IMG/VR virus record: IMGVR_UViG_3300020428_000061
Location: 1-28,601 of that record
Reading direction: 5' to 3' (one strand)
Length of the DNA stretch: 28,601 nucleotides
DNA from: a virus
A model generated the notes under the pieces. The model searched no databases and was not told the origin of the DNA. It saw only the letters and a program-made list of their open reading frames with translations. How positions within the stretch are numbered: the first letter of the stretch is position 1; each line of letters starts with the position of its first letter. A program made the position numbers and the translations under genes. Below, one piece after another: positions 1 to 28,601 of the stretch.

Positions 1-2
1 TA

Positions 3-77
3 AATGGTGAGTTTGTACGAAAACTGCAAATCCTTATGGCTCATAGGCTTCGTAGGATAAATAAACGTATAGTTTAA
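3..77 (+). CDS. C-terminal end of an upstream gene (partial)
   Basis: An open frame enters from the left edge and ends at TAA 75-77 after 24 codons. The tail is basic (ends LRRINKRIV). A strong terminator starts 16 bases after the stop, which is what one expects at the end of a transcription unit. The piece is too short to assign a function. A second short frame (4-60) is also open here, so the frame choice rests mainly on the fit to the terminator. Confidence 0.35.
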   Translation, partial: NGEFVRKLQILMAHRLRRINKRIV

Positions 78-93
78 GTTGCTAAACATCTCT

Positions 94-129
94 AAAAGAC
101 ACTTTATTAATTTAAGGTGTCTTTTTTTC
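94..129 (+). terminator. Rho-independent terminator
   Basis: AAAAGACAC (94-102) pairs with GTGTCTTTT (117-125). The stem can extend inward by four more pairs, leaving a TTAATT loop, and a run of seven T follows. It separates the upstream gene from the early region. Confidence 0.85.
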
Positions 130-147
130 TTTTACATTCCTTAAGTT

Positions 148-272
148 AAAATTCCCTCGCTTCGCTCGGAAATTTTTTAAAAGATATCATCTATAAGATA
201 CTTATATACTCTTATAGATATCTAAAGGAGAAATGTACTCCACTTCGTTCCGTACATTTTTAAAAGAATATC
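148..272 (+). other. Two related hairpin modules plus a long AT-rich inverted repeat
   Basis: Module 1: AAAATTCC (148-155) pairs with GGAAATTTT (168-176, one bulged A) around a loop holding GCTTCGCTC. Module 2: AAATGTAC (231-238) pairs perfectly with GTACATTT (252-259) around a loop holding ACTTCGTTCC. Both are followed by nearly the same word, TTTTTAAAAGA(A)TATC. Between them, 182-198 and 210-223 form an inverted repeat (AGATATC...CTATAAGA against TCTTATAGATATCT) with a three-base bulge. The 1-345 stretch holds no larger gene. Role could be termination, RNA processing or regulator binding. Confidence 0.55.
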
Positions 273-294
273 AATTTTAAGGCTCTATAATATT

Positions 295-330
295 CTATAA
301 GTATATATAGTATACTATAAGTATATATAG
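295..330 (+). repeat. Tandem 16-bp repeat before the first early gene
   Basis: CTATAAGTATATATAG occurs at 295-310 and again at 315-330, a 20-base period (two helical turns). A TATAAT word lies at 286-291 just upstream without a convincing -35. The second copy runs into TATAGGGG, which is the candidate phage promoter word. The arrangement suggests a control region for the 346 gene. Confidence 0.6.
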
Positions 331-334
331 GGGA
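315..334 (+). promoter_or_regulatory. Candidate phage RNA polymerase promoter
   Basis: TATAGGG at 326-332 lies 14 bases before the start codon at 346. The same word sits upstream of genes at 2149, 11940 and 23620. T7 promoters end in TATAGGGAGA, and this genome carries a T7-type polymerase. Only the core word is shared; the upstream part differs between copies. Confidence 0.35.
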
Positions 335-345
335 GAGGAGACACT

Positions 346-708
346 ATGAATTTTGAAGAATATAAATTGTTCAAACTGCAATACCCTGAAGCTGATAATG
401 AAGTTATCCCTAGAATGTTTAAATGCCGGGTTATAGAGACACAACATCCGTCTGCAATTTATGACCAACCTGATGCTTGGCAGAGACTTTTTACAGATGG
501 TCACAATATTGTCTGGAATGATTTAAGAGACAGAAAAACTAAACAAATTGATTTGTCCAAGATGTTAAACGTCGGCGACATTATTTGGGCAAAAGCTATA
601 GTTAAATATAATCTAACTATTGGTGGTCAAAAGTGGCAATTAGCACCAAAAGATGAACCTCATTTAATGTATGAACCACGATATTATTTTGTGAGTAAAG
701 TTAAGTGA
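346..708 (+). CDS. Hypothetical early protein (120 aa)
   Basis: The start has a good ribosome site (AGGAG at 336-340, five bases before ATG). The product is soluble, with no membrane segment or signal peptide. It is rich in aromatic residues and has alternating hydrophobic strands in the second half, which suggests a small beta-rich fold. No catalytic motif was recognised. It is the first gene after the early control region, so it may act in host takeover (inference from position only). Its TGA overlaps the GTG start of the next gene, implying translational coupling. Confidence 0.75.
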   Translation: MNFEEYKLFKLQYPEADNEVIPRMFKCRVIETQHPSAIYDQPDAWQRLFTDGHNIVWNDLRDRKTKQIDLSKMLNVGDIIWAKAIVKYNLTIGGQKWQLAPKDEPHLMYEPRYYFVSKVK

Positions 709-878
709 TAGAATGTCCTAGATGCCATGCTAGAATTCAACCTGTAGTTGTGCATGGTCACTATCAATGTCAAATCTGTAAATCCAACATAGATGATTGC
801 TGTTCTGGTGAGACTTGCCAACCAATTATTGAAATGACTACACTTGAAGAAGAAGAAAATAAAACCAACAACTTGTGA
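705..878 (+). CDS. Small zinc-ribbon protein (57 aa)
   Basis: A GTG start overlaps the previous stop codon (GTGA), a typical coupled start. The product begins MIECPRCHARIQPVVVHGHY and continues with CQICK, then DDCC and a later GETC. The two CxxC knuckles, CPRC and CQIC, are spaced as in zinc ribbons, with further cysteines downstream. The tail is acidic (EEEEN). Small phage zinc ribbons often bind nucleic acid or the host transcription apparatus; the target here is unknown. It is short enough to be lost by length cut-offs. Confidence 0.75.
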   Translation: MIECPRCHARIQPVVVHGHYQCQICKSNIDDCCSGETCQPIIEMTTLEEEENKTNNL

Positions 879-887
879 GATTTTAAA

Positions 888-1076
888 ATGAAAAAAAGAT
901 TACTTTTAATTATCCCTTTTTTATTTTCAATGTATGGCTGTGCGTACACAGATAATTACTCAGCAAGTTGTAATATGAGAGCAGGTTCTGCAATGTTGGG
1001 AGCATCTGACTTATCTGCTGGAATGGCTGCTAGTGGAAATGTTTATGCAGACTGTCTTGAAAAAGAAGGCAAATAA
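888..1076 (+). CDS. Small putative lipoprotein (62 aa)
   Basis: The N-terminus is MKK followed by a hydrophobic segment (LLLIIPFLFSMYG) and Cys18, giving a signal peptide with a plausible though not ideal lipobox (MYGC). The mature part is about 45 residues with two more cysteines. Residues 30-53 (MRAGSAMLGASDLS...GNVYAD) closely match a segment of the virion protein encoded at 19772-20785 (MRAGGAMLGADDFT...GNQYAD). Phage lipoproteins made early can serve in superinfection exclusion, but that is inference. A hairpin terminator follows. Confidence 0.65.
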   Translation: MKKRLLLIIPFLFSMYGCAYTDNYSASCNMRAGSAMLGASDLSAGMAASGNVYADCLEKEGK

Positions 1077-1135
1077 TTTTAGTTCAACATTGAACTTTTA
1101 TTCTCTAAGAATAATTTTTATGCGCTACGAATAAT

Positions 1136-1156
1136 AGTTCCAAAAGAACTTTTTTC
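1136..1156 (+). terminator. Short terminator-like hairpin
   Basis: AGTTC (1136-1140) pairs with GAACT (1146-1150) around CAAAA, followed by TTTTTT. Another small hairpin (AGTTCA/TGAACT, 1081-1096) precedes it, and TGGTC/GACCA (1157-1175) follows. Stems are only five to six pairs. Confidence 0.5.
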
Positions 1157-1229
1157 TGGTCAGATTGTCCGACCATTTGACACCGAATCAGAAATATGAA
1201 TAATCAAAATAAGTCAATTTCCTATGTGT

Positions 1230-1268
1230 AAAAGAGGTCTGTAGGAGCAATTTTATAGACCTCTTTTT
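1230..1268 (+). terminator. Strong rho-independent terminator
   Basis: AAAAGAGGTCT (1230-1240) is perfectly complementary to AGACCTCTTTT (1257-1267), eleven pairs. T-runs follow at the stem end and again at 1272-1278. It insulates the first early cluster from the promoter at 1451. Confidence 0.9.
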
Positions 1269-1363
1269 ATGTTTTTTTAGGCTTATTTTAACCAAACATT
1301 GTTAACCACTTTTCTTGCCCAGGTGATTATCTTAAGTCTTTGAATTGACTCTAAAAACACTGT

Positions 1364-1421
1364 CTGGGTTTGCACCAGTTAGTGGCCAAAGTACAACTGA
1401 TAAAACATCAGTTGCACCCAG
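1364..1421 (+). other. Compact structured element, possible small RNA
   Basis: CAACTGAT (1394-1401) pairs perfectly with ATCAGTTG (1407-1414) around AAAAC. CTGGGT (1364-1369) can pair with ACCCAG (1416-1421) outside it, and a small CAC/GTG hairpin lies at 1373-1384. Together they could form a three-way junction. It lies between a terminator and a promoter in a 470-base stretch (1077-1549) with no gene. It has no tRNA-like T-loop sequence. Confidence 0.35.
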
Positions 1422-1450
1422 TAAGTCATTGTTTTTGCAGCACTTTTTGC

Positions 1451-1479
1451 TTGACATTTTTATAAAAATTTGGTATAAC
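1451..1479 (+). promoter_or_regulatory. Host sigma70-type promoter
   Basis: TTGACA (1451-1456) and TATAAC (1474-1479) are separated by 17 bases, an almost consensus pair. The next gene starts at 1550 with a good ribosome site. ATTCTC/GAGAAT repeats (1487-1492 and 1515-1520) lie in the leader and could form a hairpin. This is the best candidate for the early promoter read by host polymerase. Confidence 0.8.
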
Positions 1480-1549
1480 TCGCATAATTCTCAATAAGCA
1501 ATGGAGGTACTATCGAGAATAATTTGAAACTATAGAAGGAGAACAAAAT

Positions 1550-1993
1550 ATGACATATACAAACTATGATGAAATATTAAATACAATTTATATTGAACCT
1601 GAATTTCAACCAGTTGATATTTGGGATAGATATGAACGAGAAGATGGAACTGTTGTTAAACTATATAAGCACAGACCACATTACTTGGATGTAACGACAA
1701 GTAACCCAAACAAAGAAGAAGCTACATGGAGATACTTTTGGGATGAACAACAGACCATGTGGCTGCTAGAAAATATAATAGTAGTAAATTACAGTGACCA
1801 ATATCATTACCTAATAGATTTCACTAATGATAATGATAAAACAATGGCAACTGGAATTAGAGGACACTTTGAGCATTATAATAACTGGATTAAAGTTCCT
1901 TGGAAAAAATCTCTTACTCAATATGAAAAAATAAGAGACATTGCAGAACAATACAAACCTAACGATATTTCTGCAAAATTTACCAAACATTAA
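1550..1993 (+). CDS. Hypothetical early protein (147 aa)
   Basis: The gene lies directly behind the sigma70-like promoter, with AAGGAG eight bases before ATG. The product is soluble and unusually rich in Tyr and Trp (for example WRYFWDE and HFEHYNNWIKVPW), with many Asp and Asn. It has no signal peptide, membrane segment or recognised motif. Its position as the sole gene after a strong host promoter and before the RNA polymerase makes a host-takeover or anti-defence role reasonable, but this is inference only. Confidence 0.75.
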   Translation: MTYTNYDEILNTIYIEPEFQPVDIWDRYEREDGTVVKLYKHRPHYLDVTTSNPNKEEATWRYFWDEQQTMWLLENIIVVNYSDQYHYLIDFTNDNDKTMATGIRGHFEHYNNWIKVPWKKSLTQYEKIRDIAEQYKPNDISAKFTKH

Positions 1994-2027
1994 AATGTAA
2001 CAAAAGTTTCATAATACTCTGAAACGC

Positions 2028-2141
2028 TTGTCTTAACTCACTTAGAGCAATGTGAATGGTGTCTTTTTAAAAATAATTATAAAAAAATTAAAAAAGCACT
2101 TGCCGTGATAAACTCTAATTGCAATAAGAGAGTTAAGACAA
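2028..2141 (+). repeat. 12-bp inverted repeat around an AT-rich core
   Basis: TTGTCTTAACTC (2028-2039) is the exact reverse complement of GAGTTAAGACAA (2130-2141). The 90 bases between them contain a nearly pure A/T tract (about 2064-2095) and a nested AACTCT/AGAGTT stem (2110-2133). A candidate phage promoter follows at 2149. The arrangement could be a control region or a replication origin, since T7 origins combine a promoter with an AT-rich tract. Confidence 0.5.
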
Positions 2142-2155
2142 ACAGTTCTATAGGG
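2140..2155 (+). promoter_or_regulatory. Candidate phage RNA polymerase promoter before its own gene
   Basis: TATAGGG occurs at 2149-2155 in the context AGTTCTATAGGGGGAC. If transcription began at the first G, as in T7, the RNA would start exactly where the structured leader begins. Assignment rests on the shared core word only. Confidence 0.35.
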
Positions 2156-2612
2156 GGACTGGAGTTGAACTTGGGTATTAATTACCAAATATGCAGAGAC
2201 ATATTTTATACCCAGGCACTTAATCTTAGATAGGCACAAAAGACCTTAGATTAAGAGAGCCAGAGTTCAGGGGGAAACTTCAGGTGTTTATGAAAAATGT
2301 GATGCAGGTGTAATTCCTGCCACAGGATAACTATGGGTTCACCATTATGTTCTATTTATGGAACTTTATGGGAACTATGGGGATATTATGGTGCTTTATA
2401 GGATACTATGGGATATATTATGGTAATTAGCGTACAAAAATTGAAATGGCTAAAATTAAAGCTCGACAAGGGATGTACACTATGGTACACAGCGTTTCAA
2501 ATGAATGCCGTCGCCGCCAAAACTCAAATCCCCACAAAAGTCCCATATTTGGAACTGTGCTACCTTCTCGACAGAGTTAGCACTTGTCATTTTTTCAAAA
2601 AGGAGATTTGGA
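2153..2612 (+). promoter_or_regulatory. Long structured leader upstream of the RNA polymerase gene
   Basis: No convincing gene fills this stretch. Three strong hairpins follow each other: CTTGGGTAT (2170-2178) with ATACCCAGG (2208-2216) enclosing AAATATG/CATATTT (2187-2206); CTTAATCT (2219-2226) with AGATTAAG (2248-2255), bracketed by GGC/GCC; and GCAGG/CCTGC (2304-2320) around TGTAATT, followed by CCACAG/CTATGG with one mismatch. The third hairpin reads GGTGTAATTCC, like the P4 loop of cobalamin riboswitches, but no B12 box is visible. A 44-codon frame (2446-2580) is open but weakly supported. Confidence 0.5.
2329..2425 (+). repeat. Degenerate repeats of CTATGGG / ATTATGG units
   Basis: Units such as GGATAACTATGGG, GGAACTATGGGGATATTATGG and GGATACTATGGGATATATTATGG recur at roughly 30-base intervals. 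The repeats place about eight ATG triplets in front of the RNA polymerase gene. One of them (2333) opens a 22-codon frame rich in Trp, Tyr and Gly that ends at 2401. Confidence 0.5.
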
Positions 2613-5417
2613 TTGAAGTTTAGTGATACAATTATAAAACAACTAGAGAAAAGCCTTAAGACTAGTTTAAAGGTTATCGACGACGACGTATTCCAAAAGG
2701 AAATACCTCAACATTATCTTAAGTATAACGATTATCCTTGGTTAAATCATGTTTCTGTTAAGCTTTTAGAAACACAGGCTGAAATAGAGAAAAATGGCAT
2801 ACTAACAGCTAGAAAGAAATATGCTGAAAGTTATAATGACTTAAAGGTAAAGTCTCCATCTGTTCACCCAGTTATAAAAGCTTACCAAAATAAAGTCATA
2901 GCAACTTCAACAAGAGCTATGAACGATTGGTTAAAATTAAAACTTAAAACCAAATCTGGACCGAAGCCAATTGGCTTTGAAGAGATTATAGCTTTAGGTG
3001 CTGATAAAGCTGTTGCACTTGCAATGCCACATATTCATAGAGGTGTTGAAAAAGCACATACTATGCAGAAAGTATGTATTGGTATTGGTCATGCTATCCA
3101 AGACCAGTTGTTTATCATTGAAGCAAGAAGAAAAGATAGAGAACTAAACGGTGATAGTAGTTTTACCAGCAGAGTTTTGAATGACAGTAAAGAGAGTGGA
3201 ACTTATCTTTATAGAAGTAGATATGTAAAAAGACGTTTGCATCATAATGACTTAATTGCAGACATTACCAAATGGGATAATACTAAAGCAGCCGAAATTG
3301 GTGGTGTGGTTGTAGACTGTGTGTACGAAACAGGTGAGTACATTGATTTTCGCAAAGAGAAAAATCAAGTTGTTACTTTTAAGTCTAAAGCAAAAGATAA
3401 GAAGACAGGATTTACAAAACCAAAAGAAAAGAAATGGTTAGTCTTTAAAGATGAGGTCAAACTGTTTCTTGACAGGAACAATGCCTATTTGCAGTTTGAA
3501 GACTTTACATATCCTATAATGGTCATTCCACCTAGACCTTGGACAGATGAGAACACAGGTGCTTTTCTTACCAACCATGTAAGAGATAAATTTGGATTAG
3601 TTATTACTAGAAAGCAATCACAAGCGAAAGCTATCCGGGAACAAAGAAAAGCTGGGAAGTTAGATGGTTTGCTTAATACAGTTAATAAAATTCAAAGCAC
3701 TCATTATGACATGAGTCCATTTATGCACAAGGTTTTGAAATACTGCCAAGTCAAGAAAATACCTTATCTAAACAAACCAATGGAAAATATTGTACCAATA
3801 TCAGTTGAAGAATATGCTGATATAAATGGCTTATCTTTTGATAAATCTGAATGGGATAAGCAAGACACAAGAAGATTTAATGCTCATAGAAAAGGTCAAT
3901 ACAGACTTCAGCATGAAATTGAAATGCAAAGAATGCAGTTTGAGAAAGACCATGAGACAAGTTTATTTATATTAGAACTTGGAACTGGATTGTGGATACC
4001 ATTCTGTCTTGATTGGAGAATGAGAATGTATTGTGGTTCTTACTTTTCATATCAAAGAGATGATGCCATGAAATCTAGGTTTGTTTTTAGAATAAAGAAA
4101 CGCCTGGGTGTAAATGGCTTGAACCAACTTAAAAGGCAAGTGGCTACCTTTTATGGCAACGGAATTGATAAGGTTAGAATTTCTAACCGAATTCAGTGGA
4201 CTGATGACAACTACGACTTAATTAAAAAGACAGTAGATAATTGGAAGACTGATAAGTTTTGGTTAGAAGCAGATGAGCCTTGTCAATTCCTTCAAAACTG
4301 TAAAGAACTAGTTGATGCTATAGAGACTGGTAATCCAGAAGCTTTTGAAAGCAATCTTATAATTTGGAATGATGCATCTAACTCTGGTCTTCAACAATAC
4401 TCTATGGAAAGACGTGATGCAGTTGGTGCTAAAGACACTAATATGACTATTCTTCCAAAAGACCAAGTTAAGTCTAATGATTTCTATATTAAGATTAGAG
4501 ATGCTGTTGAAGATAAGATTAAAAATACCAAATGGGAAAATGAATACGATAAAACAGCTGCTAAACAGTGGCTCAAATTTGGTATCAAAAGAGGTGATGT
4601 TAAGACACCAGCTTTTACTTATTTCTATAATTCTCGTGAATGGGGAATGCAGGATGAAGTTTTAGATAAGACTATGTCACCTCTTAATGTGAAGATGTAT
4701 TCTGAAAAGAATTTTAAGCATCCCTTTGGTGGATATCAAGGCTCAATAAATGCAGCTCGTTTTATGGGTAGTATCATTTATAATCTTGTAGGTGATTATG
4801 CTCCAGCTGCTAATGAAGCTATGAAGTTCATCTTAGAAATAACAGGTATATTGTCTGATTTTGACATTAATCTTAAAATCATAAATCCTTCAGGATTTCC
4901 AATGGTACAGGCTTATGAACAACCAAATCCAAAGCCTAAGACTATTAGAATACCTATGTATGATTTTAGCTTTAAGGTTAGACACAAAAAAGGTGTACAT
5001 GACCATCAACTAAAAATTGCATCCACTATTCCAAATACTGTTTACAAGACTGATAGTGAGAATGGTTCGTGTCCAAACATTGTTCACTCGTATGATGCTA
5101 GTCAACTTGATTTAGCAGTTCAAGATGCAACTCATTCTGAAAATCCAAACAGAATATCACATGTTGCAGTTAACCATGATTGTGTAGGCACTCATGCTTG
5201 TGATGCAGATGAATTTGTAAAGAGTTACAAATTTGCAGGGATACATATGTATTCCGAAAATAGCTTTCTTGAGCAAGTTTATAATTATGCCAAGGAATGC
5301 ATTGGAGAGGAATTCACTCATCCCATAACTGGTAAAGAAATGAAATTACCACCTATTCCAACTAAACTTGGTTGGGATATTGAGGAATACTACGACTCAG
5401 AATTAAGTATCTCCTAG
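2613..5417 (+). CDS. T7-type single-subunit DNA-directed RNA polymerase
   Basis: The enzyme transcribes phage middle and late genes from its own promoters. The start chosen is TTG 2613 (MKFSDTIIKQ), because AAAAAGGAG ends eight bases before it; an in-frame upstream start at 2505 has no ribosome site. This gives 934 aa against 883 in T7. Visible motifs: DWRMRMY near residue 467 (T7 DWRGRVY); motif A with catalytic Asp587 in NDASNSGLQQ; motif B with Lys664 and Tyr672 (VKTPAFTYFYNSR, same eight-residue spacing as T7 K631/Y639); PNIVHSYDAS; and motif C HDCVGTH with Asp856. All catalytic residues are present. Confidence 0.97.
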   Translation: MKFSDTIIKQLEKSLKTSLKVIDDDVFQKEIPQHYLKYNDYPWLNHVSVKLLETQAEIEKNGILTARKKYAESYNDLKVKSPSVHPVIKAYQNKVIATSTRAMNDWLKLKLKTKSGPKPIGFEEIIALGADKAVALAMPHIHRGVEKAHTMQKVCIGIGHAIQDQLFIIEARRKDRELNGDSSFTSRVLNDSKESGTYLYRSRYVKRRLHHNDLIADITKWDNTKAAEIGGVVVDCVYETGEYIDFRKEKNQVVTFKSKAKDKKTGFTKPKEKKWLVFKDEVKLFLDRNNAYLQFEDFTYPIMVIPPRPWTDENTGAFLTNHVRDKFGLVITRKQSQAKAIREQRKAGKLDGLLNTVNKIQSTHYDMSPFMHKVLKYCQVKKIPYLNKPMENIVPISVEEYADINGLSFDKSEWDKQDTRRFNAHRKGQYRLQHEIEMQRMQFEKDHETSLFILELGTGLWIPFCLDWRMRMYCGSYFSYQRDDAMKSRFVFRIKKRLGVNGLNQLKRQVATFYGNGIDKVRISNRIQWTDDNYDLIKKTVDNWKTDKFWLEADEPCQFLQNCKELVDAIETGNPEAFESNLIIWNDASNSGLQQYSMERRDAVGAKDTNMTILPKDQVKSNDFYIKIRDAVEDKIKNTKWENEYDKTAAKQWLKFGIKRGDVKTPAFTYFYNSREWGMQDEVLDKTMSPLNVKMYSEKNFKHPFGGYQGSINAARFMGSIIYNLVGDYAPAANEAMKFILEITGILSDFDINLKIINPSGFPMVQAYEQPNPKPKTIRIPMYDFSFKVRHKKGVHDHQLKIASTIPNTVYKTDSENGSCPNIVHSYDASQLDLAVQDATHSENPNRISHVAVNHDCVGTHACDADEFVKSYKFAGIHMYSENSFLEQVYNYAKECIGEEFTHPITGKEMKLPPIPTKLGWDIEEYYDSELSIS

Positions 5418-5448
5418 GGATTAATTCCTAAACCCTAAAGGAAAATTC

Positions 5449-5643
5449 ATGACAAGATTTTTTGTTGAGGATTTGCTCGACTACTATCGCAGTAGGCATG
5501 AGCAAAAAGGCTACCTCTGCGTTGATGAGGAAGCCGAATTAGACGAAGCCGGTGTGTCTATAAACAACTGGCATAATGAAACTAACAATATAGGAGAGAA
5601 TATATGGCGAAAAATAAGTCATTTATTACACCACCAGGAATAG
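5449..5643 (+). CDS. Small hypothetical protein (64 aa)
   Basis: ATG 5449 is preceded by AAAGGAAA. The product is acidic in its middle (CVDEEAELDEAG) and rich in His near the end (HLLHHQE), with no membrane segment. It overlaps the first 40 bases of the ssDNA-binding protein gene in another frame, and the ribosome site of that gene lies inside it, so the two may be coupled. Nothing identifies a function. The alternative is a non-coding leader between polymerase and SSB, but the start signal and codon pattern favour a real gene. Confidence 0.6.
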   Translation: MTRFFVEDLLDYYRSRHEQKGYLCVDEEAELDEAGVSINNWHNETNNIGENIWRKISHLLHHQE

Positions 5644-6191
5644 CCTTTTGGCCAAGCCTACAAAGACCAGATACTAAATTTGATAATAAGTATAAGACTG
5701 GTCTGATTATCCACGCAGATGAAAGTAAAGACTTGCGTGAGTTAGTCGACAAAACCTTCATAGACGAATTTGGAGAGAAGAAACTAAAAGAAGCTTCTTT
5801 GTCTTATCAGAAGGCTTCAGACACAACTGAGAAAGTGTCTAAAGGTATCCAAGAGCTGATTAACAAATCAAATGACAATAAGTTAGAAAATTACTTTTTG
5901 TTTAAGTTTGCTACTCAGCACAAACCTACTTTGTGGGATTGTTCTAAACCATCACAAAAGATTGAAAGTGATTTGAACCTAAGAGGTGGTTCTATCATCC
6001 AAGTCCACGGCAAACTTAATGCATATAGTTATGGTTCTAGAATTGGTGTTACTTGTTACTTAGGAATGGTCAGAATTATTGACGCAGTTCAAGGTTCTTC
6101 CTCTCCATTTAGTGACGACGTTAAAGGTTTTGTTCATCACAACGACAATGATGAAAAGCCTTTAGATGTTGCTGCTAATGGCGACTTCTAA
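5604..6191 (+). CDS. Single-stranded DNA-binding protein, T7 gp2.5-like
   Basis: It coats ssDNA during replication and is expected to contact the polymerase and helicase through its C-terminal tail. The start has TAGGAGAG before ATG. The 195-aa product has an N-terminal OB-like region (FITPPGIAFWPSLQRPDTKF, then YKTGLI) and a later strand-rich part (GSIIQVHGKLNAY and IGVTCYLGMVRI). It ends in an Asp/Glu-bearing tail closing with Phe (...NGDF), as in gp2.5, whose terminal Phe is essential. Size and place between RNA polymerase and endonuclease match T7 order. Confidence 0.88.
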   Translation: MAKNKSFITPPGIAFWPSLQRPDTKFDNKYKTGLIIHADESKDLRELVDKTFIDEFGEKKLKEASLSYQKASDTTEKVSKGIQELINKSNDNKLENYFLFKFATQHKPTLWDCSKPSQKIESDLNLRGGSIIQVHGKLNAYSYGSRIGVTCYLGMVRIIDAVQGSSSPFSDDVKGFVHHNDNDEKPLDVAANGDF

Positions 6192-6651
6192 ATATAGAAG
6201 TGGGCTTGAAGAACGAGTAGCAAGTTATCTTGAAAGTAGAGGAGTTAAGGTTGAGTACGAAGTGGACAAAATTGTCTACGACATTCCAGCGAGACAAGGC
6301 ACTTATCATCCTGACTTCCTACTTCCAGATGGCTCATTCATGGAAACCAAAGGCTGGTTTAAAGTCCAAGATAGAGCCAAACACCTGAATATCAAAAAGA
6401 GCAGACCTGACGTAAAAATCAGGTTTGCTTTTCAAAACCCACACACACCTATCTATGCAGGAAGTAATACAACTTATGCCAGTTGGTGCGAACATCACGA
6501 TTTTTCGTGGTGCGACGCCAAAAAGATACCTGAGCATTGGTTATTTCCACCTGCAAATGACAATGAGAAATTAGACGCTATAGGAGAAGAAAATGGCGAT
6601 AAGCAAAGTGATGAAGGTAAAACAACACCTTCAACAGGGCAAGAGGATTAA
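6178..6651 (+). CDS. Holliday junction endonuclease I, T7 gp3-like
   Basis: It resolves branched DNA and helps degrade host DNA. The sequence follows T7 endonuclease I closely: RSGLEERV, then VEYE, YHPDFLLPDG, METKG and IRFAFQNP. The metal-binding and catalytic Glu, Asp, Glu and Lys positions (PDF...ETK, a PD-(D/E)XK core) are all present. ATG 6178 starts at the same place as the family (MATSKYRSGLEE); an in-frame ATG at 6166 adds only MLLL. Neither has a clear ribosome site, so translation is probably coupled to the SSB gene it overlaps. The last 30 residues are polar and likely disordered. Confidence 0.95.
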   Translation: MATSKYRSGLEERVASYLESRGVKVEYEVDKIVYDIPARQGTYHPDFLLPDGSFMETKGWFKVQDRAKHLNIKKSRPDVKIRFAFQNPHTPIYAGSNTTYASWCEHHDFSWCDAKKIPEHWLFPPANDNEKLDAIGEENGDKQSDEGKTTPSTGQED

Positions 6652-6832
6652 TGCTCTTACCGGGTTTGCACTTTTTGGCACAATGCGAATGAGTGCAATC
6701 ATTTACAATTTAAAAAATAAGCATGGTTTAGACATAGCTACTGAGATGAAAACCTCTCCAGCAGGAGTTCGTTATGCATCTTATGAGTTAGCTAATTACT
6801 CTAAACCAGAGCAAGTAGAGTTTCAGTTCTAA
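6593..6832 (+). CDS. Small helix-turn-helix DNA-binding protein (79 aa)
   Basis: The start has TAGGAGAAG before ATG and the gene overlaps the endonuclease tail in another frame. The product reads as one winged helix domain: a first helix (VMKVKQHLQQGKRINA), a helix-turn-helix with the typical phrase LFGTMRMSAIIYNLKNKHG, then a strand pair ending YASYELA. This matches the phage helix-turn-helix family in which a short loop and FG(C/T)MRLA precede the recognition helix (HTH_39-like). It may regulate phage genes or assist replication. Its stop codon lies inside a hairpin stem. Confidence 0.8.
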   Translation: MAISKVMKVKQHLQQGKRINALTGFALFGTMRMSAIIYNLKNKHGLDIATEMKTSPAGVRYASYELANYSKPEQVEFQF

Positions 6833-6920
6833 ACTAAATTTCCTCCTTTCGTAGTTTAGATTTGAAAGTCGGTTCCTGGGCATGAACCTTGATAAGAACT
6901 GCCCATTTTAACAACAGGAG
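6828..6920 (+). promoter_or_regulatory. Hairpin and possible H-type pseudoknot before the primase-helicase
   Basis: TCTAAACTA (6828-6836) pairs perfectly with TAGTTTAGA (6852-6860) around a loop containing CCTCCTTTC. Next, GGTTC (6871-6875) pairs with GAACC (6884-6888), and the enclosed TGGGCA (6877-6882) can pair with TGCCCA (6900-6905). These stems interleave as in an H-type pseudoknot, with loops of one, one and eleven bases. The ribosome site (AGGAG 6916-6920, AAGGA 6925-6929) follows closely, so translational control is possible. Confidence 0.5.
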
Positions 6921-6929
6921 AGCTAAGGA

Positions 6930-8519
6930 ATGAATGATGAAAAACTCAGTCACTTACCATGCCCATGTGGACAATCAAGCGACAGTTTCGCCTACCACCA
7001 AGGCAAATGGTGGAAGTGCTTCAGTTGTGACAGAAACTTCAAGCAAGAGGAACTTAATGAGATGGGATACGAAGTCGACGAAGTACAGACAACGAGTAAA
7101 GCAATCAGCAAAGATTTACTCAAGGGCGAAATCCAAGCGCTTAAAACAAGAGGAATTAGTTTAGATACTTGTAAGAAATTTTCTTATCAAGTTGGTGAAT
7201 ATAAGGGTGAAAGAGTACAGATTGCCAATTACTGTAATTCAGTAGGGCAGGTGGTTGCTCAAAAGATTAGAACCAAAGATAAAAAGTTCTACTGGTTTGG
7301 AGATAAATCCAAAGCTGGTTTGTATGGACAACATCTTTGGGGAGAAGGTGGAAAACGATTAGTCATAACAGAAGGCGAACTTGATGCATTATCTGTAAGT
7401 CAAGCTTATGGCAACAACAAATGGCCAACAGTTAGCTTAAATTCAGGAGCTGCTAGTGGCATAGAGAATATCAAAGCAAATTATGAATTCGTTACATCAT
7501 TTGATGAAATAATTCTAATGCTTGATATGGATGTTCAGGGAAGGGAAGCAACTAAAAAGATTGCTGAGATATTACCTTATGGTAAGTGCAAGATTGCTAA
7601 TTTGGCAGGAGCTAAAGATGCAAACGAAGCATTAACTTCAGGAATGGCAGGAGCAATAGCTGGTGCTATATTTGAAGCTAAATCTCACCGACCTGACAAC
7701 ATTGTAGCAGCTGCCGATTTCGGAGAAGCTATACACCAGGAAGAAGAGCTGCTCTCTTCCGTACCTTATCAATTCTTAGGTCTAAATGACCTGACAAGAG
7801 GGCTACGATTAAGGGAAGTTGTGGTGTTAGCTGCTGGTTCCGGGATTGGCAAATCTAGCTTAGTTACACAAATCACTCTTGACCTACATCAACAAGGTCA
7901 AGTTTGTGGAATGCTAATGTTAGAGGAAGCAAATCTAGTAACAATCAAAAAGCTAATTGGACTTCATGTTGGAAAGACAATTGAAAACTTTCATGAGTTA
8001 TCCAAGGAGCAGAAGGATGTTGCCTTTCAAGAATTATTTTCTGAAACTCCGCTATTTCTATTTGACCATTTTGGCTCTGATAGCATTGATGTAATCACAA
8101 GCCGAATACGTTATATGGTGCAAAGCTTGGGATGTAAGTTTATTATTCTTGACCACATTTCAATCCTAATGTCAGGACTAGTGACACACGACGAGAGAAA
8201 AGCAATCGACATTGCAATGACAACTCTCAGGTCATTAGTCCAAGAATTAAATATTGGGATGATAGTTGTAAGCCATCTTTCCAGACCTCAAGGTTCTTTA
8301 GGACATGAGGATGGAAAACAGGTGACTACAAGTGAGCTTAGAGGTTCTCATTCTTTAGTCCAATTAGCAGACATTGTACTGGCTTTGAATAAGATACCTG
8401 ATGAACATAATTTGAGAGAGATATGTGTTTTAAAGAACAGATATAATGGTCAAGTTGGTTCAGCAGGTATCCTTTCCTATTCTAGGGATACTGGCAGATT
8501 GTCGGAGCATACAATATGA
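6930..8519 (+). CDS. Bifunctional DNA primase-helicase, T7 gp4-like
   Basis: It makes RNA primers and unwinds DNA at the fork. Domains in order: an N-terminal zinc-binding region (CPC at residues 11-13, CFSC at 30-33); a TOPRIM primase core with EGELDA near residue 148 and LMLDMDVQG further on; and a RecA-like hexameric helicase with Walker A GSGIGKSS near 303-310, Walker B FIILDH near 408, VVSHLSRP, and a final SELRGSHSLVQLAD motif. Length 529 aa against 566 in T7. The gene ends in an ATGA overlap with the polymerase gene. A pseudoknot-like leader precedes it. Confidence 0.96.
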   Translation: MNDEKLSHLPCPCGQSSDSFAYHQGKWWKCFSCDRNFKQEELNEMGYEVDEVQTTSKAISKDLLKGEIQALKTRGISLDTCKKFSYQVGEYKGERVQIANYCNSVGQVVAQKIRTKDKKFYWFGDKSKAGLYGQHLWGEGGKRLVITEGELDALSVSQAYGNNKWPTVSLNSGAASGIENIKANYEFVTSFDEIILMLDMDVQGREATKKIAEILPYGKCKIANLAGAKDANEALTSGMAGAIAGAIFEAKSHRPDNIVAAADFGEAIHQEEELLSSVPYQFLGLNDLTRGLRLREVVVLAAGSGIGKSSLVTQITLDLHQQGQVCGMLMLEEANLVTIKKLIGLHVGKTIENFHELSKEQKDVAFQELFSETPLFLFDHFGSDSIDVITSRIRYMVQSLGCKFIILDHISILMSGLVTHDERKAIDIAMTTLRSLVQELNIGMIVVSHLSRPQGSLGHEDGKQVTTSELRGSHSLVQLADIVLALNKIPDEHNLREICVLKNRYNGQVGSAGILSYSRDTGRLSEHTI

Positions 8520-10276
8520 GACTGGCATATGACATAGAAACAAATGGTTTTTTATCTCAACTAGATAAAGTCCATATTATAGCTGTTAAAGATTTAGATA
8601 ACGGCGACGCAGTCACATACAAATATGACGAGATTGATACGGCTTTAGAGCATTTGGATAAAGCAACATTATTAGTTGGCCACAATATAATTCTATTTGA
8701 TAATCCTGCACTTGAAAAAGTTACAGGATGGAAACCAAAGTGCGAATTGATGGACACTTTAGTTATGTCTAGAATGCTTTGGTCAAACATCTCAGATATT
8801 GATTGGACTACAAAGCCAAAAGATATGCCAATAAAACTATATGGCTCACATTCATTAAAAGCTTGGGGATATCGACTTGGAGAACTCAAAGATGAATACA
8901 AAGGGTCCTGGGATACATGGAATGAAGAAATGCATTCTTATGCTATGCAAGATGTAGAAGTACAAGCTAAACTCTTTGATAAAATTCATAATGAAACAAC
9001 TTCCAAAGAAGCAGCCGAATTATCTCATGACCTTGCAAATGTTTGTAGGGATATTGAAAATGCCGGGTGGTATTTTAATATTAGAAAAGCAGGTTCGCTA
9101 GTCTCTGACTTAACTCAGAAACGAGAAGAAATACGCTTTGCTTTAGATAAAGTTTATGACGACTGGTACTCTCCAATAGCAGAAGTCATCCCCAAGGTCA
9201 GCGCGAGGAATAAGATAAGAGGGATACCTTATACAAAGATAAAGCATAACTCCTTTAATCCAAGTAGTCGCCAAATGATAGCGAACCGTCTTACTAATAT
9301 TAACGGCTGGAAACCAAAAGAGTTTACACCTTCAGGGCAACCAAAAGTAGATGAGAGTGTTTTATCTCAGCTACCCTATGATGAAGCTCAAAAATTAGCT
9401 GAATATTTTTTATTAGATAAAAGATTAGGTATGATTTCAGAAGGCAAACAAGCTTGGTTAAAGCTAGAGCAAAATGGAAAGCTACACCATCAAATCTTGG
9501 TTAACAACTGTGTCACTCAAAGAGTAAGCCATAGAAATCCAAACTTGGCTCAAGTGCCATCAACTAGAAGTCCATATGGTAAAGAATGTAGAAGTCTATT
9601 TGGTGTAAAACCAGGATGGAAACTTGTCGGCGCCGACTATGAAGGATTAGAACTTAGATGCCTAGGACATTACTTGGCAAAGCTTGATGATGGTGCTTTT
9701 GCAAAAGAAGTTATTGAAGGTGACATACACACTACAAATGCTAATGCATTAGGTATTAGCCGAGACTTAGCAAAGACATTTATTTATGCACTTGTCTATT
9801 CTGCAGGCGCACAAAGATTAGGTGAAATTGTAGGTGGGAATGCTAGAGAAGGTAGTCAATTAAGAGAGCGATTTTTCAAGCAATATCCAGCCTTTAAAAC
9901 ACTCCGTAATCAAGTTTTAACAGCTGCCAAGCGTGGCTTTTTAAAAGGTCTTGATGGAAGACTATTAAGAGTTCGTTCAGAGCATTCAGCGCTTAATTTA
10001 TTACTTCAAAGTGCAGGAGCAATCCTTTGTGCAAAGTGGCTTGTACTCTTTGATAAGGACATGAAAAAAGCCGGGTATAAGAACGGCTGGGATAATGATT
10101 ATAATGTACTCACTTGGTGTCATGATGAACTACAGGTGAGTGTCACAGAAGGACTAGAAAATGACACAGGTGATAGACTTTGCCGAATGGCTGAAAAAGC
10201 GGGTGAAGAACTCAAATTCAGGTGTAAGGTCACAGCAACATATACCATTGGAGACAACTGGGCAGCCACACATTGA
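8516..10276 (+). CDS. Family A DNA polymerase, T7 gp5-like, with proofreading domain
   Basis: It is the replicative polymerase. The N-terminal 3'-5' exonuclease keeps DIETNG (Asp6, Glu8), GHNIILFDNPAL and YAMQDVEVQ. The polymerase domain shows motif A GADYEGLELR (Asp374), motif B RDLAKTFIYALVYSAG (Lys420) and motif C WCHDELQ (Asp537), and ends GDNWAATH like T7 GPNWAICH. At 586 aa it is about 118 shorter than T7 gp5 (704), which fits loss of the thioredoxin-binding insertion. The start overlaps the helicase stop (ATGA). Its last 116 bases also encode the start of the next gene. Confidence 0.97.
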   Translation: MRLAYDIETNGFLSQLDKVHIIAVKDLDNGDAVTYKYDEIDTALEHLDKATLLVGHNIILFDNPALEKVTGWKPKCELMDTLVMSRMLWSNISDIDWTTKPKDMPIKLYGSHSLKAWGYRLGELKDEYKGSWDTWNEEMHSYAMQDVEVQAKLFDKIHNETTSKEAAELSHDLANVCRDIENAGWYFNIRKAGSLVSDLTQKREEIRFALDKVYDDWYSPIAEVIPKVSARNKIRGIPYTKIKHNSFNPSSRQMIANRLTNINGWKPKEFTPSGQPKVDESVLSQLPYDEAQKLAEYFLLDKRLGMISEGKQAWLKLEQNGKLHHQILVNNCVTQRVSHRNPNLAQVPSTRSPYGKECRSLFGVKPGWKLVGADYEGLELRCLGHYLAKLDDGAFAKEVIEGDIHTTNANALGISRDLAKTFIYALVYSAGAQRLGEIVGGNAREGSQLRERFFKQYPAFKTLRNQVLTAAKRGFLKGLDGRLLRVRSEHSALNLLLQSAGAILCAKWLVLFDKDMKKAGYKNGWDNDYNVLTWCHDELQVSVTEGLENDTGDRLCRMAEKAGEELKFRCKVTATYTIGDNWAATH

Positions 10277-10556
10277 TAAGACTACTTTAGACATTCTCAA
10301 AGTAATTGAGATGGCTTGGCAAAAACCTTTCACAACAAAGTCCAAATATGCACGGAAAAATGCCGATATTGTAGGCATAGCTTTAGAAGAGGGATTAATC
10401 ACTCTTTTAGTGTCACCGGGTATTTTTGGAACAAGATATCTAATTACTGAAATGGGTTTGAATTTCTTGGAAAATATAAAAGAGAAATTTGCTCATGAAC
10501 TACTAGAAAAATTTGAAGAGGGCATAACGGATGAAGACGAACCAACCAAAGAATAA
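10161..10556 (+). CDS. Hypothetical protein (131 aa) overlapping the polymerase gene
   Basis: The frame opens at ATG 10161 inside the 3' end of the DNA polymerase gene and continues far past it. The N-terminus MTQVIDFAEWLKKRVK resembles short openings common in phage accessory proteins. After a polar linker, residues 38-110 are helical and end in a strand-turn-helix (GTRYLITEMGLNFLE), reminiscent of a winged helix; the last 20 residues are acidic. No function is recognised. If the start is instead ATG 10312, the overlap disappears but the well-formed N-terminus is lost. Confidence 0.65.
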   Translation: MTQVIDFAEWLKKRVKNSNSGVRSQQHIPLETTGQPHIDKTTLDILKVIEMAWQKPFTTKSKYARKNADIVGIALEEGLITLLVSPGIFGTRYLITEMGLNFLENIKEKFAHELLEKFEEGITDEDEPTKE

Positions 10557-11346
10557 GTTTGAATTGTTAATTGATGCTGATTCTCTTTTGTTCTCAGCAG
10601 CTAAAATGGCAGAGACTGAAGTTGAATGGGATATAGACAATTGGACATTGAACTGCGACCACAAACAAGCCAAAGAGCATTTTTATGCAAAGGTGACAGA
10701 CTTAATTCATTTATCAAAATGCAGTGCTTATACCTTAGCTTTTACTGACACTAAATGTTTTAGATATAGTGTTTATCCTGAGTACAAACAGAAAAGAAAA
10801 AGACAAAGAAAACCTGCTGGATATTCTGCTTTGAAAAGATGGGCATTGGAAGGTGATGAATTACCTAATGATTGCCCAGGTCGAAGCTTAATGTATAGAA
10901 ACATTGAAGCAGATGATTTAATTGGAATACTAGCTACAGAGCCAAAAAAAGCTAAGAAAAGAGTAATCTATTCAATAGATAAAGACTTGCTTACTGTACC
11001 GGGTACTCATTTAAAGATAGAAGAAAAAGATAATTTTGTTCACCCTTTGTTCTTGACTCTGCTACCTGAAGAAGCTTATTATAATTTTCTAACTCAAACG
11101 CTCACAGGAGACAGTGTAGACAATTACAAAGGCTTACCAAATGTAGGCCCAGTAAGTGCCAGAAAAATATTGGATAAAAGTCCAACTTGGAGATGCGTTT
11201 TGAGTAATTACACCCAAAAAGGGTTTAGTGAAGAATACGCCCTGCAAATGGCAAGATTAGCTAAAATCCTTCATTGGGGAATGTATGACGAAGAAACTAA
11301 TGAGGTGAAGTTATGGAACGAAAAATTCGATATAGGGCATATATAA
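10531..11346 (+). CDS. 5'-3' exonuclease, T7 gp6 / FEN-like
   Basis: It removes RNA primers and degrades host DNA from 5' ends to feed nucleotide synthesis. Metal-binding motifs of the FEN family are in order: IDADSLLF near residue 14, an EADDLIG cluster, SIDKDLL, then LTGDSVDNYKG followed by a helix-hairpin-helix LPNVGPVSARKIL. Length 271 aa is close to T7 gp6 (300). It overlaps the preceding gene by 26 bases and ends in TAATG with the next gene. Its place after the polymerase matches T7 gene order. Confidence 0.92.
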   Translation: MKTNQPKNKFELLIDADSLLFSAAKMAETEVEWDIDNWTLNCDHKQAKEHFYAKVTDLIHLSKCSAYTLAFTDTKCFRYSVYPEYKQKRKRQRKPAGYSALKRWALEGDELPNDCPGRSLMYRNIEADDLIGILATEPKKAKKRVIYSIDKDLLTVPGTHLKIEEKDNFVHPLFLTLLPEEAYYNFLTQTLTGDSVDNYKGLPNVGPVSARKILDKSPTWRCVLSNYTQKGFSEEYALQMARLAKILHWGMYDEETNEVKLWNEKFDIGHI

Positions 11347-11702
11347 TGACTAAGAAAAAAGATGATATTCAAAACCAAGAGTGGTTAGCAAAACAAGCAG
11401 GATATGCTTTAAAGGAATTAGATGACGTAGTCGTCACCAGTCCATCACATTACACAAGATTAGAATTTCAACCAATAGACTTCTTAATGAGAAATGAATT
11501 TTCTTATTGGAGAGGTGCAATCATCAAATACGCTTGTAGAGCAGGTCATAAACTTGCTGCTGGAAAGACCAGAGTTCAAAGTGAAATTGATGATTTAAAT
11601 AAGATTATTGAATATGCAGAGTTTCGCAAACGACAGCTGTTAGGACAGAGCATATCTGGAGCTGAAGATGAACACTTTGACAATAAATCAAATGAAGCGT
11701 GA
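11346..11702 (+). CDS. DUF3310 family protein
   Basis: The core SPSHYTRLEFQPIDFLMRN, then FSYWRGAIIKYACRAGHK and a closing helical pair with DDLNKIIEYAEFRK, is the DUF3310 signature found in many phages and sometimes labelled nucleotide kinase, though activity is unproven. ATG 11346 overlaps the exonuclease stop (TAATG) and was chosen for that coupling. An in-frame ATG at 11313 has a good ribosome site (GAGGTG) and would add 11 residues. TATAGGG at 11331-11337 lies just before. The gene sits between the exonuclease and the reductase, in line with a role in nucleotide metabolism. Confidence 0.88.
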   Translation: MTKKKDDIQNQEWLAKQAGYALKELDDVVVTSPSHYTRLEFQPIDFLMRNEFSYWRGAIIKYACRAGHKLAAGKTRVQSEIDDLNKIIEYAEFRKRQLLGQSISGAEDEHFDNKSNEA

Positions 11703-11856
11703 ATTACTGGAAACATTAATCATTGCTCAAAATCTTCTTGATAAAGCTGAAGATGAGTTAGGTGGCTTTTGCAACACTGCAAAAGGTCAACGAAGAACCA
11801 TTGATGAAATTATTAGGAAGTATTCTGAAATAACGAAACAAGTTTCTGCAAGGTAG
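11668..11856 (+). CDS. Small helical hypothetical protein (62 aa)
   Basis: GGAG six bases before ATG 11668 supports this start, inside the end of the DUF3310 gene; an in-frame ATG at 11692 has none. The product is almost entirely helical and charged (MKRELLETLIIAQNLLDKAEDELGG...IDEIIRKYSEI), with one cysteine and no membrane segment. It may be a small partner protein. Nothing indicates a specific function. Its stop is followed at once by paired hairpins. Confidence 0.6.
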   Translation: MNTLTINQMKRELLETLIIAQNLLDKAEDELGGFCNTAKGQRRTIDEIIRKYSEITKQVSAR

Positions 11857-11946
11857 GCTTACCTCCTTTCTACTACTTTGCAGCCAAGAGGGTATCTAGG
11901 TTTTTTATCCTTTCTACTAGATACCCTCACAACAATTTTTATAGGG
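11846..11946 (+). promoter_or_regulatory. Two hairpins and a candidate phage promoter before the reductase gene
   Basis: CTGCAAGGT (11846-11854) pairs with ACTTTGCAG (11875-11883, one wobble) around a loop containing CCTCCTTTC. GAGGGTATCTAG (11888-11899) is perfectly complementary to CTAGATACCCTC (11917-11928), with a 17-base loop. TATAGGG follows at 11940-11946, just before the reductase start. The layout fits a terminator or RNase processing site for the replication block, followed by a new promoter. Confidence 0.55.
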
Positions 11947-11953
11947 AAACCAT

Positions 11954-13936
11954 ATGCACAGAGAACCATCCACAAGAGCCAAAGTCGTCACAAGGCGCAC
12001 ATACAACAGACCAACTAATTCAGAAGCCACCAGGTTTGAAACTTGGGAAGAAACAATAGCAAGAGTGATGAACCATCAACGTTGGTTATGGGAAAGAGCT
12101 TTGGAAAGACCATTAGATATGTTTCAAAGAAAAGAACTCATAGATTTAGCTGACCATATTAAAGACAGGGAAGTTTGTGTAAGTGGTAGAACATTATGGA
12201 TGGGTGACACTAAAAGGTCTAAGGAAAGAGAAGCTACTCAATTCAATTGTGCATTTAAAAGAGCAGAAACAGTACACGACGTCGTCGACTTATTTTGGTT
12301 ATTACTAAATGGTTCTGGGACTGGCTTTTTACCAACAACAGGTCATCTTTGTGGCTTTCCAAAGAAACTTAAAATTGAACAAGTATTTTCTACTAATGAT
12401 GCAGACTACAAAGGTAGACCAAGAAATGTTGAAACTTATGATACTAAAAATAAAGTTTGGACTATTCATATTGGAGATGATGCTCAAGCTTGGGCAAAGA
12501 CAGTTGGAAAACTATTAGCTCATCCATTTCCTAAAGCAAAAACTCTAGTGCTTAATTCAAGTGAGATTAGAGGTCCTGGTAAAAGAGTTGAAGGTTATGG
12601 TTGGATATCAGTTGGTGATAGACCATTTCAAGATGCATTACTTAATATTTGTAAGCTGCTTAATGATAGAGCAGGGCATTTATTAACAAGTGTAGATATT
12701 GTTGATGTAATGAACCATTTGGGAACTGTTTTAAGCACAAGAAGAAGTGCTGAAATAGCAATACTTCCATTTAATCATCATGAGTGGCAAGACTTCGCTA
12801 AGATGAAGAAAGACCATTGGGAACATAACCCACAAAGGTCACAATCTAACAACTCAATTCTATTTGATGCAAAGCCTTCAAGAAAACAATTAGAAGGAAT
12901 ATTTGATTTAATTACTGAAGCAGGTGGAAGTGAACCGGGTTTTATCAATGGAGAAGTTGCTAGGAAAAGAGCATCTTGGTTTAGTGGTACAAATCCTTGT
13001 GGTGAAATCTTACTGTCGGCTGCTGGTTCATTTTGTAATCTTTGTGAAATAGATTTGTCTAAATTCAATGGTAGGTGGACACAACTCAAAGCAGCTGCTT
13101 ACCTAATTGCTAGAGCAAACTTTCGGCAAACTTGCACTGATTTAAGAGATGGTGTTCTAAGTCAATCTTGGCACGAAAGTAATGACCATTTAAGATTGAT
13201 GGGCGTCGGCATCACCGGGTTTGTTTCTTGGGAATATCAGAATGACAAACATAAAATGCAAGAGCTTAGGAAGATAGTTAGAGAAGCAGGTAGAAGCATG
13301 GCATCAGAACTTGATATGCCATTGCCTAAAGCTGTAACAACAGTCAAACCAAGTGGAACATTATCTAAAATAATGGATGCAAGTGAAGGCTGCCATAAGC
13401 CACTTGGCAAGTACATTCTAAACAACATAAACTTCCAAGCATCTGACCCAATTGTAGATAAGCTTAGAGCTTCAAATTATAATGTCTTTGCTAATCCATA
13501 TGATGAGACTGGTGTTCTTGCATCTTTCCCTATCAAATGGGATGACATAGACTTTGAAGAAGTCGACGGCAAGTTAGTCAATCTAGAAAGTGCAGTTACT
13601 CAGCTAGATAGATACAAGTTCTTAATGGACAATTGGACAGACCATAATACATCAATAACTGTCAGCTATAGTCCAGATGAAATACCAAGCATCATAGATT
13701 GGATACTAGAAGATAAGAATTGGAATTCATTTGTTGGTGTAAGTTTCTTACTTAGAGCTGACCCAACGAAGACTGCCCAAGACCTCGGCTATCCATATTT
13801 GCCACAACAAGTAATAACTCAAGAAGAGTTTGAGTGTTATAGCGAGAAGCTTCTACCTGTTGACTTAGATGTTGATGGAATGATGGTTGATGACATTGAT
13901 GCCGATTGTGCTTCAGGTGTTTGTCCAACAAGATGA
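11954..13936 (+). CDS. Class II (adenosylcobalamin-dependent) ribonucleotide reductase, monomeric type
   Basis: It reduces ribonucleotides to deoxyribonucleotides using a cobalamin-derived radical, so it needs no oxygen or second subunit. Length 660 aa fits the monomeric Lactobacillus leichmannii-like RTPR group. Key residues: the redox pair Cys99 (FNCAF) and Cys361 (FCNLC); the radical Cys349 and Glu351 in NPCGE; TVKPSGTLS; and the C-terminal relay pair Cys652/Cys657 in DCASGVCPTR. All are present, so it should be active. Cobalamin must come from the host. ATG 11954 follows AGGGA. The stop overlaps the next start (ATGA). Confidence 0.95.
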   Translation: MHREPSTRAKVVTRRTYNRPTNSEATRFETWEETIARVMNHQRWLWERALERPLDMFQRKELIDLADHIKDREVCVSGRTLWMGDTKRSKEREATQFNCAFKRAETVHDVVDLFWLLLNGSGTGFLPTTGHLCGFPKKLKIEQVFSTNDADYKGRPRNVETYDTKNKVWTIHIGDDAQAWAKTVGKLLAHPFPKAKTLVLNSSEIRGPGKRVEGYGWISVGDRPFQDALLNICKLLNDRAGHLLTSVDIVDVMNHLGTVLSTRRSAEIAILPFNHHEWQDFAKMKKDHWEHNPQRSQSNNSILFDAKPSRKQLEGIFDLITEAGGSEPGFINGEVARKRASWFSGTNPCGEILLSAAGSFCNLCEIDLSKFNGRWTQLKAAAYLIARANFRQTCTDLRDGVLSQSWHESNDHLRLMGVGITGFVSWEYQNDKHKMQELRKIVREAGRSMASELDMPLPKAVTTVKPSGTLSKIMDASEGCHKPLGKYILNNINFQASDPIVDKLRASNYNVFANPYDETGVLASFPIKWDDIDFEEVDGKLVNLESAVTQLDRYKFLMDNWTDHNTSITVSYSPDEIPSIIDWILEDKNWNSFVGVSFLLRADPTKTAQDLGYPYLPQQVITQEEFECYSEKLLPVDLDVDGMMVDDIDADCASGVCPTR

Positions 13937-14082
13937 TTAAAATAAAATCGTGGTTGAGAGCATATGGAATTATGCTCCCATTCATTCTCTATATTTCCAT
14001 GATAGTTCTATCAGGATTAGCGAATGACCTTTGTGCTGGATGCGTTGCTCAAAAGGGCAACCTTCTAGCTTTTATATTCTAA
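13933..14082 (+). CDS. Small single-pass membrane protein (49 aa)
   Basis: ATG 13933 overlaps the reductase stop (ATGA), implying coupled translation. The product has a basic start (MIKIKSWLRAYG), one clear membrane segment (IMLPFILYISMIVLSGLA) and a short tail with two cysteines (CAGC) and a hydrophobic end (LLAFIF). Phage proteins of this shape include holins, antiholins and membrane-targeting inhibitors; no choice is possible from sequence. It falls below usual length cut-offs. Confidence 0.65.
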   Translation: MIKIKSWLRAYGIMLPFILYISMIVLSGLANDLCAGCVAQKGNLLAFIF

Positions 14083-14101
14083 TAAATTAATAGGAGATTA
14101 T

Positions 14102-14299
14102 ATGTGGATACCAATTGTATTGGTCATATGGTCTGGTGTGCCTGAATGGCATATATTGCCACCACCAGTTAAACCATATCCAACTCAAGAAGCCTGTCAC
14201 CAGGCAATAGGAACTGCCAAGGATATCATCATGTCTCATCCCAAGTATGAGAAGGGAATGCACCTTTGTGTCAAGATGGAATACCCAGAGCAGACTTAA
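14102..14299 (+). CDS. Small secreted or membrane-anchored protein (65 aa)
   Basis: AATAGGAGATT precedes ATG 14102. The N-terminus is hydrophobic (MWIPIVLVIWSGVP) and followed by a proline-rich stretch (ILPPPVKPYP), suggesting an uncleaved anchor or a signal segment. The remainder has two cysteines (EACHQ, LCVKM) about 30 residues apart that could form a disulfide outside the cytoplasm. It belongs to a run of small envelope-associated genes between the reductase and the methyltransferase. Function unknown. Confidence 0.65.
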   Translation: MWIPIVLVIWSGVPEWHILPPPVKPYPTQEACHQAIGTAKDIIMSHPKYEKGMHLCVKMEYPEQT

Positions 14300-14366
14300 A
14301 CTAACCGTGCTGTCCTTAAGAGGACTTAATGGAACGAACGAGAAATCGTCGTCGAGGAGATAAAAA

Positions 14367-14498
14367 ATGTTAATAAATTACACACTAGAAACTCTTAGAT
14401 TATTAAATCAGAGACTATCATTTTGGTTAAGCAACAGAGCTGTATTAGCTATTGTATGCATAGCTATTGGAATTGTTATAGGAGATATGAGTGGATAG
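14367..14498 (+). CDS. Small membrane protein (43 aa), holin candidate
   Basis: GAGGAG lies seven bases before ATG 14367. The product has a polar, helical first half (NYTLETLRLLNQRLSFWLSN) and one membrane segment (AVLAIVCIAIGIVIG) ending in DMSG. A single-pass membrane protein of this size could be a class II/III holin or a regulator, but no endolysin is seen in the window to support a lysis cassette. A terminator-like hairpin overlaps its 3' end. Confidence 0.6.
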   Translation: MLINYTLETLRLLNQRLSFWLSNRAVLAIVCIAIGIVIGDMSG

Positions 14499-14508
14499 TC
14501 TCCTTTTT
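14480..14508 (+). terminator. Terminator-like hairpin overlapping two small genes
   Basis: AGGAGA (14480-14485) pairs with TCTCCT (14499-14504), followed by a run of five T. The left arm also holds the ribosome site of the gene starting at 14491, so the hairpin would both weaken that start and favour termination. Confidence 0.55.
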
Positions 14509-14637
14509 GTACGCACACAATCTGTGGTGCGCCAATATATTTCACAAATGCCTAATGTCCGGGAGACATACATTGGTTTTAAAGTAGACACACTGGATGT
14601 TTCATCTTGTGCTTCTGCAACAAAAACAAGGACTTAG
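14491..14637 (+). CDS. Small hypothetical protein (48 aa)
   Basis: GTG 14491 is preceded by GGAG (six-base spacing) and overlaps the previous gene by eight bases. The product begins MDSLLFVRTQSVVRQYI and continues with a protein-like mix (FKVDTLDVSSCAS), ending TKTRT. There is no membrane segment. The ribosome site lies in a terminator-like stem, suggesting controlled expression. No function is recognised; it is supported by its start context and composition only. Confidence 0.5.
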   Translation: MDSLLFVRTQSVVRQYISQMPNVRETYIGFKVDTLDVSSCASATKTRT

Positions 14638-14708
14638 TTTACCTAGTATTACTTTTCTCTAGGAATTTTAGGTTCACAAGGCGATTTCTGCCCCCTGTAC
14701 CCAAAAAA

Positions 14709-14761
14709 ATATCTCGATTTAAAAAAGCAGCTAAAGGTTGTTGTTGTTGTTGTTGAGATAT
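14709..14761 (+). repeat. (GTT)6 microsatellite inside an inverted repeat
   Basis: GTT is repeated six times at 14737-14754. It lies between ATATCTC (14709-14715) and its exact complement GAGATAT (14755-14761). The 14638-14804 stretch holds no other gene; it also contains a CCTAG/CTAGG stem (about 14642-14663). The repeat lies just upstream of the methyltransferase and could alter spacing of a control signal if it varies in number. Confidence 0.65.
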
Positions 14762-14804
14762 CGGAGTGGTGAGTGGGCATCTCAGAAAAAATAAAAATAG
14801 GAAG

Positions 14805-16130
14805 ATGGAGCAAATGATAAATGACTTGGATAATACCGAAAACACTATTAACCACATATCCCTCTGTACTGGATACGAAGGGATTGGGATTGGACTTAGA
14901 AGAGTTTTCCCAAACTTGCGAGAAATCGCTTACGTTGAGAGGGAAGGATATGCCACAGCGCTCTTGGCAAAGAAAATGGAAACAGGAGAGTTGGCTCCAG
15001 CGCCTATCCACACGGATGTTAAAACCTTCCCATACGGAAGATTTCTTGGACAAGTGGGTATCCTCTCAGGAGGATTTCCATGCCAACCATTTAGCAGTGC
15101 CGGTGAACGACAATCAACCCAGGACCCTCGACACTTATTCCCCTTCATCCTCGAAGGAATTAAACAGTGTAGACCAGAGCTTGTCTTCCTCGAAAATGTC
15201 GACGGCATCATCTCCTCAAAAACAGGAGATGGAGAAAGTGTTCTCAAATATGTCCTCAGAAGCTTGGAAGAAGTGGATTACACAGCAACGGCAGGAGTAT
15301 TCTCAGCGGTTGAAGTCGGCGCACCTCACCAGAGAAAAAGAGTTTACATCCTGGCCTACTCCAACAGTTGCCGAAGCAGGAAAGATTGGAAAAACTCCAT
15401 ATGGTCAGAAGGGCTTGAGCAATCATCCACAAGTGATTGGAGAAGTAATAACCAGACCGAAGATGAACAAGAGCCGAAAGGGCGAGAAGATGAATTGGCC
15501 AACACCGACGGCTGGAATGATAAAGCAAGACGTGGGCGACCAAGGACAATATGCTCAGAGAGTTCAGGACAACGGTCATCAAGTGATGTTGCCCTCAGCA
15601 GTGAAGTTGAGCAATTGGCCAACTCCTCAAGTATCGGACATGAATGGAGCAGCCAATCCAAACAGGGAAGCTCACCGAAGACAACTCAGAGACGTAGAGA
15701 CTGGCTTTGGCCAAGTCGCCCCAATGAACGACAACACTCCTGGGAAGCACCAAGAGTCATCTTGGCTAACACCACGAGTAGTGGAAATAGAAGAGAGCCG
15801 GGAGAGCTGGTTGAAGAGAAACAAGAAGTACGGCAGGAGCAAAGGTCACTCCAACCTGACAATGCAAGTCAAGGAGAACACTTGGCCAACTCCACAAGTT
15901 CATCTAGCGAAGGAGACGAACTCTCCAGCGGAATACAATCGCAAGACCAAGTCAATGATTGCAGTAGCAACCAAACAACCCAACCACAATCTCAAACTCA
16001 ACCCAGAGTGGGTGGAGCAACTCATGGGATTAGACATAGGGTGGACAGACTTAGGCTTTTGGGCAACGGAGTTGTCCCAGCCACAGCCGAAAAAGCATTC
16101 AGAGTTCTTGCTAACAGGCTAATGAAATAA
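14805..16130 (+). CDS. C5-cytosine DNA methyltransferase
   Basis: It methylates cytosine in DNA, probably protecting phage DNA from restriction. Motifs in order: I (LCTGYEGIGIGLRR, SAM binding), II-like YVERE, IV GGFPCQPFSSAG with catalytic Cys93, VI FLENVDG near residue 130, VIII GAPHQRKRVYIL, and finally IX/X RLRLLGNGVVPATA. Between VIII and IX lies about 220 residues of Ser/Glu/Arg-rich sequence with repeated LAN(S/T) words instead of a normal target-recognition domain. That region is read in a second frame by the nested gene. ATG 14805 is chosen; GTG 14766 and ATG 14814 are alternatives. The gene is clearly richer in G+C than its neighbours. Confidence 0.92.
   Translation: MEQMINDLDNTENTINHISLCTGYEGIGIGLRRVFPNLREIAYVEREGYATALLAKKMETGELAPAPIHTDVKTFPYGRFLGQVGILSGGFPCQPFSSAGERQSTQDPRHLFPFILEGIKQCRPELVFLENVDGIISSKTGDGESVLKYVLRSLEEVDYTATAGVFSAVEVGAPHQRKRVYILAYSNSCRSRKDWKNSIWSEGLEQSSTSDWRSNNQTEDEQEPKGREDELANTDGWNDKARRGRPRTICSESSGQRSSSDVALSSEVEQLANSSSIGHEWSSQSKQGSSPKTTQRRRDWLWPSRPNERQHSWEAPRVILANTTSSGNRREPGELVEEKQEVRQEQRSLQPDNASQGEHLANSTSSSSEGDELSSGIQSQDQVNDCSSNQTTQPQSQTQPRVGGATHGIRHRVDRLRLLGNGVVPATAEKAFRVLANRLMK
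14821..16122 (+). CDS. Nested +1-frame gene inside the methyltransferase (433 codons, WPTP-motif protein)
   Basis: The frame runs 433 codons without a stop, entirely inside the methyltransferase gene. GGAG ends ten bases before its ATG. Five WPTP/WLTP motifs start at 15352, 15496, 15616, 15763 and 15883; each is the shifted reading of LAYS/LANS/LANT in the methyltransferase. It also contains RQEYSQRLKSAHLTRE and, near the end, LNPEWVEQLMGL followed by GWTDLG. Such WPTP and LNP-WVE-LMG phrases are familiar to me from phage proteins linked to C5 methyltransferases. The function is unknown; a role with the methyltransferase is likely. Confidence 0.6.
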   Translation: MTWIIPKTLLTTYPSVLDTKGLGLDLEEFSQTCEKSLTLRGKDMPQRSWQRKWKQESWLQRLSTRMLKPSHTEDFLDKWVSSQEDFHANHLAVPVNDNQPRTLDTYSPSSSKELNSVDQSLSSSKMSTASSPQKQEMEKVFSNMSSEAWKKWITQQRQEYSQRLKSAHLTREKEFTSWPTPTVAEAGKIGKTPYGQKGLSNHPQVIGEVITRPKMNKSRKGEKMNWPTPTAGMIKQDVGDQGQYAQRVQDNGHQVMLPSAVKLSNWPTPQVSDMNGAANPNREAHRRQLRDVETGFGQVAPMNDNTPGKHQESSWLTPRVVEIEESRESWLKRNKKYGRSKGHSNLTMQVKENTWPTPQVHLAKETNSPAEYNRKTKSMIAVATKQPNHNLKLNPEWVEQLMGLDIGWTDLGFWATELSQPQPKKHSEFLLTG

Positions 16131-16147
16131 ACATAAGGTAAAATAAT

Positions 16148-16912
16148 ATGGCATTAGAAAGTGCGACGTATATAAGTGATTTAAACACCAGTAACCCAAC
16201 AAGTACTGACGTTTTATCACAGGCAGATGACCATTTAAGATTAATAAAAGCAGCTATAAAAACTACTTTTCCAAATATCAACGGTGCAGTCACAGCTACA
16301 CCAGCTGCTCTCAATGCAGCCACTAGTTTTGATATGCCAAGTGGTTCTATAATTGTGTACGCTGGCTCGTCTGCACCAACAGGATTTTTATTCTGTGATG
16401 GTAGTGCAGTTTCAAGGTCTACTTATTCAGCCTTATTTGGAATTATCTCAACATCTTATGGTGTGGGTGACGGCTCAAGTACATTTAACCTACCAGACAT
16501 AAGAGGTAGGGTTGTCGCAGGGAAAGAAGCTTCTGCGAGTTTGCTTACTTCAGCAGTAGGTGGTCTTAATGGTAATACATTAGGAAATACTGGTGGCGCA
16601 CAAGGTGTAACTTTGACCTCAGCCCAATCTGGTTTACCAGCTCACAACCACTCACTCACAATGAATTCACATACGCACTCATTCACTTCACCACCACACT
16701 CACATACAGTCACTGGTGTAATTGGAAGTGGATTAGGTGCTGGTGTTGTAGCTGGTGGTGGAACAGTAACTACAAGTTCAGTAGCAGTAACTGGAACAAA
16801 CTCAACTGTAACAACTACTGGTACAATTGGAAATAACTCAGCTGCAAATGCTAGTTCAGCACATACAAACGTACAGCCTACAATTATTCTTAATTACTGT
16901 ATAAAGACATAA
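16148..16912 (+). CDS. Phage tail collar-domain protein (fibre or receptor-binding)
   Basis: Residues 62-125 (SGSIIVYAGSSAPTGFLFCD, then STFNLPDIRGRVV) are a typical phage tail collar domain, found in short tail fibres and adhesins. A histidine-rich stretch follows (AHNHSL, SHTHSF, PHSHTV), as in T4 short-tail-fibre-type proteins, where HxH motifs bind metal in the trimer. The C-terminal half is Gly/Thr/Ser-rich and ends VQPTIILNYCIKT, a standard ending of this family. The N-terminus (about 60 residues) probably attaches to the virion. It opens the virion gene block and is likely to bind the host surface. Confidence 0.88.
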   Translation: MALESATYISDLNTSNPTSTDVLSQADDHLRLIKAAIKTTFPNINGAVTATPAALNAATSFDMPSGSIIVYAGSSAPTGFLFCDGSAVSRSTYSALFGIISTSYGVGDGSSTFNLPDIRGRVVAGKEASASLLTSAVGGLNGNTLGNTGGAQGVTLTSAQSGLPAHNHSLTMNSHTHSFTSPPHSHTVTGVIGSGLGAGVVAGGGTVTTSSVAVTGTNSTVTTTGTIGNNSAANASSAHTNVQPTIILNYCIKT

Positions 16913-16916
16913 AACA

Positions 16917-18557
16917 ATGCCAAATATTCAAGTAAGAAATCTTGGACAATATGGTGCTGTTCCAGATGCAAGTCCGTGGGATTTACCAGTCAATGCATTT
17001 GATGTTGCAATCAATTCTAGGTTTGATGAAAACAAACTTAAAAGGTCTATTTCATTTAAATCTTTAGGCACAACTACCACAGCAGATGTTGGAAGATTTA
17101 TAATTAGTGGAACAGCTGCTTCAGGCTTTGACAGTATAATAATTGCAAGTACAGATTACGATTTATATTTATATTCACCATCAAATAATACATATACTCA
17201 AAAGCTCACCGGGGGAGGTTCTTACAATAGTAATGAACAATATACCGGGATTGTTTTTGATGGCGGATTTTACCTAACTCGACCAGACAGAGTTCCACAA
17301 TATCTATCATTAACTTCAGGTGGTAACTTTGCTAATCTAACACATTGGGATGCAAACCACAGATGTCGGGTTCTAAGGTCATTTAATAGTTTTCTTATTG
17401 CTCTCAATATTACAAAAAGTTCAAACACTTTTCCTACAATGGTTAAGTGGTCTGACAGCAAAGTTGACCTAGTCAATCCAGACTGGGACACAACAAATAC
17501 AAATTTACTAGCTGGTGAAAATACAATTGCAGATATGCCATCTGAGATAGTAGATGGTAGGCAGCTAAGAAATGCATTCTTTATCTATTCAAGAGACCAG
17601 GTTTACAGAATGGATTTCATTGGTGGCAATAGCATTTTTAGTTTTAAAAAAGTTTTTGATGGAAGTGGTCTAATAGGTTCAAATTGTGTAATTGCAGCTG
17701 AAAACAAACATTATTGTTTTGGACTAGATGATATCTATGTCCATGATGGAGTTCAGAAAAAGTCTATTGCAGATGAACGTGTAAGAAATTTTATCTTTGA
17801 TGGCATCAATACTAGTGACAATAGTGGAGAAGTATCAAAGGCATTTTTTGTAACTTATAATGCCGTCGCTAAAGAAGTTCTATTTTGTTACACCTCAGGT
17901 GATGCTTTTGTACCTAGTGACTTATCAGGAACTGCAAGATGCAATAGAGCAGCTGTATATAATATAATGAATAATACTTGGGCTTTTATAGATTTGCCTA
18001 ATGTTTCTTCAGCTACAGCAGCAAGTTTAAATTTAGCTGTTGCTACATATGACAATCAAACACAGACATATGATAATGCAGGTTTTACTTATGCTTCTCA
18101 AGATGCCCAGGACTTTGTACGAAGGTCTATTTTTGTTACCGAAGCTCACGGCTCAGGAACTCATGCTATTAAAGAGGTTTGTGTCCTTGATAATTTGGAT
18201 AGTGGTAGCATTGCAAAACCAGCTACATCAAGAGTACTTAATGCGTCGTTTGCAAGGCGGCTACAAATCGATTTGGATGAGCAGGGAACACCACTTTCAG
18301 GATACAAAAATATCCGAAACATATATCCCCAAGCTACCATCACAACAGGCGCACTTACTTTTAACTTAAGTGCTAGTGATATCCCAACAGATACATTTTC
18401 AACTAGTCTAACTAAAACATTTACACCATCTACAGATTACAAAATGGATACAAGATTAGCCGGGAGATATTTGAATTATGAGGTAAGGGAAACCAATGGA
18501 AAAGACTACAGCTTAAGTGGTTTTGACATGGATATTATTACAACAGGAAGAAGATAA
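16917..18557 (+). CDS. Large tail or DNA-stabilisation protein, beta-propeller-like
   Basis: The 546-aa product is strand-rich throughout, with repeated units of about 50 residues containing aromatic-Asp turns (YSRDQVYRMDF, HYCFGLDDIYVHDGVQ, AVYNIMNNTWAFIDLP). This suggests a beta-propeller such as P22 gp10-type packaged-DNA stabilisation or tail-hub proteins, but I cannot confirm the family. The N-terminus (PNIQVRNLGQYGAVPDASPW) has a short arm that may bind neighbours. No signal peptide. It follows the collar gene by four bases and ends in TAATG with the next small gene, so the three are probably cotranslated. Confidence 0.65.
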   Translation: MPNIQVRNLGQYGAVPDASPWDLPVNAFDVAINSRFDENKLKRSISFKSLGTTTTADVGRFIISGTAASGFDSIIIASTDYDLYLYSPSNNTYTQKLTGGGSYNSNEQYTGIVFDGGFYLTRPDRVPQYLSLTSGGNFANLTHWDANHRCRVLRSFNSFLIALNITKSSNTFPTMVKWSDSKVDLVNPDWDTTNTNLLAGENTIADMPSEIVDGRQLRNAFFIYSRDQVYRMDFIGGNSIFSFKKVFDGSGLIGSNCVIAAENKHYCFGLDDIYVHDGVQKKSIADERVRNFIFDGINTSDNSGEVSKAFFVTYNAVAKEVLFCYTSGDAFVPSDLSGTARCNRAAVYNIMNNTWAFIDLPNVSSATAASLNLAVATYDNQTQTYDNAGFTYASQDAQDFVRRSIFVTEAHGSGTHAIKEVCVLDNLDSGSIAKPATSRVLNASFARRLQIDLDEQGTPLSGYKNIRNIYPQATITTGALTFNLSASDIPTDTFSTSLTKTFTPSTDYKMDTRLAGRYLNYEVRETNGKDYSLSGFDMDIITTGRR

Positions 18558-18733
18558 TGGCAGAACCAACAAGTCAGGATGTTGATGTTTTTGTACGAAC
18601 ACCAAGACCAAACTTTGATGAAAGCCTTGTCTATTATTTAGATGAGCAATTACAGCAAATAGAAACTGCTATAACAAATTTAAAAGAAGCTATTAAGACT
18701 GCTGAAGACAGACTTACAGCAGGAGGATTATAA
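18557..18733 (+). CDS. Small helical protein (58 aa)
   Basis: ATG 18557 overlaps the previous stop (TAATG). The product starts with a polar arm (MAEPTSQDVDVFVRTPRPNF) and then forms one long helix with heptad-like spacing (LDEQLQQIETAITNLKEAI...AEDRL), suggesting a small coiled coil, and ends with Gly-Gly-Leu. Its place among virion genes suggests a structural or assembly role. It is below usual length limits but well supported by tight gene packing. Confidence 0.75.
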   Translation: MAEPTSQDVDVFVRTPRPNFDESLVYYLDEQLQQIETAITNLKEAIKTAEDRLTAGGL

Positions 18734-18736
18734 AAT

Positions 18737-19768
18737 ATGTGGCCACAATTAATCGGAGCTGCTATAGGTGCTGGTTCAAGTTACCTACAAGCTAAAAGCC
18801 AAAAGAAAGCTGCCCAACAAGCACTTGATGCACAAATGGCAGGTTTTAATCTTGCTAGTCCATATATGGGATTTGGATTTGGACAAGGTCAAAATGCACT
18901 TCAAAATGCTTTAGCTGGTGGTTTATATCAAGGTGAAACAATAGCAGGTTTAGACCCATCTCAAACTGGTGCATATAATCTAATTAATCAGCAAGTTGGC
19001 AATAATACAGGTGTAGGAACACTAGCTTCACAAGCAGGACAAAACCTTTTAAATGCAGGTATGGGTGTTGGTGCAAACGCACAAAACATATTTAATATGG
19101 CTAACCCAACTAATACACTGCAAACAGCAAATATGTATGCATCATCAAATCCATTCATAAATGACGCCGTTGATGCAGGAATGCTGAGTGCAAGAAGACA
19201 GTTAAATGAAGTGAACATTCCACAAACTCGTCTTGAAGCTGCTAGGACTGGTAATCCAAGGTCTACACGGACAGCAATGAAAGAAGCAATCTTTGAAAGA
19301 GGTGTGGGTGAAAAGGCACAAGCATTGGATGCCCAACTTAGACAAGGTGCTTTTAATACAGGATTAGGTCAAGCTAACCAGGATATTAGAAATGCACTAT
19401 CTGCCAATGCAGGTTTAAGAAGTGGATTATCACAAGGACAAAACTTATTAGGTTTTGGTCAAGGCTTTGGATTTAAACAAGCAGATGCTTTGAGTAAAGC
19501 AGGTGGCATGATGCAAGGTCAGGAACAGAAAGTCTTAGATGACGCTCAAAAGCAATTTTATATGGGACAAGACAGACCACTTAATCTGATAGGAACATAT
19601 TTAGCAATGATTAATGGAGGTAGATTACCTCAAGGTGGCGTTCCAAGAGATTACATGAATTACGCAAGTCAAAATCCTATGCTTTCAGCTGTTCAAGGTG
19701 GCTTTGGTGGAGCGCAAATGGGTCAGGGATTTTCTAATTACTTTAACCCATTTCAATATGGAATTTAA
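18737..19768 (+). CDS. Putative ejection (internal virion) protein A (343 aa)
   Basis: The N-terminus WPQLIGAAIGAGSSYLQAKSQKKAA is a short hydrophobic segment followed by a basic helix, a pattern common in podovirus DNA-transfer proteins. The rest is rich in Gly, Ala, Gln and Asn with many GFGQG-like phrases and few charges, suited to a flexible protein that leaves the capsid with the DNA. It is the first of three consecutive genes of similar composition (343, 337, 850 aa), parallel to the three internal proteins of T7 or P22. Family membership is inferred from composition and position. Confidence 0.65.
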   Translation: MWPQLIGAAIGAGSSYLQAKSQKKAAQQALDAQMAGFNLASPYMGFGFGQGQNALQNALAGGLYQGETIAGLDPSQTGAYNLINQQVGNNTGVGTLASQAGQNLLNAGMGVGANAQNIFNMANPTNTLQTANMYASSNPFINDAVDAGMLSARRQLNEVNIPQTRLEAARTGNPRSTRTAMKEAIFERGVGEKAQALDAQLRQGAFNTGLGQANQDIRNALSANAGLRSGLSQGQNLLGFGQGFGFKQADALSKAGGMMQGQEQKVLDDAQKQFYMGQDRPLNLIGTYLAMINGGRLPQGGVPRDYMNYASQNPMLSAVQGGFGGAQMGQGFSNYFNPFQYGI

Positions 19769-19771
19769 TAT

Positions 19772-20785
19772 ATGAGTATCTTACAGCAACTAATGCAAAA
19801 CCCTAGAGGTATGAGATTAATTGATAATGATGGGATGTTATCTGTTGGAAATATAGAACCTAATAGTGGTGCTATTCAATTATCAGGTGGCAAGAAAGTT
19901 AATATGGTCAATCCCTCTGCAGTCCTTATGGAAGGTGGAGAAGGTGGAGCAACTCTAAAAGGTCAAGCGGGATTTGTTGGTACGAATACTGGTTCAGACC
20001 AAAATAGAAAAAAAGCCAGTCTATTTGATAAATTTAAAAGTTTACCACCAGATGTTTTGATGAGAGCTGGTGGTGCAATGCTAGGAGCTGACGATTTTAC
20101 ATCTGGTATGCAGGCAGCTGGAAATCAATATGCTGATTATTTTAAGACACAAACTCCACAAGCAAAGTTGGATAGAGCTTTAGATATTTATGATAGAGTT
20201 AATAAAATTAATAAACTTAATAGAGATGCTAGTAAAAAGGTAAATGACCAACAACAGCTTATTGCAAACTTCACAAGTGTTGGAAATCAATTCACTAAAA
20301 TGTCTGACCTTCTTAATGCAAACCCTAGTTCAGTTGGATTAGGTTTAGCTACAATATTAAGAGATGCTACTGGGATAGATATAGCAGGTTTTGGAGACGA
20401 CCCAAAAGCTGGAATTAGAAGTCAGTTACAAACACTAAAAATTAGTGAGCAGCTTCTAAATGCAGCTAAAACTAAAGGTGCTATCTCCAATGCTGAGATG
20501 ACAATATTTGCATCTGACCAACCTAAATTCTCATATAGTAATGAACAATGGCAAGTATGGTTAAGAGCAAGACAACAAGCCATTAATGATATCTTAAGAA
20601 GATTAGATGCAGGTGAGGTTGTAGCAATAAGTGACAGACCTTCTGATGAAGCAATCAAAAACTTAGTAAAACAAGAAGATAGTTGGATAGATAGCTTAAC
20701 AGGTGGTCTATTTAAAGGCTCATCAAAACCAACAGTCAATATTCAAGAATTTAATGATGCTGATGCAGTATTAGGCATCCAATAG
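19772..20785 (+). CDS. Putative ejection (internal virion) protein B (337 aa)
   Basis: The product opens MSILQQLMQNPRGMRLIDND, then a Gly-rich part and the segment LMRAGGAMLGADDFTSGMQA near residue 95, a phrase I associate with phage internal virion proteins. That same segment recurs in the early lipoprotein at 888. The central region (residues 130-290) is helical (LDRALDIYDRVNKINKLNRD, LKISEQLLNAAKTKG). No membrane segment is evident. It sits between the two other ejection candidates with three- and eight-base gaps. Confidence 0.65.
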   Translation: MSILQQLMQNPRGMRLIDNDGMLSVGNIEPNSGAIQLSGGKKVNMVNPSAVLMEGGEGGATLKGQAGFVGTNTGSDQNRKKASLFDKFKSLPPDVLMRAGGAMLGADDFTSGMQAAGNQYADYFKTQTPQAKLDRALDIYDRVNKINKLNRDASKKVNDQQQLIANFTSVGNQFTKMSDLLNANPSSVGLGLATILRDATGIDIAGFGDDPKAGIRSQLQTLKISEQLLNAAKTKGAISNAEMTIFASDQPKFSYSNEQWQVWLRARQQAINDILRRLDAGEVVAISDRPSDEAIKNLVKQEDSWIDSLTGGLFKGSSKPTVNIQEFNDADAVLGIQ

Positions 20786-20793
20786 GAAATAAT

Positions 20794-23346
20794 ATGTTTG
20801 CACAAAATAATATGAGCAACCCGTTTGCCATTGGTTCTGCACCCATTCCTACAAATCAACGTTCTTCAATTTTGGAACAGGCTTTAGCAGCAACTAATAA
20901 CCCAGACCAAAAGCTTAAATTACTTCAAGATGCTCAATTTGGACAATTAGTAGACGAAGGTATAAATAAACAAGTTACAAATACAAATGTTTTGCAGAAA
21001 CTAGAAAATGCAATCATCCCACAGGCTCAAGCATCTACAATAACAAATCCAGAAGACATAGATTTTGAAGAAAAAGCAAAACTATATGCAAAATGGATAG
21101 TTGAAAACAAAGATAAAAAGGGAACTCCTGAATTTGAAAAAGTTGCCAAAGCTTATCAAACTGCAAGAGCAAATATAGTTAATAAAACTTCAATGTTAGA
21201 TGCAGCCAAAGCTTCTATACAAAATGTTTTACCAGCTAATGTTGCAGGTGGTTTTAAATCACTTGTAGACATGTATTTAAATAGTGAAAACGCCGACGTT
21301 AATTCACCTATATTTGGTATTTTACAATCACTGTCTCAAGATGCAGGAGACTTTCAAACTGACTTAATGGCAGAGGTTGGCAAGAAATATAAAGGAAGAC
21401 CAAATGATATACCGGGTTCTGTTTTACAAGGATTACAAGCGGGTGACTATGCTGGAGCAGCTAAAGCTTTAGGATACGGCGTAGCAGAAGGAATTGGAAC
21501 TTCTGCACCGGGTTTTATTGCAGGTCTTATTAAAAGATATCCTGCAGTTGCAGCCTTATCATCTGTTCCAAATGGACTTCAGCTTTTACAAGAGAAAGTA
21601 GAATCTAAAAGAGAAAAAGATATAAACGCCACTCTTAATGCCCAGGATATTTTAGTTGTTGCAGGACAATTAGGATTAGACCTTATCCCAATGAAGAAAT
21701 CTTTTATGAAAGATATGATGGGAGAAGCTGCAATTGAAACAGGACAAGATGCAACAACAATTCTTAACACAATGTCTCAAGGTGGTAATTATACCATGGA
21801 TGAGATTGCAGATAGTTTAGTTGAAAGTGCTACAGTTGGAGCTGCTACTCAAGGAACATTAAGAACAGCATCTAATGTTGGTGGTAAATTTACTCCAAAC
21901 ATAATCAAAAGAGCTGTTGGTGGAAATCCAAACAAAGAAATATTTCAACAAACAACAGAAGAAAAAGACACTCAATCTATCAAAGCAGATTTAGCTAGAA
22001 ATTTAAATCAAATGGCAAATGATAGTAACATTAATATGTCAGATGTTGATAGAGAGAGTTCATCTGGTGCTAGAGTATTAATGGATAATATGCAAAGAGA
22101 ATTATCTGGTCTTATTTCTGATACACAAAACACTATTAAAAATTCTATTACACCTTCTAAGGGTGATAGCCTTGATAAAATAATAGAAAAATCAAAAGCC
22201 AAATCATCTGTTGCTAGAGCAAAGAACAAAGTTAAAAATACAACTTTTGAATCAGATTATAACCGCATAAGAGATTTAGCTCCCCCAGAAGCCAAACAAG
22301 AAGTTGAAAGATTAATCAACTATATGAAACAGGCTAATGAATTAACAAACCTTCAAGCAGGTGGTGTTAAAGGTGGAGTTTCAAGAATAACAGATGAACT
22401 TATGCCTTTTGGTAAAACATCAAATTATTTGCCAAGTGGAGTAGCTGGTGGTCTTAGACCAACAGTAGCTATTGGAGCAGCAGCTGCAACTAGTGGTTTC
22501 TCTTTAGCAGGTCAATTAGTAGGTGTTGGATTAGGAAGATTTGCAGATGCTATGACTGGCAGAAGAAGTCCAGTTAAAAAGTTTGTTAAGCAATATAAAG
22601 GTTTAAAGGGTAGCAGAGATTTAACCGGGCTACCAAGTATTACTAGATATAGAGAACAAAGAAAAAAAACTGATGATGCTGAATTCCAAGCTGAAAGAAA
22701 GCTAAATAGACAGGCTAATATTAATATGCCTATCGGAATTGATAGACAATTAGATGACCAAGGTATTTTACCAGTTGAGCAAGATAAAGGTATGAATATT
22801 CTGCTTAGAGACAAAGCTATTACCAAGGCTCAATATGATGCTTTCTACAATAACCCAATGTCATTGCAAGACACTAGTCAAGGCTATGTAAAAATACTTT
22901 CAGGTCTTAATAGATTAGCTAAACAAGGTAGGATTAATCAAAGTCCTACACCAGTTCCAACTCAGGCTCAAAGCCAACAAACACAAAGTCAAACGACACA
23001 GGCTCAACAACCACAAAGCACACCACAAGCGTCAGCTCCTCCACTTCAACAACCTACACCCGAACAGGTTAAATCTGGTAAGGAAGCAAATCGACGGTTT
23101 TTAGACAATATGGCAGACCTTGTTGATGCAAATGAAAAGGGTGTTACCAAGGCTTTGATGCTGAGTGGATTAGAAGAGATGAGACTTCTATCTGGTATGC
23201 GAGGTAATGATGTTTTACAGGAATGTAACAGAATTTATCTTCAAGCTTTTGCTATCAATCCAAAAGCTGCTGACAAGTATCTTTGGCCATATGTCAAAAG
23301 AGTTGAAAGACAGCAATTTAGAGCAAATACACGAGTAATTTCATAA
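20794..23346 (+). CDS. Putative large ejection (internal virion) protein C (850 aa)
   Basis: This is the largest of the three internal protein candidates. The first third is helical and contains DKKGTPEFEKVAKAYQTAR. The middle has alternating hydrophobic glycine-rich segments (GFIAGLI and GAAAATSGFSLAGQLVGVGL) that could insert in membrane. A Gln/Pro/Thr-rich linker near residues 725-755 joins a compact C-terminal domain (EANRRFLDNMADLVDANEKG...YLQAFAINPKAA). No lytic transglycosylase motif was recognised. By analogy with T7 gp16 it may form part of the DNA-translocation channel; this is inference. Confidence 0.65.
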   Translation: MFAQNNMSNPFAIGSAPIPTNQRSSILEQALAATNNPDQKLKLLQDAQFGQLVDEGINKQVTNTNVLQKLENAIIPQAQASTITNPEDIDFEEKAKLYAKWIVENKDKKGTPEFEKVAKAYQTARANIVNKTSMLDAAKASIQNVLPANVAGGFKSLVDMYLNSENADVNSPIFGILQSLSQDAGDFQTDLMAEVGKKYKGRPNDIPGSVLQGLQAGDYAGAAKALGYGVAEGIGTSAPGFIAGLIKRYPAVAALSSVPNGLQLLQEKVESKREKDINATLNAQDILVVAGQLGLDLIPMKKSFMKDMMGEAAIETGQDATTILNTMSQGGNYTMDEIADSLVESATVGAATQGTLRTASNVGGKFTPNIIKRAVGGNPNKEIFQQTTEEKDTQSIKADLARNLNQMANDSNINMSDVDRESSSGARVLMDNMQRELSGLISDTQNTIKNSITPSKGDSLDKIIEKSKAKSSVARAKNKVKNTTFESDYNRIRDLAPPEAKQEVERLINYMKQANELTNLQAGGVKGGVSRITDELMPFGKTSNYLPSGVAGGLRPTVAIGAAAATSGFSLAGQLVGVGLGRFADAMTGRRSPVKKFVKQYKGLKGSRDLTGLPSITRYREQRKKTDDAEFQAERKLNRQANINMPIGIDRQLDDQGILPVEQDKGMNILLRDKAITKAQYDAFYNNPMSLQDTSQGYVKILSGLNRLAKQGRINQSPTPVPTQAQSQQTQSQTTQAQQPQSTPQASAPPLQQPTPEQVKSGKEANRRFLDNMADLVDANEKGVTKALMLSGLEEMRLLSGMRGNDVLQECNRIYLQAFAINPKAADKYLWPYVKRVERQQFRANTRVIS

Positions 23347-23616
23347 ATGGCGACACCAGCGTGGCAACGCAAAGCAGGCAAATCTAAATCAGGTGGCTTG
23401 AATGCTAAAGGTAGAGCTTCTTACAATAGAGCTACAGGTGGTAAATTAAAACCACCAGTCTCTTCAAAAGCAGCCAAAAAATCACCTGCAAAAGCCAAAA
23501 GAAGAGCATCTTTTTGTGCCAGAATGAAAGGTATGAAAAAGAAATTAACGAGTGCAAAGACTGCTAAAAATCCCAATAGCAGAATTAATAAAGCACTTAG
23601 AAAATGGGATTGTTAA
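23347..23616 (+). CDS. Basic Lys/Arg-rich protein (89 aa), DUF6321-like
   Basis: ATG starts immediately after the preceding TAA. The product is strongly basic: AWQRKAGKSKSGGLNAKGRA, then KAAKKSPAKAKRRASFCARM, and ends NPNSRINKALRKWDC. I recognise this as a family common in marine phages (DUF6321-like), with the invariant phrases AWQRK, GLNAKGRASYN, SFCARM and INKALRKWDC. Function is unproven; the basic repeats suggest DNA binding in the virion or during packaging. Confidence 0.85.
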   Translation: MATPAWQRKAGKSKSGGLNAKGRASYNRATGGKLKPPVSSKAAKKSPAKAKRRASFCARMKGMKKKLTSAKTAKNPNSRINKALRKWDC

Positions 23617-23626
23617 ATCTATAGGG
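23611..23626 (+). promoter_or_regulatory. Candidate phage RNA polymerase promoter before the packaging genes
   Basis: TATAGGG at 23620-23626 is in the context TAAATCTATAGGGAGTTAC, close to the T7 promoter end TATAGGGAGA. It lies in one of the few gaps in the virion block. The GGGAG may also serve as the ribosome site for the 23637 gene. Confidence 0.4.
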
Positions 23627-23636
23627 AGTTACATTA

Positions 23637-23738
23637 ATGCCAGTAGTAAATGGTAAAAAATATCCATACACAAAATCAGGGATGGCAGCTGCTAAAAAAG
23701 CAAAAAAGAAAAAGAAATCTAGGCGGAGTAAAAAGTAA
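23637..23738 (+). CDS. Very short basic peptide (33 aa)
   Basis: AGGGAG precedes ATG 23637. The peptide begins MPVVNGKKYPYTKSGMAAAK and finishes in a run of lysines and arginines. The opening VNGKKYPYT followed by a small-residue helix and a lysine tail is a form I recognise in many phages. It overlaps the next gene (TAATG). It is too short for default gene finders but clearly belongs with its basic neighbours. Confidence 0.75.
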   Translation: MPVVNGKKYPYTKSGMAAAKKAKKKKKSRRSKK

Positions 23739-23911
23739 TGAGTTTGTGGGAAAATATGAACAAAAGGCGTCGTTTAGGGATTTCTAGACCACCATCCAAA
23801 AGTACAGTTTCTGATAGTGCTTATGCTAATATGAAAGCTGGATTTCCAAATAGTAAGAAAAATAAGAAGAAGAAAAAAGTTGCCAAGAAAAAAAGCACCA
23901 AGCGTTCTTAA
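23738..23911 (+). CDS. Small basic protein (57 aa)
   Basis: ATG overlaps the previous stop (TAATG). The product begins MSLWENMNKRRRLGISRPPS and contains SDSAYANMKAGFP before a lysine-rich tail. The form (LW-N-, RLGISRP, AYANM) resembles small conserved phage proteins. Its last 32 bases also encode the first residues of the next gene in another frame. Role unknown; likely nucleic acid binding. Confidence 0.75.
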   Translation: MSLWENMNKRRRLGISRPPSKSTVSDSAYANMKAGFPNSKKNKKKKKVAKKKSTKRS

Positions 23912-24356
23912 GCATCCACAAAAAGCACCTAAAAATAATTACTTCTCAAATCTTATGAAGACAGAAGAGGGAAGACAGTTAAGAAAACAATGGTCAAACA
24001 AACCCAGAAAAAATCCGGGTAGACCTAAAGGTGTTCCAGATGGATTTACTAAAGAGACAATCAAACCAATTAGAGATAAAGCAAAGCAATTTGCAGAGGA
24101 TTTCGTGAGTAAAAAAGACATTAAAAATAATTATGCAAAAGAAGCTCTGACTACAGCTGTTGAAGTAATGAGAACTCCAGCTGCTGATAGAGAAAGACTA
24201 GCAGCTGCTCGTCTTGTTCTTGAGTTTACTGAAGCAAAACCAGCGGCAAAATCTGAGGTGACATTACACCAAGCAGAAGCCTGGTTAGAGGAGTTAGCAA
24301 ATCAAGATGACAAAGAAGAGCAAGTTATTACAAATTCGGAAGAAGTTATTCACTGA
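23880..24356 (+). CDS. Putative terminase small subunit
   Basis: Small terminase subunits recognise phage DNA and present it to the large subunit. Evidence is mainly position directly before the large subunit with a 50-base overlap. The product has a basic N-terminal arm with NPGRPKGVPDGFTKE, a phrase common in phage DNA-binding subunits, followed by helices (RDKAKQFAEDFVSKKD, AKEALTTAVEVM, RERLAAARLVLEF) and a C-terminal acidic helix. The start is TTG 23880, inside the previous gene; an in-frame ATG at 23955 would give a shorter product and lose part of the basic arm. Confidence 0.7.
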   Translation: MPRKKAPSVLKHPQKAPKNNYFSNLMKTEEGRQLRKQWSNKPRKNPGRPKGVPDGFTKETIKPIRDKAKQFAEDFVSKKDIKNNYAKEALTTAVEVMRTPAADRERLAAARLVLEFTEAKPAAKSEVTLHQAEAWLEELANQDDKEEQVITNSEEVIH

Positions 24357-25884
24357 CTTTAGTTATTATGCAAAAAACTCTTTAAAGATTAGAACAAAGA
24401 CTGGTGAAATAAAATCACTTAAACTTAACTCTGCTCAATCTATTCTACAGGATGCAATTAATAAACAAATGCAAACTGAAGGTAAGGTTAGAATTGTCAT
24501 CTTAAAAGCTAGACAGCAAGGTATCTCAACTCATGTTGGTGGATACTTTTATTTTAATGTAAGTCAGCGCAAAGCACAAAAATGTTTAGTTGTTACCCAT
24601 AGTGCAGATAGTACTAGGGCATTGTTTGATATGACCAAAAGATATCATGAAAACTGCCCACAACTTTTAAAACCACATACAAAATATTCATCTAGAAAAG
24701 AATTAAGTTTTGATGTTTTAGATAGCAGCTATGTTGTTGCAACTGCAGGTTCAGAAGCTATTGGAAGAGGTGAGACATTAACTCATGTCCACGCATCAGA
24801 ATTAGCATTCTGGTCATCAAGCACTGCCAAAGAAAACTGGAATGCAATAATACAAGCAGTTCCTAATGAAAAAGGGACAGCAATCATAGCTGAAAGTACA
24901 GCCAATGGTTTGTCTAATGTTTTTCAAGAATTATGGCGAGGAGCTTGTGATGGTACTAATGGATTTATACCAGTTTTTATTCCTTGGTATATTGATGCTA
25001 CATATAGCGAACAACTACAATCAAGATTAGATAAAACTCCTGAAGAAGAAGAGATATCAAAAAGATTTAATCTTAAAGATGAACAACTAGCTTTTAGAAG
25101 AAAGAGAGTTGCTCAAAATGGTTTGATGCTTTTTAAGCAAGAATATCCAGCAACACCTGAAGAAGCATTTATTACAACTGGTAGACCAGTATTTAACCCA
25201 GAACAATTAATAGAATTTTTAGATAATTCACCAAAACCAATTGCACAATTAACCCTAGAAGGTGAAGAGTGGAATGAACATTTTAGAGGTGAACTATTAG
25301 TCTATGAAAATATAGAACCATCTGAAACATATTACATAGGTGCTGATGTATCTATGGGAATAAGAGGTGGTGACTATTCTGTTGCCCAGGTCCTCAGTTC
25401 AGACAAAAAGCAAGTAGCTATTTATAGAGCGCAAGTTCACCCAGATTACTTTGCAACTGTCCTATTTCATTTAGGAACAATGTTTAATGATGCATTGATA
25501 GCAGTTGAGAATAATGGACATGGTTTATTAACTGCAACAAGACTTGGAAAAGATTTAGCTTATCCAAATTTCTATACAGAAGTGATAGTTGATAAGCTTA
25601 CAGATAAAGAAACAATTAAACTTGGATTTACAACTTCTGTAAAAACCAAACCCTTAATAATTGATACTCTCAGAGCAGACCTTAGAGAGGAAAAAATCAA
25701 TTTGTACGACAAAATAACTTTGAGAGAATTAATGACATTTGTTGCAGAAAATAATGGTGCAATGGCAGCTGAACCGGGTTGTCATGATGATACAGTTATG
25801 GCTTTGGCTTTAGCTAATTACGTCAACGACGGCAAGTTTACACCAGTAGAGGTCACTTCAGATATGTACATAGAGATGATTTAA
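24307..25884 (+). CDS. Terminase large subunit
   Basis: It is the packaging motor ATPase and nuclease. The N-terminal ATPase has a variant Walker A (KARQQGIS, residues 67-74) and a Walker B-like strand ending HASELAFW with Ser-Glu at 164-165. The C-terminal RNase H-like nuclease shows Asp347 in GADVSMG, Glu401 in VENNGHG and Asp494/495 in CHDDTVMALA. Length 525 aa is normal. All catalytic residues are visible. The order small subunit, large subunit, portal is typical of tailed phages other than T7, where terminase lies at the right end. Confidence 0.95.
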   Translation: MTKKSKLLQIRKKLFTDFSYYAKNSLKIRTKTGEIKSLKLNSAQSILQDAINKQMQTEGKVRIVILKARQQGISTHVGGYFYFNVSQRKAQKCLVVTHSADSTRALFDMTKRYHENCPQLLKPHTKYSSRKELSFDVLDSSYVVATAGSEAIGRGETLTHVHASELAFWSSSTAKENWNAIIQAVPNEKGTAIIAESTANGLSNVFQELWRGACDGTNGFIPVFIPWYIDATYSEQLQSRLDKTPEEEEISKRFNLKDEQLAFRRKRVAQNGLMLFKQEYPATPEEAFITTGRPVFNPEQLIEFLDNSPKPIAQLTLEGEEWNEHFRGELLVYENIEPSETYYIGADVSMGIRGGDYSVAQVLSSDKKQVAIYRAQVHPDYFATVLFHLGTMFNDALIAVENNGHGLLTATRLGKDLAYPNFYTEVIVDKLTDKETIKLGFTTSVKTKPLIIDTLRADLREEKINLYDKITLRELMTFVAENNGAMAAEPGCHDDTVMALALANYVNDGKFTPVEVTSDMYIEMI

Positions 25885-25888
25885 AAAT

Positions 25889-27919
25889 ATGGCAAAATAT
25901 AAAAAACTAGCTGAGAAAGATGTTCTTACTATTGTAGATGCAAACATCAAACAAGCTGTAGGATACTTTGATAGTAAGTTATCAACTGAACGTCAAAGAG
26001 TAATGGAATACTACACAGCAAAACTTCCATTTCCTCATCACGACGGCAATTCTAAATTTGTATCCCAAGATGTATACAATGCTGTTGAAAGTATGAAAGC
26101 TGCTCTTCTTGAAGTGTTTGCTTCCGGGAGAAAGATTGTATCTTTTACTCCACAAAATCCTGAAGATGTAGAACCTGCAAGAATAGCTAGTGAATACATA
26201 GATTATGTAGTCTTTAGACAGAACAATGGATATGAAGTTTTTAGTGAAGTAATTCAAGATGGTTTAATGTCTAGAATTGGTGTTGCTAAAGTTTATTGGC
26301 AAGACATGATTGAACCAATAGAACAGGAATTCTCAGGCACAGTTGAGAGCCTAGATGTTTTATTAGCTGATGATGCTTATGATATAAAAGATATTTCTAC
26401 ACCTAATGTAGATACTGGTGAAATCACAGCTACTGTTATTTTCAATAAGAATAAAAGCCAAGTAGTAATCGACCCTATAGCTCCTGAAGAATTTATTGTA
26501 GAGCCAAGAGGTGTTGACCTTCAATCTATGAACTTTATGGCGCATAGAAGTTCAAGAACTATCTCTGAATTAATAAAGATGGGTTTTGATAAAAAGAAGA
26601 TTGAAAAGATTGGAACAAGTGAAGGCCCAGCAGATTTAGAAACTGACCCTGAACATTTAGCTAGATTTGAAAATGTTGGTGCAGATATGCTCAATGTTGG
26701 AAAAGATTACCAAGAGCAAATTAGAACTGTCTTAGTTTATGAAGCTTACATGAACATAGATATGGATGGAACTGGTGTAGCTAAAAGATATAAGATTTGT
26801 AAAGCTGGAACACAAATTTTAGATATTGAAGAATGTGAAGATTTACCTTTCATTCATTATTGTCCACTTCCAATACCTCATAGCTTTTATGGCAGTAGTT
26901 TTGGTAAGCGTTTAATTGATATTCAAAATGGTAGAAGTATTCTTACAAGGTCAATTTTAGACCATGCAATAATATCTAATAATCCAAGATATGTTGTAAC
27001 CAAAGGTGGTTTGGTAAATCCTCGTGAGCTAATGAATAATAAGGTTGGAGGTATTGTAAATACTACAAGACCAGATGCTATTCAGCCATTACCTCAAGCA
27101 GCTCTTAATCCATTTGTATTTCAGACATTAAATTTACTAGATGAAGAATTAGAAGATACATCTGGCATAAGTAGATTATCTCAAGGTCTAAACAAAGATG
27201 CAGTAAGCAAACAAAATTCAGCTGCTATGGTAGAACAGTTAGCTACTTTATCAATGCAAAGACAAAAGATATTAGCTAGGAATTTTGCTAATCATTTTGT
27301 ACGCCCTCTATTTGAAAAAGCTTACAAACTTATTGTTGAGAATGAAGATAGAGACAAAATAGTAGACGTAGCCGGGAACTGGATTGAAGTTAATCCTAAG
27401 ACATGGGTTGAAAGTAGAAATGCTTTTGTAGACCTTCATCTTGGATATGGTGAGAATGATAGAGAAGCTCAGAAGCTTCTAGGTCTTCACCAGATGATGT
27501 CCCAGGACCCTTCATTACAAGCTATGTACACTCCTCAAAACAGATACACAATGATGAAAACTGTTCTTGAGAAGAATGGTATTAAGAATGTTGCAGATTA
27601 CATAACTGACCCATCTGAATTACCACCACCTCAACCAAATCCACAGCAAGAATTACAACAGCAAATGCAGATTAAAGCTATGGAATTACAGGAAAGACAA
27701 ACTGCAATTGGCGAACAGAAAGTTCAAATAGATGCAGAAGAGAAGGCTGACAAACAAGACTTAGCCGAACAAAAAGCAGAGTTTGAAGCTGCTCTTAAAT
27801 CAGACCAACAAGACTTAAGAGAAAGACAACAAGCTCACAAGGAAGAAGTTAATCGGAAGGAGCTAGAACTAGCAAAGGGAGCTGAAGATATTAGAGCCAT
27901 TGCTAGTCCAAATGCATAG
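25889..27919 (+). CDS. Portal protein, P22-like
   Basis: It forms the dodecameric ring through which DNA enters and leaves the capsid. The opening helices and GNSKFVSQDVYNAVESMKAA, then VEPARIASEYIDYVVFRQNN and GVAKVYW, fit portal proteins of the P22-like group rather than T7 gp8. The central region carries ILTRSILDHAIISNNPRY and the conserved wing-stem part. From about residue 570 the protein becomes Gln/Glu/Lys-rich with heptads (QEQ, EEKADKQDLAEQKAEFE), a long C-terminal coiled coil like the P22 portal barrel. At 676 aa it is close to P22 gp1 (725). Confidence 0.88.
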   Translation: MAKYKKLAEKDVLTIVDANIKQAVGYFDSKLSTERQRVMEYYTAKLPFPHHDGNSKFVSQDVYNAVESMKAALLEVFASGRKIVSFTPQNPEDVEPARIASEYIDYVVFRQNNGYEVFSEVIQDGLMSRIGVAKVYWQDMIEPIEQEFSGTVESLDVLLADDAYDIKDISTPNVDTGEITATVIFNKNKSQVVIDPIAPEEFIVEPRGVDLQSMNFMAHRSSRTISELIKMGFDKKKIEKIGTSEGPADLETDPEHLARFENVGADMLNVGKDYQEQIRTVLVYEAYMNIDMDGTGVAKRYKICKAGTQILDIEECEDLPFIHYCPLPIPHSFYGSSFGKRLIDIQNGRSILTRSILDHAIISNNPRYVVTKGGLVNPRELMNNKVGGIVNTTRPDAIQPLPQAALNPFVFQTLNLLDEELEDTSGISRLSQGLNKDAVSKQNSAAMVEQLATLSMQRQKILARNFANHFVRPLFEKAYKLIVENEDRDKIVDVAGNWIEVNPKTWVESRNAFVDLHLGYGENDREAQKLLGLHQMMSQDPSLQAMYTPQNRYTMMKTVLEKNGIKNVADYITDPSELPPPQPNPQQELQQQMQIKAMELQERQTAIGEQKVQIDAEEKADKQDLAEQKAEFEAALKSDQQDLRERQQAHKEEVNRKELELAKGAEDIRAIASPNA

Positions 27920-27928
27920 GAGAGATAA

Positions 27929-28213
27929 ATGCAAAAAACCAATTCACAACAAATAATAGAAAAGGGATTGGATGCTCAAAAGTTTATTGAAAATCCAATC
28001 TATCAAAAAGTTTTAAACACCTTGATTGATGAAAGTATAGGTGCCTGGGCAACTGCTAAAATTGAAGAAAAAGATAAGCGAGAAGCTGCTTGGCATAAGT
28101 ACCAATCAATAAGTTCTATTCATGGCACATTACAATCTTGGATTGCAGCTATGGAACAAGAACAGAAAGCTCAAGAAGAAGAGCAAAAACCTAATAGCAA
28201 GGAGTTAAATTAA
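27929..28213 (+). CDS. Small portal-linked helical protein (94 aa)
   Basis: GGAGAG precedes ATG 27929. The product is helical (GLDAQKFIENPIYQKVLNTL, REAAWHKYQSISSIHGTLQS) with an acidic Gln/Glu-rich tail. Small proteins with the phrase AQ-NP-Y--VL and REAAWH-Y-SI commonly follow portal genes in podoviruses. Function is unknown; a packaging or head-assembly role is inferred from position between portal and scaffold. Confidence 0.75.
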   Translation: MQKTNSQQIIEKGLDAQKFIENPIYQKVLNTLIDESIGAWATAKIEEKDKREAAWHKYQSISSIHGTLQSWIAAMEQEQKAQEEEQKPNSKELN

Positions 28214-28215
28214 TC

Positions 28216-28601
28216 ATGACTGATAGCACTATCGAAAATCAAGACGTGCAAGATAAAAGTCTGCCCACTAGTGACTATGATGTTTTAGAAGCTAGTGATG
28301 CCTTATTGAGTAAGTGGACAGACGCTGAAAAGCCATCTGAAGAAGCTGAGACAAAGGCTAAGGAAGAAGTTTCAAATGAAGACGAGACTAATGAAACTGA
28401 ACCTGAAATTGAGGAGCAAACCGAAGACCAAGTAGACGAAGAGGAAATTGAAGACCCTGATGTTGAAGAAGACGAAGATGTCGACGAAGACGAAACTGAT
28501 ACGGAAGATGACGAGGATAGCAAGGACAAAGAAGTTCTCTCCGAGAATGCTCTTGTCGAAGTCAAAGTCGGAGACGAAACCAATCAGGTATCTGTAAAAG
28601 A
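28216..28601 (+). CDS. Putative scaffolding protein (partial, cut by window end)
   Basis: ATG 28216 follows AAGGAG. The visible 128 residues are extremely acidic: after MTDSTIENQDVQDKSLPTSD comes a long Glu/Asp-rich region (EEEIEDPDVEEDEDVDEDE). Then a more ordered part begins (NALVEVKVGDETNQVSV). Acidic N-termini followed by helices are typical of podovirus scaffolding proteins, and the place after the portal and before the expected capsid gene agrees. The C-terminal capsid-binding part is outside the window. Confidence 0.75.
   Translation, partial: MTDSTIENQDVQDKSLPTSDYDVLEASDALLSKWTDAEKPSEEAETKAKEEVSNEDETNETEPEIEEQTEDQVDEEEIEDPDVEEDEDVDEDETDTEDDEDSKDKEVLSENALVEVKVGDETNQVSVK

Follow-up and report, generated by a model that had tools for sequence, protein, structure and literature searches.

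A phage C5-cytosine DNA methyltransferase gene with a nested +1 reading frame: evidence for dual coding and a proposed two-subunit enzyme

In the two-polypeptide DNA methyltransferase M.EcoHK31I, the gene for the larger chain also encodes the smaller one, in an alternative frame. The conserved motifs of this enzyme (YGGCCR) are divided such that the larger polypeptide carries motifs I-VIII and X and the smaller one motif IX, with the recognition domain predicted to reside on the larger subunit (PMC3404938). M.AquI represents another divided enzyme of two polypeptides, the second of which carries the variable region together with motif IX (PMC3404938). The ShiLan domain, an HNH endonuclease, provides a further case, as it is concealed in a second reading frame of a phage methylase gene (PMC11855218).

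The locus described here lies in a phage genome, recorded as a virus entry of 28,601 bases in IMG/VR (the whole of this stretch is referred to as the window), which encodes a T7-like RNA polymerase, a T7-type primase-helicase, a DNA polymerase A, a ribonucleotide reductase and an SU10-type portal protein. The RNA polymerase (2505-5417), the class II-like ribonucleotide reductase (11954-13936) and the portal (25889-27919) co-occur in this record, and the best match of the portal in the phage collection is just 29% identical. The stretch at 14300-14800, located 5' of the methyltransferase pair, contains no convincing gene and carries a GTT/TTG simple repeat at approximately 14736-14755; it is possibly a leader or promoter region for the pair.

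Layout of the two reading frames

An earlier note on this DNA, made from the letters alone, had described two overlapping frames on the same strand, and both of them, termed A and B (+1) in the following, were confirmed to be open (Table 1). Position 1 of each B codon is position 2 of an A codon, such that the silent third position of A is the second of B, and the third position of B is the first of A. The G+C content amounts to 0.45-0.50 across the overlap versus about 0.36-0.40 outside, which bears out the elevation reported before. The conserved start of frame A is probably the in-frame ATG at 14814, because this is the only A start common to the relatives L001 and L006. It forms an ATG-N4-ATG pair with the start codon of B at 14821, 7 nt apart, which is kept in both relatives, as is the tandem layout of the Shine-Dalgarno-like sites: AGGA at 14799-14802 precedes the ATG at 14814 by 11 nt, and GGAG at 14807-14810 precedes the ATG of B by 10 nt. 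The start codon and ribosome site previously attributed to B itself are therefore present, while the assignment of either site to either start remains an inference.

Frame A matches PF00145 (5.2e-33) and phrog_363 (1.7e-52) and meets the expectations for a C5 methyltransferase in having motifs I, IV (PCQ), VI (ENV) and VIII in one chain and a C-terminal motif X (GN..V), which is packed on the catalytic core in the model. Such an enzyme should also contain motif IX and a folded recognition domain, but neither was identified in A, and the homologous segment is found in B; nothing similar to motif IX was detected in A when 45 homologues were aligned, which share motifs I-VIII and X. Of the full set of motifs ascribed to A in the earlier note, motifs I, IV, VI, VIII and X are indeed present, but motif IX is not. 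The AlphaFold model of A is confident at residues 11-195 or thereabouts (catalytic core) and 420-441 (motif X helix), and disordered at approximately 208-418, i.e., over about 210 residues where the recognition domain should be. Superposition on M.HhaI gave a Z-score of 22.2 over 199 of 327 residues (span 13-441), and A is predicted from this model to fold as an HhaI-like catalytic core without the small domain. A contains conserved islands of its own, WPSRP..EAPR and GRV.NG..RVDRLR (see also Table 1).

Frame B matches phrog_1008 (3.8e-19 for the window), as do 45/45 B homologues. The four WPTP motifs and one WLTP motif which had been seen to be written over LAYS, LANT or LANS in A were all recovered. 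The B proteins mostly contain one to six such blocks each, with a median spacing of 36 residues; since five are present in the window, three in L001 and only one in L006, close relatives differ by the gain or loss of blocks that are open in both frames. The segment LNPEWVEQLMG..GWTDL near the end of B was also found as described, but it does not lie opposite a combined motif IX/X region, as had been assumed: A contributes only motif X there, and the B segment looks like the motif IX itself that is absent from A. When modelled alone, B shows mostly low confidence (mean pLDDT 51.8; about 90 for the motif IX helix), as might be expected of a subunit folding on its partner. No solved structure matches B by sequence, and no credible PDB match was obtained for short profiles of motifs IX and X either. 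Some databases call B a 'DNA methyltransferase' without explanation, and otherwise it has no annotated function. Pfam and NCBIfam matches to iron trafficking, glycosyltransferase and related models (E 0.026-0.15) were below the cut-off and were rejected, and no match to an HNH nuclease was found in B with Pfam, PHROGs, NCBIfam or PADLOC.

Table 1. Coordinates of the two frames and their features in the window
Feature	Position	Strand	Remarks
Frame A: C5-cytosine DNA methyltransferase, putative catalytic subunit	14805..16130	+	441 aa; motifs I-VIII and X
Frame B: nested +1 protein with WPTP repeats, proposed subunit for target recognition and motif IX	14821..16122	+	433 aa; phrog_1008, selection tests, homology to one-frame methyltransferases
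Tandem Shine-Dalgarno-like sites	14799..14810	+	sequence
A motif I, GYEGIGIG	14871..14894	+	
A motif IV, GGFPCQPFS (catalytic Cys)	15069..15095	+	
A motif VI, LENVDG	15189..15206	+	
A motif VIII, VGAPHQRKRV	15315..15344	+	
B WPTP block 1 (LAYS in A)	15352..15366	+	
B WPTP block 2 (LANT in A)	15496..15510	+	
B WPTP block 3 (LANS in A)	15616..15630	+	
A island WPSRPNERQHSWEAPR within otherwise disordered A region	15708..15755	+	W313 invariant in 45 homologues
B WLTP block 4 (LANT in A)	15763..15777	+	
B WPTP block 5 (LANS in A)	15883..15897	+	
B motif IX-like segment LNPEWVEQLMGLDIGWTDL	15997..16053	+	core invariant in 45 B homologues; pLDDT ~90 in model
A motif X, GNGVVP	16062..16079	+	C-terminal helix modelled on core

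Evidence for coding in both frames

Difference rates were determined from 56 independent pairs of relatives with a mean identity of 78% in the catalytic domain. For the first, second and third codon positions of A (A1/A2/A3), they were.229/.146/.534 in the region occupied by A only,.193/.121/.348 in the overlap of B with the catalytic domain,.457/.271/.258 in the WPTP zone if aligned by B (.405/.266/.330 if aligned by A), and.232/.189/.489 on the 3' side of the end of B. The most variable position therefore moves from the third position of A to that of B and back again, in agreement with the earlier proposal that B sets the sequence after motif VIII. In position bins, the A3/A1 ratio is low for the greater part of the 60 codons leading up to the end of motif VIII, and, as judged from the substitution pattern and the profile scores given below, selection on B is detectable from about this distance onward. 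Farther upstream, overlap with B again goes along with a reduced raw A3 rate, but since the A1 and A2 rates decrease as well, there is only weak evidence for selection on B in the first half of the catalytic domain.

The two frames were further compared with permuted sequences. In the A-preserving null, synonymous codons were permuted within A, keeping the protein and the codon usage exactly. B of the window was stop-free in none of 2000 such permutations (mean, 6.6 stops), and, with an independent profile of the family, its C-part reached a score of 60.2 bits, compared to a mean of 2.1 and a maximum of 21.5 bits in the null. A of the window remained open in 0/300 B-preserving permutations of the WPTP zone (null mean, 10.6 stops), and the corresponding stop-free fraction of A had a median of 0.0067 over 146 loci. 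The parts of B were also scored with profiles trained on other loci, using five data splits with 24 test loci each. The C-part exceeded every A-preserving null in 24/24 test loci of all five splits (62-69 bits versus about 2 for the window; z 19-23), the part that covers roughly the final 60 codons of the catalytic domain exceeded all permutations in 17-22 of the 24, and the tail of A did so in 15-18 of them with B preserved. The view of the earlier note that B is forced by A in the catalytic half holds in part, since the null already reaches about 18-30 of some 50 bits there, but it does not extend to the final portion of the domain, where selection on B sets in. Note that the permutations erase shared codon ancestry as well as selection; training and test loci were less than 65% identical in the catalytic domain, and silent sites there should be near saturation. 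That both frames are genuine coding sequences is established as far as sequence allows. To our knowledge, long same-strand overlaps in double-stranded DNA phages have seldom been documented with evidence of selection in both frames.

Distribution and relation to one-chain methyltransferases

The nested +1 pair was identified in 146 loci, in all of which the catalytic frame is shifted by -1 relative to B and extends beyond the C-terminal motif of B. Most of them were recruited solely by this motif and the remainder by searches with A, B or phage records, while the catalytic domain was not part of the motif queries; because the recruitment proceeded via B, these loci do not give the fraction of A-type methyltransferases which carry B. 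The hosts or metagenome-assembled genomes belong to about ten phyla (Pseudomonadota, Bacillota, Bacteroidota, Actinomycetota, Verrucomicrobiota, Planctomycetota, Nitrospirota, Chlorobiota, Fibrobacterota, and Thermodesulfobacteriota). The suspected systematic nature of the dual-coding pair is supported by this distribution, and the comparative tests which had been suggested for it were run and agree. The pair is usually annotated as one gene, and both genes are annotated in Paenibacillus phage Shelly ('g55 internal gene') and Escherichia phage fTaEco03 ('Mte8-like'). Acinetobacter phage ABMM1, in which only B is annotated, was considered as an example of B forming a stand-alone family, but the A frame is present there without annotation.

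A set of 31 one-frame methyltransferases from actinophages and related viral contigs contains the catalytic half, PTP repeats, an EWMMGWPAGW-like segment and GNG(V/I) in a single chain, and the profile of B matches every one of them (31/31; best E 3e-17). The matching segment is located between motifs VIII and X and should therefore represent, by its position, the recognition domain plus motif IX. On the basis of these profile matches, B is homologous to this segment of the actinophage enzymes. An unprompted HHalign comparison placed LNPEWVEWLMG on RRLTPRECARLMG of E. coli Dcm (RRLTPRECARLMGF) in the right register, yet with weak support (P about 0.1), and the link of the B segment to the canonical motif IX of Dcm is only suggestive. 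In an unrooted tree of the catalytic domains, the nested state is scattered over the whole tree and is therefore regarded as old, and the fused forms are found together with two of the four split forms in one actinophage branch. The fused state may be derived, with the reservation that the tree is unrooted.

Some loci deviate from the common layout. The viral contigs L077 and L111 contain an indel near the end of motif VIII, which shifts the WPTP/motif IX part and results in three-frame layouts, and in another one (L100) the catalytic half is fused in frame to the WPTP/IX part with motif X out of frame; sequencing error, decay and natural re-fusion cannot be told apart in these three cases. 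In a Lawsonibacter metagenome-assembled genome (L173:2419-3087), the catalytic domain is directly in frame with NPEWVEWLMGFPIGWT, WPTP repeats are absent and motif X is out of frame. Frame A ends after motif VIII in a Paraburkholderia locus (L115:1954-3468) and in a viral contig (L091:1847-2737), and the B frame of the former holds WPTP, motif IX and motif X, as in an AquI-like split outside the actinophage branch. Mycobacterium phage Ochi17 (L024; gp73/gp74, annotated as two DNA methylases) has a broken catalytic frame with a frame change before the motif IX segment, and perhaps represents a decaying gene.

Proposed function and comparison with known systems

The function of the pair was not stated in the earlier note; the evidence points to B as a motif IX and recognition subunit. 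We consider it likely that A and B constitute a two-subunit C5-cytosine DNA methyltransferase, in which B provides motif IX and DNA recognition in trans, although the biochemistry is inferred in the absence of expression or activity data. Both frames would be translated, B from its own ATG located 7 nt 3' of the conserved ATG of A. A would be the catalytic subunit with motifs I-VIII and X, crossing the overlap as a disordered linker and being unable to read DNA alone. B, the WPTP-repeat protein with a putative motif IX (LNPEWVEQLMGLDIGWT) near its end, would bind to A and supply the motif IX and the DNA-reading small domain missing there, and the two proteins would jointly methylate the DNA of the phage itself, probably against host restriction. 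There is good support for this reading without its having been demonstrated: that B is translated, forms a complex with A and sets the specificity is inferred, as is the protective role, and the very different numbers of WPTP repeats among close relatives count against it.

Three other explanations have to be weighed against these data. A might be complete with a minimal, disordered recognition loop, while B has a separate role, e.g., as inhibitor, anti-restriction factor or DNA-binding partner. The conserved islands which A keeps for itself (WPSRP..EAPR and GRV.NG..RVDRLR) would fit this alternative, and so would the functional annotation of B, which is an inherited name alone; we nevertheless regard it as unlikely, given that the C-part of B has its homologue in the recognition/motif IX part within the chain of the fused enzymes and that A has no identifiable motif IX or folded small domain. 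Programmed frameshifting, with ribosomes entering B once motif VIII is made and returning to A ahead of motif X, would yield a single chimera comparable to the fused actinophage enzymes, and would also show an A-B-A pattern of constraint and their order of segments. However, such a chimera requires two shifts, and would need neither the stop-free state of A through the WPTP zone, which is kept far beyond chance (see median above), nor an open and selected B upstream of any shift site. Together with the own start and Shine-Dalgarno-like site of B, these observations render frameshifting very improbable.

It can hardly be maintained that B is an untranslated by-product whose motifs are dictated by codon bias and by the conserved codons of A. 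The part of B over the catalytic domain is indeed explained by A to some extent, as reflected in the null scores given above, but the C-part falls to almost zero bits under A-preserving codon permutation, and in the WPTP zone the third positions of A, which are silent in A, are the slowest, whereas the first positions, i.e., the third of B, are the fastest. A mere artefact of A is contradicted by the permutation tests and the substitution pattern alike.

If the two-subunit reading applies, it may be extended, though only tentatively, to a family of phage and bacterial C5 methyltransferases from many phyla in which the sequence-reading half is permanently out of frame in the catalytic gene, and in which the WPTP blocks (about 36 residues apart, mostly one to six per protein) might serve as specificity modules that can be gained or lost. 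Specificity could then be changed by duplicating or deleting WPTP blocks that stay open in both frames. The overlap itself is old and widespread, and almost all members of its family have it, with the proviso that loci were recruited by B. This suggests that many entries named 'DNA methyltransferase' represent a catalytic or a recognition subunit whose partner was missed, so that single-frame clones may be inactive. The locus also offers a testable system for the evolution of two mutually binding proteins on one DNA, and for the question whether repeat blocks set DNA specificity or not.

A view on the known systems shows that the layout of M.EcoHK31I is met, with motifs I-VIII and X but no motif IX on the large polypeptide and motif IX on the small one, where the identity of motif IX in B rests on its position in the fused enzymes and on the weak match to Dcm. 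Since the recognition domain of M.EcoHK31I is predicted on the larger subunit, the split between A and B need not be identical; in contrast to that enzyme, the large chain A has no folded recognition domain in the model, and B carries WPTP repeats. M.EcoHK31I moreover belongs to a restriction-modification system, whereas the gene described here is a phage gene with no restriction enzyme recognized beside it. The arrangement of M.AquI, whose small subunit holds motif X in addition to motif IX, does not apply, as motif X is on A; AquI-like relatives are those of Streptomyces phage Euratis and mycobacteriophage Severus, which are split with a +1 shift and have motif X in the second part. Mycobacterium phage Akhila gp60 and Gordonia phage Phinally gp5 share the order of catalytic half, PTP repeats, EWMM..PAG and GNGV, but differ from A/B in consisting of one frame and one chain. 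The ShiLan domain resembles B as a second protein in another frame of a phage methylase gene, but is a mobile homing insertion encoding a nuclease, whereas B has no nuclease match and is near-universal in its family (as recruited by B). The same nested +1 gene occurs in Paenibacillus larvae phages, where it is recorded as an unexplained 'internal gene' and is not discussed in the Paenibacillus genome papers. The statement that such a pair is not described was too strong, in view of these 'g55 internal gene' records and of the two-polypeptide precedent M.EcoHK31I (PMC3404938). No description of a nested WPTP methyltransferase family was found in the open-access literature, and a family of this width, whose second frame contains WPTP modules built from repeats, seems to be undescribed; the finding is a very widespread variant of the known two-polypeptide kind rather than a new category.
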